The position numbers and the translations under genes are program-made. The notes below the pieces were generated by a model. That model was not told the origin of the DNA and searched no databases. It saw only the letters and a list, made by a program, of their open reading frames with translations. Below, one piece after another: positions 1 to 64,000 of a stretch of 64,000 nucleotides of DNA. Position 1 is the first letter of the stretch. Each line of letters starts with the position of its first letter. Source of the DNA: Mesorhizobium sp. WSM4904 (lineage in GTDB: Bacteria; Pseudomonadota; Alphaproteobacteria; Rhizobiales; Rhizobiaceae); NCBI RefSeq assembly GCF_029674545.1, contig NZ_CP121354.1:2675001-2739000 (forward strand), read 5' to 3'.

Positions 1-779
1 GAGCCGATGTCGCTGGCGATACGGTCGATATATTGCTTCAGATTGTCGGCGCGGGCGTCAAACGTCGCCTGGCAGGTGGCCAGCCGCGCATTGAAGGAGC
101 GCAGTTTGCGCACCGCGTCGCGATAATAGCTCGGCGTCGGCGTCTTCGGGCCGAACGGGTTCAAGCCGAAATACCATGTGTATTCGTCGAATTGCAGATT
201 GCCGCGCGCGTCCTGCAGGTCGCTGTCGATCTGCGAGGTCGTGCGCACGCGTCCGAGATTGTCGGCAAGCTCGGTCGCGGTGCGCCGCACCGCCTGGTTG
301 ATGCCACGCTGGAAAGAGGCCTTGTTGTCCATCCATGGCGTGTGGTCCCAGTCGATGCCGAACAAGCCGAGCTTGTAGAGGATCATCGACGAGATCCAGG
401 CATTCTGGTTGACATTGAAGTCGGTAAGATCGGCCGCCACCTGGGCGATCGCCGAGTTGCCGCAGGTCTTGGCCGTGTCGGTGCCGGCGCCGGCAGAAAC
501 CTGCTCGCCGGCCGACACGTTGCGCGTCTCGAAGGTGTATTTGTCGGGATAGTTCGGCTCGAAATTGTTCCACCACTGGGTGGCATAGAAGAAATTGGCG
601 TAAAGGCCGATCAGCACCAGGATGGCGAGGCCCACCACCGCCTTCAGGATCCAGCCGCGCTGCCCGTACCAGCGGCCGACCCACATGAACGGCCACAGGA
701 TGATGCCGACGACGAAGCCGATGCCGCGGCCGATCCATTGGAAAATCTGGGTGAAGAAATTCACGATCGGATCAAGCAT
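1..779 (-). CDS. DUF2333-like membrane protein, 3' end cut by window edge
   Basis: The reading frame starts at an ATG at 779 and stays open to base 1, so the C-terminus lies outside the window. The product opens with an aromatic-rich N-terminus (MLDPIVNFFTQIFQWIG), then one strong hydrophobic segment at about residues 12-34 and a second at about 44-64. The rest is soluble and contains many Trp and Tyr residues, presumably in the periplasm. It resembles the DUF2333 family of rhizobial inner-membrane proteins, whose biochemical role is not known to me. It is the last visible gene of the minus-strand cluster that runs from 6934 to here, 15 bp after the preceding gene, so co-transcription is likely. 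Family call is from memory; the frame itself is secure. Confidence 0.75.
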   Translation of the reverse strand, partial: MLDPIVNFFTQIFQWIGRGIGFVVGIILWPFMWVGRWYGQRGWILKAVVGLAILVLIGLYANFFYATQWWNNFEPNYPDKYTFETRNVSAGEQVSAGAGTDTAKTCGNSAIAQVAADLTDFNVNQNAWISSMILYKLGLFGIDWDHTPWMDNKASFQRGINQAVRRTATELADNLGRVRTTSQIDSDLQDARGNLQFDEYTWYFGLNPFGPKTPTPSYYRDAVRKLRSFNARLATCQATFDARADNLKQYIDRIASDIG

Positions 780-794
780 GGCTCTCGTCACCCC

Positions 795-2099
795 TCAGTC
801 AGTCAAGCCGTAAAGGCGCGCGCGGAACGCCGCCTTGTCCTTCAAATATGTGGTTTTCAGAACGTCCACAACATGCGATCGCCAGGCGTCGCTGAAGCCG
901 TCGAAGTCCCGGTAGAAGCCCGGTTTGTTGAAGACGTAGCGCGAGACGAAGTCCTGCGGCACGAAATCCGAGATCAGCTGGTTGGTAAGCCAGGCATCGG
1001 GATGATCGGGCCTGGCGCGCACGACCAGGAAGCGCTGGCGCGGCGGAACGTCCTCGACCTTGAGATGGCCGAACTGGGCGATTTCGCGCTTGGCGGCGTT
1101 GAGGAACGGGAAGTTGCCGTCGCTGGCAATCAGGTCGGCATGGCCGTGGATCCAGGTCTGCAGCCAGACCTTGTCGACATCCGTCAGGTTGCGGTTGGGC
1201 TCGGCGTCGCGGATCAGCGCCCGCACCACCATCTCGGCGCGATGCTCGAGATAGCCCGAGGCCTCGATCCAGGAGGCGCGCGGCAAGTCAAGGCGACCGG
1301 TGGCGGCGAGGAAACGGAACACCTTGTCGGCGTCGTTGATCGACAGATAGCTCACCTGCCACGGCCGCGAGCGGCGGAAGCCCGGTGCTGCCGGGTCGCA
1401 GATCACCGTCGTCATATCGGGATCGACAAAGACGTAGAGCCCGCCGAAATGGCTCGTCCAGTAGGCGTTGTGGCGGAAGATCACCTGGTCGGGGACAAGC
1501 GCGTTCTCGCGGATGTCGCCGCAGACCTTGGCGAGATCGACCATGCGCTCGAGCATGGCATTGTTGCGCCAGGCGTCGGGCTCCTGTTTCAGTCGGTCAA
1601 CAAGCTTGCCGAGCTCGGCCGCCTTGCCCAGCACGTCCTCGGCCGACAGCACCTTGAATTCGACCTGGTTGATCGAAAGCAGATCCTCGATGTCGTTGAC
1701 CTTGGGAACGGAGTCCTCGATCTCGCCGTAGATGACGTCCTTGATGGTCAGAGCGTCGATGGCGCGCTGGTTCTTGGACATGAATTCGAACATCAGCTGC
1801 GAGGTGTTGGAAAAGGCGGTGTGCACCACCGGCAGGTCGATCTGCGACGGCGTCAGGATGATGAAGCGGCGGTTGACCTCGTTGGGATCGAGATAGTCGT
1901 AGTCGCCGCATTCCTCGGCCACCTCGGGCGAAAAACCGGTGCGGTCGATCTGGAAGCTCGTCAGCTTGGTGGGCTCGAGACCGAAGGCGACGAGCGCCTT
2001 GTTGTAGCGCTGGACGAGATGCGGCTCGTCGACAGCGAGCAGCCTGCCGTAGATCAGCTCGTTGTCGCGCAGCAGGTCGGGCTTTTTGCTAGGGGTCAT
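795..2099 (-). CDS. conserved hypothetical protein, DUF6638-like
   Basis: A 434-aa soluble protein with no signal peptide or membrane segment. I chose the ATG at 2099 (MTPSKKPDLLRDNELIYGRL). The frame continues upstream to 2264, but that extension only translates the inverted repeat at 2142-2203 (PSPLPSPREERGEG) and is not believable protein. The sequence has a long mixed alpha/beta body with conserved-looking stretches such as FVDPDMTTVICDP near the middle. It matches my recollection of the rhizobial DUF6638 family, which has no assigned function. It lies between the boxed DUF559 cassette and the DUF2333 gene. The AAA ATPase that would otherwise be its direct upstream neighbour suggests a client or partner role, which is inference. 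Confidence 0.75.
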   Translation of the reverse strand: MTPSKKPDLLRDNELIYGRLLAVDEPHLVQRYNKALVAFGLEPTKLTSFQIDRTGFSPEVAEECGDYDYLDPNEVNRRFIILTPSQIDLPVVHTAFSNTSQLMFEFMSKNQRAIDALTIKDVIYGEIEDSVPKVNDIEDLLSINQVEFKVLSAEDVLGKAAELGKLVDRLKQEPDAWRNNAMLERMVDLAKVCGDIRENALVPDQVIFRHNAYWTSHFGGLYVFVDPDMTTVICDPAAPGFRRSRPWQVSYLSINDADKVFRFLAATGRLDLPRASWIEASGYLEHRAEMVVRALIRDAEPNRNLTDVDKVWLQTWIHGHADLIASDGNFPFLNAAKREIAQFGHLKVEDVPPRQRFLVVRARPDHPDAWLTNQLISDFVPQDFVSRYVFNKPGFYRDFDGFSDAWRSHVVDVLKTTYLKDKAAFRARLYGLTD

Positions 2100-2141
2100 T
2101 TGGGCGACCCAGTGAGATTTTCCTGTGTGGGCGAAGGATGG

Positions 2142-2203
2142 AGCGCCAACGTTGGCGTCCCCCTCTCCCCGTTCTTCACGGGGAGAGGGTAAGGGTGAGG
2201 GGC
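2142..2203. repeat. left inverted repeat of the DUF559 cassette
   Basis: About 62 bp that recur, inverted, at 2637-2699. The inner 45 bp (2159-2203) match their partner perfectly, and the outer part differs at a few positions. Inside is a short hairpin whose arms are ccctctcccc and ggggagaggg around gttcttcac. It lies directly before the stop side of the DUF559 gene. Confidence 0.9.
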
Positions 2204-2214
2204 GGCGCGAACGG

Positions 2215-2631
2215 TCAAGGATATGTCTCCCCATAACCTTCGGCGGCAATAAATCGAAGGTCATTTGTATCGATTTGGCGCTCTAAACGCTGCTCGACGG
2301 CCGCCAGTTTGGTCTCAAGCACCGCCTCCCTGTCCTTCAAAACGTCGACGTTCCAAAAGCGGAGGACGGACCAGCCGGCTGACACCATGAAGCGATCGCG
2401 AATCTGATCATGTTTGTTCGCGATATGCTGGCTCCCATCAACTTCGACAACAAGCTGGCATTCCCTGCAGGCAAAGTCAGCGAAATACCTGCCTATGGGG
2501 AACTGCCGCACGAATTTGTAGCCATTCAATCTGCGATCACGCAGCTCGTGCCAAAGCGCGCCTTCGGCATCGTTGTCTGACTGGCGCAATCGCCGTGCTC
2601 GCTTCGTCGTCTCGATTACCGGTCCACGCAT
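2215..2631 (-). CDS. DUF559 endonuclease-like protein (Vsr-type fold)
   Basis: A 138-aa protein with the DUF559 signature: an N-terminal ARRLRQSDNDAEGALWHELR block, then GYKFVRQFPIGRYFADFAC, then LVVEVDGSQH and a C-terminal VLRFWNVDVL strand. DUF559 belongs to the PD-(D/E)xK/very-short-patch-repair nuclease superfamily; the Asp of YFADFAC and the Glu-Val-Asp of VVEVDG are the expected metal ligands. I start it at the ATG at 2631 (MRGPVIETTKRARR), because the frame further upstream only translates the repeat at 2637-2699. The gene fits exactly between two inverted repeat copies and separates the AAA ATPase from the DUF6638-like gene, so it looks like a cassette dropped into an older operon. 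Nuclease activity is inferred from the family. Confidence 0.88.
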   Translation of the reverse strand: MRGPVIETTKRARRLRQSDNDAEGALWHELRDRRLNGYKFVRQFPIGRYFADFACRECQLVVEVDGSQHIANKHDQIRDRFMVSAGWSVLRFWNVDVLKDREAVLETKLAAVEQRLERQIDTNDLRFIAAEGYGETYP

Positions 2632-2636
2632 GCGCT

Positions 2637-2699
2637 GCCCCTCACCCTTACCCTCTCCCCGTGAAGAACGGGGAGAGGGGGGCGCCAGCGTTAGAGCTA
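2637..2699. repeat. right inverted repeat of the DUF559 cassette
   Basis: Inverted partner of 2142-2203. Positions 2637-2681 are an exact reverse complement of 2159-2203, and weaker identity continues to about 2699. The copy ends close to the DUF559 start codon at 2631. No target-site duplication is evident outside the pair. Confidence 0.9.
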
Positions 2700-2732
2700 C
2701 GTCTTTCAGCACACGTGGGCAGCGAAGCAACA

Positions 2733-4643
2733 TCAAGCATTCCACAGCCCCTTCTTCTTCAGCTCCTCCATCTCGCGTGCCGCACGCTCGCGCAGGCGCG
2801 CGTCGCGCAGCAGCTTCTCCACCGCGGCGGCGTCGGACTTGTCGGAGTAGCGGAATTCGGAATCGGCGTAGCGGTTGATCTCCTGCATGACCATCTCCAT
2901 CGAGAACGGGCCGCGCAGTTCCTCGATCATCGCCTTCTTGTCGTCGTAGCTCTTGTGCATGAAGGCTTCCGGCTTCTCGAACCAGTCGTCCGGCAGCTCG
3001 ATGTCCATGGCGCGCATCTTTATGGCGTCGGTGACGTTCTTGATGGCGCGGCCGGTGAAGCGCGGTTCGGCGTCCTTGATCATGTGCAGGTAGGTGCCGA
3101 TGTCGGCCATGGTTTTCGGCGCGCCGTTTTCCTTCATGTAGCGTTCATAGACCTTCGTCAGCCCGTCTTCCTGCGGCTTCTCGTGCTCCTCATAGGCCTC
3201 GGCCACGGCGCGCTGGATTTCTTGCGCCGCGTAGAGCTTGTGGTCGCCCAGCGGGATCTTGTGGTTCTTGCCGGCAAGCAGCACGAAGATGTCGATGTAG
3301 TCGTCGCGGGTCTGCGGGCCGTCGACCAGCCAGCGGGCGCCGGCGCGCTGGCGCAGCGCATCGTCGACATTCTCGGGATAGTTGGAAAACATGCCGAAGG
3401 AGCAGTTGCCGCGCACTACGGTGGAAGCACCGGCAAAGGCGTCCATCAAGACGCCGGTGATCTCCTGCTGGCCGGCGGACGCGCGGTCGTCGGAGCGGCG
3501 CGCCGCGACCTGGTCGATGTCGTCGATGGTGCCGAAGCCGATGGTTCGCGGATTGAGCACGTTGTTGATGAACTGGCGGCAGTTCTGGCCCGACTTGCCC
3601 TGATAGGACGAGATCTGGTCGACGCCGAAATTCTCGTAGACGAAGGGATAGCCGGCGACCTGGCAGTAGCCGTTGACGAGACCGGCGATCATCTGGATCA
3701 GTGTCGTCTTGCCGGTACCGGGCGCGCCGTCGCCGATGAAGGTGAACAGGAAGCCGCCGAGCTCGACGAAGGGGTTCAGCTCGCGCTCGAAATCATAGGC
3801 CATCAGCATCTTGGCCAACCTGACCGACTGGAATTTGGCGATGTGGTTGCCGACGACTTCTTCCGGTTTCTTGAAGGTCATCACCAGCGGCTTGGCACGC
3901 TTGCCGGGCGCCACGTCGAAGCCGTCGAGGGTGAAGTCGTCGACGTCGATGCGGATATGCGCGTTCTCGAACGGGCCGATGCCGTCGAAGCGCCCCTTAC
4001 GGGCCAAGAGTCCATCGATGGCGACACGGGCAAAGGCACGCGCCCGCGTCATCAGGTCGGCGTCGTCCTTCGAACCGGCAATCGCCTTGTCGAGCCCGGC
4101 CACGATCGACTTCACCGCATCCTGCGGCGTGTCGAAGAGGAAGTCGGGTTCGGGACTATCGTTCGGTGCCTCGCCGTCACTGTCGATCAGCTGGAACAGG
4201 TAGGAGGCGAAGCTGAAGGCCGAAACATAGGCCGCGGCCGACAACAGTCTCTTGAACCTCGCAGCCTCGTCGCCTTCGAGCGGAGCCCGGGCGTTCTTCG
4301 CCTGCAGGCTTTCGAGATCGGAACCCTCGGCAAAGACATCCGATATGGCCAGCGCGACGGCCAGGCCGCGGCGGGCGCGGAACAGAAGCGTGTGCTGCGG
4401 GATGCTCATCAACTGGTCGTCGGGATGGATCGCGGTGACCGTCTTCGAAAGCTCGACTTCGCGCGTGCGCCGCACCGAGCCGACCGATACGGTCGAGACG
4501 AAGCGCCGGTTGGTGCCGGCGAGCGCGGTGCCGGATTCGCGCGCGGGATCCTCCAGCACGACGATGCGGGTGATGAAGCTCTGCGCGGTGGCGCGGTGCT
4601 TTTCGATTGCCGCTTCCGAGATCGTGGTCAGCCCGGTGTCCAT
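2733..4643 (-). CDS. large AAA-type ATPase of unknown function
   Basis: A 636-aa protein. Residues 1-290 have no recognisable domain. A clear Walker A (GDGAPGTGKTT, residues 304-314) follows. The Walker B region is degenerate (IGFGTIDDID, about 368-377), with acidic residues but a weak hydrophobic strand. A sensor-1-like Asn (FSNYPENVDDALRQR, N421) and Arg-finger-like residues (R431, R433) complete an ATPase core of about 150 residues. The C-terminus is a charged helical tail ending KKKGLWNA. No membrane segment. It is the enzymatic centre of the minus-strand cluster: the unrecognised 381-aa gene ends 22 bp upstream, and the DUF559 cassette lies downstream. ATP-driven remodelling of a partner encoded in the cluster is the natural guess, but I cannot name the substrate. 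Confidence 0.85.
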   Translation of the reverse strand: MDTGLTTISEAAIEKHRATAQSFITRIVVLEDPARESGTALAGTNRRFVSTVSVGSVRRTREVELSKTVTAIHPDDQLMSIPQHTLLFRARRGLAVALAISDVFAEGSDLESLQAKNARAPLEGDEAARFKRLLSAAAYVSAFSFASYLFQLIDSDGEAPNDSPEPDFLFDTPQDAVKSIVAGLDKAIAGSKDDADLMTRARAFARVAIDGLLARKGRFDGIGPFENAHIRIDVDDFTLDGFDVAPGKRAKPLVMTFKKPEEVVGNHIAKFQSVRLAKMLMAYDFERELNPFVELGGFLFTFIGDGAPGTGKTTLIQMIAGLVNGYCQVAGYPFVYENFGVDQISSYQGKSGQNCRQFINNVLNPRTIGFGTIDDIDQVAARRSDDRASAGQQEITGVLMDAFAGASTVVRGNCSFGMFSNYPENVDDALRQRAGARWLVDGPQTRDDYIDIFVLLAGKNHKIPLGDHKLYAAQEIQRAVAEAYEEHEKPQEDGLTKVYERYMKENGAPKTMADIGTYLHMIKDAEPRFTGRAIKNVTDAIKMRAMDIELPDDWFEKPEAFMHKSYDDKKAMIEELRGPFSMEMVMQEINRYADSEFRYSDKSDAAAVEKLLRDARLRERAAREMEELKKKGLWNA

Positions 4644-4665
4644 GAAGGATGCTCCGCGGTTGAAA

Positions 4666-5811
4666 TCAGACGTCGCTGATGACCTGTCCGTTCGACAGGA
4701 TGTGGACCTTGTAGCCGGAAAAGATCTTCTGCGCCTCGCCGGCAGCGTATAGCGCCTGATAGGCCTCGTGCGGGATCAGCGCGTGGTTCTCGTAGCTCGA
4801 CACGCCCTGGCGCGCGGCTTCGAGGTCGTCGGTGTTGATGAAGAATTCCTGCGTCGTCTTCTCGCTGGAGAACAGGCCCTTGCGGCCGGGCTTCTCGCCC
4901 TTGGAAAAGACCTCCTGGATAGTCCAGGTGAGCAGCCAGGCGTTTTCAGGCTTGCGCACCTTGGCCAGGACCTCCGTCACCGTCGAATTGTTCTCGGTGA
5001 TCCCGGCCGAATAGAAAGGTCCAAGCACGACGCGCCGCAGCTGCTTCGGGTGCAGGGGCTCGAAATCCTTGTCGAGATTGACGGCGATCGTCGCCGGCGA
5101 CAGCGTGTAGGCCGAATTCTTCTCGGTGAAATCGTCGAAGCGGTGGGCAAGCTCGGGATTGAGCAGGCCGTCGACAGGCAGCGGAATGTCGACCCGCTCA
5201 TTGAGTTTGCCGTTGCCGTCGACCAGCTGGCGCACCATGCTTTCGGAGGAGTCCTCCACCGTCACCATATAGACGAGCGGCAGGTTGGCGCTGCCGTCGA
5301 ACGATGCCCAATGGACGAGATAATAAGGCCGCATGGTCTTCGGATTGACCGAGACCTTCGCCGTCTGTGCCAGGATGAAGGGACCGAAGGTCGCCTTGCT
5401 CCTGACGTCCTCCAGATAGAGCCGCTCGGCCATCGACTTCTGCAGCGCCGCTGGAAATTCCTTGTGGCGCAGGATGAAGTCGGCCATCTCCTCGCGCAGC
5501 TCGCCGGCCTGCGGGATGTTGGCTAGGCGGCTGTCGGCCTGGCGGCGGTCGTTCTCCAGCTCGAGCAGGTTCTGGAACACCGGGTAGCCGCTATCGGCGC
5601 GCGAAATGCGGAACGTGTCCATGAAGCCCAGCCGGTTGCGCCAGCAGGCAAAGGACTTGTCCAGCCGGGCGATGTATTCGGCGACGATCTTGGCGACGAT
5701 GCCATGCCGGTAGAGCGGCGAGCGATCGTCGCGCATGAACACTTCCAGCCCGCTCAGCGCCGACGTGATGGCGGAGAAGTAGCGCACCGCAGCTTCGTTT
5801 TCGGGGGTCAT
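4666..5811 (-). CDS. conserved hypothetical protein, AAA-ATPase partner
   Basis: A 381-aa soluble protein that I do not recognise. It starts at the ATG at 5811 (MTPENEAAVRYFSAITSALS). The first 170 residues look alpha-helical (RRQADSRLANIPQAGELREE and similar), and the remainder is rich in beta strands (YYLVHWASFDGSANLPLVYM). There are no cysteine clusters, signal peptide or transmembrane segment. It sits 34 bp after the coiled-coil gene and 22 bp before the AAA ATPase, all on the same strand, so these three genes probably form one transcript and may work as one complex. Confidence 0.72.
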   Translation of the reverse strand: MTPENEAAVRYFSAITSALSGLEVFMRDDRSPLYRHGIVAKIVAEYIARLDKSFACWRNRLGFMDTFRISRADSGYPVFQNLLELENDRRQADSRLANIPQAGELREEMADFILRHKEFPAALQKSMAERLYLEDVRSKATFGPFILAQTAKVSVNPKTMRPYYLVHWASFDGSANLPLVYMVTVEDSSESMVRQLVDGNGKLNERVDIPLPVDGLLNPELAHRFDDFTEKNSAYTLSPATIAVNLDKDFEPLHPKQLRRVVLGPFYSAGITENNSTVTEVLAKVRKPENAWLLTWTIQEVFSKGEKPGRKGLFSSEKTTQEFFINTDDLEAARQGVSSYENHALIPHEAYQALYAAGEAQKIFSGYKVHILSNGQVISDV

Positions 5812-5845
5812 GGCGCTGCCCTGGAGAGGAATGCCGGCACGCCGC

Positions 5846-6934
5846 CTACTGCTGCACGTAATTGGCGGCGTTGTGCTTCTTCATCACCTCGTCGAAGCGG
5901 CGGGCGAAGGCATCGTCGGCGAGCTTCTTGCGGCGCTGGATGTCGGCGCTCGCCACCATGTTCTTCTCGTGCATCTCGAGCAGATCGCCGATGTGCTTCT
6001 GCGAGGCGGCCCCGATGCCGGCCATCGTCTCTTCCGCCGTGTTGTCGACCTGGCTGCCCAGCGTGTTGATCTTGTGGGCGACGTCCTGCTGGGCGGCCGT
6101 CTTCAGCGAGTCTTCCAGCGCTTTATACAGGACGATGCGCTGCTCGGTGTCGATGGTGAGCTTGTTGATCAGCGTCGACTGCGCGGCGATCTGGTTGTTG
6201 AGGGAGTCCACGAATGTCTGGAACATCGAGGTATAGCGTTCCAGCGTCTGGCTTTCGGCGAGCAGCTCCTGCTCCTTGGCCTGCTTCTCGTTGTATTCGG
6301 TCGCCATCTTCGAGCGCTCGCCCTCGAGCTCGGTGCGCTCCTTCTGGGTCGTCGAGGCGGCGATCTTGTTCTCGATGTCGAGCAGCATCGGGTTGAGCTC
6401 CTCGATGCGCTTCTGCACCGCCTCGAGATTGGCCATCGTGGTCTTGCGGCGCTCGATCACCTGCGACAGGCTGGTTTCGGAGGTCTTGTAGCGCTGGTCG
6501 AGAATCTGCTTCTGGGCTTTCAGGATGCCGACGATGGTGTCGGATTTCGCCAGCAGTTCCTGCAGATTGCCGGCGAGCGACATGTTGCGCACGCGGTCGG
6601 TGCGCATGCGCTGCTTGCGCTGCGCGGAGAACACACCGACGAAGTTTTCCCAGCCGGTGTAGTTCTTCATGCTCTCGAATTCGGCGCCGAAGACGTTGGT
6701 GGCGTCCTCAAGCCCAATGATCAGGTCGGCAATGTTGCCTTCCATGACCTTCTGCTGCTTGAGCACGTCCTCGATGCGGGCGTTCTCGATGTCGAAATTG
6801 GCGTCGCCTATCTTCTTGTCGGCCTGGGCGAGCGTGTCGAGCACGCTGCCGGACTGCTCGATCTTGGTGCGCATGTCCTCAACGACCTGCTTGGTCTTGG
6901 CAATTTCGGCATCGAAATTCTGCAATGTCGCCAT
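5846..6934 (-). CDS. long coiled-coil protein, first gene of the AAA cluster
   Basis: A 362-aa protein, almost entirely charged alpha-helix with heptad character (for example ERRKTTMANLEAVQKRIEEL and NKIAASTTQKERTELEGE). There is no signal peptide or membrane segment. The ATG at 6934 is preceded by GGAGG at a spacing of five bases, which decides the start over longer alternatives reaching 7075. The length and architecture recall TelA/toxic-anion-resistance proteins, but I see no diagnostic motif and do not claim the family. As the first gene of the minus-strand cluster it is probably expressed from a promoter in 6935-7325. A cytoplasmic scaffold or adaptor for the AAA ATPase is a reasonable inference. 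Confidence 0.78.
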   Translation of the reverse strand: MATLQNFDAEIAKTKQVVEDMRTKIEQSGSVLDTLAQADKKIGDANFDIENARIEDVLKQQKVMEGNIADLIIGLEDATNVFGAEFESMKNYTGWENFVGVFSAQRKQRMRTDRVRNMSLAGNLQELLAKSDTIVGILKAQKQILDQRYKTSETSLSQVIERRKTTMANLEAVQKRIEELNPMLLDIENKIAASTTQKERTELEGERSKMATEYNEKQAKEQELLAESQTLERYTSMFQTFVDSLNNQIAAQSTLINKLTIDTEQRIVLYKALEDSLKTAAQQDVAHKINTLGSQVDNTAEETMAGIGAASQKHIGDLLEMHEKNMVASADIQRRKKLADDAFARRFDEVMKKHNAANYVQQ

Positions 6935-7325
6935 AGGGGCCTCCCGCATCGGCATCCGGTTTCGTCGCACGTGGCGGCGAATATATGTGGGGGCCCCAGA
7001 GATTGAAAGAAGGAAGACAAGCAGAGGCGTTAAAACAAAAGAATTGGTCAGGCCCTTGAAAGACAAGGCAAGCATGCCAATCGCGAGTAATGCGCCTGGC
7101 CTTCAAGCAGCTTCAGCTTCTATGCCTTAAGCTCTTGTTTTCGCGGCGACCGGCATCGGCCGGAGCGGCGGGGCCAAACTCTTGCGGCAAGTCGCGGCAG
7201 ATCATTCGATCGTCGGCCGGTCTATCGCCAGGCGGCGCCTCTCGGAATGCCGATCAGGCTTCGGATCGGCCCTGAGTAGGCAGAGGGGTGGCAACCGGTT
7301 ACCGACTGTCGGCAGGCTCTCCGCT
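6935..7325. other. 391-bp intergenic region between the AAA cluster and tdk
   Basis: No convincing gene on either strand. It should contain the promoter of the minus-strand cluster that begins at 6934 and the transcript end of tdk (stop at 7326). The stretch 6985-7075 is relatively AT-rich compared with its surroundings, consistent with a promoter, but I cannot define -35 and -10 boxes with confidence. Confidence 0.5.
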
Positions 7326-7937
7326 TCAGTTGCGGGCGAAGCCGATGAAGTCGTCGGGTGCCGCCCTGCCCATTTCCTCTTCCCAATGGCGGCGGCAGAG
7401 CGAGACATAGACGTCCTTGCCGATCGCCACCTGCTCGCCCTGCCTTGCCACCTTGCCGTCGGGACCGAGGCGTACCACCATCGTCGCCTTGCGGCCGCAG
7501 CGGCAGATGGTGCGCACCTCGCGCAGGTCGTCGGCGATGGCAAGCAGCGCGCGCGAACCGGAAAACAGCTTGCCCTGGAAATCGGTGCGCAGGCCGTAGC
7601 ACATGACAGGGATGTTCAGCCGGTCGGCGATGCGTGCGAGCTGCCAGACCTGCTCCTCCTCGAGAAACTGCGCCTCGTCGACGAAGATGCAATGCACGGT
7701 CGTATGCTCGTGATGCTCGGCAACGCGGGCATAGAGATCGTCGCCGTCGCGGAACATCTCGGCCTCAGTCTCAAGGCCGATGCGCGACGAGATCAGCCCC
7801 TTGTCGCCCTTGCGATAATGGCCGGCGACGAAAAGCATCGTCGTCATGCCGCGTTCGCGATAGTTGTAGGACGCCTGCAGGAGCATGGTCGTCTTGCCGG
7901 CATTCATCGTTGCGTAGTTGAAGTAGAGCTTTGCCAT
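7326..7937 (-). CDS. tdk: thymidine kinase
   Basis: A 203-aa type II thymidine kinase that phosphorylates thymidine to dTMP in the salvage pathway. The N-terminus has the P-loop (ATMNAGKTT, about residues 8-16); IFVDEAQF is the Walker B region with the catalytic Glu; TICRCGRKA and SLCRRHW supply cysteines of the structural zinc site. The start is the ATG at 7937 (MAKLYFNYATMN), which gives the usual family length of about 190-205 residues; the frame continues upstream to 7997 without family similarity. The gene stands alone, with its promoter in the 232 bp it shares divergently with choX. Confidence 0.95.
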   Translation of the reverse strand: MAKLYFNYATMNAGKTTMLLQASYNYRERGMTTMLFVAGHYRKGDKGLISSRIGLETEAEMFRDGDDLYARVAEHHEHTTVHCIFVDEAQFLEEEQVWQLARIADRLNIPVMCYGLRTDFQGKLFSGSRALLAIADDLREVRTICRCGRKATMVVRLGPDGKVARQGEQVAIGKDVYVSLCRRHWEEEMGRAAPDDFIGFARN

Positions 7938-8169
7938 GTGGGTCTTTAAGCCCACTTGTCGCAATGCGGGGAAGGGGGCGCCTGCTCCTTCCACCAAAAA
8001 AGCGCTTGCTTCGGAAAAGACGCTGCATGTCGCTGAATGGCCAGCGCGCGCCGTTCATCGTGATGTGGCCCCGCTTGAAACCACTTCAAAATGGTGTTTG
8101 GCTGACGGAACAAGGCGGTCGCAAGAACCGTGACTTCGAGCCGCCTCGAATTGCAATGGGAGAAAGTTG

Positions 8170-9105
8170 ATGTCGCGTATGAAATCTTCCGTCGCCGGCC
8201 TCGGCCTGGCGGCGCTTCTGTCCACGACCGCCGCCTATGCCGGCGACCCGGCGAGCTGCAAGGCCGTGCGCCTGTCCGATGTCGGCTGGACCGACATTCA
8301 GGCGACCACGGGGCTGGCCTCGGTGCTGCTCACCGCGCTCGGCTACGAGCCGCAGGTGATCCAGCTTTCGGTGCCGGTCACCATGGCTTCGCTGAAGAAC
8401 AAGGACCTCGACGTCTTCCTCGGCAACTGGATGCCGTCGATGACCAACGACATCAAGGACTACACCGCCGACGGCTCGGTCGAGACGATCAGCACCAATC
8501 TGACCGGCGCCGGCTACGGCATCGTCGTGCCGACCTATGTCGCCGACGCCGGCGTCAAGACGCTGACCGATCTCGGCAAGTTCAAGGACAAGTTCAACGG
8601 CAAGATCTACGGCATCGAGGCCGGCAATGACGGCAACCGCATCATCCTCGACATGATCAAGAACCCGGCCGACAACCTCGCCGGCTTCGAGCTGGTCGAA
8701 TCGTCGGAGGCCGGCATGCTGACGCAGGCCGAGCAGTCGATGAAGAACAATGAGTGGATCGCCTTCCTCGGCTGGACGCCGCATCCGGTGATGGGCGCCA
8801 TGAAGATCACCTATCTCGACGGCATGGGCGACAGCGGCTTCGGCGCCGCTACCGTCTACACCAATGTGCGCAAGGGCTACACCACCGAGTGCCCCAATGC
8901 CGGCAAGTTCATCGCCAACCTGAAGTTCAATCTCGACATGGAAGGCGAGATGATGGATGCGATCCTCAAGGGCGGCGACGCCCAGACGGTCGCGACCGAC
9001 TGGCTGAAGAAGCATCCGGACGCGATCACTCCCTGGATTTCCGGCGTGACCACCTTCGACGGCGGCGATGCCGCCGCGGCCATCAAGACCGCGCTCGGGA
9101 GCTGA
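8170..9105 (+). CDS. choX: choline ABC transporter substrate-binding protein
   Basis: A 311-aa periplasmic binding protein (OpuAC/ProX type). The N-terminus is a signal peptide with a hydrophobic core (VAGLGLAALLSTTAAYA), cleaved before GDPASC. The body has features of choline/betaine binders, including the aromatic-rich stretch LGNWMPSMTND and WIAFLGWTPHPVMG, whose Trp residues would form the cage for the trimethylammonium group. I use the ATG at 8170, with gggag seven bases upstream; an in-frame TTG at 8167 is less well placed. It is the first gene of choXWV, followed by a strong hairpin at 9134-9168. Choline rather than betaine specificity is inferred from similarity to rhizobial ChoX. Confidence 0.92.
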   Translation: MSRMKSSVAGLGLAALLSTTAAYAGDPASCKAVRLSDVGWTDIQATTGLASVLLTALGYEPQVIQLSVPVTMASLKNKDLDVFLGNWMPSMTNDIKDYTADGSVETISTNLTGAGYGIVVPTYVADAGVKTLTDLGKFKDKFNGKIYGIEAGNDGNRIILDMIKNPADNLAGFELVESSEAGMLTQAEQSMKNNEWIAFLGWTPHPVMGAMKITYLDGMGDSGFGAATVYTNVRKGYTTECPNAGKFIANLKFNLDMEGEMMDAILKGGDAQTVATDWLKKHPDAITPWISGVTTFDGGDAAAAIKTALGS

Positions 9106-9133
9106 GCCGGCTTTGAGTCCGGCATGATCTCCG

Positions 9134-9168
9134 AAAAAGGGCAGCCACTGGAAAAGGCTGCCCTTTTT
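9134..9168 (+). terminator. hairpin with U-run between choX and choW
   Basis: Perfect 13-bp arms (9134-9146 and 9156-9168) around a 9-base loop. The GC core gggcagcc/ggctgccc is flanked by an A-run and a T-run, so it has the form of a bidirectional intrinsic terminator. Because it lies within an operon, it probably makes choX mRNA more abundant than choWV mRNA, a common pattern for binding-protein genes. Confidence 0.85.
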
Positions 9169-9170
9169 CT

Positions 9171-9273
9171 TAAAGCGCCGCGCTGAAACGGGTTCAAGCG
9201 ACGCGCTTTAAGTCTCTGTTTTTGCGCATGTCATTTTCCCAAAACCGCCGCACGCTTTTGGGTGACATGCATT
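9171..9273. repeat. structured intergenic repeat, family A copy 1
   Basis: Two adjacent stem-loops: aaagcgc near 9173 pairs with gcgcttt near 9204-9210, and gcatgtcat near 9226 pairs with gtgacatgc near 9263-9271, with cccaaaa/ttttggg inside. The same arrangement recurs at 36465-36569 and, shortened, at 52245-52332. It lies between choX and choW. Confidence 0.8.
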
Positions 9274-9325
9274 AAGCTGCGAGACAATGACCGTACGGCA
9301 AGTGCGGCGAAACCGAGAGGGGAAG

Positions 9326-10180
9326 ATGGATCCGATATCGAAATTCCTTACTGACTACAAAATCCCGATCGGGCCATGGGGCAAGGCCTTCTTCGGCTTC
9401 CTCACCGACAATTTCGATACCGTCTTTCGGGCGTTCTCAAACGGCCTGAATTTCATCCTCGACGGGGCGGTGGACCTCCTGCTGATGGTGCCGCCGGTGC
9501 TGCTGGCGCTGGTCATCGCCCTCGTCGCTTGGCTGTTGCAGCGCTCGCGGCCGCTCGCCATCGGCGTCTTCATCGGCCTGATCTTCATCATCAACCAGAA
9601 CCTCTGGAAGCAGACGGTGCAGACGCTGGTGCTGGTGGTCGCGGCAGCCGCCATGGCCATGGCGATCGGCGTGCCGCTCGGCATCTGGGCCGCGCACAAG
9701 CCGAAGGTCTACCGCGTCATGCTGCCGGTGCTCGACCTGATGCAGACGCTGCCGACCTTCGTCTACCTGATCCCGGTTCTGACGCTGTTCGGGCTCGGCA
9801 ACGCACCCGGCCTTATCGTCACCATCATCTTCGTCATCCCGACCGCAGTACGACTCACCCACCTCGGCGTGGTTTCGGTGCCCACGGCGATCATCGAGGC
9901 GGGTGAGGCGTTTGGTGCCACCAAACGCCAGCTCCTATGGAAGGTGGAGCTGCCGTCGGCGCTGCCGACGATCATGGCGGGGCTGACGCAATCGATCATG
10001 CTGTCGCTGTCGATGGTGGTGTTCGCGGCGCTCATCGGCGCCGGCGGCCTCGGCACCGAAATCAACCGCGCGCTCGGCTCCCGCCGCATCGACCTCGGAC
10101 TTGAGGCCGGCCTCGCAATCGTCGTGCTCGCCATCGTGCTCGACCGGATGACGCGCATCGGCGTGGGAGGCAAGAAATGA
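9326..10180 (+). CDS. choW: choline ABC transporter permease
   Basis: A 284-aa inner-membrane permease of the ProW/OpuAB family with six or more hydrophobic segments (roughly residues 45-65, 75-90, 97-120, 137-160, 170-190 and 230-270). The EAA loop that contacts the ATPase is visible as EAGEAFGATKRQLLWKVELP. The start is the ATG at 9326 behind gagagggga; a longer frame from 9287 adds only an unconvincing basic stretch. The stop overlaps the choV start by four bases (ATGA), so translation is coupled. It carries choline delivered by ChoX across the membrane. Confidence 0.93.
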   Translation: MDPISKFLTDYKIPIGPWGKAFFGFLTDNFDTVFRAFSNGLNFILDGAVDLLLMVPPVLLALVIALVAWLLQRSRPLAIGVFIGLIFIINQNLWKQTVQTLVLVVAAAAMAMAIGVPLGIWAAHKPKVYRVMLPVLDLMQTLPTFVYLIPVLTLFGLGNAPGLIVTIIFVIPTAVRLTHLGVVSVPTAIIEAGEAFGATKRQLLWKVELPSALPTIMAGLTQSIMLSLSMVVFAALIGAGGLGTEINRALGSRRIDLGLEAGLAIVVLAIVLDRMTRIGVGGKK

Positions 10181-11358
10181 CCGTCGCGGTTGACTTCAGG
10201 AATGTCGATATCGTCTTCGGCGCCGATCAGGCCGGTTCGCTTGCGCTGATCGACAAAGGCGCCACCCGCGCCGAAATCCTCGAGAAGACCGGCAACGTGC
10301 TGGGCTGCGCCGGGGCCAATCTCACGGTGAATGAAGGCGAGATTTCCGTGCTGATGGGCCTGTCGGGCTCCGGCAAGTCGACGCTGCTCAGAGCCGTCAA
10401 CCGGCTCAACGTCGTGTCGCGGGGACAGGTGTTGGTCAATGACGGCGACCGCACCGTCGATGTCGTGACCTGCGACGAAGCGACCTTGCGGCGGCTGCGC
10501 CAGAAGCAGGTGGCGATGGTGTTCCAGCAGTTTGGCCTGCTTCCGTGGCGCACCGTCGAGGAAAATGTCGGCTTCGGCCTCGAGCTTGCCGGCGTGCCCG
10601 ATGCCGAGCGCAAGGCGCGGGTCCAGAAACAGCTGCAACTCGTCCATCTCGACCAATGGTCGAAGAAATACGCGCATGAGCTTTCGGGCGGCATGCAGCA
10701 GCGCGTCGGCTTGGCGCGTGCCTTCGCCACCGAGGCGCCGATCCTGCTGATGGACGAGCCGTTCTCGGCGCTCGACCCGCTGATCCGCACCAAGCTGCAG
10801 GACGAGCTCCTGCAGCTCCAGGCGGAGCTGAAGAAGACCATCATCTTCGTCAGTCACGACCTCGAGGAGGCGCTGAAGATCGGCAGCCACATCACCATCA
10901 TGGAAGGCGGCCGCATCGTGCAGACCGGCGCGCCGGAGGACATTGTGCTGCGTCCGGCCAACGACTATGTCCGCGACTTCATCGCCAACGTGAACCCGCT
11001 TTCGGTGCTGACGGCGTGGAACGTGATGCGCGACCGTCGCGATCTGGAACAGGGCGAAGACGGCTGGGTGTGGCTCGACCGGCGCAAGACGACGCGCTTC
11101 AAGATCGACGAGCATGGCCTGGTGGCGGCGGCCGAACGCGACGGGAAGCCGGCGGTATGGGTGTCCTGTGCCGATGTCGAGCGCCAACCGGAGGAAGGGG
11201 CGCAGGTATTCTGGGCCAATCCCGGCACGCCGCTGAAGACGGTGATGCTGGCCATGCATCGTTCGCAGACCGCCCCGGTGGCACTCTTCGACGAAGGCTC
11301 GCGCTTCGTCGGCGCGATCGGCATCCGGGACGTGCTGAGCGCGGTGCTCAGGCGGTAG
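10177..11358 (+). CDS. choV: choline ABC transporter ATP-binding protein
   Basis: A 393-aa ATPase of the ProV/OpuAA type. Walker A is GLSGSGKST, the ABC signature is LSGGMQQRVGLARA, Walker B is ILLMDEPFSALDPL, and the switch His is in FVSHDLEEA. A C-terminal extension of about 120 residues past the nucleotide-binding domain (from VNPLSVLTAW onward) is typical of betaine/choline ATPases, where a CBS-like region senses ionic strength; here it looks divergent. It overlaps choW by ATGA and is the last gene of the operon; the next gene, an autotransporter, starts 107 bp later. Confidence 0.93.
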   Translation: MTVAVDFRNVDIVFGADQAGSLALIDKGATRAEILEKTGNVLGCAGANLTVNEGEISVLMGLSGSGKSTLLRAVNRLNVVSRGQVLVNDGDRTVDVVTCDEATLRRLRQKQVAMVFQQFGLLPWRTVEENVGFGLELAGVPDAERKARVQKQLQLVHLDQWSKKYAHELSGGMQQRVGLARAFATEAPILLMDEPFSALDPLIRTKLQDELLQLQAELKKTIIFVSHDLEEALKIGSHITIMEGGRIVQTGAPEDIVLRPANDYVRDFIANVNPLSVLTAWNVMRDRRDLEQGEDGWVWLDRRKTTRFKIDEHGLVAAAERDGKPAVWVSCADVERQPEEGAQVFWANPGTPLKTVMLAMHRSQTAPVALFDEGSRFVGAIGIRDVLSAVLRR

Positions 11359-11465
11359 GCATTTTTCGCACGCGTCCAAACAGAAGTTTGGGCGCCGCCT
11401 CAGGCTTGTTTTTCGCGTTCGCCGAGCGCAGAATCCTTTCGTTGCGTGCCCATGCGCCAAGGGGG

Positions 11466-13499
11466 GTGATACCGACGTCGCATAGAGGGCTTTCCGGCGC
11501 GATCGCGCTGTCCAGTCTCGCCGCGGTCTCGCTTGGAAGCGGCACGGCGCTTTCCCAAAGTTTTGTCATCGGCAGTGGCACGACGGTCGGCCAGCAGACA
11601 ATGACCGGCGCGGGCGAAACCGGCGTCGTCAGCCCAGCGGGAGCGATCGAAACATCTGGCGCCGGCATCGATGCGGTTCGGATGTTCGGCCCGGCGCAGA
11701 CGTTCACCAACCATGGTCTGGTCGAAACGTCGGGCGGCGGCGCCATCAATGTGAACTCACAGGGCCTGGACGCGACGATCCTGAACGACGGCACCATCCT
11801 GGCAATAGGCGATGCATCGATCGGCATCCTGTCCGCGAGCGGCAACGCGCATATCGTCAACAACGGCACGATAGAAGCGCTGGGTGTCGCCACTTACGGC
11901 ATCATCAGCAACGCGCCCGGCGGGCGTGTGGACAATCACGGCTTCATCGGCGTTGCCGGCACGGCGGCCGCGGGCATTATCGGCGCCGGGCCGGACCTGA
12001 TGGTTTCCAACAGTGGTTCGATCGAGGCTTTTGGCATCGCCGCAGCCGGGATCATCTGGCAGAATGACGGCCTGCGGGTGGACAATTCCGGCTCGATCAC
12101 CGTGTCCGGTTTGGCCTCCATCGGCATTGGCGCCGGCGGCAGCGATGCCGCCATCGTCAACAGCGGCGCCGTCGGCGTTTCCGGCACGGGCGCGACAGGA
12201 ATCGGGACCCTGTTCGGCAATGCCACGATCACCAATTCCGGCTCGGTCGTCGTCGACGGCGTGAGCGCAGTGGGCATCGCCGCGCTGGGCAGCAATTCCG
12301 TCATCACCAATTCCGGCCGCGCCCTCAGCGACCAGAGCGCCGCAATCTTCTTCGGCGCGCCCGGCGCCACGCTCAATCTTTTGGGCGGGACGGCCATACA
12401 GGGACCGATCGTTTTCTCCGGCGGCGACAACACCGTGAGCTTCGGCCCCGCGCTGAACGCTGTCATGAGCTTCGCCGGATCCGGCCTGCCGCAGACCATT
12501 CTGACCGGCGGCAGGCCGTTCGTGACGAGCGGCGACAGCGTGGCGGTGGTCGACATCACCGGGTTTGCGAGCAGCGCGCCACTGATCCAAGATCTTGCCG
12601 ATGCCATAGCCGAGGTCGTCGAAGCGCGCATGCCCGATCCGAACGGCGAGATATTCGCGCCGCATAACGGTCAGGACGCCTGGATCTCCACGTTTGGCGC
12701 GATACGCTCCCAGGGCGGCTCCGGCGCGTCGGCCGGATTCAGCGAGGCGCTGGGCGGCGCCGTCGCCGGTGCCGAGAGGCGCTCGGGCGACGGCTTCCTG
12801 GGCGGTGTGCTTCTGGGAGGCGCTGCCGGATCGACAGAGGTCGACGACGACGCGCAGGAGATCGTCCATCGCAGCGTGTTTGCGGGCGGCTATCTGGGCT
12901 ACGACGGAGGCGCGCATTTTGCCGAGGCGACGTTCGTTGCCGGCGTGCTTGAGGAGCGGAGCCGCCGCCGTGTCGCGAACAACCTGGTGCTCGGCGTCGA
13001 GACGGCGCGCGCCGATTTCAACGGCGTCTTCGTCAGCCCTTCGGTCACGCTCGGCATGCGGCTGCCGATCGCGGCCGGCACGCTGATGCCGAGCGTTCGG
13101 CTGCGTTACGTGGGACTGTTCGTCGACGATTACGCGGAGACCGGTTCGGACGGCGATCTCGCGGTCTCGCGGCGCGACGTCAACGTGTTCGATGCGCGCG
13201 GCCAGCTCGCGCTGGCTTTGGCCCCCGTCCGCACGCGGAGCCAGAAATGGCAAACCACCCTTCGCGCCGGGATCGATGCGATAGCGCAAGACAGCGACGA
13301 CCTGTCGGCGACGCTTCTCGGCCAGGACATCTCTTTTGCCGCCGGCGGCAGAAAGACGGTGCTGCGCGGCTTTGCCGGCGCGGACGTCGCGGCGGAGGTG
13401 GGCGCCGGCATGACCCTGAACGCCGGCTTCGAGGCCGGTTACGGCAGTGACGATGCCTTCACCATCCGGGGCCAAGCGCGCCTCAGCAAGGCTTTCTGA
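11466..13499 (+). CDS. autotransporter with 25-residue beta-helix repeats
   Basis: A type V secretion protein of about 677 residues. I start it at the GTG at 11466 because it yields a good signal peptide (MIPTSHRGLSGAIALSSLAA, cleaved near LSQ); the frame extends back to 11016 only by overlapping choV. A passenger follows, with nine consecutive 25-residue units at residues 80-304 of the form (V/I)xNxG(S/T)I-x-G-x-GI. About 405 to the end is the outer-membrane beta-barrel, beginning DAWISTFGAIRSQGG and ending in Phe (RLSKAF), the usual C-terminal barrel signal. The SD-like aaggggg abuts the start codon, so the exact start is the weakest part. The role is probably a surface adhesin or a short-range secreted passenger; no protease motif is seen. 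Confidence 0.82.
   Translation: MIPTSHRGLSGAIALSSLAAVSLGSGTALSQSFVIGSGTTVGQQTMTGAGETGVVSPAGAIETSGAGIDAVRMFGPAQTFTNHGLVETSGGGAINVNSQGLDATILNDGTILAIGDASIGILSASGNAHIVNNGTIEALGVATYGIISNAPGGRVDNHGFIGVAGTAAAGIIGAGPDLMVSNSGSIEAFGIAAAGIIWQNDGLRVDNSGSITVSGLASIGIGAGGSDAAIVNSGAVGVSGTGATGIGTLFGNATITNSGSVVVDGVSAVGIAALGSNSVITNSGRALSDQSAAIFFGAPGATLNLLGGTAIQGPIVFSGGDNTVSFGPALNAVMSFAGSGLPQTILTGGRPFVTSGDSVAVVDITGFASSAPLIQDLADAIAEVVEARMPDPNGEIFAPHNGQDAWISTFGAIRSQGGSGASAGFSEALGGAVAGAERRSGDGFLGGVLLGGAAGSTEVDDDAQEIVHRSVFAGGYLGYDGGAHFAEATFVAGVLEERSRRRVANNLVLGVETARADFNGVFVSPSVTLGMRLPIAAGTLMPSVRLRYVGLFVDDYAETGSDGDLAVSRRDVNVFDARGQLALALAPVRTRSQKWQTTLRAGIDAIAQDSDDLSATLLGQDISFAAGGRKTVLRGFAGADVAAEVGAGMTLNAGFEAGYGSDDAFTIRGQARLSKAF
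11703..12377 (+). repeat. nine in-frame 75-bp units coding 25-residue repeats
   Basis: The units begin at FTNHG, ILNDG, IVNNG, VDNHG, VSNSG, VDNSG, IVNSG, ITNSG and ITNSG, each exactly 25 codons apart, starting at 11703, 11778, 11853 and so on. The DNA copies have diverged considerably, while the period is kept without a single insertion. The last unit is degenerate after the first few residues. Confidence 0.88.
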
Positions 13500-13604
13500 G
13501 GGACGAATCTCGGCACGACATTGATGGTTTTCATCTCGTGGCTCTGGGAAGGTCGTCTACCGGAACATATATTTTTCGAAATCCATTCCGATTCCAGTCA
13601 CCGA

Positions 13605-13624
13605 TGCAGTAGAATATTACTGCA
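13605..13624. promoter_or_regulatory. perfect inverted repeat upstream of the persulfide dioxygenase
   Basis: TGCAGTA-gaatat-TACTGCA: 7-bp perfect arms with a 6-bp AT-rich spacer, 49 bp before the start codon at 13673. The size and placement fit an operator for a dimeric helix-turn-helix repressor. No regulator gene is adjacent, so the binding protein is unknown. Confidence 0.55.
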
Positions 13625-13672
13625 AGCGCGCGCATGACGTGCGCGATGCGAAAACGCAGCGGGGTAGCAAAA

Positions 13673-14710
13673 ATGATCTTCCGCCAGCTCTTCGATTCCG
13701 TTTCCGGCACCTATTCCTATCTGCTCGCCAGCCGGCGCGGCGGCGAGGCGCTGATCATCGATCCGGTGCTGGAGAAGGTCGAGCGCTACCTGCAGCTGGT
13801 CAACGAGCTCGACCTCAGGCTGGTGAAGGCGGTCGACACGCATCTCCATGCCGACCACATCACCGGTCTCGGCGCGCTGCGCGACAAGACGCATTGCGTC
13901 ACTGTGATGGGCGAGCAGACCAAGGCCGACGTCGTCTCGATGCGGCTTGCCGACGGCGACAAGCTTGCCATCGAGGGATTGGCGCTCGACGTCATCTACA
14001 CGCCCGGCCACACCGACGATTCCTACAGCTTCATGCTGCCGGACCGGGTCTTCACCGGCGACACGCTTCTCATCCGAGGCACCGGCCGCACCGACTTCCA
14101 GAACGGCGATCCGCGCCTGCAATACGAGTCGATCTTCGGCCGTCTGCTCAAGCTTCCCGACGAGACGCTGATCTTCCCGGCGCACGACTACAAGGGCGAG
14201 ACCGTGTCGACGATCGGCGAGGAAAAGGCCTTCAACCCGCGCCTACAGGTGAAGTCCGTCGACGAGTATGTCGACATCATGAACAATCTGAAGCTGTCCA
14301 ATCCGAAGATGATGGACGTGGCCGTGCCGGCCAACATGCGGGTGGGGCTGCATCAGGACGACATCGCCAGCCGCGGCTGGTCGTTGACAGCCGAGGAGGC
14401 GCTGGCGCTGGTCGGGCGGCCCGATGTGGCGCTGATCGATCTGCGCGAGCAATCCGAACGGGAACGCCATGGCGTCATCCCCGGCGCGATACATCTGCCC
14501 TACGCGCGGCTGCAGGAGAACATCGCTCCTGGCGGCATGCTGCATGAGCTGGCGAAATCGACCAGCAGGCAGATCCTGTTCTACTGCGCCTTCGGCGAGC
14601 GCTCGGCGATGGCCGTGCAGGCGGCGCAGGATGTCGGGATTTCGAGTGCCCGCCACATACAGGGCGGCATCGATGCGTGGCGGAAGGCCAGCGGCCCGCT
14701 GATGCACTAG
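13673..14710 (+). CDS. persulfide dioxygenase-rhodanese fusion (metallo-beta-lactamase fold)
   Basis: A 345-aa two-domain protein for sulfide/persulfide detoxification. The N-terminal metallo-beta-lactamase domain resembles ETHE1: HLHADH (H57, H59, D61, H62), PGHTDDS (H113), FTGDTLL (D130) and FPAHDYKG (H171) are the metal ligands, with a single-iron dioxygenase expected. The C-terminal rhodanese domain (about 240-340) carries the catalytic Cys in YCAFGERS (C305), and would move sulfane sulfur. The ATG at 13673 is preceded by gggg; the frame extends to an upstream ATG at 13634, which is possible but lacks similarity. Such fusions are known in bacteria as PRF proteins. The gene is monocistronic, with a palindromic candidate operator at 13605-13624. 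Confidence 0.9.
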   Translation: MIFRQLFDSVSGTYSYLLASRRGGEALIIDPVLEKVERYLQLVNELDLRLVKAVDTHLHADHITGLGALRDKTHCVTVMGEQTKADVVSMRLADGDKLAIEGLALDVIYTPGHTDDSYSFMLPDRVFTGDTLLIRGTGRTDFQNGDPRLQYESIFGRLLKLPDETLIFPAHDYKGETVSTIGEEKAFNPRLQVKSVDEYVDIMNNLKLSNPKMMDVAVPANMRVGLHQDDIASRGWSLTAEEALALVGRPDVALIDLREQSERERHGVIPGAIHLPYARLQENIAPGGMLHELAKSTSRQILFYCAFGERSAMAVQAAQDVGISSARHIQGGIDAWRKASGPLMH

Positions 14711-14711
14711 C

Positions 14712-14895
14712 CATGTTGATATTCAGGTGATGCCGGCCTGCAAATGCCGGTTTCCTGCGCTTCCGGTGCTCACGTACTTGAAGTACGCTCCGCTCCGGTT
14801 CTCGGAAACCAACATTTTCGGCCCGGCCTGACCTGAATCTCAACATGCCTAAGGTGTGCCAATATTGAGCTGATGTCGGCCTGCAATGGCCGGGC
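14712..14895. repeat. intergenic repeat, family B, with 3' partial copy
   Basis: The ends of 14712-14847 are inverted repeats of about 27 bp (catgttgatattcaggt versus acctgaatctcaacatg). Between them lies the palindromic block acgtacttgaagtacgc. A partial copy of the left arm (ttgagctgatgtcggcctgc) follows at 14866-14885, ending directly before the stop codon of the SARP gene. Similar blocks are, to my knowledge, scattered through Mesorhizobium genomes. Confidence 0.75.
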
Positions 14896-16965
14896 TCAAT
14901 GCAAGCCGATAAGCTTGGCGCCGTTGCGGAACAGGGTTTCCGCGTCGCGATCGAAGCGGAAGGTGGCGATGAAGTCGTCGGCGCGGTAATCCGGCAGGGT
15001 CTTGCGGATCGCGGTCGCAAAAGTTCGCGCCTCGTCCGGGCGGCCGGCCAATGCCAGGCAGTGCGCGGCGATGGCCAGGATGATGACATGGGCATTGGGC
15101 CTGGCTGCCGCCTTCAGCGCCCACTCGGCGGCTTCACTGAACTGTCCCAGCCGCGCATGCGCCATGGCGCGCGCGCCCATCATGCCGAACAGCAGAGGAT
15201 CGAACGGGCTGAGATGACGCGAGTGATCGGAAGAGCCGATCGCCGATTGCGGATCGCCCGACTGCGAATGGACGAAGGACAGCGCGTAGTGGCCGAGCGC
15301 GAAGTTCGGGCTGAGGTCGACGGCCTTCGCCAGTTCGAGCAGCGAGCCGTCCTGGTCGCCGCGCAGCCACAGTGCGCGGCCCATCGCCCAGTGCGCCGCG
15401 GGGTTGCGGTCGTCGACCAGAAGGCCGTGGCCGGCGCTTTCGAAGGCCAGCGCCGACTCGCGGTCGCGATCGCCCCAGCGCTGGAAGGCGTTCTGCCAAT
15501 GGGTGAAGGAGAGGCCGGCATAGGCGCGGGCGAAGGTCGGGTCGAGTTTCAGCGCGTCGGCGAAGAAATGCTGCGCCAGTTCGTTTTCCTGACGGGTGAA
15601 GCGGTACATGTGCCAGAGGCCTCGATGATAGGCCTCCCAGGCATTCAGCGAATTGGGCGCCTTCAGCATCGCGCGGTTGCGCTCGACGGCGGCGATCTCC
15701 GCGGCGATGGAGGAGACGATGCTGTTGCCGATGTCGTCCAGGACCGCGAAGACGTCTTCGGGCTTGTGCTCGAAGGTTTCGGTCCACACGATCCTCGCCG
15801 TGCGAACCTCGGCCAGCTCGACCGAGACCACGACCCGGCCGGGCAGGCTGCGGACCGAGCCGGTCGCCACATAGTCGACGTTGAGCCGGCGTCCGGCGTC
15901 CTCCGGCGCAATGTCCTTCTCGGCCAGAGCGAAGACCGAGCCGCGGGCGATGACGAAGAAATCGCGCAGCTTGGCGAGACGCGTGATGATGTCGTGGGTC
16001 AGGCCGTCGGCAAGCCCGCCGCGGAAATTGCCGGCGCCGGTGCCCTCAGCAAAAGGCATCACCGCGAGCGAAGCTCGGCGCATCGCTGTCGCGTCGGGGT
16101 CCACTGGGGCAATTGGTGCCGGGGTCGCCGCGAACGGCATGGACCGGGCGCATGGCGTCGCACCGGAGTGGCGGGCTCTTATTTCCTGCCACGCCTCGCG
16201 CAAGGCTGCGAAATCCAGCTCCTCGGAATGAAAGAGCTCCGCCGCGGTCGCAAGATGGTCTTCGGCTGCGCCGATCTGTCCGCGCCGCGCAAGGTTTTCC
16301 AGCAGCGCCACATGCGCGCGCCCGTCGAACGGCGCGAGCTCCAGCCATTTGTCGATATAGGCGGCCGCCTCGTCGGCTTCCGTCGGGAGGAGACCGATGA
16401 TGTGCTCCAGAACTGCGACATGGCATGCGCCGAAACGGCGGCGCTGCGCGATTAGCCAACTGGTGAAATGCGGGCTCCGATCGAGCTCCAGCCCGTCAAG
16501 AAAATCGCCTGCGAAGAGCTGCGCAAGCGCCCGCAGGCGTTCGAGGCCGAGCGTGTCGATGCCTTCCGCTACCGCCGCGGCTGCCTCCAGAGCATCGATG
16601 CGCATATCCGCAGAGCGAAGCGCCACCGTGTCGCCCTCGGTCTCGACCCGGCGCAGGTCCGGTTCGTCGAGCGCGGCGCGAAGCTTGCTCAGACACCAGC
16701 GAAGCTCACCGCGCGGATCGTTGGGGACGTCCCAGAGCAGCTCGCAGAGCCGGCTGCGGCTGACGGGGTGTGGCGCGAGCGCAAGATAGGCAAGCAGTGC
16801 GCGCAGCTTGCGCGAGGAAGGCAACTTAACGGGTTCGCCGTCACGGGAAATCGTCAGTTGCCCAAGCAGCCGCACGCACAGGCCGGCGGCGGTGTCGTTC
16901 AGGCTCGATCGGGTGGATTCCACGTATGTTTCCACGCTCTCTCCAACGCTGACCAGCTGGTCCAT
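14896..16965 (-). CDS. SARP/BTAD-type transcriptional regulator with TolB-like and TPR regions
   Basis: A 689-aa multidomain regulator. Residues 30-105 form an OmpR-like winged helix (LCVRLLGQLTISRDGEPVKL and WCLSKLRAALD). About 110-270 is a bacterial transcriptional activation domain with TPR-like helices. About 300-430 is the TolB-like segment seen in adenylate-cyclase-linked and CadC-type proteins (LAVMPFAEGTG; GGLADGLTHDIITRLAKL; VDYVATGSVR). The last 250 residues are TPR repeats (DPTFARAYAGLSFTHWQNAF; NFALGHYALSFVHSQSG). There is no membrane segment, so it is cytoplasmic. It is divergent from the cysK-like gene with 168 bp between, which suggests that it controls that gene and the following decarboxylase. 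The inducing signal is unknown. Confidence 0.87.
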   Translation of the reverse strand: MDQLVSVGESVETYVESTRSSLNDTAAGLCVRLLGQLTISRDGEPVKLPSSRKLRALLAYLALAPHPVSRSRLCELLWDVPNDPRGELRWCLSKLRAALDEPDLRRVETEGDTVALRSADMRIDALEAAAAVAEGIDTLGLERLRALAQLFAGDFLDGLELDRSPHFTSWLIAQRRRFGACHVAVLEHIIGLLPTEADEAAAYIDKWLELAPFDGRAHVALLENLARRGQIGAAEDHLATAAELFHSEELDFAALREAWQEIRARHSGATPCARSMPFAATPAPIAPVDPDATAMRRASLAVMPFAEGTGAGNFRGGLADGLTHDIITRLAKLRDFFVIARGSVFALAEKDIAPEDAGRRLNVDYVATGSVRSLPGRVVVSVELAEVRTARIVWTETFEHKPEDVFAVLDDIGNSIVSSIAAEIAAVERNRAMLKAPNSLNAWEAYHRGLWHMYRFTRQENELAQHFFADALKLDPTFARAYAGLSFTHWQNAFQRWGDRDRESALAFESAGHGLLVDDRNPAAHWAMGRALWLRGDQDGSLLELAKAVDLSPNFALGHYALSFVHSQSGDPQSAIGSSDHSRHLSPFDPLLFGMMGARAMAHARLGQFSEAAEWALKAAARPNAHVIILAIAAHCLALAGRPDEARTFATAIRKTLPDYRADDFIATFRFDRDAETLFRNGAKLIGLH

Positions 16966-17133
16966 GTTCTATCACCAAAGACGACAGGAAGCATCTGGCA
17001 GCCCAGCCATGCCGGAATGCCGCCGCTGCCGCATTTGCGGCAGGTCAAGCAACGTAGCGCGGCAAGGTGTCGAAACCGCGCCGCCGAAGCCGCCGGTTTG
17101 TAACCGGCGCGTGAGACATCGAGGAGAAGAGCC

Positions 17134-18219
17134 ATGTTGCACCAATTGAAAATAAGGACGACGGCCGGCCGAGGCCGGCTGTTCGACAGCATTCTCGACA
17201 CGGTCGGCGACACGCCGGTCATCCGCATCAACAATCTCGGCCCGGCGCATGCGACGATCTATGTAAAGGCCGAATTCTTCAACCCGGCAGCCTCGGTGAA
17301 GGATCGGCTGGCGCTCAACATCATCGAGGAAGGCGAGCGCAGCGGCAAGCTGAAGCCCGGCCAGACGGTGGTCGAGGCGACCAGCGGCAACACCGGCATC
17401 GGCCTTGCCATGGTCTGCGCGCAGAAAGGCTACCCGCTGGTGGTGACGATGGCCGACAGCTTCTCCATAGAGCGCCGCAAGCTGATGCGCATGCTGGGCG
17501 CCAAGGTGGTGCTGACGCCGCGTGCCCAGAAGGGGTTTGGCATGTACAAGAAGGCGGTGGAACTCGCCGAGGCCAATGGCTGGTTCCTGGCGCGCCAGTT
17601 CGAGACGGAAGCCAATGCCGCCATCCACGAGGCGACCACGGCGCGCGAGATCATCAACGATTTCGCCGGCTCGAGGCTCGACGTGCTGGTCACCGGCTAT
17701 GGCACCGGCGGCACCGTCGCGGGCGTTGGCCGGGTGCTGCGGCGCGAAAGGCCCGATGTGCGGATCGTGCTTGCCGAGCCTGCGAACGCGCAGCTCATCG
17801 GAAGCGGCAAGCGCCAAGAGCGCGGTGCCGGCGGTGCGCCGGCCGCCAGCCATCCGGCCTTCGAGCCGCATCCGATCCAGGGCTGGACGCCGGACTTCAT
17901 CCCCAACGTGCTGCAGGAGGCGATCGACAAGCGCTATTATGACGAAGTGGTGCCGATCGCCGGTCCGGAAGGCATCAAATGGGCGAAAGCCCTGGCGCAG
18001 CAGGAAGGCATCTTCACCGGCATCTCCGGCGGCGCCACTTTCGCCGTGGCGCGCCAGATCGCGGGAACCGCTCCGGCCGGTTCGGTGATCCTGTGCATGC
18101 TGCCCGACACCGGCGAACGCTACATGTCGACCCCGCTGTTCGACGGCATCGAGGCGGAGATGGACGCCGAGGAGATGGCGCTGTCGCGGTCGACGCCGAG
18201 CTGTCAGTTCGAGGCCTGA
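17134..18219 (+). CDS. cysteine synthase/cystathionine beta-synthase family PLP enzyme
   Basis: A 361-aa fold-type II PLP enzyme that performs beta-replacement on an activated serine. The PLP lysine is K56 in ASVKDR, the substrate loop is EATSGNTGIG (about 81-90), and the phosphate-binding glycine loop is TGYGTGGTVAGVGR. It is longer than housekeeping CysK (about 310-330) because of an N-terminal extension and a Gly/Ala-rich insert near residue 228 (SGKRQERGAGGAPAAS). The start ATG at 17134 has gaggagaag upstream. It is divergent from the SARP regulator and 83 bp upstream of a PLP decarboxylase, so a specialised rather than core cysteine role is plausible. The nucleophile used is unknown. Confidence 0.87.
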   Translation: MLHQLKIRTTAGRGRLFDSILDTVGDTPVIRINNLGPAHATIYVKAEFFNPAASVKDRLALNIIEEGERSGKLKPGQTVVEATSGNTGIGLAMVCAQKGYPLVVTMADSFSIERRKLMRMLGAKVVLTPRAQKGFGMYKKAVELAEANGWFLARQFETEANAAIHEATTAREIINDFAGSRLDVLVTGYGTGGTVAGVGRVLRRERPDVRIVLAEPANAQLIGSGKRQERGAGGAPAASHPAFEPHPIQGWTPDFIPNVLQEAIDKRYYDEVVPIAGPEGIKWAKALAQQEGIFTGISGGATFAVARQIAGTAPAGSVILCMLPDTGERYMSTPLFDGIEAEMDAEEMALSRSTPSCQFEA

Positions 18220-18302
18220 AGACAATCGCGGCGCCGCTGTCCATTCGACCGGCGGCGCCGCATGTCGATCCAGGAAATGGGATGCCTCTGGGGGAGGAGC
18301 GG

Positions 18303-19784
18303 ATGGACACCTTGCAGGAAACAGCGCTGATGGACGAGACGCTCGATCCGCCGGATTGGGCCGAGATGCAGGCCCTGTCGCACCGGATCGTCGAGGAGGC
18401 CGTCGCTTATCTCAAGGATGTCCGGGATCGTCCGGTGTGGCGCGAGATGCCGGCCGAGGTGCGCGCCTTCTTCTCGGCACCTTTGCCGCGCGAGCCTGCG
18501 TCCATCGCCGACGTCTACGGCGATGTTGCCCGCAACGTGATGGCCTATCCGATGGGCAACATTCATCCGCGCTTCTGGTCCTGGTTTATGGGCTCCAGCA
18601 ATTTCACCGGCGCGCTCGGCGATTTCCTGGCGGCGATCCAGGGTTCGAATCTCGGCGGCGGCAACCACGCCGCGGGCCTGATGGACAGCCAGGTGGTCGA
18701 CTGGTGCAAGGAGATGGTGGGCTTTCCGGCCCAGGCCAGCGGCACGCTGGTGAGCGGCGGCTCCATGGCCAACATCATCGGGCTGACCGTGGCGCGCAAC
18801 GTCAAGGCGGGCGTCGATGTTCGCGAAAGGGGTGTCGGCGCCATACCAAAGCCGTTGCGCTTCTATGCTTCGGACCAGGTCCATTCCTGCCATCGCAAGG
18901 CGATGGAAGCGCTCGGTCTCGGCAATCGGGCGCTGCAGCGCGTCTCGACCGACGCCAATTTGCGCATTGACGTCGATGCGCTCAAGGCGGCCATCGCGGA
19001 AGACCGCGCGGCGGGTTTCAAGCCCGCTTGCATCATCGGCACCGCCGGCTCCGTCAACACCGGCGCGATCGACGACCTGCAGGCGCTGGCCGCGCTGGCA
19101 GTGGAAGAGGACCTCTGGTTCCATGTCGACGGCTGCATCGGCGCGCTGATCGCAATCGCACCTGAAAACGGATCGCTCGTCGCCGGCATCGAGCAAGCGC
19201 ATTCGATCGCGCTCGATCCGCACAAATGGCTGCATGCGCCGTTCGAGGCGGGCTGTGCGCTGGTTCGCGATCCTTCTGCCCACCGCAGCACCTTCGCGGT
19301 CACCCCGGAATATCTGGAATCGACGCCGCGCGGCCTCGCATCAGGGCCATGGCTGCACGACTACGGCCTGCAGACATCGCGCGGTTTTCGCGCGCTCAAA
19401 ATCTGGATGGCGCTCAAGGAGCACGGGGTGGAGAAGTTCGGGCGCCTGATCGACCAGAACATCGCCCAGGCGGGCTATCTCGCGCGCCTGATCGAAGCCG
19501 AGCCGACGCTCGAGCTGACGGCGCCGACCACCATCAACATCGTCTGCTTCCGCCGTCGCCTGGAGGGCGCATCGGAGGAACGGCTCAAGGCATTCAACAC
19601 CGAAATCATGCTCAGGCTGCAGGAAGAAGGCATCGCCGCCTTGTCCGATACCACCGTGCGCGGCCGTCACTGCCTGAGGGTCGCGATCACCAACCACCGG
19701 ACGCGGCGCGAGGATCTCGATCTGTTGGTGCGCGAGACGCTTCGCATCGGAAAGGAAATCGAGGCTGCGGCGGTATCGGTTTGA
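18303..19784 (+). CDS. group II PLP-dependent amino acid decarboxylase
   Basis: A 493-aa fold-type I decarboxylase of the aromatic-L-amino-acid/glutamate decarboxylase family. The PLP lysine is K308 in LDPHKWLHAPF, HVDGCIGA carries the Asp that binds the pyridine nitrogen, and SGGSMANIIGL is the cofactor phosphate region. I start it at the ATG at 18303, placed after ggggaggag; the open frame runs back to 17979 inside the cysK-like gene. The substrate cannot be read from the sequence. As it follows a beta-replacement enzyme on the same strand, it could decarboxylate the amino acid made by that enzyme. Confidence 0.9.
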   Translation: MDTLQETALMDETLDPPDWAEMQALSHRIVEEAVAYLKDVRDRPVWREMPAEVRAFFSAPLPREPASIADVYGDVARNVMAYPMGNIHPRFWSWFMGSSNFTGALGDFLAAIQGSNLGGGNHAAGLMDSQVVDWCKEMVGFPAQASGTLVSGGSMANIIGLTVARNVKAGVDVRERGVGAIPKPLRFYASDQVHSCHRKAMEALGLGNRALQRVSTDANLRIDVDALKAAIAEDRAAGFKPACIIGTAGSVNTGAIDDLQALAALAVEEDLWFHVDGCIGALIAIAPENGSLVAGIEQAHSIALDPHKWLHAPFEAGCALVRDPSAHRSTFAVTPEYLESTPRGLASGPWLHDYGLQTSRGFRALKIWMALKEHGVEKFGRLIDQNIAQAGYLARLIEAEPTLELTAPTTINIVCFRRRLEGASEERLKAFNTEIMLRLQEEGIAALSDTTVRGRHCLRVAITNHRTRREDLDLLVRETLRIGKEIEAAAVSV

Positions 19785-19806
19785 GGGAGTGGCCTGGAGA
19801 AATATC

Positions 19807-20181
19807 TCAGCCGGCTGCCAGAGGCGCGCCCGGCAGATAGAGCATGATCGGCCGGATCTCGTAGACGGCCGTGGGATTGACACGCTTGAGGTCGCGCGCC
19901 ACCGCTACCGCCTCGTCCTGGTTCGCACAATCCAGCACGTAGAGGCCGAGCAACTGCTCCTTGGTCTCGGCAAAGGGACCGTCGATCACCATGCCGTCGC
20001 CCGGACCGCGCAGCGTGACGGCTTTCGCGGTATCGCCCAGCCTTGCCGCCGGCCCCAGCTTGCCGGCGCGGGTCAGCCTGTCGTTCATATCGAGCAGGTC
20101 TTTCATGAGGGCCGCATCCTCGTCGGATGTCCAGGACTGGACGGTTTCTTCGACGTGATAGGCAAGTATCGCATAGAACAT
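19807..20181 (-). CDS. YCII-domain protein
   Basis: A 124-aa member of the YCII/DGPF family (ferredoxin-like alpha/beta barrel). It shows the typical opening FYAILAYH, the DGPFAETKEQLLGLYVLDC core with the DGPF motif that names part of the family, and a C-terminal VYEIRPIMLYLPG strand. Rhizobial relatives are often annotated as ECF-sigma-associated proteins; no sigma gene is adjacent here. The start is the ATG at 20181; the longer frame to 20337 translates repeat DNA. It is convergent with the decarboxylase, whose stop is 23 bp away. Confidence 0.87.
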   Translation of the reverse strand: MFYAILAYHVEETVQSWTSDEDAALMKDLLDMNDRLTRAGKLGPAARLGDTAKAVTLRGPGDGMVIDGPFAETKEQLLGLYVLDCANQDEAVAVARDLKRVNPTAVYEIRPIMLYLPGAPLAAG

Positions 20182-20197
20182 GGTTCGGTTTTCCTCG

Positions 20198-20330
20198 TGC
20201 TTGACCCCGAAATCGGAATCGATTTTTGCTTCGCCGGCCTTCGGTTCGGAAAGGATCATGCACCAAATTGAAGCGCTACTGCGTCCTTTGCGCGTCCAAG
20301 AGGACGCGCGGCGCTGTAGGGCGCGCCGCA
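20198..20330. repeat. structured intergenic repeat, family C
   Basis: Contains the perfect hairpin gcgcgtcc-aaga-ggacgcgc (20290-20309), the palindrome aaatcg-gaat-cgattt near 20210-20225, and the linker gatcatgcaccaaattgaag. I recognise this combination as a recurrent rhizobial intergenic element, from memory. It lies upstream of the YCII gene and may act at RNA level. Confidence 0.65.
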
Positions 20331-20391
20331 CTATCACAAGGATGGCGCGGCTGATCCAGTCCCGGAGCCAGCCGGAAAAGCGCCTGCTGAC

Positions 20392-21801
20392 TCAAGCTGC
20401 CAGCGGCAGGCGCAGCTCCGTCAGCAGGCCGCCGCCCGCATGGTTGGAAAGTTTAATCTCGCCGCCGGCACCGCGGGCGATGTTGCGGGCAATGGTGAGG
20501 CCGAGGCCGAGGCCGCCGGTCTGGCGGTTGCGCGACTGTTCGAGGCGCACGAAGGAGGCGAACACCTGATCCAGCTTGGCCTGCGGAATGCCGGGACCTT
20601 CGTCGCGGATGGTGAGGGTGACCGTGTTGCCCGACCGCCGCACGCCGATATGCGCCTTCTTGCCGTAGGTGACCGCGTTCTGGACGAGATTGGTGATGCA
20701 GCGGCGCAGCGCCACCGGACGCGCGATGCAGACCAGGCCGCGCGATGGCCTGGCGTCCTCGTCGAACGAAGCGCCTTCGAATGCGTCGGCAACCGACTCC
20801 ACCAGCGACCAGAAATCGATCCGTTCGGCCTTTTCTTCCGTGACCTCGAATTTGGCGAAATCGATCACCGAGCTCGCGATGCTTTCGATGTCGGCAAGGT
20901 CATGCGCAAGGGCTTCGCGTGCCTGCGATTTGCGCAGCAGCTCGAGGCGCAGCCGCATTCGGGTCAGCGGTGTGCGCAGGTCATGCGCCAGTGCCGCGGC
21001 GAGATATTCGCGGTCCTCGACATAGTCGCGCAGGCGCATCTGCATGGCGTTGACCGCCTTCGCAGCGGCGCGGATCTCGCGGCTGCCGGTCTCGGCGATA
21101 GGCGGGCTTTTCAGGTCGTTGCCGATGCGGTTCACCGCGGTTTCCATCATGCGGTAAGGCGCCGTCAGCCGGCGCAGCGACCAGATCGACATCACGACGA
21201 TCAGTCCCGCTATCAGCGAATAGAGCGGCAGGCTGTCCCAACTCAGGATCGGCCCTGCCGGTGTAATCGGCTCGGTGAAGTTCAGCCACTGGCCGTCGGA
21301 AAAGCGCAGCGATGCCGTCAGCTTGTCGCTCTGGGCAAAATCCGCGGCCAGCACCAGAAGATCGCGCTCGACCTGGCCGACGTCCTTGTTCATCACCCGT
21401 CCGTCCGGAACATCGGCTTCCTGAGTTGCCGGGTCGCGCCGCACGCGCGCGTCGGTGATGCCGAACTTGGACAGGCGGCCGACCAGGATGTCCTCCAGCT
21501 CGGCAAGCTGGTCATCGCCGGCGATCGAGGAGGTGACCGCGGGGGTGTCTGAGACAGTCAGCGCATAGGTGGAATTGAACAGACCGGACGCGGTCGCCTT
21601 GCGCCCCTCGGGCGTGGCGTCATGCATCAGCTGCACCAGCGAATAGGCGCGGTCGTTCAGCCGGTAGAGGTCGACGATGTCGTTGGCGGCGGCGCGGTCG
21701 CGCGCCACGATATAGAGGGTCGCGACCTGGCTGATCATCAGGCCGGCGATGACGATGAGCAGAACCCAGACGGGCAGGGTTTGCGGCAGGAAGCGTCTCA
21801 T
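20392..21801 (-). CDS. sensor histidine kinase of a two-component system
   Basis: A 469-aa inner-membrane kinase. TM1 is at about residues 11-33 and TM2 at about 193-212, enclosing a periplasmic sensor region of about 160 residues. A HAMP linker follows, then the dimerisation/phosphoacceptor helix ALAHDLRTPLTRMR with His273, the N box NLVQNAVTYG (N371/N375), and the ATP-lid motifs DEGPGIP and GLGLGLTIA. The start is the ATG at 21801, which overlaps the end of the response regulator gene by four bases. The longer frame to 22317 only shadows that regulator. The signal it senses is unknown; the periplasmic region has no recognisable domain. Confidence 0.92.
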   Translation of the reverse strand: MRRFLPQTLPVWVLLIVIAGLMISQVATLYIVARDRAAANDIVDLYRLNDRAYSLVQLMHDATPEGRKATASGLFNSTYALTVSDTPAVTSSIAGDDQLAELEDILVGRLSKFGITDARVRRDPATQEADVPDGRVMNKDVGQVERDLLVLAADFAQSDKLTASLRFSDGQWLNFTEPITPAGPILSWDSLPLYSLIAGLIVVMSIWSLRRLTAPYRMMETAVNRIGNDLKSPPIAETGSREIRAAAKAVNAMQMRLRDYVEDREYLAAALAHDLRTPLTRMRLRLELLRKSQAREALAHDLADIESIASSVIDFAKFEVTEEKAERIDFWSLVESVADAFEGASFDEDARPSRGLVCIARPVALRRCITNLVQNAVTYGKKAHIGVRRSGNTVTLTIRDEGPGIPQAKLDQVFASFVRLEQSRNRQTGGLGLGLTIARNIARGAGGEIKLSNHAGGGLLTELRLPLAA

Positions 21802-22541
21802 TCGAAGGTCGTTTCGGGCAGAAACTGATAGCCGCCGCTGCGCACCGTCAGAATGAGCTTCGGCGTCTTCGGATCGTCCTCCATCTTGCGGCGCAGGCGG
21901 CTCACCAGGATGTCGACGCTGCGGTCGAAGCTGTAGCCGGTGTCGCCGCCGGACAGCTCGATGAGCTGCTCGCGGGTGAGCACGCGCTGCGCGCTCTTGA
22001 CGAAGGTCTGCAGCAGGTTGAACTCCGCCATCGTCAGCTCCACCCGGACATCGTCGGGCGCCGTCAGCCGGCGGCGCGAACAATCCATGGTCCAGCCGGC
22101 AAAATGGTAGATCTGCTTGCCGGCAGGCCGGCGCGGCTCGGCGGTGCCGTTGCGTCTCAGCACCGCCCGGATGCGGGCGAGCAACTCGCGCGGATCGAAG
22201 GGTTTGGGCACATAGTCGTCCGCGCCCATCTCGAGGCCGACGACGCGGTCCGTCGTCTCGGTCACGGCGGTCAGCATGATGATCGGTGTCGTGTAGTTGG
22301 CGCGGATCTCGCGGCAAAGCTCCAGTCCGCTCTTGCCGGGCAGCATCACGTCGAGAACGATGAGGTCGACCTGCGCCCGGCGCAGGACCGCCTCCATCTC
22401 GGTGCCGTCGGCGGCGACCGTGGTGCGCAGTCCCCGCTTCTGGAAGAATTCCTGAAGCAGGTCCCGTATGCCCTTGTCGTCATCGACGATCAGTATGTGC
22501 GCGTCGGATTTCACGAGAACCCTGTCGTTTGCGTTTGCCAA
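21798..22541 (-). CDS. OmpR-family response regulator
   Basis: A 247-aa two-domain regulator. The receiver domain (about 14-125) shows the acidic pocket ILIVDDD, the phosphoacceptor D64 in LIVLDVMLPG, the Thr of MLTAVTE and the Lys of YVPKPFDP. The C-terminal OmpR winged helix (about 145-240) ends with SVDILVSRLRRKMEDDP and TVRSGGYQFL. It is the first gene of the pair and is translationally coupled (ATGA) to the histidine kinase downstream. The small exported-protein genes at 22752 and 23095 are divergent from it and are possible targets, although no binding site was identified. Confidence 0.94.
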   Translation of the reverse strand: MANANDRVLVKSDAHILIVDDDKGIRDLLQEFFQKRGLRTTVAADGTEMEAVLRRAQVDLIVLDVMLPGKSGLELCREIRANYTTPIIMLTAVTETTDRVVGLEMGADDYVPKPFDPRELLARIRAVLRRNGTAEPRRPAGKQIYHFAGWTMDCSRRRLTAPDDVRVELTMAEFNLLQTFVKSAQRVLTREQLIELSGGDTGYSFDRSVDILVSRLRRKMEDDPKTPKLILTVRSGGYQFLPETTFE

Positions 22542-22751
22542 GCCGTCCTTCGACGATCACCCACACGATAGAATTCGGGCCACATCTTGGCCAGTGGCGG
22601 TAGCGGCGGACGGGTTTGCCCTCCCAGAAACAATCCAGAAACAAAATTCTACAGTTGGGAAAAACTCGTGAAAAATTTCAAGGGCATAACCGGTGCCGTG
22701 GCGGTCAGGTCATCGGCTGCGACGCGAGTTTCCGAGTAACGGACAAGACCA

Positions 22752-23054
22752 ATGCAGAGGTTCTGGATCAGCGTGATGGGTGCTTTGCTCAGCATGTCGC
22801 TCATCACAGCCGCGGCCGGTGCCTCCACTGCAAAGGTGGCGCCGCTGACCCGGACCGAGCGCTGCACCAATCTCAGCCGTCAAGTCGACGAAGCTCTCGA
22901 AACCCATGCCGCGGCAACGCAGGTCACCGCGGCGAAGGCACTTCAAAGAAAGGGAAACCGGTTCTGCGCCAACAAGAAGCAGGCACAGGGAATCCGGATG
23001 CTCGCGAATGCTTTGAAGCTGCTTGGAGTGACACCGGTCGACCCGGCTCAGTGA
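22752..23054 (+). CDS. small exported hypothetical protein
   Basis: A 100-aa protein with an N-terminal signal peptide (MQRFWISVMGALLSMSLITA, cleaved near AGAS). The mature part has two cysteines (ERCTNL and NRFCANKK) that could form a disulfide, and it is otherwise helical and basic. The family is not recognised. It is divergent from the response regulator with 210 bp between. A second exported small protein follows 40 bp later. Confidence 0.65.
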   Translation: MQRFWISVMGALLSMSLITAAAGASTAKVAPLTRTERCTNLSRQVDEALETHAAATQVTAAKALQRKGNRFCANKKQAQGIRMLANALKLLGVTPVDPAQ

Positions 23055-23094
23055 CGCTCACCTCCTCGACCCGCATGAAAAAGGAAATGAAGCC

Positions 23095-23364
23095 ATGAAG
23101 AAGTCCCTCCTCTCCGCCCTCGGCCTCGCCGTTGCTCTCGCCTTCTCGATGCCGGCTCTCGGCAACGCCGCGGCCACGACGACCGCTGCTCCGGCTGCCA
23201 CCACCACGACCACGACCGCTCCGGCTGCCACCGCTCCGGCGAAGGCTGCTCCGAAGAAGGTTGCCGCCAAGAAGGCCTGCAGAGTGACCAAGACGCACAA
23301 GTGCCCGGTCAAGAAGTCTGCGAAGATGGCTCCGGCGAAGGCTCCGGCGAAGAAGAAGCCCTGA
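23095..23364 (+). CDS. small exported Ala/Pro/Thr/Lys-rich polycationic protein
   Basis: An 89-aa protein. A clear signal peptide (LLSALGLAVALAFSMPALG) is followed by a Thr/Ala/Pro-rich stretch and then a histone-H1-like tail of repeated APAK and KKVAAKK blocks with two cysteines (KKACRVTKTHKCPVKK). The DNA repeats gctccggctgccacc and gctccggcgaaggctgctcc, so the length may vary between strains. The function is unknown; a periplasmic polycation binding lipopolysaccharide, peptidoglycan or DNA is conceivable. A good intrinsic terminator follows at 23394. Confidence 0.72.
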   Translation: MKKSLLSALGLAVALAFSMPALGNAAATTTAAPAATTTTTTAPAATAPAKAAPKKVAAKKACRVTKTHKCPVKKSAKMAPAKAPAKKKP

Positions 23365-23393
23365 TCCAGGCTTCGCACGTCACCTTTTCAAAG

Positions 23394-23426
23394 CCGCTCC
23401 AGCCTGTTTCGGCTGGGGCGGTTTTC
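23394..23426 (+). terminator. intrinsic terminator after the exported polycation gene
   Basis: Arms ccgctccagcc (23394-23404) and ggctggggcgg (23411-23421) pair with one G-U wobble around a 6-base loop, followed by ttttct. It ends the transcript of the two small exported-protein genes. Confidence 0.85.
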
Positions 23427-23515
23427 TGGCGGCCGAAGCCGAGCACCGGCAAGCTCCCGCCGCGACAACCTGATCCTTAACCCGATCGCAATGCCGGTGC
23501 TGTAGGACAATCCGC

Positions 23516-23845
23516 ATGAAGAAGCGGCTTTCGTCCCGAATGCGCTCGCTGACCCTCGGCGGCCTGGTTGCCACCGCGGCGGCAAGAGCGTTGATCATCC
23601 TCAAAGCCAGCCCAGTGCCGGACCCCGCCAGCGGCAGGACCGAGCCGGAGCTTTTCGCGCCGGCGATCTCATCGAGCTTCGACTACATCACGCCGGCACA
23701 GAGCTGGATCCTGATCGTGCTCACTGGCGCGACGCTGATCGGTTTCGCCGCCTGGATGGTCACCGCGTTCATGGAACGCGATTCCGACATGGACGATGGC
23801 GGCTCCGGCAGATCCCGCACAACGATGCGCCGGCAGGGCCGTTGA
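23516..23845 (+). CDS. small single-pass membrane protein, hypothetical
   Basis: A 109-aa frame starting at an ATG at 23516. It has a possible hydrophobic N-terminus (about 14-30) and one strong transmembrane segment (SWILIVLTGATLIGFAAWMV), followed by a short acidic then basic tail (MERDSDMDDGG). No family is recognised. It lies after the terminator at 23394, so it needs its own promoter. Codon usage is compatible with a gene, but there is little other support, so treat it as a likely but unproven CDS. Confidence 0.5.
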   Translation: MKKRLSSRMRSLTLGGLVATAAARALIILKASPVPDPASGRTEPELFAPAISSSFDYITPAQSWILIVLTGATLIGFAAWMVTAFMERDSDMDDGGSGRSRTTMRRQGR

Positions 23846-23952
23846 ACCGCAAACAACGCTTTCCCACATAAGGCCGAGCGTCCGCCCGCCGCCACCGCGG
23901 GCAAATGGACGAAAGCTTCCTTGCATGACAGAGTGCAAGCGAGGCGACTTCC

Positions 23953-24000
23953 ACGCAATTCCGGATGGAAAACCACCAACCGCTTTCCTGGAGTTGCTCA
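23953..24000. repeat. short intergenic repeat, family D copy 1
   Basis: The sequence from acgcaattccggatgg to ctggagttgctca is closely repeated at 36283-36330. It lies in the upstream region of clpS, 22 bp before the start codon. The same block is familiar to me from other rhizobial intergenic regions. Confidence 0.65.
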
Positions 24001-24022
24001 GTTCCCAAACCGGCGAATTCCG

Positions 24023-24328
24023 ATGCCTGAAACTGTCCTCAAACCGCGTACCAAGACGCAGCCGAAAACCGAGCGGCCAAAGCTCTACAAGGTCATCCTG
24101 GTCAATGACGATTTCACGCCGCGCGAGTTCGTGGTGACCGTGCTCAAGGGTGAATTCAAGCTCAGCGAGGATCAGGCGCATCGTGTGATGATCACGGCGC
24201 ATACGCGCGGCGTCTGCGTGGTCGCCGTCTTCACGCGCGACGTCGCCGAGACCAAGGCCGCGCGGGCAACCGATGCCGGCAAGGCCAAGGGCTACCCGCT
24301 GCTGTTCACGACCGAGCCGGAAGAGTAG
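24023..24328 (+). CDS. clpS: ATP-dependent Clp protease adaptor ClpS (ClpS2-type)
   Basis: A 101-aa N-recognin adaptor that delivers N-degron substrates to ClpAP. The core LYKVILVNDDFTPREFVVTVL carries the hydrophobic-pocket residues (the Asn-Asp pair and the following region), and the His of HRVMITAHTRG is the one expected to bind the N-terminal amine. The ending PLLFTTEPEE is typical of the second rhizobial paralogue (ClpS2), usually encoded away from clpA, and clpA is not nearby here. The start is the ATG at 24023; the frame runs upstream to 23921 through repeat DNA. Confidence 0.93.
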   Translation: MPETVLKPRTKTQPKTERPKLYKVILVNDDFTPREFVVTVLKGEFKLSEDQAHRVMITAHTRGVCVVAVFTRDVAETKAARATDAGKAKGYPLLFTTEPEE

Positions 24329-24338
24329 GGCTCTCCTT

Positions 24339-24490
24339 TCCTTCTCCCTTGCGGGAGAAGGTGGATCGGCGCAGCGCCGAGACGGATAAGGGATGCTCCA
24401 GCCGGACGGCAGCCTACCCCTCACCAGGATTGCCATCCGATTTGCGAAGAGCAAATCGGGGCAATCCGACCTCTCCCACAAGGGGAGAGG
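24339..24490. repeat. mosaic inverted-repeat element, family E copy 1
   Basis: The left side has the hairpin ttctcccttgcgggagaa, and the right end has ctctcccacaaggggagag. In between are ggatcggcgcagcgccgag and an inner palindrome (gatttgcgaagagcaaatc). It is similar in composition to 48691-48838. It lies between the clpS stop and the convergent end of the next operon, and may act as a bidirectional transcript end. Confidence 0.7.
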
Positions 24491-24499
24491 TAAAAGGCG

Positions 24500-26587
24500 T
24501 TACCGCCCTTCGCGATACCACATCGAGCCGATCGCCAGGAGCAGCAGGCCGAGGCCGACGAAGCCGCCGAACAGCGGCACGCGCGAAACGGCCTTGAGAG
24601 TGCTGTCGTCGGTGGTGCGGAGCCCAATCCAGTCATCGCCAGATGCCGCGCCCGAGGAGCGGATCGGCACGATGGAAGGCAGCGCCACACCGCCGGCAAG
24701 ACTGCCAAGCATGGACGACGGCGCGAGCCGGCGCACACTGCCGCCGGTCGCATCCGCCGGCGCCTTCAGCCTGTCCTCCGTGGAAACGACATCGGAGAAC
24801 TCCGGCGCGTTGATCGGGCCGACATGGGCAAGCGCGGTGAGATCGCCATTGCCCACCTGATAGAGGCCGATCTCGCTGGTCTGCAGGCTGCCCGTGAAAA
24901 TCCCCGGCTCGGATTTTTGCAGCTTGACCGTCATCGTCTTGCCGGAAGGCGTGATCACCTGGGCGGGGCCGGGATCGTCGCTCATCGTCTGGCGCCGGAT
25001 CTCCAGCACCATGCCGCGACCGTCGGCGGTCAGCCGCTCTTCTTCCAGTTCGGGTTCCTTCATCAGCCAATGGGCGATGCGGCGATAGAGCTGGACATGC
25101 GGCCCGCCGCCTTCGAAGCCGCGCGCCCACAGCCAGCCCTGGTCGGAAAGCAGCATGCCGACCCGGCCTTCGCCCTTGCGGTCGAGCACAAGCAGGGGTC
25201 GGTCGTCGGCCCCTTTCATCACCACCTCGCCCTCGGGATTCTTGACGCCGATGGTGCGGAACCAGCGGCTCCAGTGCGGCGGCTCGGTAGCGGAGCCATC
25301 GAGCCCGCGCGTTACGGGATGGCGCTGGCCGAGATCGGTGAGACGCGGATAGAAGGCCTTGTCGACGACCTCGCCGCTGGGCATCGCCGGCAGGGCCGAC
25401 ATCAGCGGCGTACGGGCAATAGAGCTTTCGCCGGCATATTCGGGGCCGGCGGCGATCAGCAGCGCGCCGCCCTTTTCGACATATTCGGAGATGTAGTCGT
25501 AATAGAGGATCGGCAGCACGTCGCGGTGCTGATAGCGGTCGAAGATGATCAGATCGAAATCCTTGATCTTCTCGACGAACAGCTCGCGCGTCGGGAAGGC
25601 GATCAGCGACAGCTCGTTGATCGGCGTGCCGTCCTGTTTTTCCGGCGGACGCAAAATGGTGAAGTGGACGAGGTCGACCGACGCGTCGGATTTCAAAAGG
25701 TTGCGCCAGGTGCGCTCGCCGGCATGCGGCTCGCCGGAGACCAGCAGCACGCGCAGATGATCGCGAATGCCGTCGACCAGCGCGATGGCCCGGTTGTTGG
25801 CGTCCGTCAACTCGCCCGGCTCGTGATCGATTGAAAGCTGGACGATGTTGCGGCCGGCGTTGGGAATGGTGACCGCAAGCTTCATCGGCTGACCGATGGT
25901 CGCATGTTCGACCGAGGCCTGCTCGCCATTGACCGAGACCCGGACATCGACCGGGCCGCCCTGGCCCTCGGTCGAGATGACCCGATAGGTCATGTCGAGC
26001 GGCTTGCCGACGAGACCGAAGCGCGGCGCGTTCTCGAAACGGATGCGGCGGTCCTTTTCATGCTCGTTGCCGGTGATCAGCGCATGCAGCGGCGCGTTGA
26101 AGTCCGGCGCGCCGGCCGGCGCGTCATGCACCTCGCCGTCGGTGATCATGATCGCGCCGCCGATGCGCGAGGGCGGCACGTCGCGGAAAGCGCTTTCCAG
26201 TGCGCCGAACAGCCTGGTTTCGGTGCGCTCGTCGGCAGCCTCGGACTTGCCGGCATCGACCACGCGAACGTCGAATTGCTTGAAACGGCCGAGGCGCTGC
26301 TGAAGGCCAGTCAGGGCCTCGTCGGTCTGCTTGTTGCGGTCGCCGATGTCCTGGCTCTGGCTGCGGTCGACGATAACGGCAACGACGCTCTTCAGCGCCT
26401 CGCGCTCCTCGTCGAGGAAAACGGGATTGAGCAGCGCGGCACCCAGCGCCAGCAGGGCGATGAAGCGCAGGACCGAGCCGCGCTGGCGGAACCACAGGCC
26501 GGCGAGCGCGAGCAGCAAGAGCGGCACGACGACAAGCCCGAACAGCGGCCAGGAAACGAGCGGCTCGAAGGAGATCGACCAGTTCAT
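24500..26587 (-). CDS. membrane-anchored VWA/glutamine-amidotransferase-like protein
   Basis: A 695-aa protein with two N-terminal membrane segments (about 13-30 and 40-58), a large soluble region and a C-terminal membrane segment (GFVGLGLLLLAIGSMWY). VAVIVDRSQSQDIGDR and GGAIMITDGEVHD resemble a von Willebrand A fold, though the metal site is incomplete. FDLIIFDRYQHRDVLPILYY and GGALLIAAGPEYAG resemble class I amidotransferase-like domains without the nucleophile Cys. It is the last gene of the MoxR operon, three bases after the DUF4159 gene. The role is unknown; assembly or maturation of envelope proteins under the MoxR ATPase is inferred from related Bat systems. Confidence 0.8.
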   Translation of the reverse strand: MNWSISFEPLVSWPLFGLVVVPLLLLALAGLWFRQRGSVLRFIALLALGAALLNPVFLDEEREALKSVVAVIVDRSQSQDIGDRNKQTDEALTGLQQRLGRFKQFDVRVVDAGKSEAADERTETRLFGALESAFRDVPPSRIGGAIMITDGEVHDAPAGAPDFNAPLHALITGNEHEKDRRIRFENAPRFGLVGKPLDMTYRVISTEGQGGPVDVRVSVNGEQASVEHATIGQPMKLAVTIPNAGRNIVQLSIDHEPGELTDANNRAIALVDGIRDHLRVLLVSGEPHAGERTWRNLLKSDASVDLVHFTILRPPEKQDGTPINELSLIAFPTRELFVEKIKDFDLIIFDRYQHRDVLPILYYDYISEYVEKGGALLIAAGPEYAGESSIARTPLMSALPAMPSGEVVDKAFYPRLTDLGQRHPVTRGLDGSATEPPHWSRWFRTIGVKNPEGEVVMKGADDRPLLVLDRKGEGRVGMLLSDQGWLWARGFEGGGPHVQLYRRIAHWLMKEPELEEERLTADGRGMVLEIRRQTMSDDPGPAQVITPSGKTMTVKLQKSEPGIFTGSLQTSEIGLYQVGNGDLTALAHVGPINAPEFSDVVSTEDRLKAPADATGGSVRRLAPSSMLGSLAGGVALPSIVPIRSSGAASGDDWIGLRTTDDSTLKAVSRVPLFGGFVGLGLLLLAIGSMWYREGR

Positions 26588-26590
26588 GAG

Positions 26591-29407
26591 CTACTGCCCC
26601 AGCCGTTCGAGCAGCACTGGCACGTGCACCTGGTCGGATTTGTAGTTGCCGGTCAGCATGTACATCATGATGTTGACGCCGGCGCGGAGCGCATAGACGC
26701 GCTGCATCGGATCCGGCGGCACGGTCGGCAGCATCGGATCGCCGTTTTCGTCCACCGCCCAGGCGCCGGCGAAATCGTTGCCGGTGATCATGATCGGCGA
26801 CACGCCGTCGCCGGTGCGCACCGGACGGTTCTCGGTGTTGCTGGCATCGAGCGAGGTCTCGACCCAGAGCGGGCTGCCGTTGAAGCGGCCGGGAAACTCG
26901 GGAAGGATGAAGAAGGATTTCGTCAGCACATGGTCCGACGGCACCGGCTCCAGCGGCGGTACGTTGAGATTGGCGAGGATATCGCGCAGCCGCTCGGTGG
27001 CCGGGCTTGCCGAGCCGGCGCCGATGCCGTTGGAGAACTGGTCGCGCGTGTCGAAGAGAACCGTGCCGCCTTGCTGCATATAGGCATCGATGCGAGCGAT
27101 CGCAGCTTCGCTGGGCATCGGCGCGGTGGCGTCGATCGGCCAATAGATCAGCGGATAGAAGGTCAGCTCGTCCTTGGAGATGTCGACGCCGGCCGGCGGG
27201 CCGGGCTCCAGCGCCGTCTTCTCGACCAGGAAGCGGGTCAGGCCTTCGAGGCCGGCGCGGCTGATCGAATCGACGCCGGGCTCGCCGGTGATGACATAGG
27301 CGATGCGGGTTTTCGATATGTCCTCGATCGCCTGGGAATCGCTGGGCTTCGAATCGTCCGCACGGGCAAGATCGGCATGGCCGATGAGACCGCCGAACAC
27401 GATCAGCACGGCAGCAGCGGTCGCTGCGGCTCGGCGCGGCCGGCGCGACAAGAGCCCGCCCATCCATAAGACGGCAAGCGTGTCGAGCACCATCAAAAGG
27501 AGGGCCGCCGTGACCAGCGGGCCCTTCAGGTTCTCCGATTCGTCGAAGGCATAGGGGATGGCGCTCACCGGCAGCGAGACCTGCGGCTGAGCGAGCGGCG
27601 TGAAGGTGCTCGAGGCGTTGAGCAGGTTGTGGGCGAAGACGCCGGTCTCCGAGCCGTAGAGGCCCGGCGGGTTCTCCAGCGTCACCGGCAACGGGCCGGC
27701 GCCCGGCACCAGCGGCCGCGCGTCCGGCGTCGGCGGCACCAGCGTGCCGTCGGCGCCGATCATACGATAGGGCGCCAATGACGCGGCGGCGGCCTCGGCA
27801 TTGGCGACCGCGGCGCCCTGGTTGCGCGACAATTGCACGACGCGCCTCAGCATCTCGACGAAGCTGCCGGAGATCGGCAGGTTCGACCAGGTCGCTTCCG
27901 GCGTGATGTGGAAGAGCACCAGCGTGCCCTTGTCCTTCTTCATGCCCGTGACCAGCGGCGTGCCGTCGGCCAGCGTCGCCCAGGTACGTTCGACGATGTC
28001 GGGCGTGGGTTCGGCCAGCACCTGCCGGCTGACCGTCACCTCGGTCGGCGGCGCGAGATCGGCGAAGGGTCCATTCTTCGGGAATTCGGTGACCTGCTGC
28101 GGCGTCGTCCAGGACAACGCGCCGCCCAGCGCGCGTTCGCCGCTGCGCAGCCGGACCGGCAAGAGGTCGTCATCATTGCCGGCGGCGGCCAGCCTTGAAC
28201 CGGCAAAGCGCACCAGCGTGCCGCCATTGTTCACCCAGTCGACCAGCCGTTGCCGGACCTGTTCGGGAATGTTGCCGACATCGGCCATGATGATCATCGC
28301 CGGCTTCTGGTCGAGAAGCTGCGGGATGGCGTCGGCCAGATCGGCGCTCGACGGTTCGACCAGATCGGCGAAGGGCTGCAGGGCGCGGCGAATGTAATAG
28401 AGCGGCGAAAGCAGCGGCTGCGCCTGGTCGGCCTCGGCCTGCGACAGCAGTCCGACACGGCGGCGCTTGGAACTCTCGTCGAGCACGCGCACGGCCCCAG
28501 CCTGGTGCGCGCCGTCGAGCGCGACCGAGGCGAAGTCGTTGCGCAACTCGAAGGGCACCGTCATCGTCCCCGTGGCCGTGGTTTGACCCGGCGCGAAGGT
28601 CAGCGTCGCGTCGGAGATGCGGCGGCCCTTGTCGTCGAAGGCGCCGGCGGTGACCTGGGCCGGCGCCGGATCGCTGGGCGCGCGAATAGCGGTCAGCGCG
28701 AAGCCGTCGACCTGGTTGTCGGCGCCGATCAGGCCGGTCAGCGAAAGCCGGTCGGACGTGGCCCAAACCAGCCGTGAGGCGTTTTTTTCCAGAAGCGTCT
28801 TGAACGCCGCTTCATCGCCATTGGCGGCAAGGCCATCGGCAAGGACGGCGACGCTGGCGCCCGGCAGGCGCTCCAATGCTGCGGCGACGCGGGCATAGAC
28901 GGCAGGGCGGTCGGTCGGGATCGGGCGCGGCTTTGCCGCGCGCAGGCGGTCGAGCGCGGCCGATGCATCGAAGGGGCCGATCTCGGCATTCGGCTTCTCG
29001 GCGGTGAAGGCGATGACGACCGGCACGCCGTTCGAGCCGGCATCGGCGATCAGCCGCTCGGCGGTGGCGACCCGCTTGCCCCAGTCGGCCGCGCTTGCCC
29101 AGTCATTGTCGATGACCAGCGCCAGAGCCGAGCCTTCCGCCGGCAGCTTTTCGCGCGGATTGAAAACCGGCTCGGCGAGCGCGGTGACGACAAGGGCGGC
29201 CATCAGCAGGCGCAGCAGCGTCAGCCACCAGGGGCTCTGATGCGGCGTCTCCTCGCGTCTCAGGACGCGGGCGAGGATCCGCAGCGGCGGAAAGACCTCG
29301 GTCTGCGGCCGGGGTGGCGTCAGTCTCAGCAGCCACCAGATAACCGGCAGGGCCAGCAGACCCCACAGCACCATCGGCGCGCCGAAGGAAAGCGGCAGCC
29401 AGCTCAT
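26591..29407 (-). CDS. BatA-like N-terminus plus DUF4159 membrane protein
   Basis: A 938-aa inner-membrane protein. The N-terminus (FGAPMVLWGLLALPVIWWLL, then PPLRILARVL) is the BatA/aerotolerance N-terminal module; a second segment is at about 60-80. A long periplasmic or cytoplasmic central region follows. One or two more membrane segments lie near residues 620-690 (LVTAALLLMVLDTLAVLWMG and TAAAVLIVFGGLIGHADLA). The last 230 residues resemble DUF4159 (LTFYPLIYWPIDA; GGTVLFDTRDQF). It overlaps the DUF58 gene by ATGA, and is followed three bases later by the 695-aa partner. In other bacteria such genes form MoxR-Bat complexes linked to envelope stress; the substrate here is unknown. Confidence 0.88.
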   Translation of the reverse strand: MSWLPLSFGAPMVLWGLLALPVIWWLLRLTPPRPQTEVFPPLRILARVLRREETPHQSPWWLTLLRLLMAALVVTALAEPVFNPREKLPAEGSALALVIDNDWASAADWGKRVATAERLIADAGSNGVPVVIAFTAEKPNAEIGPFDASAALDRLRAAKPRPIPTDRPAVYARVAAALERLPGASVAVLADGLAANGDEAAFKTLLEKNASRLVWATSDRLSLTGLIGADNQVDGFALTAIRAPSDPAPAQVTAGAFDDKGRRISDATLTFAPGQTTATGTMTVPFELRNDFASVALDGAHQAGAVRVLDESSKRRRVGLLSQAEADQAQPLLSPLYYIRRALQPFADLVEPSSADLADAIPQLLDQKPAMIIMADVGNIPEQVRQRLVDWVNNGGTLVRFAGSRLAAAGNDDDLLPVRLRSGERALGGALSWTTPQQVTEFPKNGPFADLAPPTEVTVSRQVLAEPTPDIVERTWATLADGTPLVTGMKKDKGTLVLFHITPEATWSNLPISGSFVEMLRRVVQLSRNQGAAVANAEAAAASLAPYRMIGADGTLVPPTPDARPLVPGAGPLPVTLENPPGLYGSETGVFAHNLLNASSTFTPLAQPQVSLPVSAIPYAFDESENLKGPLVTAALLLMVLDTLAVLWMGGLLSRRPRRAAATAAAVLIVFGGLIGHADLARADDSKPSDSQAIEDISKTRIAYVITGEPGVDSISRAGLEGLTRFLVEKTALEPGPPAGVDISKDELTFYPLIYWPIDATAPMPSEAAIARIDAYMQQGGTVLFDTRDQFSNGIGAGSASPATERLRDILANLNVPPLEPVPSDHVLTKSFFILPEFPGRFNGSPLWVETSLDASNTENRPVRTGDGVSPIMITGNDFAGAWAVDENGDPMLPTVPPDPMQRVYALRAGVNIMMYMLTGNYKSDQVHVPVLLERLGQ

Positions 29408-30399
29408 CCGACCGCCTTTCCGGCATGACCGCCGCTGGCGGTCAGCCCAGTATAACCGCCGCCGGCAGTCAACCCTGCACGACTGCCGCCAACAATCAGC
29501 CCCGGACGGCTGCTATCGGCGGTCATCGCCATGTGGACGCGTACGAGCGCTTCGGAAGCGAGGCGGTCGGTGTGGTTGACGGTGAAACTCCAGCCGAGGC
29601 GCTTGCACCAGCCGGCCAGTTCCTGGCGGCGGGCGGTGTAGAGCAGGCGGTATTCGTCCTTAAGTGTCTCGGCGCGGCCGGCGGTCAGCTTGTCGCCGGT
29701 CTCGGGATCGGTGAATTCGGTGCGGCCGGCATAGGGAAAGGTCTCCTCGGCCGGGTCGGCGACCTCGATCAGATGCGCGCGCACGCCGTGGCGTGCGAGC
29801 ACGTCGAGCCATGCCACCGTCTTCTCGACCGGATCGAGGAAATCGCTGACGATGACGATGTCGCAGAAGCGGCGGATGGCCGAGAAATCAGGCTTGGCGG
29901 GCAGCTCGCCGGCATGGCTGAGCTGGGCCGCGATGCGTTCGGCGCCATTGCGGGCGGTGAACGGGTCGGTGAGGCCCGGCCAGGCGATGCGCTCGCCGCT
30001 GCGCGACAGAAGCTCGGCCAGGGCAAGCGCCAGCACCAGCGCGCGCGACTCCTTGGAAACGCCGGCCCCCGCCGACTTGTAGAGCATGGAGGGGGAGGGG
30101 TCGGACCAGAGCCAGACGGTATGAGCCGCCTCCCACTCGCGGTCGCGCACGTAGGTGTGGTCGTCACGCGCCGAGCGGCGCCAGTCGATGCGCGAGGAAT
30201 CGCCCTCGACATAGGGGCGGAACTGCCAGAAATTCTCGCCGATGCCGCGCTTGCGGCGGCCGTGCCAGCCGGCGATCACCGTGTTGACGATGCGGCGCGC
30301 CTCGACCAGCAGGTCCGGCACCAAAGAGGCCCGCAGCCGGCCACGGGCGAGCGCGTCGCGCGTCGCAACCGGTGCCTGGACCTCGCCTATTCGACCCAT
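29404..30399 (-). CDS. DUF58 protein, MoxR partner
   Basis: A 331-aa soluble protein. The DUF58 signature is clear: RRKRGIGENFWQFRPYVEGD, then SSRIDWRRSARDDHTYVRDREW, then a VWA-like core with SDPSPSM and IVIVSDFLDP. The C-terminal tail is unusual: three tandem nine-residue units, PGLIVGGSR, AGLTAGGGY and TGLTASGGH, then AGKAVG, encoded at 29407-29505. The start codon at 30399 shares a base with the moxR stop, and the stop overlaps the DUF4159 start, so the operon is translationally coupled at both ends. DUF58 proteins act with MoxR ATPases, probably in protein complex assembly. Confidence 0.9.
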   Translation of the reverse strand: MGRIGEVQAPVATRDALARGRLRASLVPDLLVEARRIVNTVIAGWHGRRKRGIGENFWQFRPYVEGDSSRIDWRRSARDDHTYVRDREWEAAHTVWLWSDPSPSMLYKSAGAGVSKESRALVLALALAELLSRSGERIAWPGLTDPFTARNGAERIAAQLSHAGELPAKPDFSAIRRFCDIVIVSDFLDPVEKTVAWLDVLARHGVRAHLIEVADPAEETFPYAGRTEFTDPETGDKLTAGRAETLKDEYRLLYTARRQELAGWCKRLGWSFTVNHTDRLASEALVRVHMAMTADSSRPGLIVGGSRAGLTAGGGYTGLTASGGHAGKAVG

Positions 30400-31403
30400 C
30401 AGATGCCTTTTGCCAGTTTCGCCACCACGTCGCGCACAGAGGTGCCTTCGGCGCGGGCAGCGAAAGTCAGCGCCATACGATGCTGCAGCACCGGCTCGGC
30501 CAACGCACGGATATCGTCGACCGACGGCGCCAATCTTCCATCATATAGGGCGCGCGCCCGGGCGCACAGTGTCAGCGCCTGGCTCGCGCGGGGACCCGGA
30601 CCCCAGGCGACGTGCTTGTCGGTGTCGGCATCGCCCTGACCCGGGCGGGCCGAGCGCACCAGCCTGAGGATCGCCTCGACGACGCTTTCCGGCACCGGCA
30701 TGCGGCGGATCAGCGTCTGGATTTCCTTCAGCCTGGACGGCTGCAGAACGTTGTCGGCCTTGGCCTCCTCGACACCGGTGGTTTCGAGCAGGATGCGGCG
30801 TTCGGCCTCGATATCCGGGTAAAGGATGTCGACCTGCATCAGGAAGCGGTCGAGCTGCGCCTCCGGCAGCGGATAGGTGCCTTCCTGCTCCAACGGGTTC
30901 TGTGTCGCCAGCACATGGAAGGGCGAAGGCAGATCGTAGCGGGCGCCGGCGATGGTGACGTGGTATTCCTGCATCGACTGCAGCAGCGCGGACTGGGTGC
31001 GCGGCGAGGCGCGGTTGATCTCGTCCGCCATCAGAAGCTGGGTGAAGATCGGCCCGGAAATGAAGCGGAAGGAGCGCTTGCCGAACTCGTCCTGCTCCAT
31101 CACTTCCGAGCCGAGGATATCGGACGGCATCAGGTCGGGCGTGAACTGGACGCGGCGGGAATCGAGGCCAAGCACGATGCCAAGCGTCTCGACGAGCTTG
31201 GTCTTGGCGAGGCCCGGCACACCGACGAGCAGCGCGTGGCCGCCGGCAAGCAGCGCCACCAGCGTGCGCTCGACGACGGCTTCCTGGCCGAAAATCACGC
31301 GGCCTACGGCGTCGCGGACCTTCGAGATGTCGGCCAGCGCCTTCTCGGCTTCCTCGATCATCGCCTTGTCGCTCAACGGACTTTCCTTGATCATCACGCT
31401 CAT
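30399..31403 (-). CDS. MoxR-family AAA ATPase
   Basis: A 334-aa AAA+ ATPase with Walker A GVPGLAKTK (about 60-68), Walker B LLMADEINR, the pre-sensor FHVLATQNPLEQEGTYPLPEAQLDRF that is diagnostic for MoxR, and a C-terminal lid domain (ALTLCARARALYDGR). It starts at the ATG at 31403 (MSVMIKESPL). It is the first gene of a four-gene operon with DUF58, DUF4159 and the VWA-like membrane protein, and is divergent from the DUF1285 gene with about 145 bp between. MoxR proteins are chaperone-like ATPases that activate or assemble metal-containing or envelope proteins. Confidence 0.94.
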   Translation of the reverse strand: MSVMIKESPLSDKAMIEEAEKALADISKVRDAVGRVIFGQEAVVERTLVALLAGGHALLVGVPGLAKTKLVETLGIVLGLDSRRVQFTPDLMPSDILGSEVMEQDEFGKRSFRFISGPIFTQLLMADEINRASPRTQSALLQSMQEYHVTIAGARYDLPSPFHVLATQNPLEQEGTYPLPEAQLDRFLMQVDILYPDIEAERRILLETTGVEEAKADNVLQPSRLKEIQTLIRRMPVPESVVEAILRLVRSARPGQGDADTDKHVAWGPGPRASQALTLCARARALYDGRLAPSVDDIRALAEPVLQHRMALTFAARAEGTSVRDVVAKLAKGI

Positions 31404-31548
31404 GCCGTTCGATCCTTGTGGTTGGAAACACCGGCCTGCACTCTCAAAGTCGCAGAATGCTGCGATTCGGCCTCGCCTGGCGCCTGCGATTGAACTTAAA
31501 TCACAGACTTAGGCTGACAAGCGAAACAACAGTGACTATTTCGTGACC

Positions 31549-32178
31549 ATGACCGATCATTCCGGACATAGCGAGCAGAGCCTGACCGGCGCCACGGAGG
31601 CGCGTGGGCTGGAAGCGCTGATCTCGCGAGCGGCGCGAGCCGGCAAGGGACCAGCCCCCGTGGAACGCTGGAATCCGGACTTCTGCGGCGATCTCGACAT
31701 GGAGATCAAGGCCGACGGAACTTGGTTCTATCTCGGCACGCCGATCGGGCGCATGCCGCTGGTGCAGCTGTTTTCCAGCGTCTTGCGCAAGGACGCCGAC
31801 GGCAAGACCTATCTGGTGACACCGGTGGAGCGAGTGGGGATCCGCGTCGCCGACGCGCCCTTCGTCGCCGTCGAGATGAACGTGTCGGGGAGAGGCGACG
31901 AGCAGGTCATCACCTTCCGCACCAATGTCGGCGACGTCGTCACCGCCGGGCCAGGCCATCCGCTTCGCTTCGTCGACGAGGACGCGACCGGTGGGCTCAA
32001 ACCCTATGTGCTGGTGCGTGGGAGGCTGGAGGCCTTGGTGGCGCGACCGGTGATGTATGAGCTGGTCGAACATGGCGAAAAGATCGATATCGACGGCAAG
32101 GCGATGTTCGCCGTCCGCTCCGGTGGCGAGGTCTATCCGATCATGCCGGCCGAAAAACTCGAGCGGCTCAGCGCGTGA
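31549..32178 (+). CDS. DUF1285 protein
   Basis: A 209-aa protein with the DUF1285 pattern: WNPDFCGDLDMEIKADGTWFYLGTPIGR at the front, then VQLFSSVLRKDADGKTYLVTPVE, and a beta-rich C-terminal half. Structures of the family show two small beta domains; the function is unknown. I use the ATG at 31549; a GTG two codons earlier (31543) is an equally possible start. Its stop overlaps the start of the NUDIX gene by one base, and the NUDIX gene in turn overlaps cca, so all three are probably one operon. Confidence 0.88.
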   Translation: MTDHSGHSEQSLTGATEARGLEALISRAARAGKGPAPVERWNPDFCGDLDMEIKADGTWFYLGTPIGRMPLVQLFSSVLRKDADGKTYLVTPVERVGIRVADAPFVAVEMNVSGRGDEQVITFRTNVGDVVTAGPGHPLRFVDEDATGGLKPYVLVRGRLEALVARPVMYELVEHGEKIDIDGKAMFAVRSGGEVYPIMPAEKLERLSA

Positions 32179-32810
32179 TGGACCAGGTGTCGCCTGTGCC
32201 GTTCTCTATCGCGGATTTTCGCGCCCGTGCCGCGGCGCAGGCAAAGGTGCTACCGGGCGACGAGTTCGGCGATCACCGCTTCAATCCCGGCCACCCTAGA
32301 TTGAAGCACATGAAGCCGCTGCGCGACGCCGCAGTGCTGATCCCGGTCATCGATCACGCCGATGGCGCGACCGTGCTGCTTACCAAGCGCGCCGAGAGAC
32401 TGCGCAGCCATTCCGGCCAGGTGGCTTTTCCCGGCGGCACCATCGATCCGACCGATCCTGGCCCCGAGGCCACCGCGCTGCGCGAGACATTCGAGGAGAT
32501 CGGCCTCGACCGCGGCCACATCGAAATCATCGGCCGGATGCCCGACTATATCTCGGGCAGCGGCTATCGCATCGTGCCGGTGCTTTCCGTGGTGCGGCCG
32601 GGCTTTTCGCTGACGCTCAATGCCGACGAGGTCGACGCCGCCTTCGAAGTGCCGCTGCGCTTCCTGATGGACCCCGTCAACCACGCGCGCGACAGCCGCA
32701 TGTGGAACGACCTCGAATGGTTCTTCTACGAGATGCCCTATGGCGGACAGCGCATCTGGGGCGTCACCGCCGGCATCATCCGCACGCTCTATGAAAGGCT
32801 CTATGCGTGA
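32178..32810 (+). CDS. CoA pyrophosphohydrolase, NUDIX family (NudL-like)
   Basis: A 210-aa hydrolase expected to cleave CoA and its derivatives to 3',5'-ADP and 4'-phosphopantetheine. The UPF0035 signature that separates CoA NUDIX enzymes from others is present: LLTKRAERLRSHSGQVAFPGG, followed by the NUDIX box (ATALRETFEEIGLD, with the metal-binding Glu residues). It starts at the ATG at 32178, which shares its first base with the DUF1285 stop; a GTG at 32175 is an alternative. It overlaps cca by four bases. Confidence 0.92.
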   Translation: MDQVSPVPFSIADFRARAAAQAKVLPGDEFGDHRFNPGHPRLKHMKPLRDAAVLIPVIDHADGATVLLTKRAERLRSHSGQVAFPGGTIDPTDPGPEATALRETFEEIGLDRGHIEIIGRMPDYISGSGYRIVPVLSVVRPGFSLTLNADEVDAAFEVPLRFLMDPVNHARDSRMWNDLEWFFYEMPYGGQRIWGVTAGIIRTLYERLYA

Positions 32811-34075
32811 GCGCCGAGGTGTCTCTAACAGGCCGCGCCGACTGGCTCGGCGAAAAGCATCTGCAGAAGCTGCTTGCCGCGCTGAAGGAGGGCGGCGAGG
32901 AGGCGCGCGTGGCCGGCGGGGCGGTGCGCAATGCGCTGATCGGCCAGCCGGTCGCCGATATCGACGTCGCCGCGACGACCCTGCCAGAGGAAACGGTCCG
33001 CCGCGCCGAGGCTGCCGGCTTCAAGACGGTGCCGACGGGGATCGAGCATGGCACCGTCACGGCGATCGCCGGCGGCAAGGTCTATGAGGTCACGACGCTC
33101 AGGGCCGATATCGAGACCGACGGCCGGCGGGCGAAAGTGACCTTCGGGCGTGACTGGAAGCTTGACGCCGAACGGCGCGACTTCACCATCAACGCGCTCT
33201 ATGCCGAGGCCGACGGGACGGTCGTCGACCTTGTCGGCGGCGTCGCCGACATCGAGGCACGGCGGCTGCGCTTCATCGGCGAGGCGGAAGCGCGTATCCG
33301 CGAGGACTATCTGCGCATCCTGCGCTTCTTCCGCTTCTTTGCCTGGTATGGCGACGGCCGGCCCGATGCCGAGGGCTTGAAGGCCTGCGCCAGGCTGAAG
33401 GACGGGCTCGGCAGGCTTTCGGCCGAGCGCGTCTGGTCCGAATTGAAGAAGCTGCTTTCGGCACCCGATCCCTCGCGCGCCCTGCTGTGGATGCGCCAGG
33501 CCGGCGTTCTCACCGCCGTGCTGCCGGAGAGCGAGAAGTGGGGCATCGACGCCATCCACGGGCTGGTCAGGACCGAAAAGGATCTCGGCTGGGCAGCCGA
33601 TCCGCTGCTCAGACTGGAGGCAATGGTTCCACCGGATGCCGCGCGCATGAAGATACTTGCCGAAAGGCTGAGATTTTCGACCGGCGAGGGCGAACGGCTC
33701 AAACAATGGGCGCTGACGGCTTCGCCGGAGCCCAAGACCACCGAGACGGAACTTTCGAAAAAGCTCTATTTCGGTGATCGCCAAGGCTTCCTCGATCGGC
33801 TGCGGCTCGCTCTCGCCGCCGCGCGGACGCGCGCCGTCGAGGACAATCAGGCCATGGTGGAAGCCGGCGGCTTCTCGCGCCTGCTCGGCTTCGCCCTGAA
33901 ATGGGAAAGGCCGACCTTTCCGATCAAGGGCGCCGACCTGACCGAACTCGGCGCGTCGCCCGGCCCGAAGCTTGGCGCCACGCTGAAAGAACTCGAGAAG
34001 GAATGGGCGGATTCCGGGTTCATCCTGGATCGCGGCGCGCTGCTCGAACGCGCCGCGAAGGCTCTCGAGGGTTAA
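32807..34075 (+). CDS. cca: CCA tRNA nucleotidyltransferase
   Basis: A 422-aa class II nucleotidyltransferase of the alphaproteobacterial type, which adds or repairs the 3' CCA of tRNA. The catalytic head shows ARVAGGAVRNALIG and the metal Asp pair in VADIDVAATTL; the nucleotide-specifying region is RRDFTINALYAEADG, followed by RIREDYLRILRFFRFFAWYG. It begins at the GTG at 32807, overlapping the NUDIX stop by GTGA. The NUDIX-cca linkage with overlapping genes is common in Rhizobiales. The convergent subtilase gene ends 28 bp downstream. Confidence 0.95.
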   Translation: MSAEVSLTGRADWLGEKHLQKLLAALKEGGEEARVAGGAVRNALIGQPVADIDVAATTLPEETVRRAEAAGFKTVPTGIEHGTVTAIAGGKVYEVTTLRADIETDGRRAKVTFGRDWKLDAERRDFTINALYAEADGTVVDLVGGVADIEARRLRFIGEAEARIREDYLRILRFFRFFAWYGDGRPDAEGLKACARLKDGLGRLSAERVWSELKKLLSAPDPSRALLWMRQAGVLTAVLPESEKWGIDAIHGLVRTEKDLGWAADPLLRLEAMVPPDAARMKILAERLRFSTGEGERLKQWALTASPEPKTTETELSKKLYFGDRQGFLDRLRLALAAARTRAVEDNQAMVEAGGFSRLLGFALKWERPTFPIKGADLTELGASPGPKLGATLKELEKEWADSGFILDRGALLERAAKALEG

Positions 34076-34102
34076 ATCGATCGGCCGGTCGATCGGTGCC
34101 GT

Positions 34103-35086
34103 TCAATGGATCGCCACAGGGGCCAGGGCGCGCGACAGGCTTGCCTCGCCCTTGCCGTAGACGGCTGGGTTGTAATTGACCAGCGTGTCGGTGCGGGCCG
34201 TGTTGAGCAGGTCGTTGGTGATCTGAACCGGTGTCGCGCTGGTGAATTTGCTGCCGATGATCGCGGCGTATCCCGAGATGATGGGCGCAGCGAAGGACGT
34301 GCCGTAAAGGCCGGTCTTATTTCCTTCGACGCCGACCACGAGGAAGTGGCTCTGCACGGCGGTGTTGGAGCCGGCATAGTTCGAATACCAGGCAAGCTGA
34401 GCCTTGTTGGCTGTCGTGCCGTTTGTCGACAGCGCGCCGACAAAGATCGCTGTCGGTTTGCCGATCAGGGCGAGATCGAGATAATCCTGCTGGCCGCCCG
34501 TGACGCCGCCGACGGCGACGGAGTCGTTGCCGGCCGCCTTCGAGACAATGGCCGATCCCTTGGTGGCGTAGGAGATGATCGAGGACTCCTCCGGTGCCCA
34601 GCCGATCTGGTTCACGCCGTAGCCGGCGCTGGCATACATGCCGTAACTGAGGTTGAGCACGTTGCGGCCAGCCGCCAGCGGGACGGTCGAGCCCGTCGAA
34701 AAGTCCTTGGAGCGGATGGTCGCTGCAGGCGCGATCATGCTGGCTTCCTCGCGCGTCCATTCGCCGTGCCGCAGGGTCTGCACGCCGATGCCGAAATTAC
34801 CGGAGAAGCGGGATGAGCTGCTGAAGTCGTCGACGATGGTGATGGTGACGCCCTGGCCCTTGTAGCCGGCGGCCCATGCGGCGCCGACATCGGCGCTCAT
34901 CCAGCTCTGTACCGCCTGAGTCGTTGCCTTCACGACCGGGATCTTTGCGCTTACGCATATGGACCCGCCGCCGTGGCACAGCGCAGCCGTCTCTTCCGCG
35001 TCGGGAGCTTCCTGCGCTGACGCCATCGATGCCGGCAGAAGGACGAGAGCCGCGGCAATGCCGAATTTCCAGAAATTACCAGACAT
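34103..35086 (-). CDS. subtilisin-like serine protease (S8), exported
   Basis: A 327-aa protease with a signal peptide (FGIAAALVLLPASMASA, cleaved near Q25). The catalytic residues are all present: Asp in TIVDDFSS (D86), His in LRHGEW (H107), the oxyanion Asn in KAAGNDS (N187) and Ser in YGTSFAAP (S264). The spacing between Asp and His is only about 20 residues, much shorter than in typical subtilases, and the usual HGTHVAG motif is replaced by HGEWTREEAS. A Cys pair (LCHGGGSIC) lies in the N-terminal part. There is no autotransporter domain. It follows a small outer-membrane-like gene by 102 bp on the same strand. The start is the ATG at 35086; the longer frame to 35146 precedes the signal peptide. 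Confidence 0.83.
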   Translation of the reverse strand: MSGNFWKFGIAAALVLLPASMASAQEAPDAEETAALCHGGGSICVSAKIPVVKATTQAVQSWMSADVGAAWAAGYKGQGVTITIVDDFSSSSRFSGNFGIGVQTLRHGEWTREEASMIAPAATIRSKDFSTGSTVPLAAGRNVLNLSYGMYASAGYGVNQIGWAPEESSIISYATKGSAIVSKAAGNDSVAVGGVTGGQQDYLDLALIGKPTAIFVGALSTNGTTANKAQLAWYSNYAGSNTAVQSHFLVVGVEGNKTGLYGTSFAAPIISGYAAIIGSKFTSATPVQITNDLLNTARTDTLVNYNPAVYGKGEASLSRALAPVAIH

Positions 35087-35188
35087 GGTCTTACTCCCGG
35101 TCAGACAGAAACGAGGATGGCAGGAACGAGAACGGACGGTCGCCAAGTTCGGGAGCAGGAAGATTTCTCATGCACGGCATCCCGGCGA

Positions 35189-35767
35189 TCAGAAAGTAAC
35201 ACGGTAGTTGAGCCACAGGCGCAGCCTTTCGGGTGTAGCGTTAACCAGATATTTCAGCGTTTCCTCAGGCGCCGTCTCGCCGGCCGCGAGCCGGCAGTTG
35301 ACGCTGTAGGTGCCCAGGTCCCCGTAGTCGGCCACGCAAGGCCTTTCGGTCAGCTTGCCGCCGAAGGTCGAGGTAACAGAAAGGGACAGCGTGCTGTTCA
35401 GGCTCGGATGAGTCTGGGTGAGAAAACCGAGTTTGAGGCTCGGCGCTATGCGGTATTTCTTCGCTTGTTCGCCGGTCCCAAAGCCCCACAGAATGCCGCT
35501 GTTTTCGGTAAGCTGCGTCAGAAAATCGACATGCATGTCGACCCAATTGGCATGGTACCACCGATTGAACGAGACCCAGCTTCCGTCTTGCAGGTCGTAG
35601 CCGCCATTGCCGAGCCCTCTCGCGCGCTCACTGAGCGGCGAGCCCTGGTGGATATCGACGAGCGACGTGGTCATTTCCTGAGCGGCCGCCGGTGATGCGC
35701 CGAGGAACGCGCAAAACAGAAGCGCCGCTGCGCGGGAACCGCTTCGATTGTCGGATCTTTCGCGCAT
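35189..35767 (-). CDS. small outer-membrane-like exported protein
   Basis: A 192-aa protein. The ATG at 35767 gives a signal peptide (SRAAALLFCAFLGASPAAA, cleaved before QEM). The mature part is rich in alternating hydrophobic strands with many aromatics (WVSFNRWYHANWVDMHVDFL; LKLGFLTQTHPSLNSTL) and ends in Phe (LRLWLNYRVTF), as outer-membrane barrel proteins do. It has two Cys (PCVADY; NCRLA). The family is not recognised. It lies immediately upstream of the subtilase on the same strand, so a shared function such as anchoring or processing is possible. Confidence 0.65.
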   Translation of the reverse strand: MRERSDNRSGSRAAALLFCAFLGASPAAAQEMTTSLVDIHQGSPLSERARGLGNGGYDLQDGSWVSFNRWYHANWVDMHVDFLTQLTENSGILWGFGTGEQAKKYRIAPSLKLGFLTQTHPSLNSTLSLSVTSTFGGKLTERPCVADYGDLGTYSVNCRLAAGETAPEETLKYLVNATPERLRLWLNYRVTF

Positions 35768-36037
35768 GCGCGAGGCACCTCGTCCCACCAGACCCGGCCA
35801 GCGCCAGGTGGCGACGGCTCCTCGGACAGCCGCCTGTGACCGGATCATGCGCGCGACGATCGCATGCATACCGTTACCGCGGGGTTATCCAAGCCGATAC
35901 GAATATAAGTTTTGCTTGAATTCAGAGAAGCCGACCATCGTCGGCGGCCGGGACGCAAATAGAGCGAGATGCGCCCGAATGCTGCATCCCGCTCGCCGTC
36001 CCTGTTGGTGGTCGTGCGAAATCCGCGAGCGGATGCT

Positions 36038-36223
36038 TCAGGCCGCGTCGCGGACCTTCTGGATGCGGGAGCGGATCGCCTCGATCATTGTCTCGCGGAT
36101 AATGGTTTCACCGTGGGTCTCGCGCATGTGCTCGACGGCACGGCGCATGACCTCCGCTTCCTCCTCGGCGCGCGTGTGCCAGTCACAGCCTGGAACGAGT
36201 GTCCCGCATTGGAATTCCTTCAT
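36038..36223 (-). CDS. DUF1059 protein, small
   Basis: A 61-aa protein with the DUF1059 pattern: an N-terminal MKEFQCGTLVPGCDWHTRAE, where the two Cys and the His are the conserved residues, and a helical part EVMRRAVEHMRETHGET. DUF1059 proteins are small and of unknown function. A basic stretch precedes the ATG at 36223, with ggaaagg upstream on the minus strand. The family D repeat at 36283 lies in its upstream region. Confidence 0.85.
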   Translation of the reverse strand: MKEFQCGTLVPGCDWHTRAEEEAEVMRRAVEHMRETHGETIIRETMIEAIRSRIQKVRDAA

Positions 36224-36282
36224 GGGTTTTCCTTTCCTCGCTGCGGAGCGGTTCGGCTCTGACCACTCCAGTCATTGTTTTT

Positions 36283-36330
36283 ACGCAATCCCGCATGGAA
36301 ACCGCTGGGCACTTTCCCTGGAATTGCTCG
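36283..36330. repeat. short intergenic repeat, family D copy 2
   Basis: From acgcaatcccgcatgg to ctggaattgctcg, matching 23953-24000 with a few differences and a short gap in the middle. It lies upstream of the DUF1059 gene, as the other copy lies upstream of clpS. Confidence 0.65.
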
Positions 36331-36415
36331 AGTGGACAACCATAACACATGTCGCCGACTTCGGTTGCATCAAGAGTCGTGCCGTCCGGAGCGGCCGGAC
36401 GAAGCGCTGAAACCC

Positions 36416-36442
36416 AAAAAGGCGGAGCAGTGCTGCTCCGCC
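36416..36442 (-). terminator. intrinsic terminator of the DUF1344 gene
   Basis: On the minus strand: a perfect stem of ggcggagcag with ctgctccgcc, followed by a run of five U. It lies about 175 bp after the DUF1344 stop, with the family A repeat in between. Confidence 0.8.
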
Positions 36443-36464
36443 TCCTTGCTGCCCGATCTTGCTT

Positions 36465-36569
36465 AAGCCGCGTCGAGTTCAAGCGGATTCAAGCGACACG
36501 CTTCAAGTCCTTGTTTCGATGCATGTCGTTCTCCCAAAACCGCTGCGCACTTTGGGCGACATGCATTGA
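36465..36569. repeat. structured intergenic repeat, family A copy 2
   Basis: Same layout as 9171-9273: a left stem region (aagcggattcaagcgacacg) and a right stem formed by gcatgtcg near 36521 and cgacatgc near 36558, with cccaaaa inside. It lies between the DUF1344 gene and its terminator. Confidence 0.78.
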
Positions 36570-36578
36570 TCCGCGCGA

Positions 36579-36631
36579 GCCGTCACTTCATGATCTTGCC
36601 AAGGCCGCAAGGCCGTCACTTCATGATCTTG
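36579..36631. repeat. 20-bp direct repeat at the 3' end of the DUF1344 gene
   Basis: The sequence gccgtcacttcatgatcttg occurs at 36579-36598 and again at 36612-36631, offset by 33 bp. The second copy includes the last four codons and the stop of the DUF1344 gene, so the stop region has been duplicated in frame directly downstream. Confidence 0.85.
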
Positions 36632-36876
36632 ACGGCCTCGGCAATCTTGTTCTTGCCGCTCATATCCCAGGAAACGCGGACCTTCTCGCCCGGCTTGATG
36701 CCCGGATCCTTGAAGGCCTTCGACAGGGTGAAGGTCGATCCATTGTCCAGAACAAGGCTCATGGCCGTTCCATCAAAGCTCTTGACCGTGCCCGTGGTGT
36801 GCTTGACCGCGGCGAACGCGGCGCCACCGGAGGCGATAAAGGCAGCGGCTGCTGCCGTCACGATAAGCTTGCGCAT
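36616..36876 (-). CDS. DUF1344 small exported protein
   Basis: An 86-aa periplasmic protein. The signal peptide is MRKLIVTAAAAAFIASGGAA, cleaved near AFA. The mature part is a small beta domain (TTGTVKSFDGTAMSLVLDNG; GEKVRVSWDMSGKNKIAE), as in the DUF1344 family common in Rhizobiales, likely an OB-like fold. The ATG at 36876 has ggagag upstream (on the minus strand), which decides it against the long frame to 37068. The function is unknown. Confidence 0.87.
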   Translation of the reverse strand: MRKLIVTAAAAAFIASGGAAFAAVKHTTGTVKSFDGTAMSLVLDNGSTFTLSKAFKDPGIKPGEKVRVSWDMSGKNKIAEAVKIMK

Positions 36877-37118
36877 GGCATGCTCTCCTGGAATGCGGGC
36901 ACCCGTATGGGAAGGCGCCCTCTTGATCAGGGCCGTCCGGTCGCGTCGGGTCGCGGCCCATGGGAGACGAACCGCCGGCGCTTCCCGGCCCGGCAACCTT
37001 AAATAGATCAATTTTTTCAAAAGGATATTAGACGAAAAAGAAATCGGCGCCGCCACATTGCGCGCCAAGATTCGGCGAATGGGACCTCAATGCGGCCAGC
37101 GCCTCGCTCACCGGATTG

Positions 37119-38033
37119 TTACGGCCATTTTACCTCCGGCGGCAGGCTGGAGAGGATCGAGGCGACATTGCCGCCGGTCTTCAGGCCGAAGATGGTGCCG
37201 CGATCGTGAAGCAAATTGAATTCGACGTAGCGGCCGCGCCGGATGAGCTGTTCGTCGCGGTCGCCATCGGTCCAGTTCTGGTTGAAATTGCCCCGCACCA
37301 GGTGGGAATAGACGACGAGGAAAGAACGCCCGACATCCTGGACGAAATTGAAGTCGGCGTTCCAGCCGCCCTTGTCCTCGCCCGAATGCAGCCAGTCGAA
37401 GAAGATGCCGCCGATGCCGCGCGCCTCGTTGCGGTGCGGCAGGAAGAAGTACTCGTCGCACCACGCCTTGAATTTCGGATAGTCGGCCACGGCGGCGTTC
37501 TTCTCGCAGGCGAACTGCATGGCGCGATGGAAGGCGAGCGTATCAGGGTCGTCCTGGGTGCGGCGACGGTCGAGCACCGGCGTCAGGTCGGCGCCGCCGC
37601 CGAACCAATGGCGCGTGGTCACGACCATGCGCGTGTTCATGTGCACGGCCGGCACGTTGGGGTTCCAGGGGTGGGCGATCAGCGAAATGCCGCTTGCCCA
37701 GAAGCGCGGATCCTCTTCGGCGCCGGGGATCTGCTTGCGGAATTCGGGAGAGAATTCGCCGTAGACGGTCGATGTGTGCACGCCGACCTTCTCGAAGACG
37801 CGGCCGCGCATCATCGACATCGTGCCGCCGCCGCCTTTGCCCTCGTCGCGCTCCCAGGCAGTCTTCTCGAAATGCCCGGGCGACCAGGATGATTGCGGTC
37901 CGGTGAGTTCCTGTTCGATCTGCTCGAATGTGGCGCAGATGCGCTCGCGCAGCGCCTCGAACCAGAGGCGGGCCTTCATCTTCTTCTGTTCGATGTCGTC
38001 CGGCAGGCCCACCGCAATGTCGGGTCGTTCCAA
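37119..38033 (-). CDS. hemF: oxygen-dependent coproporphyrinogen III oxidase
   Basis: A 304-aa enzyme that uses O2 to convert coproporphyrinogen III to protoporphyrinogen IX in heme synthesis. Family motifs are strong: [47 protein letters not shown], and the C-terminal [17 protein letters not shown]. The most likely start is a TTG at 38033 (giving [10 protein letters not shown]), preceded by GGAG with a six-base spacing; the next in-frame ATG would cut off 18 residues. It is divergent from the 85-aa hypothetical gene with 120 bp between, so both promoters must lie there. Confidence 0.95.
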
Positions 38034-38153
38034 TTCCGTCTCCAGTCCGGGCTTGCTTGCCCGACAAATGACTCGTTTTTTCTGCGCGCGATCCCTAATC
38101 TCTTAAAGGGAAGGGTCAAGTCCCGTCTGACCAAGGTGCAAGGGAGTTCCTTC

Positions 38154-38411
38154 ATGCGCACCCCGGCAAGACCGCCGCTGGATGGCTTGAGGAAGAGGCT
38201 GGAGCGCTCGCGGGCCGAGCGTGAAGGAGCGCCGCGCGACGGATTCCTGCGCGAGACCTTCGTGCTGCCGCGCCCCGCCGCGCGCCTCAAGGCGAAGGAA
38301 TGGTTCGAACGCTTCCCCAAGCAGGCCTACTGGACAGAGATCGAAAGCTGGTTCGAACGCCCAGGCGACGTCATAGAATTCACCATGCGGCGGCTGCCGG
38401 CGGCGGATTGA
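38154..38411 (+). CDS. small conserved hypothetical protein
   Basis: An 85-aa protein starting at the ATG at 38154 with agggag upstream. It is highly basic at the N-terminus (PPLDGLRKRLERSRAEREGA), then has an aromatic-rich helical segment (AKEWFERFPKQAYWTEIESW). There is no signal peptide or membrane segment. I recall similar short proteins in Mesorhizobium without assigned function. It is divergent from hemF and convergent with soxR, whose stop is 8 bp away. Confidence 0.7.
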   Translation: MRTPARPPLDGLRKRLERSRAEREGAPRDGFLRETFVLPRPAARLKAKEWFERFPKQAYWTEIESWFERPGDVIEFTMRRLPAAD

Positions 38412-38419
38412 GCAAATTG

Positions 38420-38863
38420 TCAGGGCACCAGCAGCCGTCTGGCTCCAGTGCCCTCCCTGGCCAGCCGGTCTTCCTTGTTTCGGAGCGGACACTTGTCGAT
38501 CGACATGCAGCCGCAGCCGATACAGTCCGTCAGCCCGTCGCGCAGCTTCTTCAACTGGCTGATCTTGTGATCGAGCCCGTCGCGCCAAGCCGTTGAAAGC
38601 AGATTCCAATCCTCGCGCGTCGGCGTGCGGCCTTCGGGCAGGGACTGGAACGCCGCGGCGATCTCGGCGAGCGAGATGCCGACCTCCTGGGCGACACGGA
38701 TGATCGCCACCCGCCGCAGCACGTCGCGGCCGTAGCGGCGCTGGTTGCCTGCCGTGCGATGGCTGCGGATCAGCCCGCGCGCCTCGTAGAAGTGGAGCGC
38801 CGAAACCGCCACGCCGCTGCGCATTGCCACTTGGCCGACCGTCAATTCCCGTACCGGAGCCAT
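38420..38863 (-). CDS. soxR: redox-sensitive transcriptional activator SoxR
   Basis: A 147-aa MerR-family regulator with a [2Fe-2S] redox sensor. The N-terminal winged helix ([23 protein letters not shown], with the ..[10 protein letters not shown] arm) is followed by a dimerisation helix and the cysteine cluster [12 protein letters not shown] (C114, C117, C119, C125), which is diagnostic for SoxR. The start is the ATG at 38863; the frame extends to 38887. A near-canonical SoxR box at 38882-38899 lies just upstream. In non-enteric bacteria SoxR responds to redox-cycling compounds and usually controls a few genes such as pumps or oxygenases. Confidence 0.95.
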
Positions 38864-38881
38864 CTCGCACTTTCCGCTTGA

Positions 38882-38899
38882 CCTCAAGTTAGGTTGAGC
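38882..38899. promoter_or_regulatory. SoxR box
   Basis: The 18-bp sequence cctcaagttaggttgagc matches the enterobacterial SoxR operator cctcaagttaacttgagg at about 15 of 18 positions, including both half-sites tcaagtt and ttga. A -35-like ttgacc (38878-38883) overlaps its left end, as in SoxR-type promoters with long spacers, but I could not define a -10. It lies 19 bp before the soxR start, so it may be autoregulatory; no other gene on the plus strand is convincingly nearby. Confidence 0.75.
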
Positions 38900-38969
38900 T
38901 TGTAGCGAACAAACGTTGATAGGGCAAATGCAGGAGAAGGCGATGTGCGCCTGGGTGAGAATCGCTGAT

Positions 38970-39104
38970 TACCCTCCCCCTTGTGGGGAGGGTCGTGGAG
39001 CGGCGGCGCGTAGCGACGCCGCGGAACGGGGTGGGGGTACTTTGTGGCCTTCGACCCCCACCCGGCAAGCTCCGCTTGCCACCCTCCCCACAAAGGGGAG
39101 GGTA
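38970..39104. repeat. 135-bp palindromic repeat element, family E-like
   Basis: The outer ends are inverted repeats (accctcccccttgtggggag versus ctccccacaaaggggagggt). Each end has its own hairpin, and the interior has further short palindromes (gcggcggcgcgtagcgacgccgc). It lies between the SoxR box and the end of trmL, without coding potential. Confidence 0.8.
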
Positions 39105-39110
39105 GGGATC

Positions 39111-39569
39111 CTATCCGATCTGGCGAAGCGCTTCGCCAGCGACCATCGCGACGGACAAGGCGACGTTGATGCTGCGCGCGCCTTGCCGTATGGGAATGGT
39201 CAGTCGCGCGTCCGCCGCCTGGTGAACCTCTTCCGGCGCGCCGGCGGATTCGCGGCCGAACAAAAGGATATCTCCGGAAGCGAAAGCGAAATCGGTGTAG
39301 GCGGTCTCTGCCTTGGTGGTGAGCAGCACCAGCCGACGCGCATTCGTCTGGCGCCAATCCTCGAAGGCGTGCCAGTCGGCATGGCGGGCAAGCGCCGCCA
39401 TTTCGAGATAGTCCATGCCGGCCCGTTTCAGCGCCCGGTCGGAGAGCGGGAAACCGGCCGGCTCGATGATGTCGACGCCGAGATCAAGGCAGGCGTCGAA
39501 GCGCAGGATTGTGCCGGTGTTGCCGGCGATATCCGGCTGGTAGAGCGCGATGCGGAGACGGTCGTTCAT
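39111..39569 (-). CDS. trmL: tRNA (cytidine(34)-2'-O)-methyltransferase TrmL
   Basis: A 152-aa SPOUT methyltransferase that modifies the wobble nucleotide of leucine tRNAs. Motifs: LALYQPDIAGNTGTILR-type N-terminus (IALYQPDIAGNTGTILRF), LLFGRESAGAPEE, and the knot motif LTIPIRQGARSINVALSVAM, which binds S-adenosylmethionine. The length is usual for the family. Its ATG overlaps the stop of a 79-aa gene by ATGA. Confidence 0.95.
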   Translation of the reverse strand: MNDRLRIALYQPDIAGNTGTILRFDACLDLGVDIIEPAGFPLSDRALKRAGMDYLEMAALARHADWHAFEDWRQTNARRLVLLTTKAETAYTDFAFASGDILLFGRESAGAPEEVHQAADARLTIPIRQGARSINVALSVAMVAGEALRQIG

Positions 39570-39805
39570 TTCCGCATCCTTCTAATAAGTGGCATATCGG
39601 CCACAGGCCGCTCCAGCTTTTGGCGATTTCTGGACTGGCGGGTGGCCATTTTCTGCGAAGTCGAGTATAAGCCGCCCATCGTCAACCCGAACGGAAGGAG
39701 GGGGACCACATGATGACCATGCACTTCCAGCTCCTTTCCGGGCAGCTCCTCTCCGGGGCTCCAGTATGCCCAGCGGCGGTTTCGGTACGACGATTCTTCT
39801 GACAC
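39566..39805 (-). CDS. small hypothetical protein coupled to trmL
   Basis: A 79-aa frame beginning at a GTG at 39805 with GAGG seven bases upstream, and ending in an ATGA overlap with trmL. The sequence (RRWAYWSPGEELPGKELEVH; LLPFGLTMGGLYSTSQKM) is basic at its C-terminus and has no recognised domain. The overlap and SD sequence support it being real; the sequence itself gives no function. It is divergent from the following hypothetical gene. Confidence 0.5.
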   Translation of the reverse strand: MSEESSYRNRRWAYWSPGEELPGKELEVHGHHVVPLLPFGLTMGGLYSTSQKMATRQSRNRQKLERPVADMPLIRRMRK

Positions 39806-40029
39806 TTTAAGACCTCATCGCACCGATTCCCGCCGAACCAGTTTTCGGCTTTCGAAGGAATCTTGCGATGTTTTTCAAACTGCCAAAGGGGCGCCGCGCC
39901 CCGCCTCAACATGCCCGGACCGACGTCTCCAGCCGCGTCCCGACCGAGGCATTTTGCGCCTCCGGCCGAATGCCGGAGGTCGAGTTCGTATCACCCTTTT
40001 TAATGCATTTGCACATGGAGGACGGACCG

Positions 40030-40446
40030 ATGTTCGATCCATTCAGAATACCCGGCTCGAGAAGCCTGCACGAGCGCAAGATGGCGACCTGGGCGTTGCT
40101 GATCGGCGAGACCTATTCGTCGGCGGTGCATGCCGAGACGCGCCGGCGACCGCATCGCGGCATGCTGCCGGATGTCGATTTCTCGCGCGCCGTGCCCGAT
40201 CCCGGCCGGCCTTCGCTGGTGCGCCGCATCGCGAGGATGTTCCGGCCAGCCGGCAAAACGCGGGCCGGCGACAGCTTTTCGTCGGGAAATTCGGGACCGT
40301 CAGGATCCTCTGGCGAGCCTGTCGGCGAAAAGCCAGCGACACCCTATATTGCGCGAAGCAGGGCTGGCGATACGGATGAGTCCGTATCGCCGGCCCGTCG
40401 CGCCGCGCGGCCGATGAACCTACCCCATCAATCCCGCGCCGCGTGA
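40030..40446 (+). CDS. hypothetical protein, basic and low-complexity at the C-terminus
   Basis: A 138-aa frame. I use the ATG at 40030 (MFDPFRIPGSRSLHERKMAT), with tggagga upstream; the open frame extends to 39868, where alternative ATGs exist. The middle contains ATWALLIGETYSSAVHAETRRRPH. The C-terminal third is Ser/Gly/Pro-rich (SSGNSGPSGSSGEPVGEK) and probably disordered. It ends 4 bp before the first ABC exporter gene, which suggests a link to that operon. No family is recognised. Confidence 0.5.
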   Translation: MFDPFRIPGSRSLHERKMATWALLIGETYSSAVHAETRRRPHRGMLPDVDFSRAVPDPGRPSLVRRIARMFRPAGKTRAGDSFSSGNSGPSGSSGEPVGEKPATPYIARSRAGDTDESVSPARRAARPMNLPHQSRAA

Positions 40447-40450
40447 GCGC

Positions 40451-42367
40451 ATGGACAGTCGAGTGCCTGGAATGTTCCGCTGGTTTGAAAAGAGGCTCGA
40501 TCCGTTTCCCGCCGCGGAGCCGGTCGAGCCGCCGAAGACGCTGGTTGCCTTTTGCGTGCACTACACACGCGGCGTCTGGCCCTACATCGCCGTGGATGCA
40601 GTGCTGGTGGCGGCGATCGCTATCACCGAAGTGTGGATGTTCGGTTTCATGGGCCGCATCGTCGACTGGCTATCGGCGCAGAACCGGGAAACCTTCCTGC
40701 AGACCGAGAGCTGGAAGCTGGCCGGCATGGCTTTCATCGTGCTGTTTGCGCTGCCCGGCACGGTCTGGGTGCGTTCGTTGTTCAATCAGCAGACGATGAT
40801 GGGCAACTATCCGATGCGCATCCGCTGGCAGGTGCATCGCTACCTGCTGAAACAGTCGATGGCTTTCTACCAGGATGAGTTCGCCGGCCGCATCGCCACC
40901 AAGCTGATGCAGACCGCGCTCGCCGTGCGCGACTGCGTCATGAAGGTTATAGACGTCCTCAACTACGTCATCGTCTACTTCCTTGGCATGCTGTTCATCG
41001 TCGGCTCGGCCGACATGCGGCTGGCCGCACCCTTGGGTGTATGGCTGATCGGCTATATCGCGCTGCTGCGGTATTTTATTCCGCGGCTCGGCAAGGTCGG
41101 TGAGGAACAGGCCAATGCACGTTCGACCATGACCGGCCGCGTCGTCGACAGCTATGCCAACATCCAGACGGTGAAGCTGTTCTCCCATGCGCGCCGCGAG
41201 GCGGCCTTCGCTCGGGAAGGCATGGCGGGCTTCCTCGATACCGTCTACCGCTCGATGCGCCTGGTGACGGTGCTCTACGGCCTGCTCTACATCCTGAATT
41301 CGCTGCTTTTGTTCACCGTCACGGCGATCTCGCTGTGGCTGTGGCTCGCCGATGCGGTGACGATCGGCGCCGTCGCCGTGGTGATAGGCCTGGTGCTCAG
41401 GATGTGGGGCATGTCGCAGTGGATCATGTGGGAGATGTCGGGCCTGTTTGAGAACATCGGCACGGTGCAGGACGGCATCCAGTCGATCTCGCTGCCGCGA
41501 CTGGTCGAGGACAGGCCGGGCGCCAAGGACATCGCCGTCAGCCAGGGCGAGATCCGCTTCGAGGACATCCGCTTCCATTACGGCAAGCAGAAGGGCGTCA
41601 TCGAGAACCTGTCGCTCGCCGTGCAGCCCGGCGAGAAGGTCGGCATAGTCGGCCGCTCCGGCGCCGGCAAGTCGACGCTGGTCAACCTCCTGTTGCGCTT
41701 CTACGACCTGGAAGGCGGCCGGATCCTGATCGACGGCCAGGAGATCGCCGGGGTAAAGCAGGATTCGCTGCGCGCGCAGATCGGCATGGTGACGCAGGAC
41801 ACCTCGCTGCTGCACCGGTCGGTGCGGGAGAACATCCTCTACGGCCGACCCGACGCGACGGACGAAATGCTGCTCGAGGCGGCGCGGCGGGCGGAGGCGC
41901 TCGATTTTATCGAAGGGCTTTCGGACCACAACGGCCGCAAGGGTTTCGACGCCCATGTCGGCGACCGGGGCGTCAAATTGTCCGGCGGCCAGCGGCAGCG
42001 CATCGCCATTGCCCGCGTTATGCTGAAGGACGCGCCGATCCTCATCCTCGACGAGGCGACGTCGGCGCTCGATTCGGAAGCAGAGGCGGCGATCCAGGAG
42101 AACCTCTACAAGTTGATGCAGGGCAAGACCGTGATTGCCATCGCACATCGGCTTTCGACCATCGCTGCGATGGACAGGCTCGTCGTCATGGACAAGGGCC
42201 GCGTCATCGAGGAAGGGTCCCACGAGGAGCTCGTCGCCAAGGGCGGGCTTTACGCCCAGCTCTGGCAGCGCCAGTCGGGCGGCTTCCTGCTCGACGACGC
42301 GCCTGCCGAGGCCGCCAACGATGCAATTGCCCATGACTTTGGGGCCAAGGGTGAAGCCGCGGAATGA
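40451..42367 (+). CDS. ABC exporter half-transporter, first of a pair
   Basis: A 638-aa fused membrane-ATPase protein. Six transmembrane helices lie in residues 35-330 (for example IAVDAVLVAAIAITEVWMFG and LLFTVTAISLWLWLADAVTI). The nucleotide-binding domain (about 360-600) has Walker A GRSGAGKST, the Q loop VTQDTSLL, signature LSGGQRQRIAIARV, Walker B ILILDEATSALD and the switch His in IAHRLSTIA. I start it at the ATG at 40451. The stop overlaps the next exporter by ATGA, so the two are almost certainly a heterodimer. Substrate unknown; the nearby petABC genes do not identify it. Confidence 0.93.
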   Translation: MDSRVPGMFRWFEKRLDPFPAAEPVEPPKTLVAFCVHYTRGVWPYIAVDAVLVAAIAITEVWMFGFMGRIVDWLSAQNRETFLQTESWKLAGMAFIVLFALPGTVWVRSLFNQQTMMGNYPMRIRWQVHRYLLKQSMAFYQDEFAGRIATKLMQTALAVRDCVMKVIDVLNYVIVYFLGMLFIVGSADMRLAAPLGVWLIGYIALLRYFIPRLGKVGEEQANARSTMTGRVVDSYANIQTVKLFSHARREAAFAREGMAGFLDTVYRSMRLVTVLYGLLYILNSLLLFTVTAISLWLWLADAVTIGAVAVVIGLVLRMWGMSQWIMWEMSGLFENIGTVQDGIQSISLPRLVEDRPGAKDIAVSQGEIRFEDIRFHYGKQKGVIENLSLAVQPGEKVGIVGRSGAGKSTLVNLLLRFYDLEGGRILIDGQEIAGVKQDSLRAQIGMVTQDTSLLHRSVRENILYGRPDATDEMLLEAARRAEALDFIEGLSDHNGRKGFDAHVGDRGVKLSGGQRQRIAIARVMLKDAPILILDEATSALDSEAEAAIQENLYKLMQGKTVIAIAHRLSTIAAMDRLVVMDKGRVIEEGSHEELVAKGGLYAQLWQRQSGGFLLDDAPAEAANDAIAHDFGAKGEAAE

Positions 42368-44247
42368 TGAAGGCCGTCTATCGCTGGTTCGAAAGCTGGG
42401 TCTACCCGTTCCGCGAGCCCGCGAATCTTCGGCCACCTGCCAGCGTCCGCGGCTTTCTTTGGCACTATGTCGGACAGGCGAAGCTCGCCTTCTTCGCCAT
42501 GCTGATCATCGGCGGCATCGCGCCGCTGGTCGAGGCTGGACTGTTCTACTTCGTCGGGCGACTGGTCGATATCCTCGACCAGCTTCCCGGCGAACGCAGC
42601 TGGCACGCGCTTTGGGCCGCCGCCGGGCCAGAGCTTCTGTTCATGGGCGCGGTGGTGCTGATCATACGCACGCTGGTGGTCGGCCTTTCGGCGCTCGTCG
42701 ACGAGCAGACGATCACGCCGGGCTTCTACAGCCTGGTGCGCTGGCAGGCGCACAGGCATGTCTCGCGCCAGTCCTACGCCTTCTTCCAGAACGATTTCGC
42801 CGGGCGCATCGCCACCAAGGTCTGGCAGGCGGGGCAGGCAACCGGCGACCTGATGGAGAGCTTCATCGAAGTCGTCTGGTTCATGATCGTCTACACGGTG
42901 ACGACGCTGGCGTTGGTAGCTAGTCTCGACCTCCGGCTGGCGGTGCTGGTGGTGACATGGATCGCCGCCTTCGCCTGGCTGGCCAGGCTCTACTTGCCGG
43001 CGATCCGCAAACATGCCGAGGCGACCGCCGAGGCCGGCTCGATGATCACCGGCCGAATCGTCGATTCCTATTCCAACGTGCAGACGCTGAAGCTGTTCGC
43101 CGCCGACGGCGACGACCGCTATATCCGCAGCGGCTTCGGCATCTATCTCGACGCGCTGCGGCCGTTCACGCGCCGGCTGACCGGCGTGCGCATGGCGCTG
43201 ACGACGCTTTCGGGCATCATGATCACGTCGATTGCGGTCCTTGCCGTCTATCTCTGGGTGGAAGGCTCGATCACTGTCGGCGCCGTCGCTTTCACGCTTT
43301 CTCTCGTCCTGCGGCTCAACATGCTGCTCGGTCGGGTCATGATGCAGCTCAACAGCATCCTCAGGAATCTCGGCGTGCTGGAGAATTCCAAGGCGCTGAT
43401 CTCGCAGCCGCTCGGCCTGACCGACGCCCCCGGCGCCAAGGAGCTGGTGGTTGCGGGAGGCCGCATCGATCTCAAGAACGTCGCCTTCCACTACGGCAAG
43501 GGGGCAGGGGTCCTGGATGGCATCGATCTCGTCGTGCGGCCGGGCGAGAAGGTCGGGCTGGTCGGTCCGTCTGGAGCCGGCAAGACGACTTTAGCCAATC
43601 TCATCCTGCGCCTCTACGACCTCGAGGGCGGCAAGATATTGATCGACGGCCAGGATATCGCCGGGGTGACGCAGAATTCGCTGCGCGCCAATATCGGCGT
43701 GGTCAGCCAGGATACGGCGCTGTTCCATCGCTCGCTGCGCGACAACATCAAGCTCGGCATGCCGGACGCGACGGATGCCGAGGTGATCGCCGCGGCGCGC
43801 AAGGCCGAAGCGCACGACTTCATCATGGGCTTGCGCGACAATCGCCAGCGGGCCGGTTACGAGGCCTACGTCGGCGAGCGCGGCGTCAAGCTCTCCGGCG
43901 GCCAGCGCCAGCGCGTGGCGATCGCCCGCCTCTTCCTCAAGGATGCGCCAATCCTCATCCTCGACGAGGCGACCTCGGCGCTCGATTCCGACATCGAGGC
44001 GGCGATCCAGGAAAACCTGGTAAGGCTGATGGAGGACAAGACCGTCATCGCCATCGCCCACCGGCTCTCCACCATCGCCGCGCTCGACCGGCTGGTCGTG
44101 CTCGACGGCGGCCGCATCGTCGAAGAGGGCACGCATGACGAGCTGGTGGCGCTCGACGGTCTTTATGCGCGGCTCTGGAAGCGGCAGTCCGGCGGCTTCC
44201 TGTTCAATGAGGAAAGCGTGCTGGAAGAGACGCGGCCAGCGGAGTAG
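42364..44247 (+). CDS. ABC exporter half-transporter, second of a pair
   Basis: A 627-aa protein with the same architecture as its neighbour: six membrane helices in residues 30-315 and a C-terminal ATPase with Walker A GPSGAGKTT, signature LSGGQRQRVAIARL, Walker B ILILDEATSALD and IAHRLSTIAAL. Both members keep a consensus signature motif and the catalytic Glu after Walker B, so neither ATP site looks degenerate. It overlaps the first exporter gene by four bases, and is followed 9 bp later by a small DUF6665-like gene, probably in the same transcript. Confidence 0.93.
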   Translation: MMKAVYRWFESWVYPFREPANLRPPASVRGFLWHYVGQAKLAFFAMLIIGGIAPLVEAGLFYFVGRLVDILDQLPGERSWHALWAAAGPELLFMGAVVLIIRTLVVGLSALVDEQTITPGFYSLVRWQAHRHVSRQSYAFFQNDFAGRIATKVWQAGQATGDLMESFIEVVWFMIVYTVTTLALVASLDLRLAVLVVTWIAAFAWLARLYLPAIRKHAEATAEAGSMITGRIVDSYSNVQTLKLFAADGDDRYIRSGFGIYLDALRPFTRRLTGVRMALTTLSGIMITSIAVLAVYLWVEGSITVGAVAFTLSLVLRLNMLLGRVMMQLNSILRNLGVLENSKALISQPLGLTDAPGAKELVVAGGRIDLKNVAFHYGKGAGVLDGIDLVVRPGEKVGLVGPSGAGKTTLANLILRLYDLEGGKILIDGQDIAGVTQNSLRANIGVVSQDTALFHRSLRDNIKLGMPDATDAEVIAAARKAEAHDFIMGLRDNRQRAGYEAYVGERGVKLSGGQRQRVAIARLFLKDAPILILDEATSALDSDIEAAIQENLVRLMEDKTVIAIAHRLSTIAALDRLVVLDGGRIVEEGTHDELVALDGLYARLWKRQSGGFLFNEESVLEETRPAE

Positions 44248-44256
44248 AACGCAGCC

Positions 44257-44568
44257 ATGTCGGTCAGAATGCCCACCAATTTCGGACGAAGCGGCGCGCA
44301 GGACAACGCGCTCGACCTGCTCGGCCACGAAATCCTCGCCGAAAAGGCGGCCGCCCTCGGCCGCGCCGGCCAGCGCGTCGAGGAGACGCTGGCAAAGCTG
44401 CGCGCGAGCGGCGAGGGCGGGGATCGCAACCGGCTGCTCAAAGAGGCAGCGGAAGCCGTCCATGGCTATTTCATCCAGCGCGAGCTCTGCGGGCTGCGCA
44501 AGCATGACGCCGTGATCCGCGAATACGACATCCCGAGGGCGGTGCTGGTCAGGCTCGGGGCCAGCTAG
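44257..44568 (+). CDS. small DUF6665-like protein
   Basis: A 103-aa helical protein, starting at the ATG at 44257. Features: DNALDLLGHEILAEKAAALG, a long amphipathic helix, then AVHGYFIQRELCGLRKHD and VIREYDIPRAVLVRLG. No signal peptide or membrane segment. It matches my memory of the alphaproteobacterial DUF6665 family, which has no known function. It is 9 bp downstream of the exporter pair and convergent with the cupin gene. Confidence 0.78.
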   Translation: MSVRMPTNFGRSGAQDNALDLLGHEILAEKAAALGRAGQRVEETLAKLRASGEGGDRNRLLKEAAEAVHGYFIQRELCGLRKHDAVIREYDIPRAVLVRLGAS

Positions 44569-44614
44569 GCGGCAATCGATCCAGGGACAGGTCTGGCCCT
44601 ATCGAGCGGCCGGA

Positions 44615-44959
44615 TCACTCCAGCCATTCGGTGATGAAGCTGCCGTTCTCGTGGATGTCCGTGGTCTCGAGCGGACCGGGACCGAGATTGGTGAATTTGT
44701 GCGGCGTGTCGGGCGGCACGATGAGAATCTGGCCGGCCGAGGCCTCGATCTGCCGATCGCCGACCGTGAACAGGCCGGTGCCGGAGCGGATGATGAAGAT
44801 CTCCGCATAGGGATGCTTGTGCAGGCGCGGGCCGCCGCCGATATCCGGCACGTAGTTGAAGATCAGGCAGCTTCTGGAGCCGAAGGCGCCGCATTGCAGC
44901 TCGCCTTGCCAGCGGTCCGGGGCTTCCGCCCATTTGTCGCGGTCGATGACATGCGCCAT
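44615..44959 (-). CDS. cupin-domain protein
   Basis: A 114-aa single-domain cupin. The first conserved motif is PRLHKHPYAEIFIIRSGTG (two His and Glu as metal ligands), and the second is GQILIVPPDTPHKFTNLG (third His). The ATG at 44959 (MAHVIDRDKWAE) gives a compact domain; the frame continues to 45130 without similarity. The bound metal and the substrate are unknown. It is divergent from petA. Confidence 0.87.
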   Translation of the reverse strand: MAHVIDRDKWAEAPDRWQGELQCGAFGSRSCLIFNYVPDIGGGPRLHKHPYAEIFIIRSGTGLFTVGDRQIEASAGQILIVPPDTPHKFTNLGPGPLETTDIHENGSFITEWLE

Positions 44960-45271
44960 GGCTGGAGAATAGACGGTGCCAGCGGCCGATGTCGAGGCGA
45001 AGCTGGGCTCGATTCCGGCCGCGATTTTCCGCTGTTTTGCCGCGTCCGGCGGTCCGCCGGCGAAGCGTCCGGCCGGGCCGCGCCGCATACCCGCGACAAT
45101 CTGCCCTTGTGCCTCCACCCGTCTGGACAAAAACAGGCTTCACGCATAAACCGAACTCCAAATGCCGGAGGAATTCGCTAGCCTGTTCGCCATGCGCTGT
45201 CGGGCCGGCGCGATTGAGCGGGGACAAGGCTCGGCCGCCGGCACGGAAAGAGGCGAAAGGATCAGGCACCC
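44960..45271. other. 312-bp divergent region between the cupin gene and petA
   Basis: No gene supported. It should hold the promoters for the cupin gene (minus) and for petABC (plus). Just upstream of petA there is aaaggat about ten bases before its GTG. No clear -35/-10 pair was identified by eye. Confidence 0.45.
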
Positions 45272-45832
45272 GTGAGCGCAACCGAAATCCACGATCCCAA
45301 CCGTCGCGATTTTCTCTATATCGCCACAGGCATGGCCGGTGTGGTCGGCGCCGGGGCCGTCGCCTGGCCGTTCATCGACCAGATGCGCCCGGACGCCTCG
45401 ACGCTGGCACTGGCCTCGGTTGAGGTCGACGTCTCCTCGCTGCAGCCCGGCAGTTCGCTGGTCGTCAAGTGGCGCGGCAAGCCGGTCGTGGTACGCAACC
45501 GCACCGAGAAGGAAATGAAGGACGGTGAGGCGGTCAGCCTCAACGACCTCAAGGACCCGATCGCACGCAACGCCAACCTGCCCTCAGACGCGCCGGCGAC
45601 CGACGCCAACCGCGCCACGCCCGGCAAGGAAGCCTGGATGGTGATGGTGCAGGTCTGCACCCATCTCGGCTGCATCCCGCTCGGCCAGGAAGGCGATTTC
45701 GGCGGCTGGTTCTGCCCGTGCCACGGTTCGCAGTACGACACCGCCGGCCGCATCCGCAAAGGCCCGGCACCCGAGAACATGGCGATCCCGGTCTACCAGT
45801 TCATTTCCGACACCAAGATCCGCATCGGCTGA
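45272..45832 (+). CDS. petA: ubiquinol-cytochrome c reductase iron-sulfur subunit (Rieske)
   Basis: A 186-aa Rieske protein of the cytochrome bc1 complex. The N-terminus has a twin-arginine signal that remains as the anchor ([20 protein letters not shown]). The 2Fe-2S ligands are in CTHLGC (C129, H131, C134) and CPCHGS (C148, C150, H151); C134 and C150 form the usual disulfide. The start is a GTG at 45272. It is the first gene of petABC; petB follows after 16 bp. It passes electrons from ubiquinol to cytochrome c1. Confidence 0.97.
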
Positions 45833-45848
45833 GGCAGGGGATATTTCG

Positions 45849-47153
45849 ATGAGCGAGGGACACTCCACCTACACGCCGAAGACCGGCATCGAACGCTGGT
45901 TCGACGCCCGCATGCCGCTGCCGCGGCTGATCTATGACAGCTTCGTCGCCTACCCGGTGCCGCGCAACCTCAACTACATGTGGACGTTCGGCGGCATCCT
46001 GTCGATCATGCTGGCCGCGCAGATCCTGACCGGCATCGTGCTGGCCATGCACTACACGTCCGACACCAATCTCGCCTTCGATTCGGTCGAGAAGATCATG
46101 CGCGACGTGAACTCGGGATGGCTCTTGCGCTATCTCCATTCCAACGGCGCCTCGTTCTTCTTCGTCGCCGTCTATATCCACATCTTCCGCGGGCTGTTCT
46201 ACGGCTCCTACAAGGCGCCGCGCGAGCTGCTGTGGATCCTCGGCTGCATCATCTATCTGCTGATGATGGCCACCGGCTTCATGGGCTATGTGCTGCCTTG
46301 GGGACAGATGAGCTTCTGGGGCGCCACCGTCATTACCGGCTTCTTCAGCGCCATTCCGCTGGTCGGCAACTGGATCCAGGAACTGCTGCTTGGCGGTTTC
46401 GCCGTCGACAACCCGACGCTGAACCGCTTCTTCGCGCTGCATTACCTCTTGCCGTTCATGATCGCCGGCGTCGTCGTACTGCACATCTGGGCGCTGCATG
46501 TCGTCGGCCAGTCGAACCCGACCGGCATCGAGGTGAAGTCGAAGACCGACACGGTCGCCTTCACGCCTTACGCCACCATCAAGGACGCGTTCGGCATGAT
46601 CGTGTTCCTGTTCCTCTTCGCCTACTTCGTCTTCTACCTGCCGAACTATCTTGGCCACCCGGACAACTACACGGTCGCCAACCCGCTGAAGACGCCGGCC
46701 CACATCGTTCCGGAATGGTACTTCCTGCCGTTCTACGCGATCCTGCGCGCCATCACCTTCAACATCGGGCCGATCAATTCCAAGCTCGGCGGCGTGCTGT
46801 GCATGTTCGGCGCCATCGCCATGCTGTTCCTGGTGCCGTGGCTCGACACCTCCAAGGTGCGCTCGGCGGTCTACCGGCCCTGGTACAAGCTGTTCTTCTG
46901 GCTGTTCGTGGCCGACGCCATCCTGCTTGGATGGCTGGGCTCGCAGCCGGCGGAAGGCAGCTACGTGTTCATGGCGCAGATGGCGACGCTGTTCTACTTC
47001 GCCTTCTTCCTGGTCATCATGCCGGTGCTCGGCCTGATCGAGACGCCGCGCCGCCTGCCGAACTCGATCACCGAGGCGGTGCTGGAAAAGAAGAACAGGG
47101 GAGCTGGCGGACATCCGGCGGGCGCGGTTATGGCGCCGGAAACCAAGGGCTGA
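45849..47153 (+). CDS. petB: cytochrome b of the bc1 complex
   Basis: A 434-aa integral membrane protein with eight transmembrane helices. The two heme-binding helices carry the four His (in [18 protein letters not shown] and [18 protein letters not shown], and the earlier SNGASFFF region). The [14 protein letters not shown] motif is the conserved Qo-site PEWY loop. The length is that of alphaproteobacterial cytochrome b, with a short C-terminal tail. It sits between petA and petC in the usual order. Confidence 0.97.
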
Positions 47154-47182
47154 GCGATAAAGAGAATCCAAGGGGATTTGGC

Positions 47183-48040
47183 ATGAAGAAGATTCTCACC
47201 TCGCTGGCCGTGCTCGGCTTTCTGGCGGCAGGCGTTGGAGTCGCCATGGCTCAGGAGGGACACGCCGAAGCCGCGCCGACGCATTTCCCGATCAACGAGC
47301 CGAAGGAAATGAGCTGGAGCTTCGCCGGCCCGTTCGGCACCTACGACAAGGCCCAGCTGCAGCGCGGCCTCAAGGTCTACAAGGAAGTCTGCTCGGCCTG
47401 CCACTCGATGAATCTGGTGGCGTTCCGCACGCTGGAAGGCCTCGGCTACTCGGATGCGCAGATCAAGACGCTTGCCGCCGAATACACCATCCATGACGGC
47501 CCGAACGATGCCGGCGACATGTTCGACCGCCCCGGCAAGCCGTCGGACCATTTCCCGGCACCGTTCCCGAATGAGCAGGCCGCTGCTGCCGCCAATGGCG
47601 GCGCCGCGCCGCCCGACATGTCGCTGCTCGCCAAGGCGCGCGGCGTCGAGCGCGGCTTCCCGCGCTTCATCTTCGACATCTTCACGCAATATGCGCAGGG
47701 CGGCCCGGACTACATCCATTCGCTCCTGACCGGCTACGACCAGACGCCGCCGGCCGGCATGGTGATCCCGGAAGGCACGCACTACAATCCGTACTTCCTG
47801 TCCGGCGTGTCGCTGAAGATGCCGAAGCCGCTCTCGGACGGCCAGGTGACCTATGACGACGGCTCGCCGCAGACGGTCGACCAGTATGCCCGCGACGTGT
47901 CGGCCTTCCTGATGTGGGCCGCCGAGCCTCACCTCGAGGAGCGCAAGAAGACCGGCTTCCGCGTGCTGGTGTTCCTGCTTCTGTTCGGCGCCCTGGTCTA
48001 CATGACCAAGCGCAAGGTGTGGGCCGACGTGGCGCATTGA
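47183..48040 (+). CDS. petC: cytochrome c1 of the bc1 complex
   Basis: A 285-aa cytochrome c1. The signal peptide is MKKILTSLAVLGFLAAGVGV, cleaved after AMA. Heme c is attached at CSACH (C70, C73, H74), with the sixth ligand Met expected in GVSLKMPKPLSDGQV. A C-terminal membrane anchor (FRVLVFLLLFGALVYM) is followed by TKRKVW. It begins at the ATG at 47183, 29 bp after petB, and is followed by a perfect intrinsic terminator at 48067. Confidence 0.96.
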   Translation: MKKILTSLAVLGFLAAGVGVAMAQEGHAEAAPTHFPINEPKEMSWSFAGPFGTYDKAQLQRGLKVYKEVCSACHSMNLVAFRTLEGLGYSDAQIKTLAAEYTIHDGPNDAGDMFDRPGKPSDHFPAPFPNEQAAAAANGGAAPPDMSLLAKARGVERGFPRFIFDIFTQYAQGGPDYIHSLLTGYDQTPPAGMVIPEGTHYNPYFLSGVSLKMPKPLSDGQVTYDDGSPQTVDQYARDVSAFLMWAAEPHLEERKKTGFRVLVFLLLFGALVYMTKRKVWADVAH

Positions 48041-48066
48041 AGCGCCTGGCTTCCAGAAAAAAGCGT

Positions 48067-48094
48067 GGGCGCCGAAAGGCGCCCTTTTCTTTTC
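48067..48094 (+). terminator. intrinsic terminator of petABC
   Basis: A perfect stem of gggcgcc with ggcgccc closed by a GAAA tetraloop, followed by ttttctttt. It lies 27 bp after the petC stop and 43 bp before the apt start. Confidence 0.93.
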
Positions 48095-48136
48095 GGCCAC
48101 TTGCCGGCAAAACTGTGCGGCAACGGATCAACCGCC

Positions 48137-48682
48137 ATGAAATCCTCCCTCGAAGACACGCTGCTTGCGGCCATCCGGACCATTCCGGATTATCCCAAAC
48201 CCGGCATCCTGTTTCGCGACATCACCACGCTGCTGAGTGACGCGCGCGCCTTTCGCCGCGCCATCGACGAGCTGGTGCATCCCTACGCGGGGCTGAAGAT
48301 CGACAAGATCGCCGGCATCGAGGCGCGCGGCTTCATCCTGGGTGGCGCGGTAGCGCATCAGCTTTCGGCAGGGTTCGTGCCGATCCGCAAGAAGGGCAAG
48401 CTGCCCTTCGAAACGGTGCGCGTCGCCTACAGCCTGGAATACGGGCTGGACGAGATGGAGATGCACAAGGACGGTGTTTCGCAGGGCGAGAAGGTGATCG
48501 TGGTCGACGATCTGATCGCCACCGGCGGCACGGCGGAAGCGGCGGTGAAGCTGCTCAGGCAGATCGGCGCCGACATCGTCGCCGCCTGCTTCGTCATCGA
48601 CCTGCCGGATCTCGGCGGGCGCCGGAAGCTGGAAGCGCTCGGCGTGCCGGTCAGGACGCTGATCGGCTTCGAGGGGCATTGA
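48137..48682 (+). CDS. apt: adenine phosphoribosyltransferase
   Basis: A 181-aa purine-salvage enzyme that makes AMP from adenine and PRPP. Motifs are [16 protein letters not shown] (N-terminal hood), [14 protein letters not shown], and the PRPP-binding loop [16 protein letters not shown]. The start is the ATG at 48137; the frame extends to 48065 across the petC terminator, which rules out the longer form. Confidence 0.96.
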
Positions 48683-48690
48683 GCGGTCTT

Positions 48691-48838
48691 CCCCTTCTCC
48701 CCTTGTGGGAGAAGGTGTCGCCGAAGGCGACGGATGAGGGGTGTTCCAGGGAAAGCCAGCGTCTCACTCCGCTGGAACACCCCTCATCCGTCTCGGCGCT
48801 GCGCGCCGATCCACCTTCTCCCACAAGGGGAGAAGGAA
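48691..48838. repeat. mosaic inverted-repeat element, family E copy
   Basis: A 148-bp palindromic element. The left end ccttctccccttgtgggaga is the inverse of tctcccacaaggggagaagg at the right end, and further in gaggggtgttccag pairs with ctggaacacccctc. A hairpin of more than 50 bp per side, with imperfections, could form. It lies between apt and the convergent MaoC gene, where it may end both transcripts. Related to 24339-24490 and 38970-39104. Confidence 0.85.
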
Positions 48839-48844
48839 GAGGCG

Positions 48845-49315
48845 CTACTCCACCTTCACCAGCACGGCGCTGTCGAACTCGATGACCTTGTCTCCGGTCG
48901 AATCGAAGCCCTCCGAGCGCAGCGTGAGCAGGCTCCAGCCGGGGCGCCCGGCAAGGGGACGGTGGGCAAGAGCCGTGCGGGTGAAGGTCACTGTCTCGCC
49001 GGCATAGACCGGTTTCAGCCATTTGAGGTTGCGGAAGCCGGGCGAGGGGCCGAATTCGGGCTGCGGACCGGGGCCGGTCCAGCGCACGCCCTCGGTCTCC
49101 ATGCGCTTTTCGAGATTGTATTTCATCCAGGTGGCGGCGGTGTGCCAGCCGGAGGCGCAGAGACCGCCAAGCACGCTCTTCTTCGCCGACTCCTCGTCGA
49201 CATGGAAGACCTGCGGATCGTATTTGCGGGCAAACGCCTTGATCTCTTCCGCGCCGAACTTATGCGAGCCGAGGGTGACGGTTTCGCCGATGAGGAAATA
49301 CTCGTCCAGGGTCAC
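48845..49315 (-). CDS. MaoC-like hot-dog dehydratase-fold protein, second of a pair
   Basis: A 156-aa hot-dog protein. MaoC-type features are YDPQVFHVDEESAKKSVLGGLCASGWHT, in which the Asp and His of the hydratase motif (D-x-N/Q-x-x-H) are present, and GFRNLKWLKPVYAGETVTF. It begins at a GTG at 49315, whose GTGA overlaps the stop of the neighbouring MaoC gene; the long frame to 49561 is a shadow. The pair probably forms one functional (R)-specific enoyl-CoA hydratase-like dimer. Confidence 0.87.
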   Translation of the reverse strand: MTLDEYFLIGETVTLGSHKFGAEEIKAFARKYDPQVFHVDEESAKKSVLGGLCASGWHTAATWMKYNLEKRMETEGVRWTGPGPQPEFGPSPGFRNLKWLKPVYAGETVTFTRTALAHRPLAGRPGWSLLTLRSEGFDSTGDKVIEFDSAVLVKVE

Positions 49316-49773
49316 GCGACGGCCTCGCGGGTCAGGAACATGCCGGTGTTCTCGAGCTCGAAGACGCATTCGCCGCGCTGATTGAAGAGCTCGCTGCGCA
49401 TGCTGACGAGCCCGAGCAGAGGCCTCGATTTGGACCGGCGCTTGGACAGCACGGTGACCTTGCCGGTAAGCCGGTCGCCGGCCAGAACCGGCTTCTTCCA
49501 TTTCACATGTTCGATGCCCGGCGAGCCTTGCGAGGTCGAATCGAGCAGGAAGGCGTCGCATAGCATGCGCATGAACATGGCGCAGGTGTGCCAGCCCGAA
49601 GCCGAAAGGCCGCCCAGGATGCTGGCCTTGCCGGCCTCCTCGTCGAGATGCATCGGCTGGGCATCGAATTCGCTGGCGAATTCGACGATCTCGGCCGCGC
49701 TCACATGCTTGCTGCCAAGGTCGAGCGAGGCGCCCTCGACGAAATCCTCATAGGCCCAGGTCTTTCCGGTCAT
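49312..49773 (-). CDS. MaoC-like hot-dog dehydratase-fold protein, first of a pair
   Basis: A 153-aa protein with the same plan as its neighbour: FDAQPMHLDEEAGKASILGGLSASGWHTCAMFMR, with the Asp and His in the hydratase motif, then GIEHVKWKKPVLAGDRLTGKVTV. The start is the ATG at 49773 (MTGKTWAYEDF). The stop overlaps the GTG of the next gene. Acyl-CoA hydration is inferred from the fold; the actual substrate is not known. Confidence 0.9.
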   Translation of the reverse strand: MTGKTWAYEDFVEGASLDLGSKHVSAAEIVEFASEFDAQPMHLDEEAGKASILGGLSASGWHTCAMFMRMLCDAFLLDSTSQGSPGIEHVKWKKPVLAGDRLTGKVTVLSKRRSKSRPLLGLVSMRSELFNQRGECVFELENTGMFLTREAVA

Positions 49774-49903
49774 GATGTCTTTCCGGTCATGTCGGCAATC
49801 CGGCTGACGAACGCGTGATCCCCAAGGTCGGGCATCCCGGATGAAGGCCCGAGCCAATTTGGTCAAGTCCTTTCTGGTGAGCCAGTTGTTCCGGCCGGCC
49901 GTG

Positions 49904-50878
49904 TCAGAGCCAGCCGCGCCGGCGGAAATACCAGAAGGGCAGGATCGCGGAGACCACCATCAGGCCGATGGCGAAGGGGTAGCCGAACTCCCATTTGAGC
50001 TCGGGGATGATGTCGAAATTCATGCCGTAGATCGAGGCTACCAGCGTCGGCGGCAGGAAGATGACGGCGGCGACCGAGAAGATCTTGATGATGGCGTTCT
50101 GCTCGATAGAGATCATGCCGAGCGTGGCATCGAGCAGGAAGGAGATCTTCTGCGACAGGAAGGTGGCGTGGTCGGCAAGCGACAGCACGTCGCGCGACAG
50201 AGTCTTGATGCGCGCCCGCACGTCCTTGCTCATCTTGGTCTGGGCCGCGACGTGGGCGAGAAAGCCGGCCAGACGCTGCAGCGAGATCAGGCTGTCGCGG
50301 ACGGAGGAAGCAAGATCCTCCTTGCGGCCGATGCCTTTCAACAGCTCCTGGAAATCGCGGTTGCGCTTCGACGCCTTGGTCGAGCGCGCCTCGAAAATGT
50401 CGCGCGAGATCGCCTCGACATCGCGGCCGGCGCGCTCGAGGATGTCGGCGAGACGGTCGACGATCGCTTCCAGCAGGCCGATCAGGATGGTGTCGCCGCT
50501 GGTGCAGCCGGTCGCCACCTTTTCGGCGCGCAGCGGGAAGGTCTTGAAGGCCTTGGGCTCGTGATAGCGGATGGTGATCAGCCGGTTGCCGGCGAGCGCG
50601 AAGGTCACCGGCGACATCAGCGGCTCGTCGACCTCGGTCTGCGCCGGCAGCACGGCGGTCATGAAGTAGCCGCCGTCCTCGACATAGAGGCGGCTCGATA
50701 TCTCGATCTCCTCCATCTCCTCGCGGGTCGGGATGGCAATGCCCAGCCAGCTCTCGATGGTGGCCTCTTCGTCCTTGGTCGGATTGAAGAGATCGGCCCA
50801 GACGACCCTGTCACCATCCGTGGTGAGATCGTCGGTGACGCGCAGGCGATCATTGTCCACGACGAAGGCCTTGATCAT
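49904..50878 (-). CDS. corA: CorA-family magnesium transporter
   Basis: A 324-aa CorA protein. There is a long cytoplasmic N-terminal domain with alternating strands and helices, and two C-terminal membrane helices. The signature YGMNF lies at the end of TM1 (IIKIFSVAAVIFLPPTLVAS then IYGMNF), and the last helix ends in a basic RRRGWL. It mediates Mg2+ (and possibly Co2+) influx as a pentamer. The start is the ATG at 50878. It stands alone between the MaoC pair and ychF. Confidence 0.93.
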   Translation of the reverse strand: MIKAFVVDNDRLRVTDDLTTDGDRVVWADLFNPTKDEEATIESWLGIAIPTREEMEEIEISSRLYVEDGGYFMTAVLPAQTEVDEPLMSPVTFALAGNRLITIRYHEPKAFKTFPLRAEKVATGCTSGDTILIGLLEAIVDRLADILERAGRDVEAISRDIFEARSTKASKRNRDFQELLKGIGRKEDLASSVRDSLISLQRLAGFLAHVAAQTKMSKDVRARIKTLSRDVLSLADHATFLSQKISFLLDATLGMISIEQNAIIKIFSVAAVIFLPPTLVASIYGMNFDIIPELKWEFGYPFAIGLMVVSAILPFWYFRRRGWL

Positions 50879-51042
50879 CGCCGGGTCTCCCTTGCTGGAC
50901 CAAAGAGATTTCGTTCGAAGCGCCGTCAGGATGCAGGGGCTTCACGGCCGTCAGCACGGGCCGCTTAGCCCCGCTGCATCACAAGGTCAAGACAGGTGCC
51001 TCCGCAGGCCGGAGGGCATGGCCGACGCCAGCAACGGCGATA

Positions 51043-52146
51043 TCACGTGTTGAACTTGAACAGCATGATGTCGCCGTCCTGGACGACATATTCCTTGCCT
51101 TCGTCGCGCGCCTTGCCCGCCTCCTTGGCCGCCGCTTCGCCGCCCAGCGTGACGAAGTCGTTGTAGGAAATCGTCTGGGCGCGGATGAAGCCACGTTCGA
51201 AATCGGTGTGGATGACGCCGGCCGCTTGCGGCGCCTTATCGCCTTTGTGGATCGTCCAGGCGCGCGTCTCCTTCGGCCCGACGGTGAAATAGGTGATCAG
51301 ATGCAGGAGCTCGTAGCCAGCGCGGATCACCTTGTTGAGGCCCGGCTCGTCGAGACCGATCGAGGCAAGGAATTCCATTTCCTCCTCGTCGGAAAGCTGA
51401 GCGACTTCCGCCTCGATCGCCGCCGAGATCACCACCGTGCCGGCGCCCTGCGCGGCGGCCATTTTCTCCACCGCCCTGGTGTGCTCGTTGCCGGTCGCGG
51501 CATCGGCCTCGGCGACGTTGCAGACATAGAGAACGGGATGCGAGGTGAGCAGGTTCAGTCCCTGCAGGATGCGCAGATCATCGGCGCCGATGCCGTTGAG
51601 CAGGAAGCGCGTGGGCTTGCCGGCCTGCAGCAGCTCGAGCGCCGCTTCCATCATCGGCAGCACGGCCGTTGCTTCCTTGTCCTTGCCGGCGGCGCGCTTG
51701 CGGACCTGGACGATGCGGCGCTCGAGGCTTTCCAGGTCGGCGAGCATCAGCTCGGTCTCGACGGTCTCGGCGTCGGCAACCGGATCGATGCGGCCTTCGA
51801 CATGGGTGATGTCGTCATCCTCGAAGCAGCGCAGCACGTGCACGATGGCGTCGACCTCGCGGATGTTGGCGAGGAACTGGTTGCCCAGCCCTTCGCCCTT
51901 GGAGGCGCCGCGCACCAGGCCGGCGATGTCGACGAAGGAGATGCGGGTCGGGATGATCTCCTTCGACTTGCCGATCGCGGCGATCTTCTGCAGGCGCGGG
52001 TCCGGCACCGCCACCTCGCCGGTGTTCGGCTCGATGGTGCAGAAAGGATAGTTGGCGGCCTGCGCGGCGGCCGTCCTGGTCAACGCGTTGAACAGCGTCG
52101 ACTTGCCGACGTTGGGCAAGCCAACGATGCCACATTTGAAACCCAT
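51043..52146 (-). CDS. ychF: redox-regulated ATPase YchF (OBG family)
   Basis: A 367-aa TRAFAC-class protein. G1 is GLPNVGKSTLFNAL, the switch region is FVDIAGLVRGASKGEGLGN, and the NxxE motif that gives ATP rather than GTP preference is in VCNVAEADA. The C-terminal TGS-like domain contains LITYFTVGPKETRAW, and the protein ends DIMLFKFNT. YchF binds ribosomes and affects oxidative stress responses and initiation fidelity. The start is the ATG at 52146. It may be co-transcribed with pth upstream, but the family A repeat lies between them. Confidence 0.96.
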   Translation of the reverse strand: MGFKCGIVGLPNVGKSTLFNALTRTAAAQAANYPFCTIEPNTGEVAVPDPRLQKIAAIGKSKEIIPTRISFVDIAGLVRGASKGEGLGNQFLANIREVDAIVHVLRCFEDDDITHVEGRIDPVADAETVETELMLADLESLERRIVQVRKRAAGKDKEATAVLPMMEAALELLQAGKPTRFLLNGIGADDLRILQGLNLLTSHPVLYVCNVAEADAATGNEHTRAVEKMAAAQGAGTVVISAAIEAEVAQLSDEEEMEFLASIGLDEPGLNKVIRAGYELLHLITYFTVGPKETRAWTIHKGDKAPQAAGVIHTDFERGFIRAQTISYNDFVTLGGEAAAKEAGKARDEGKEYVVQDGDIMLFKFNT

Positions 52147-52244
52147 GTTCTTACGGTCCTATCGGGAATTCGAGATTTGGTGAGGGCTATGGGCGAAAGC
52201 AACGACGAACGTCAAGCCCCATGCCCCTGATCGTGACGGAGGCC

Positions 52245-52332
52245 AGAGCGCGTCGCGTTGAAACGGAGTCGGACGCTGCGCTTTAAATCCTTGTTTTGAT
52301 GCAGTTCGCCCAAAACCGCTGCGCACTTTGGC
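52245..52332. repeat. structured intergenic repeat, family A copy 3 (shortened)
   Basis: Keeps the left stem (agcgcgtcgcgttgaaacgg and gctgcgctttaaatcc) and the cccaaaaccgctgcgcacttt block of the family, but lacks most of the right stem found at 9226-9271 and 36521-36565. It ends directly before the pth stop codon. Confidence 0.75.
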
Positions 52333-52333
52333 C

Positions 52334-53056
52334 TTAGTCCTTGCCGAACAGCTTCTTCAGCATCGCGGCCATCGGTCCGCTTTCGGGAACCTTCGCCGGC
52401 GGCTGCTGCGGGCGGGCCTGGCGGATATGGCTCTGTTGTTTCGGCGCCTTGGGCGGCGGCCGGTCGTCGTCGCCGGTCGGCACGAGCTTGTCGCGCAGCG
52501 CCAGCGTGATGCGGTTCATGAAGGAGTTGTCGTCGCCCTTGGCCAGCAGGCCGGCGTCATCGGCGATCGCATCGAGCAACACGTCGAGCCATTCACGGTC
52601 GGCCTTGGCGAAATCGCCGAGCACATGGCCGTGCACCATCTCCTTGACGCCGGGATGGCCGACGCCGATGCGCACGCGGCGATAGGCATTGCCGACATGC
52701 TGGTCGAGCGAGCGGATGCCGTTGTGGCCGCCCGAGCCGCCGCCCACCTTGACCCTGACCTTGCCGGCGGCAAGGTCGATCTCGTCGTAGAAGACGGTGA
52801 GGGCGGATGGTTCGAGCTTATAGAAGCGCAGCGCCTCGCCGACCGACTGTCCGGACAGGTTCATGAAGGTCTGCGGCTTGATCAGCAGGATCTTCTCGCC
52901 GCCGAGCGTGCCTTCGGAGATCAGTCCCTGGAACTTCTTCGACCAGGGCGAAAAGGAATGGCGGCGGGCAATCGCGTCCGCCGCCATGAAGCCGACATTG
53001 TGCCGGTTGTTTTGATATTTCGCGCCCGGATTGCCGAGGCCTGCAAAGACAAGCAT
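52334..53056 (-). CDS. pth: peptidyl-tRNA hydrolase
   Basis: A 240-aa enzyme that frees tRNA from stalled peptidyl-tRNA. The catalytic His is in [15 protein letters not shown]; Asn residues of [15 protein letters not shown] and [30 protein letters not shown] motifs ([12 protein letters not shown]) line the active site. It is longer than the usual 190-200 residues because of a Pro/Gln/Lys-rich C-terminal extension (about 190-240, [12 protein letters not shown] to KKLFGKD), common in Rhizobiales and probably disordered. It follows rplY by 24 bp, the usual order for ribosome-linked genes. Confidence 0.96.
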
Positions 53057-53080
53057 CGTCGCCTCCAGACGCGGAAGAGA

Positions 53081-53725
53081 TTACTTCTCTTCGGCGGCAG
53101 GGGCCGCCGCTTCCGGCGCTTCCGCCTCGGCCGTCTCTTCCGTCTCCGGCTTCATCGCCGCGGAACCGGCAATGGTCGCGATGGTGAAGTCGCGATCGGA
53201 GATCACCGGCTTGACGCCGGCTGGCAGGGTAACCGCCGAAATGTGGATCGAGTCGCCGATTTCGGTGCCGGTGAGATCGACGGTGATGAAATCCGGGATC
53301 GCATTGGCCGGGCAGTGGAACTCGACTTCGTGACGCACGATGTTGAGCACGCCGCCGCGCTTGATGCCGGGCGACTTCTCTTCGTTGATGAAGTGGACGG
53401 GCACGTCGACATTGACCTCGGTGTCCTTGCCGATGCGCAGGAAGTCGACATGGACCGGGAAGTCCTTGACCGGATCGAGTTGGAAGTCCTTCGGCAGGAC
53501 CTGAATCTTCTTGCCGTCGACATCGATCGTGGCGATCGTGGTCAGGAACCCGCCGCCGTGGATCTTGTAGAAGATGTCCTTGTAGTTGAGCGCAATCGCC
53601 AGGGGGGGCTGCTTGTCGCCGTAAATAACTGCAGGCACTTTGCCGTTGCGTCGAACCGTACGGGCGGACCCCTTACCGACCTGTTCGCGCGCTTCGGCCT
53701 TGAGCTCGTAAGTATCGTGGCTCAT
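53081..53725 (-). CDS. rplY: 50S ribosomal protein L25/general stress protein Ctc
   Basis: A 214-aa L25 of the long (TL5/CTC) type. The N-terminal 5S-rRNA-binding domain begins [20 protein letters not shown], and the C-terminal beta domain ends in an Ala/Glu-rich acidic tail ([20 protein letters not shown]). The ATG at 53725 is preceded by aaagga, so the longer frame to 53806 is rejected. It is the first gene of rplY-pth. Confidence 0.95.
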
Positions 53726-54112
53726 GGCATTTCCTTTCGCGTGTTGTGGAGCGTTCGCGGCGGGCCAGCCCATCCGTAAACGTCGAAAGCCGTCGCGGCC
53801 TTGCATGGTCGATCCAAACGCTTTTGGCTGTCCAAACGCTTCCGGGGATCATGCAGGCCTGGCCGGCCTTCCTCCGCGTTGCCTCCAAGGGTGTCTACGC
53901 GGGTGGCGGCTCTATAGCGGAAGGCGGCGAGGGGCGCAAGCCGTTGAGCGGCAAGCCTTGGCCGGAGCCGGCTTGGTCGGCAGAACATGGTCGACGCTCC
54001 GCCTGACGCAAAATCAGATCTGGCGGATTGCGCGGAGTCTTGTCTGCATCCGTAATGTAGCATCGGGCGGGTTTCAATCGTCCTTGGCAGGCAAGGACCT
54101 TTGGAGATCGAT
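53726..54112. other. 387-bp divergent region between rplY and the GST gene
   Basis: No gene supported on either strand. It should contain the rplY-pth promoter and the promoter of the glutathione transferase gene. The direct repeat ccaaacgctt occurs at 53813-53822 and 53834-53843, within the rplY upstream region, with no known role. Confidence 0.45.
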
Positions 54113-54757
54113 ATGAAACTTCTGTTCAGCCGCAACCCCAATCCTCGCCTCGCGGTCGCGGTGGCGCGCTATCTCGAGGCGGAGATCGCCTTCGAATTCG
54201 CCTCGCCGACGGCGCCGGGGCAGGCCGAACGATATCGCGCGCTGAACCCCAATTTGACCTTGCCCATATTGGTCGGCCCGGGATGGAGCCTGTGGGAGGC
54301 CGACGCCATCGCCTGCCGGCTCTCGCGCGACATGCGTTCCGATTTCTGGCGCATCGGAGACGACGAGCCCGAGATGATCCGCTGGCTGAGCTGGGGCAAG
54401 GAGAACTTCACCAGGGCCTGCGACATGGTGCATTTTGAGCGCGGCACCAAGCAGCGTTGGAAACTGGGACCGATCGACGAGGCCTTGGTCGAAGAGGGGT
54501 TGAGGCAGTTCCACACGGCCGCAGCTCTCCTTGAGGCCGAGCTTTCCCAGCGCGAGTGGCTGGTCGGCAATTCGGTTTCCTATGCCGACTTCCGCATGGC
54601 GACGTTCCTCGCTTTCAACGATGTCGCAAGATTGCCGCTCGACGACTACCCGTCTATTCGCCGCTGGTATGGCCGGCTGCAGGCGATCGATGCTTGGCGC
54701 GATCCCTTCCAGGGACTGGAGGCGCCGCAACTGCCGCCGGTCGGGATTGAAGCCTGA
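54113..54757 (+). CDS. glutathione S-transferase family protein
   Basis: A 214-aa protein with an N-terminal thioredoxin fold (MKLLFSRNPNPRLAVAVARY, then LNPNLTLPILVGPGWSLWEAD, where the Trp-Glu-Ala-Asp part replaces the usual Glu-Ser glutathione-binding pair) and an all-helical C-terminal domain (WLVGNSVSYADFRMATFLAF). The start is the ATG at 54113 with ggag upstream; a TTG at 54101 is an alternative. The class is unclear. It precedes an organosulfur gene set by about 140 bp, which may or may not be functional linkage. Confidence 0.88.
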   Translation: MKLLFSRNPNPRLAVAVARYLEAEIAFEFASPTAPGQAERYRALNPNLTLPILVGPGWSLWEADAIACRLSRDMRSDFWRIGDDEPEMIRWLSWGKENFTRACDMVHFERGTKQRWKLGPIDEALVEEGLRQFHTAAALLEAELSQREWLVGNSVSYADFRMATFLAFNDVARLPLDDYPSIRRWYGRLQAIDAWRDPFQGLEAPQLPPVGIEA

Positions 54758-54895
54758 GCCCGCATCCGCTGAACCAATCAACGGCGAAAGAACGCAAACT
54801 CAATCCCTCTGCCAGGCTCGTTTTGAAATCTTCTCGCTCATTTAATTCTATAAAATCGGTAGGCTTAATGAATAAACGCCGCGAGGAGAGCCGAG

Positions 54896-55453
54896 ATGAC
54901 GAAGAAGTTGGTGGTGGGGATATCCGGCAACCTGACCCGCCCGTCGAAAACCAAGGCGTTCGTCAGTCATATCGCCGGCGAGGTCGCCGGTCGGATCGGT
55001 GCGACGCCTGCAGTCTTCGACATTGAGGACCTTGGTCCATCGCTTCCTTGGGCACGACGCATCGGCGATCTCGATCCGGTGGCCCGGGCCGTCGTCGAAC
55101 AGTTGACCGGCGCGGACGTGCTGGTGGCTGGGTCGCCGACCTTCAAGGGCAGTTATACGGGCCTTTTCAAGCACTTGTTCGACCTTCTCGATCCGTCTTC
55201 GCTGCGTGGGAAACCGGTCATCCTGGCGGCGACCGGCGGCGGAGAGCGTCACTCGCTGATCGTCGAACATCAGCTGCGGCCGCTGTTCGGCTTCTTCGAA
55301 GCGCTGACCATACCGACCGCGATCTACGCCTCCGACAAGGATTTTGCCGACGGCGTGCTCGTGTCGGAAGCGATCCATGCCCGCGCCCGGCAGGCCGTCG
55401 CCGAGGTCGTCAACGTCGTCGGCGCCACACGCAGCGTTGGCCTCGCCGCCTGA
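54896..55453 (+). CDS. NAD(P)H-dependent FMN reductase (MsuE/SsuE-like)
   Basis: A 185-aa flavodoxin-fold reductase supplying reduced FMN to a partner monooxygenase. LVVGISGNLTRPSKTKAFVSH is the FMN-phosphate loop, ADVLVAGSPTFKGSYTGLFKHLFDLLD carries the conserved flavin-contact region, and LAATGGGERHSLIVEHQLRPLFGFF is typical of the MsuE family. It starts at the ATG at 54896, with cgaggagag upstream. It is followed 34 bp later by the flavin monooxygenase, its likely partner, and then by an ABC importer. Confidence 0.9.
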   Translation: MTKKLVVGISGNLTRPSKTKAFVSHIAGEVAGRIGATPAVFDIEDLGPSLPWARRIGDLDPVARAVVEQLTGADVLVAGSPTFKGSYTGLFKHLFDLLDPSSLRGKPVILAATGGGERHSLIVEHQLRPLFGFFEALTIPTAIYASDKDFADGVLVSEAIHARARQAVAEVVNVVGATRSVGLAA

Positions 55454-55487
55454 CTCCGAAGCAATCGTTCGAACCGAAGGATCAGCC

Positions 55488-56852
55488 ATGACCAGCCCCA
55501 GCAAGCTCAGACAGATCAAGCTCGGCGCCTTCCTGCCCGGCGGCGGCCAACATGTCGCGGCCTGGCGCCATCCGGACTCGCCGGCCGATGGCGCGACCAA
55601 TTTCGAGTTCCACAGAAAGCTCGCGCTGACCGCCGAGCGCGGCCTGTTCGACGCCTATTTTCTTGCCGACAACCTGACGGTGGGCCTCGGCGCCCGCGAG
55701 GGCGGCAACGCCAAGATCGCCGGTTTCGAGCCGGTGACGCTGTTTGCGGCGCTGGCTCCGCTGACCACCCATCTCGGCTTCATCGCCACCGCTTCGACCA
55801 CCTATGAGGAGCCTTACACGCTCGCCCGCAAATTCGCCTCGCTCGACCTTCTGTCGAACGGCCGCGCCGGCTGGAACGTCGTGACCTCTGCCGGCGACGA
55901 TACGGCGCGCAACTTCAATCGCGACGTCCAGCCCAACCATGCGGAGCGCTATGCGCGGGCGCATGAGCATGTCGAGACGGTCAAGGCGCTGTGGGACAGC
56001 TGGGAAGACGACGCTTTCATCCGCGACAAGAAGACCGGCCGCTTCTACGACAAGGACAAGCTGCACGACATCGACCACAAGGGCGAGCATTTCAGCGTCA
56101 AGGGGCCGCTCAACGTGCCGCGTCCGGTGCAAGGGCATCCCGTGGTGGTGCAGGCCGGTCAGTCCGAGGATGGCCGCGGGCTCGCCGCGGCCTCGGCCGA
56201 AGTGATCTTCACCGCGCACCAGAACCTCGCCTCCGCGCAGGAATTTTATCGCGACATCAAGGCGCGCGTGGCGGCGGCCGGCCGCGATCCGGCACAGGTG
56301 CTGATCATGCCGGGCGTGGCGCCTTTCGTCGGCCGCACCGAAGCGGAAGCCCGCGCCAAATACCAGCAACTGAACGACCTGATCCTGCCGGAGGATGGGG
56401 TGGCGCTGCTCAACGCGCTTGCCGGCCAGACGCTCGATCTGCGGGATTATCCGCTCGACGGGCCGCTGCCGCCGAGCGGAGAAACTGAAGGCATGAAGAG
56501 CCGGCAGGCGCTGATCCGTCAGATCGCCGACGAGCACAATTTTACGATCCGCCAGCTTTATCAGTGGGTGGCGACCGCGCGTGGCCATTACACTGTCATC
56601 GGCAGCGCCACGCAGATCGCCGATCGACTGGAGGAATGGTTCACCAGCGAAGCCGCAGACGGCTTCAACATCCTGCCGCCATGGCTGCCAGGCGCGCTCG
56701 ACGATTTCGTCGACCTGGTGATCCCTGAGCTGCAGCGGCGGGGCCTGTTCCGCACCGCCTATGAGGGCAGGACACTGCGCGAGAATCTCGGCCTCAGGCG
56801 GCCGGAGAACCCGTGGACGGCCGCGCGTTCGACCGTGCTCGCTGCCGAATGA
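55488..56852 (+). CDS. LLM-class FMN-dependent monooxygenase (NtaA/SnaA/DszA family)
   Basis: A 454-aa bacterial-luciferase-like monooxygenase of the NtaA/SnaA/DszA group, which takes FMNH2 from a separate reductase. Features: IKLGAFLPGGGQHVAAWRHP, FDAYFLADNLTV, the flavin motif region RAGWNVVTSAGDDTARNFN, and a C-terminal WVATARGHYTVIGSATQIAD. The length is normal for the family. Given the FMN reductase before it and the sulfonate-type importer after it, an organosulfur substrate (a sulfonate or sulfone) is likely; nitrilotriacetate-type substrates cannot be excluded. Confidence 0.92.
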   Translation: MTSPSKLRQIKLGAFLPGGGQHVAAWRHPDSPADGATNFEFHRKLALTAERGLFDAYFLADNLTVGLGAREGGNAKIAGFEPVTLFAALAPLTTHLGFIATASTTYEEPYTLARKFASLDLLSNGRAGWNVVTSAGDDTARNFNRDVQPNHAERYARAHEHVETVKALWDSWEDDAFIRDKKTGRFYDKDKLHDIDHKGEHFSVKGPLNVPRPVQGHPVVVQAGQSEDGRGLAAASAEVIFTAHQNLASAQEFYRDIKARVAAAGRDPAQVLIMPGVAPFVGRTEAEARAKYQQLNDLILPEDGVALLNALAGQTLDLRDYPLDGPLPPSGETEGMKSRQALIRQIADEHNFTIRQLYQWVATARGHYTVIGSATQIADRLEEWFTSEAADGFNILPPWLPGALDDFVDLVIPELQRRGLFRTAYEGRTLRENLGLRRPENPWTAARSTVLAAE

Positions 56853-56876
56853 TCCCTCGAAGCGAGAGGCAAGACG

Positions 56877-57725
56877 ATGACTTTGCAGCACATCGAACGA
56901 CCAATCGGCATCGGCAGGCGTGACGGCGGCAACAGCTTCGGTACCGAGGCCCTGCGGCTGGCCGGCCGGACCTCGGCGCGGATTCTGTCGCGCTATGGCC
57001 TGCTTCTGGGCTTCCTGGCGCTTTGGCAGATGGCGGCAAGCAGCGGCTGGGTCAATGCGGCGGTGCTGCCGCCGATCGACGCGATCGTCGCCGCGCTCTG
57101 GAAGGGGCTTGCCGGCGGCAGCCTGCTCGGCGACATCGCCATCAGCCTGCAGCGCGCCGGCCTGGCCTTCGCGACGGCCGTCCTCGTCGCCATCCCGCTC
57201 GGCCTTGTCATGGGCCAGGTGCGGGCCGTGGAGACCGCGCTCGACCCTATCCTGCAACTGTTCCGCCAGACCTCGGCGCTGGCGCTCTATCCGGTGTTCA
57301 TCCTGCTCCTGGGATTGGGCGAGGCCTCCAAAGTGTTCGTCATCTTCTGGGCGACGCTTTTTCCGCTGCTCCTCAACACCATCAGCGGCGTCAAGGAGGT
57401 CGACCCGAAGCTGCTTGAGATGGCGCGCGTCTATGGCGCCCGACGCTTGACTATTTTCCGCCGCGTCGTGCTGCCAGGCGCGGTGCCTTCGATCTTCGTC
57501 GGCTTGAGGCTCGGCGCCACCACCGCGCTGCTGCTGCTGATCGCCTCGGAAATGATCGGCGCCAACAAGGGCATCGGCTTCCAGGTGATGAACGCGCAGT
57601 ACAACTTCCAGATTCCGCTGATGTTCGCGGCGATCGTCATTCTTGCGGCGCTTGGCCTGATCGCCAACCAGGCGCTGGTCAGCCTGCAGCGGCGACTCTG
57701 CCGCTGGAGCAGCACCGCCGGCTAA
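56877..57725 (+). CDS. ABC importer permease, SsuC/TauC-like
   Basis: A 282-aa permease with six hydrophobic segments, among them RYGLLLGFLALWQMAASSGW, FATAVLVAIPLGLVMGQV, LFRQTSALALYPVFILLLGL and LMFAAIVILAALGLIANQAL. The cytoplasmic EAA loop reads MARVYGARRLTIFRRVVLPGAVP. It starts at the ATG at 56877, 24 bp after the monooxygenase. Belongs to the nitrate/sulfonate/taurine importer family. It partners the binding protein and ATPase that follow. Confidence 0.93.
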   Translation: MTLQHIERPIGIGRRDGGNSFGTEALRLAGRTSARILSRYGLLLGFLALWQMAASSGWVNAAVLPPIDAIVAALWKGLAGGSLLGDIAISLQRAGLAFATAVLVAIPLGLVMGQVRAVETALDPILQLFRQTSALALYPVFILLLGLGEASKVFVIFWATLFPLLLNTISGVKEVDPKLLEMARVYGARRLTIFRRVVLPGAVPSIFVGLRLGATTALLLLIASEMIGANKGIGFQVMNAQYNFQIPLMFAAIVILAALGLIANQALVSLQRRLCRWSSTAG

Positions 57726-57772
57726 GCCGCCAATCTTTCACAGTCATCCCTGAAACCATGAAAGGCCGGACC

Positions 57773-58771
57773 ATGACCATCACACGCCGTTCGCTTCTCC
57801 TGCGTGCCCCGCTTGCCGCCGGCATCATCGCCGCAGGCCTGCCTTCGATCGCCCGCTCGCAAGCCGCTTCCGTCAAGATACGCTACCTCGCAAGCCGCGG
57901 TGGCATTTCCCCGCACGAGCTCGCCGCCGAGCTCGGCTATTTCAAAGGTCTCGGCATCGAGCTCGAGAATGTCGGCTACGCCGCAGGCGGCCCGGAATCG
58001 CTGTTCGCGCTCGCCTCCGGCAGCGTCGACCTGGGTTCGGCCGCCACGCCGGCCGTGATCAACTCGATTGCCGGCGGCAACGACTTCGTCGCCGCCTATC
58101 CGAGCAACGGCATCGACAAGGAGGTCAAGAGCGTCTTCTATGTGCTGGAGGATAGCCCGATCAAATCGATCGCGGATATCGCGGGCAAGACGATCTCGGT
58201 CAATACGCTCGGCGCCCATCTCGACTATACGGTGCGCGAGGCGCTGCGGGGCGTTGGCCTGCCGCCGGATGCCGCCAAGCTGGTCGTGGTGCCGGGGCCG
58301 CAGCTCGAGCAGACCTTGCGCTCGCGCCAGGTCGATGTCGCGGGTCTCGGCTACTGGCAGACGACCTTCGCCGGCCAACTGGTCAGCAATGGCGGCGTGC
58401 GCGGCGTCTTCAACGACACCGACGTGCTCGGCGAGATCGCCGGCGGTTTCGTCGTGCTGCGGCGCGATTTCATCGCCGCCAAGCCCGACGCTGCCCGCAA
58501 CTTCGTAGAGCAGTCCGCACGCGCCGCCGACTGGTCGCGGCAGAACCCGGACGAGGCGCGCAAGCTGCTCGCCGGCGTCCTCGACAAACGCGGCGAGAAT
58601 GGCGAGCTGGCGCGCTACTGGACCGGCTTCGGCCTGCGCGAAAAAGCGGCGGTCACCGACCGCGACGTCGACTTCTGGGTAGGCGTCCTCGAACGCGACG
58701 GCCGGTTGCCGAAAGGCAAGCTCAAGGCCGCCGATATCCTCTACCGTCCCGGCGAGACCAAGACCAACTGA
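57773..58771 (+). CDS. ABC importer substrate-binding protein, SsuA/NrtA-like
   Basis: A 332-aa periplasmic binding protein. The N-terminus (MTITRRSLLLRAPLAAGIIA) is a signal with a double-Arg, possibly Tat-dependent, cleaved near ARSQA. Family features are IRYLASRGGISPHELAAELG, YFKGLGIELENVGYAAGGPE and VNTLGAHLDYTVREALRGVG. The ATG at 57773 has aaagg at a good distance; an upstream ATG at 57758 is a possible alternative. It probably captures an aliphatic sulfonate or a related sulfur compound. Confidence 0.9.
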   Translation: MTITRRSLLLRAPLAAGIIAAGLPSIARSQAASVKIRYLASRGGISPHELAAELGYFKGLGIELENVGYAAGGPESLFALASGSVDLGSAATPAVINSIAGGNDFVAAYPSNGIDKEVKSVFYVLEDSPIKSIADIAGKTISVNTLGAHLDYTVREALRGVGLPPDAAKLVVVPGPQLEQTLRSRQVDVAGLGYWQTTFAGQLVSNGGVRGVFNDTDVLGEIAGGFVVLRRDFIAAKPDAARNFVEQSARAADWSRQNPDEARKLLAGVLDKRGENGELARYWTGFGLREKAAVTDRDVDFWVGVLERDGRLPKGKLKAADILYRPGETKTN

Positions 58772-58788
58772 GCATGGAGGCGCAAGCC

Positions 58789-59550
58789 ATGGCGACGCCA
58801 CGCAGCGGCGAGGTCACGATACGCGACCTGTCGAAATCCTTCAGCCTCGGCGGGCGCCAGCTCGCCGTGCTGCGCTCGCTCAACCTCGACATCCGCCCCG
58901 GCGAATGCCTGGTGATCGTCGGCGCCAGCGGATCGGGCAAGACGACGCTGCTGCGCATTCTCGCCGGGCTGGAGAAGGCCGATGGCGGCGCCGTCGCCAT
59001 CGACGGGAGAGAGATCGAGGGCGTCGGCGAGGAGCGGGCGGTGATCTTCCAGGAGCCGCGCCTGCTGCCTTGGCTCACCGTACTCGGCAATGTCGCCTTC
59101 GGCCTCGAGGTGCGCGGCGTGCCCAAAGCGGAGGCCGAGAAGCGGGCGCGCTTCTACATCGCGCTGGTTGGCCTTGCCGAATTCAGCGATGCCTATCCGA
59201 GGCAGCTCTCGGGCGGCATGGCGCAGCGCGTCGGCATCGCCAGGGCGCTGACGGTGCAGCCGGAGATCCTGCTGCTCGACGAGCCGCTCGGGGCCCTCGA
59301 CGCCATGACCAAGATCTCCATGCAGGAGGAACTGGCGCGCATCTGGAGCGAGGAGAACGTCACCATGGTCGTGGTCACCCATGACCTGGAGGAGGCGATC
59401 TATCTCGCCGACAGGGTGCTGATCCTGCCCAAGGAGAAGGGTGGCGCGGCAAGGCTGATCGACGTCGACCTGCCACGACCGCGCGAGCGCAGCGAAAGCC
59501 GCTTCGTGCGCTACCGCGAGGAGCTGCTGCGCGAGTTCGGCCTGCATTAA
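58789..59550 (+). CDS. ABC importer ATPase, SsuB-like
   Basis: A 253-aa ATPase. Walker A is GASGSGKTT, Q loop FQEPRLLPWLTV, signature LSGGMAQRVGIARA, Walker B ILLLDEPLGALDAM and switch VTHDLEEAIYLADRV. The family is that of SsuB/NrtD. I choose the ATG at 58789, eight bases after ggagg; the ATG at 58774, three bases after the binding-protein stop, is possible. It completes the importer and ends the organosulfur gene set. Confidence 0.93.
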   Translation: MATPRSGEVTIRDLSKSFSLGGRQLAVLRSLNLDIRPGECLVIVGASGSGKTTLLRILAGLEKADGGAVAIDGREIEGVGEERAVIFQEPRLLPWLTVLGNVAFGLEVRGVPKAEAEKRARFYIALVGLAEFSDAYPRQLSGGMAQRVGIARALTVQPEILLLDEPLGALDAMTKISMQEELARIWSEENVTMVVVTHDLEEAIYLADRVLILPKEKGGAARLIDVDLPRPRERSESRFVRYREELLREFGLH

Positions 59551-59567
59551 GGAATAGTGCGCAAGCT

Positions 59568-60008
59568 TCAGCCGCCGCCGGCCAGGTCACTGTTCAGCGC
59601 ATCCCGAAGCGCCTGAACCCGCCGGTTCAGAGCGTCGAGCTCGGCCAGCGTCATGCCCGAGCGCTCGATCAGGGTCTCGTTGAGGCAATTGCACCGGACC
59701 AACAGAGCGCGTCCGGCAGGGGTCAGGTCGACCTGCACCTGGCGTTCGTCGGTCTGGCTGCGCTGCCGGGTGACCAGACCAGCCTGCTCCATCCGCTTCA
59801 CCAGGGGCGTGATCGTGCTCGATTCCAGGGCCAGTCGGTGCGCGATGCTGCCCACCGACATGCCATCCGCCTCGCCAAGCGCGTTCAGCACCAGATATTG
59901 CGGATAGGTGATCCCCATTTCGTCCAGCATAGGCTTGTAGGTACGATTGATTGTCATGCTGGTGGCGTAAAGCGTGAAACAGAGCTGATTGTCCAAGGGG
60001 AGTGGCAC
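59568..60008 (-). CDS. MarR/OhrR-family transcriptional regulator
   Basis: A 146-aa winged-helix regulator. The sequence resembles OhrR, the organic-hydroperoxide sensor: LDNQLCFTLYATSMTINRTY contains the reactive-cysteine position (C10), followed by YPQYLVLNALGEADGMSVGSIAHRLALESSTITPLVKRMEQAGLVTRQ (a typical wing). I start it at a GTG at 60008 behind aaagga; the long frame to 60176 crosses the operator region. It is divergent from the hydrolase at 60155, and between them lie several TTATCG-type palindromes, so it probably represses that gene and itself until oxidised. Confidence 0.88.
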   Translation of the reverse strand: MPLPLDNQLCFTLYATSMTINRTYKPMLDEMGITYPQYLVLNALGEADGMSVGSIAHRLALESSTITPLVKRMEQAGLVTRQRSQTDERQVQVDLTPAGRALLVRCNCLNETLIERSGMTLAELDALNRRVQALRDALNSDLAGGG

Positions 60009-60027
60009 GACGCGTTCCTTTTGCCGG

Positions 60028-60139
60028 CTGAGCGATAAATGTGTACCACGAAAAATGTTATCGTGATACATATTTTTGTGGACAAGCGAGCTCGACCAGA
60101 TTAGGCATATTTTTATCGCGATATTGTTTATCGCGAAAA
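60028..60139. promoter_or_regulatory. multi-site operator of the MarR/OhrR regulator
   Basis: The AT-rich divergent region contains TTATCGTGATA (60058-60068), TTATCGCGATA (60113-60123, with TATCGCGATA a perfect palindrome) and TTATCGCGA (60128-60136), plus the inverted half-site gcgataaa near 60032. The three right-hand units are clear copies of one motif, as expected for a cooperatively bound repressor that controls both genes. Confidence 0.75.
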
Positions 60140-60154
60140 TTATAGGAGATGGAG

Positions 60155-61018
60155 ATGACTGAAGCTTCGCATGCAAAGGCCGGCTCGGGCAGCGGCACGA
60201 TCACCACCAAGGACGGAACGCAAATCTACTACAAGGATTGGGGAACCGGTCAGCCGATCGTCTTCCATCATGGCTGGCCGTTGAGCAGCGACGACTGGGA
60301 TGCCCAGATGCTGTTCTTCCTGTCGAAAGGCTACCGCGTCATCGCGCATGACCGCCGCGGCCACGGCCGTTCGACCCAGACCGACACCGGCAACGAGATG
60401 GACACCTATGCCGCAGATGTGGCGGCACTTGTCGAGCATCTCGGCCTCAAGGACGCCATCCATGTCGGGCATTCGACCGGCGGCGGCGAGGTGGCGCGCT
60501 ATGTCGCCCAATACGGTTCCGGCGGCCGCGTCGCCAAGGCCGTGCTGATCGGTGCGGTGCCGCCTATCATGCTCAAGACCGATGCCAATCCCGGCGGCCT
60601 GCCGATCGAGGTGTTCGATGGCTTCCGCTCCGCCCAGGCGGCCAACCGCGCCCAATTCTTCCGCGACGTTCCGGCCGGTCCGTTCTACGGCTTCAATCGC
60701 CCGGGCGCCGTGGTGTCGCAAGGGATCATCGACAATTGGTGGCGCCAGGGCATGATGGGCGGTACCAAGGCGCACTACGACTGCATCAAGGCTTTCTCGG
60801 AAACCGACTTCACCGAGGACCTGAAGGCAATCGACGTGCCGGTGCTGGTCATGCACGGCGATGACGACCAGATCGTGCCGATCGCGGATTCGGCGCTGCT
60901 TGCGATCAAGCTGCTCAAGAAGGGCGAGCTCAAGATCTACAAGGGTTTCCCGCACGGCATGGCGACGACCCATGCGGACGTCATCAACGCCGACCTGCTG
61001 GCCTTCTTCAAGGCCTAG
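60155..61018 (+). CDS. alpha/beta hydrolase, cofactor-free chloroperoxidase-like
   Basis: A 287-aa alpha/beta-hydrolase of the non-heme chloroperoxidase (perhydrolase) group. The nucleophile elbow is GHSTGG (Ser), the acid is in [11 protein letters not shown] and the His in [11 protein letters not shown]; the oxyanion region is [13 protein letters not shown]. These enzymes form peracids from carboxylic acids and peroxide. The ATG at 60155 is preceded by aggag at six bases; the ATG at 60149 abuts the SD, so it is less likely. It is divergent from the OhrR-type regulator, which fits a role in organic peroxide metabolism. Confidence 0.92.
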
Positions 61019-61098
61019 AATCGTCCAGTTGGATAGACGCGGCACCCGCCGTCAGGCGGGTGCTTTGACTCCGGGTTCTTCGCGGGCCGTGGCCGGCA

Positions 61099-62328
61099 TC
61101 ACGCCTTCCGGGCTTCCCTCATGTTCGGCAGGAACACCGTCAGCAGGCCGAGGAAGGGCAGGTAGGAGCAGATCTGGTAGACGAAGTCGATGCCCTTCAT
61201 GTCGGCAATGACGCCGAGCACGGCGGCGGCGATGCCGCCCATGCCGAAGGCGAAGCCGAAGAAGATGCCGGCGATCATGCCGACGCGTCCCGGCACCAGT
61301 TCCTGCGCGAAGACGACGATGTTGGAGAAGGCCGACGACAGGATAAGGCCGATCAGCACGGTGAGCACCATCGTCCATTCCAGGTTGGCGTAGGGGAGCG
61401 CCAGCGTGAACGGCAGCACGCCGACGATCGAGAACCAGATCATCGCCTTCTGGCCGTAGCGGTCGCCGAAGGGGCCGCCGAGCAGGATACCCAGCGCCGA
61501 GGCGCCGAGGAACAGGAACAGCATCACTTGGCTCATCTGCACCGAAACGCCGAACTTATGGATGGCGTAGAAGGTGTAGTAGCTGGAGAGCGAGGCGATA
61601 TAGGCGTTCTTGCTCAGCACCAGCAGCGTCAGCACCGCCAGCGCTCCCATCACCTTCCTGCGCGGGAAGGGCGAGACGTGGGCCGCTTGCTTGCGGGCGG
61701 CCATCGAGGCGCGCAGCCGGCTGTACCAGCCGCCGACCTGCCACAAAACGACAATGCCGATTAGCGAGCCGACGGCGAACCAGGAAATGCTGGTCTGGCC
61801 GAATGGCACGACGATGAAGGCGGCGAGCAGCGGTCCCATCGCCTGGCCGAAATTGCCGCCGACCTGGAACAGCGACTGCGCCAGGCCGAAGCGGCCGCCG
61901 GAGGCGAAGCGGGCGATGCGCGAGGATTCCGGGTGGAAGATCGCCGAGCCGATGCCGATCAGCGAGGCGCCGATCAGGAGCAGCCAGTAATGGCCGGCAT
62001 GCGCAAGCACCACCAGCCCGACCAGCGACGAGGCCATGCCCCAAGGCAAGGAATAAGGCATGGGCCGCTTGTCGGTGATCATGCCGATCACCGGCTGCAG
62101 CAGCGAGGCCGTCACCTGGAAGGTGAAGGTCAAAAGTCCGATCTGCCAGAAATCGAGACCGTAATTGTCCTTGAGCAGCGGGTAGATGGCCGAAAGCAGC
62201 GACTGCATGATGTCGTTGACGCAGTGGCAGAAGCTCACCGCGAGAATGACGGTGAAGGCCGTCGCTTGCGCCGAGGGGTGGCTGGCCGCCGCTGGGGCAG
62301 CGACGGCGGTGGCGGTCGTATCGGTCAA
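61099..62328 (-). CDS. MFS transporter, fosmidomycin-resistance (Fsr)-like
   Basis: A 409-aa major facilitator with twelve predicted helices, for example AFTVILAVSFCHCVNDIMQS, GIGSAIFHPESSRIARFASG (the conserved MFS loop) and GLAQSLFQVGGNFGQAMGPL. The Fsr family includes fosmidomycin exporters of about 400 residues; the physiological substrate here is unknown. I start it at a TTG at 62328 (MTDTTATAVAAP), seven bases after ggag; the open frame reaches 62451 but that N-terminus is not conserved-looking. It is divergent from an AraC regulator, a likely controller. Confidence 0.85.
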   Translation of the reverse strand: MTDTTATAVAAPAAASHPSAQATAFTVILAVSFCHCVNDIMQSLLSAIYPLLKDNYGLDFWQIGLLTFTFQVTASLLQPVIGMITDKRPMPYSLPWGMASSLVGLVVLAHAGHYWLLLIGASLIGIGSAIFHPESSRIARFASGGRFGLAQSLFQVGGNFGQAMGPLLAAFIVVPFGQTSISWFAVGSLIGIVVLWQVGGWYSRLRASMAARKQAAHVSPFPRRKVMGALAVLTLLVLSKNAYIASLSSYYTFYAIHKFGVSVQMSQVMLFLFLGASALGILLGGPFGDRYGQKAMIWFSIVGVLPFTLALPYANLEWTMVLTVLIGLILSSAFSNIVVFAQELVPGRVGMIAGIFFGFAFGMGGIAAAVLGVIADMKGIDFVYQICSYLPFLGLLTVFLPNMREARKA

Positions 62329-62456
62329 GGCAATGCTCCGTGGTCTTTTTGGCGGCGAACCGCAGGCAGTCTGATAGGACGCTTGCCTTATAATCGGCTT
62401 GAATGGCGACTTCTTTCGTGGTTTGGTCCAATAGTTTCGCAAGTGGGCCACATTCG

Positions 62457-63341
62457 ATGCCGCATGGTCGGGAAATCTTCAGGGGCGACGCCGCCGAGCT
62501 CGGCCGGCTGCACGAAAGCCGCTGGCAATGGCTGGAGCAGGCGGTCGGGCCTGCGGTCGCGCTGCCGACCGAATATCCCGACGGCTACCACGTGCCGCGG
62601 CACCGCCACAGCCGCAGCCAATTGCTGCATGCGCTGGTCGGCGTGGTGCTGGTGACGACCAGGCACGGGCGCTGGATGGTGCCGCCCGACCATGCGATGT
62701 GGATACCGGCCGGCATCGAACACTCGGTCGAGATGCTGGGCGATGTCTCGATGCGCTCGGTCTATGTTATGCTGGATGCCATTCCCGGCCTGCCTGGGGG
62801 CTTGCGCGTCGTCGGCATCACCGAACTGATGCACAGCCTGATCGTGGAATCGGAGAAGCTGCCGCAGGGCGGCGAGCTCGAAGGGCGAGCGGGGCTGATC
62901 ATGGGGCTCCTGCTGCACGAGATCCCGAACCTGCCGGAGCGGCCGCTCGGCTTGCCTTTCCCGTCGGACCCGAAGCTCGCGGCTCTCTGCCGGCGCTTCG
63001 TGGCGGCGCCCTCGCCGCATGCGACGATCGACGAATGGGCGGATGCCGCTGGCATGAGCCGGCGCTCCTTCACCCGCGCCTTCCATCGCCAGACCGGGCT
63101 GTCGCTTTCCACATGGCGCCAGCAGGCCTGTCTGTTCGCCGCGCTGCCCCGGTTGGCCGACGGCGAGCCGATCACCAGGGTGGCGCTCGACCTCGGCTAC
63201 GACAGCGTGCCGGCCTTCATCACCATGTTCAAGCGCATGTTAGGCGCCTCGCCACGCGGCTATATGCGCGGCGCGCGCGAGGCGGGCGAAGGCAGCAGGC
63301 GGCTTGCCGGTTTGACCCAGGCCAGCAGCGCCGCGGTTTAG
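62457..63341 (+). CDS. AraC-family transcriptional regulator
   Basis: A 294-aa regulator with an N-terminal cupin-like sensor ([23 protein letters not shown], then [20 protein letters not shown]) and a C-terminal two-helix-turn-helix AraC domain ([40 protein letters not shown], then LGASPRGY). I choose the ATG at 62457; an upstream ATG at 62403 is possible, as a TATAAT lies at 62389-62394. The stop overlaps that of prs by four bases on the opposite strand. It probably regulates the divergent MFS gene in response to a small ligand. Confidence 0.87.
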
Positions 63342-64000
63342 TCGAAAAGGCTGGAGACCGATTCCTCGGTCGCCGTGCGCGAGATCGCTTCGCCCATCAG
63401 GTCGGCGATAGAAATGACGCGGATGTTGGGCGCATCGAGCACGGCCTGGCTCGGCTGGATGGAATCGGTGATCACCAGTTCCTGCAGCTTCGAGCCGGCG
63501 ATGCGGGTCACCGCGCCGCCCGAGAGCACGCCATGGGTGATGTAGGCGGTGACGCTGGTGGCGCCGTTGTTGAGAAGCGCCTCGGCCGCATTGCAGAGCG
63601 TGCCGCCCGAATCGACGATGTCGTCGATCAACAGGCAGTCCTTGCCGGCGACGGCGCCGATGATGTTCATGACCTCGGATTCGCCGGGGCGCTCACGACG
63701 CTTGTCGACGATGGCGAGCTGCGCGTCGAAGCGCTTGGCCAGCGCGCGCGCCCGGACCACGCCGCCGATGTCGGGCGACACGACGACGACGTTGCCGAGC
63801 TGCTTGTATTTCGCCTTCACGTCGCGGGCCATCACCGGCACCGAGAACAGGTTGTCGGTCGGGATGTCGAAGAAGCCCTGGATCTGACCGGCGTGGAGGT
63901 CGAGCGTCAGCACACGGTCGGCGCCCGCGCGGGTGATCATGTTGGCGACGAGCTTGGCAGAGATGGGCGTGCGGCCGGAGGCGCGGCGATCCTGCCTGGC
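63338..64000 (-). CDS. prs: ribose-phosphate pyrophosphokinase, 5' end cut by window edge
   Basis: The C-terminal two thirds of PRPP synthase. The frame stays open at base 64000, so the N-terminus lies outside. Visible parts: [38 protein letters not shown] (with the flexible-loop and AMP-binding regions), [20 protein letters not shown] and the PRPP-binding loop [12 protein letters not shown]. It makes PRPP from ribose 5-phosphate and ATP for nucleotide, His and Trp synthesis. Its stop overlaps the AraC gene stop. Confidence 0.97.

Follow-up and report, generated by a model that had tools for sequence, protein, structure and literature searches.

What is a gene for a nuclease-like protein doing between two inverted copies of a repeat, in the middle of an AAA gene cluster, and does its product act on that repeat? 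The locus that raises this question lies in a stretch of 64,000 nucleotides from Mesorhizobium sp. WSM4904 (the window), and its central gene (2215..2631, minus strand, stop codon 2215-2217) belongs to DUF559, a very common protein family of unknown function. The boxed protein, of the PD-(D/E)XK type with a Vsr-like fold, matches PF04480 with an E value of 1.4e-35 and 121.9 bits, the curated Pfam cut-off being 20.6. It is enclosed by two inverted arms of 76 nt each (2133-2208 and 2632-2707) that are 423 nt apart and 89% complementary; 68 of the 76 positions are identical, and the longest identical run comprises 45 nt (2159-2203 in the left arm). The original prediction had described a gene between inverted copies of a repeat of about 62 bp with 45 identical inner base pairs, splitting the AAA cluster, and this description was borne out, with arms slightly longer than claimed: the cassette sits between a DUF6638 gene (795..2096, minus strand, E 1.5e-68) and an AAA ATPase gene (2733..4643, minus strand, PF00004, E 2.1e-11), and as both neighbours lie on the strand of the DUF559 gene, the box is inside the cluster. 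The variable site between these two genes, which has no strand, spans 2097..2732 and is reduced to 16-45 nt at its shortest, in 13 relatives scored as empty; the DUF6638 gene served to locate and date the site in relatives. The probable start codon of the DUF559 gene, the ATG at 2631, follows immediately on the right arm (...GGGTGAGGGGCAGCGC|ATG), and the alternative in-frame starts lie further upstream, within and past the right repeat.

Each arm has a defined internal layout: the pyrimidine arm CCCTCTCCCC and the purine arm GGGGAGAGGG form a hairpin around a loop, and three spacer bases separate this hairpin from the tail, the purine stretch GGGTGAGGGG; both tails are directed inward. In the left unit (2133..2208, plus strand), the hairpin occupies 2161..2189 and the tail, which points to the 3' end of the gene, 2193..2202, where it mirrors the purine arm at 10 of 10 positions, as a triplex third strand would. 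The right unit (2632..2707, minus strand) has its hairpin, placed by the repeat arms and by folding, at 2651..2679 and its tail at 2638..2647 (both on the minus strand); the unit ends directly at the ATG, and the G-rich tail occupies the position expected for a ribosome-binding site. Single-stranded DNA folding of the two arms gave z values of -4.39 and -4.60. The window unit thus combines the pyrimidine arm, the purine arm and the mirrored purine third strand that characterize PIT, BoxC and TM repeats, with all ten triads in place, and by its sequence the repeat is of this predicted intrastrand-triplex type and not a GTAG or CGTC REP. The same mirror relation between purine arm and tail recurs in families with other sequences, as in GGAGAGGG with GGGTGAGG, GGAGAAGG with GGATGAGG, GGGGAGGG with GGGTGGGG, and GGGGGAGA with AGAGGGGG. 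Stem and tail covary: among 167 elements, 105 upstream and 62 downstream of DUF559 genes, the fraction of allowed triads was 0.910 with the element's own tail and 0.821 with permuted tails (sd 0.0057; none of 300 permutations as high), and shuffled tails of the same set reached 0.736. The stem-tail design is, as far as such covariation can tell, that of a predicted intrastrand triplex.

The repeat is not confined to the box. The genome of WSM4904 contains 42 matches to it at E<=0.01, of which 17, the two window arms included, extend over 51-76 nt with 84-100% identity. Outside the window, 15 copies of this length and identity remain, and judged by eye they are composites that join the window unit back to back to another, dissimilar unit, with the tails outward; they carry 14-bp inverted ends (GGCGCTGCCCCTCA / TGAGGGGCAGCGCC, also by eye), the terminal inverted repeats of an IS or MITE. 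On the scale of the genome, the hairpin CTCCCC-N2-12-GGGGAG occurs 351 times, often paired, against 4 occurrences of the reversed pattern. The genome has four DUF559 genes, and each of them adjoins an element of this kind, with two-sided boxes at the window copy and at one further locus (L003). Each of the four elements belongs to a different family, and the repeat differs with the DUF559 lineage, which refines the original prediction. Gene-less hairpin elements are also found in frame within glyQ (L003 2276-3304) and glyS (2-1375) of this genome, where they add about 40 residues. The element inside glyQ is present in frame in 3 of 16 readable relatives and absent from the other 13, and the insert replaces about two dozen nucleotides of the target. 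A single Y1/IS200-type transposase gene was noted in the genome (L226, G000:C1:2298822-2299184), in a 3.4-kb locus without a CTCCC-hairpin.

The pairing of DUF559 genes with such repeats is general. DUF559 was detected in 93 of 151 genomes in a search of the family and in 145 of 398 in a search of the phylum, and 80 loci were picked by hand from the strong matches, one per genome and nearly always its best match, with weak matches outside the sample. By alignment of the upstream 300 nt with the downstream 300 nt in reverse complement (score >=18), matched inverted flanks were found in 26 of the 80 DUF559 loci and in 1 of 466 other ORFs of the same loci; as further controls, shifted windows passed in 1 of 635 cases and mismatched pairs in 20 of 800. 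The remaining 54 of the 80 loci failed this two-sided test. A pyrimidine-arm hairpin within 250 nt upstream was present in 52 of the 80 loci against 15 of 452 ORFs, and outside the home class, in other classes of the phylum, in 13 of 20 loci against 2 of 107 ORFs. Hairpins on the 5' side were commoner than those on the 3' side (32 of 80), and 13 of the 80 loci had no hairpin matching the search pattern on either side. A set of named loci, the best 80 of 573, left 76 usable loci after L261, L274, L299 and L303 with flanks of less than 150 nt had been dropped, and gave matched flanks in 36 of 76 loci (0 of 178 ORFs) and 5' hairpins in 59 of 76 (6 of 178 ORFs). Over 160 loci, hairpin density per kb amounted to 3.76 within 250 nt upstream of the gene and to 2.20 on the downstream side, dropped to background at about 500-750 nt from the DUF559 gene, and was 0.03-0.16 past 1 kb. 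An association of DUF559 with its repeats elsewhere, which the original prediction had set as a check, is therefore systematic. CGTC-type REPs were considered as the partner of DUF559 and rejected: across the 160 loci, the count of such motifs was zero within 250 nt upstream and 3 on the downstream side, with the background rate elsewhere.

For a view beyond Pseudomonadota, four plasmid loci of 43 records were judged by eye; a hairpin with a purine tail was seen in Picosynechococcus, Deinococcus and Azospirillum, and the Synechocystis B12 plasmid locus showed a weak hairpin and tail only. The Deinococcus plasmid gene (L386 1465-1806) has two hairpin units with outward tails, opposite to the usual orientation. 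At seven loci (L065, L066, L082, L088, L090, L091 and L094), a DUF559 gene with a 5' element overlaps or abuts a downstream gene whose start, judged by eye, resembles that of GFA or VOC proteins; this arrangement, seen in several genera, suggests settled, perhaps domesticated copies.

How closely the repeat follows the protein was examined in pairs of DUF559 genes, of which 135 out of 5778 were excluded for homologous context, leaving 5643, and 5' flanks were called alike at a score of >=22. Alike flanks made up 13 of 35 pairs at a protein identity of at least 0.7, 9 of 65 at 0.6-0.7, 42 of 1177 at 0.5-0.6, 63 of 3618 at 0.4-0.5, and 9 of 748 at 0.3-0.4; paralogues of the same genome had alike flanks in 2 of 2 pairs above 0.7 and in 0 of 35 below. 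Over all pairs, the rank correlation between protein identity and flank similarity was 0.037, and the lineage effect is therefore limited to close relatives. These comparisons indicate that the repeat family varies with the DUF559 lineage, with a weak overall correlation. A link is also visible at the genome level, as family genomes with DUF559 had a median of 55 hairpins (n=93) and those without it 1.5 (n=58; p 5e-15), the reversed-pattern control differing slightly as well (3 with and 2 without, p 4e-6). Among twelve pairs of genomes from the same genus that differ in DUF559, the genome with the gene had more hairpins in 10 and fewer in 2. Exceptions occur in both directions: 10 of the 58 genomes without DUF559 contained at least 20 hairpins, up to 97, and 7 of the 93 with DUF559 contained three or fewer. 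Four genomes with 65-97 hairpins and no DUF559 match (G153, G185, G280 and G282) are candidates for a recent loss of the gene or for another mover.

The site in the AAA cluster was compared in 70 loci of the genus, 68 of which could be resolved, L049 and L341 having been dropped for want of an AAA match. Thirteen loci carried the cassette type of the window (type A) and 17 a type B, in which another DUF559, 56.6% identical, is combined with another repeat; 20 had repeats but no intact gene, 5 had one hairpin, and 13 were empty. The box is therefore not universal at this place, and the empty sites anticipated for relatives do exist. On the tree of the flanking DUF6638 gene, the distribution needs 37 changes, where 4 would be the least possible and shuffling gave a mean of 39.3 (35 of 200 shuffles were as low); 18 of these changes concern the presence of the gene, and 10 are between A and B. 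In one pair of genomes of the same species, that of WSM4904 has type A and the other type B, at a DUF6638 difference of 2.6%. Cassette distance correlated with that of the flanking gene with a Spearman coefficient of 0.69 for type B and 0.29 for type A; as the type B distances follow the host gene, descent plus loss accounts for part of the pattern. The second site, in glyS, was filled in 9 of 30 loci and empty in 13, with the right unit only in 6, the left only in 1, and 1 cut by a contig end; the leftover single units, right or left, are without tail. Without the locus at the contig end (L362), the glyS tree needs 11 changes, against a shuffled mean of 13.6. We saw no target-site duplication by eye at the AAA, glyS and glyQ sites. 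A unit of nuclease gene and triplex-type repeats is thus gained, lost and exchanged at these sites, which upholds the predicted mobile cassette in so far as presence, absence and exchange are concerned; no transposition event was seen, and type B largely follows the host lineage. Split or frame-broken DUF559 genes, as expected for genes under turnover, were noted in relatives of the genus (G111:C29:44440-44753, G137:C6:53605-53920, and G102:C1:2233132-2233445 and 2716025-2716338).

The intact genes of the AAA site are maintained as proteins. All 30 reading frames are open, and dN/dS is about 0.15 for the 13 genes of type A and 0.10 for the 17 of type B (120 codons), which shows, at the level of codons, that the cassette DUF559 is under purifying selection. 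Among 24 diverse DUF559 sequences, E22, D51, E62, D64 and H68 are invariant, all of them residues of catalytic type. An AlphaFold2 model of the window protein (mean pLDDT 79.5) gave as the top Foldseek match 3hrl, the DUF559 protein NGO0050 (E 2.3e-7), followed at some distance by the homing endonuclease I-Bth0305I (3r3p, 4.1e-3) and by 1vsr at just 0.79, with mitoribosomal proteins ranking between these structures; the sequence profile likewise reaches I-Bth0305I, at E 3.2e-4. By its modelled fold and its conserved acidic and histidine residues, the protein is a predicted PD-(D/E)XK nuclease of the Vsr-like type. A role in anti-phage defence was considered and set aside, PADLOC having returned partial weak matches alone (PDC-S37 at E 6.7e-5, to a stretch of a model of 1550 positions, and DpdF at 0.009).

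Repeats of the intrastrand-triplex type have been known in E. coli since the 1990s and are reported from more than 260 genomes; a 2015 survey leaves their origin open, and its DMS footprinting gave no support for triplex formation in vivo (PMC4666352). E. coli K-12 MG1655 has a DUF559 gene, ycjD, which is so named in RefSeq and matches PF04480 with E 1.4e-49, and the published TM element no. 9 (1,351,239-1,351,204) lies 168 bp from its stop codon. With 18 TM regions in 4.64 Mb, the chance of a given gene lying this close to one is about 0.003 by simple arithmetic. The authors of the survey looked near TM sites and report no mobility functions there, and they do not name ycjD (PMC4666352). Between ycjD and TM no. 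9, we noted 39 nt that match the 3' part of ycjD at 90% identity (L379 1541-1907, ycjD-fabI) and may be left over from a second copy. Of 5426 E. coli genomes, 3362 contain the ycjD intergenic stretch over 80% or more of its length. A clean empty site was sought in two strains without ycjD (L380 and L381) and was not found there, as in both the same side of fabI is occupied by an RND efflux pump region together with a TetR-type regulator, so that the difference is a swap. A separate control list, with the strain unstated, did not include E. coli among the holders of DUF559, which is at odds with the ycjD match of MG1655.

We favour, with moderate confidence, the interpretation that the DUF559 nuclease acts on its own cognate triplex-hairpin repeats, in a partnership that resembles that of REP and RAYT and is built of unrelated parts. 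In this unit, a DUF559 gene would be enclosed by two inverted copies of the intrastrand-triplex-type repeat that belongs to it, with many gene-less copies dispersed in the genome. The protein would bind the cognate repeat, perhaps only when this is extruded as a hairpin or triplex from single-stranded DNA at the replication fork, and would then nick or break the DNA at the folded repeat. Repair or strand transfer—by a nick with strand transfer, or by a break with gene conversion—may copy the repeats to new places, occasionally together with the gene between its two units, and the copying may also go into the same place of another genome. That no target duplications were visible and that the glyQ insert replaces part of its target speaks rather for such recombination-like copying than for a classical transposase. 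Loss through the palindromic stems would leave one hairpin or one tail-less unit, and because these stems are also direct repeats of each other, they offer a simple route to single-hairpin scars. A wider claim, which we regard as possible but doubtful, is that DUF559 proteins are the dedicated dispersing enzymes of PIT/BoxC/TM repeats across bacteria, reading the three-stranded fold and not the base sequence and moving the repeat as well as their own gene, and that YcjD of K-12 with the 23 published TM elements is a relic of this.

The box could also owe its existence to a nuclease that is useful to the host, in Vsr-like mismatch repair or a similar function, with a 5' hairpin that regulates the gene's own transcription or translation and a spread of repeats that is a side effect. 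The abutment of the right unit on the ATG, with its tail at ribosome-binding-site distance, the excess of 5' over 3' hairpins, and the strong purifying selection all suit such a function, and a study on Caulobacter interprets VsrA, a DUF559 protein, as a mismatch-repair nuclease (PMC12907096). We nevertheless consider this unlikely, because it accounts neither for the two-sided matched inverted copies and the lineage-specific repeats, nor for the many dispersed hairpins of the WSM4904 genome and their near absence in reversed form, nor for the rapid gain, loss and swap at two sites. If, instead, RAYT/Y1 or other enzymes, or RecA recombination, moved the repeats, DUF559 would be a passenger carried between two copies; the repeats are indeed dispersed, so recombination between copies can carry the intervening DNA, and there is one Y1 transposase gene in the genome. 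However, the other genes of the sampled loci are practically never boxed, and a general passenger process would need to select DUF559. Furthermore, 6 of the 8 genus genomes searched, all of which have DUF559, gave no match to Y1_Tnp, and the Y1 loci L226-L228 are without such a hairpin. A RAYT/Y1 transposase is weakened as the mover, and the passenger explanation as a whole appears improbable to us.

The variability of the sites invites the related thought that triplex repeats are unstable, and that accessory genes, DUF559 among them, collect and vary at such fragile places. The 2015 survey reports raised variability at E. coli TM loci and proposes the triplex repeats as a cause of instability (PMC4666352), the AAA and glyS sites are highly variable, and efflux genes take the place of ycjD in the two E. 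coli strains examined. Yet this hitchhiking, to which we likewise assign a low probability, leaves unexplained why DUF559 in particular should be involved and why the inverted copies are matched and lineage-specific, and hairpin density has already returned to background about 500-750 nt from the gene. Very improbable, in our judgement, is a purely allelic history, in which the cassette types, the empty sites and the repeat-only sites are ancient alleles that were swapped between species by ordinary homologous recombination of the flanks, the nuclease taking no part. It would agree with the conserved genes on either side of the AAA site and with type B distances that follow the flanking gene, but it accounts for the turnover at one site and not for the association across phyla, the dispersed copies, and the covariation of stem and tail.

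A nuclease that acts on its own triplex-type repeats would provide a candidate mover for repeats that have long been orphaned and a candidate substrate for the protein, and the link can be tested in E. coli K-12 with ycjD and TM no. 9. If confirmed, it would add a structure-reading PD-(D/E)XK branch to the partnerships of repeat and nuclease, so far represented by REP/RAYT, and explain the C-rich hairpins that crowd at the start codons of many DUF559 genes. Among the open-access papers that we searched, none was seen to link DUF559 to these repeats.

Parts of the arrangement have counterparts in several known systems. The DUF559 box shares with IS elements and MITEs the terminal inverted repeats and the gene-less miniature copies, but it has no DDE or other known transposase, and no target-site duplication was seen by eye at the three sites. 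The similarity to I-Bth0305I (PDB 3r3p) in profile and fold connects it to Vsr and EDxHD homing endonucleases, so that a selfish nuclease of related fold is already known; empty alleles, of the kind that a homing endonuclease would cut, exist at the AAA and glyS sites. In contrast to those genes, the DUF559 box has no intron or intein, and a repeat of its own lies on either side of the gene. To the BoxC, PIT and TM repeats, it is related by the hairpin CCCTCNCCC..GGGNGAGGG followed by a further GGGNGAGGG (PMC4666352), and by the position of TM no. 9 next to ycjD. The arms, the 3-nt spacer and the tail of the window unit fit the TM-ECO consensus, whereas its loop of 11 nt between CCCTCTCCC and GGGAGAGGG exceeds the 3-6 nt of that consensus; the element at ycjD is itself on the published TM list.

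The closest comparison is that with REP/REPIN-RAYT (TnpA-REP). In both, a dedicated nuclease-type gene has on either side, in inverted orientation, a hairpin-forming repeat of which further copies are dispersed, mostly between genes; gene-less dimers occur, and a genome has several families, each paired with a gene of its own (for REP/RAYT, PMC3733652). The enzymes differ, that of the box being a predicted Vsr-fold PD-(D/E)XK protein that matches PF04480 and not Y1_Tnp, and RAYT being a HUH/Y1 transposase. The unpaired ends differ as well, since the box has a purine tail that mirrors the stem where REPs have GTAG or CGTC, the CGTC type having been covered by the scan of 160 loci. The REP-transposase-like logic that had been proposed for this locus is supported, in that the gene stands between inverted units of a repeat found throughout the genome, but the Y1/HUH enzyme and the GTAG/CGTC tags of REP/RAYT are not those of the box: without being a member of REP/RAYT, the DUF559 box would work like it.
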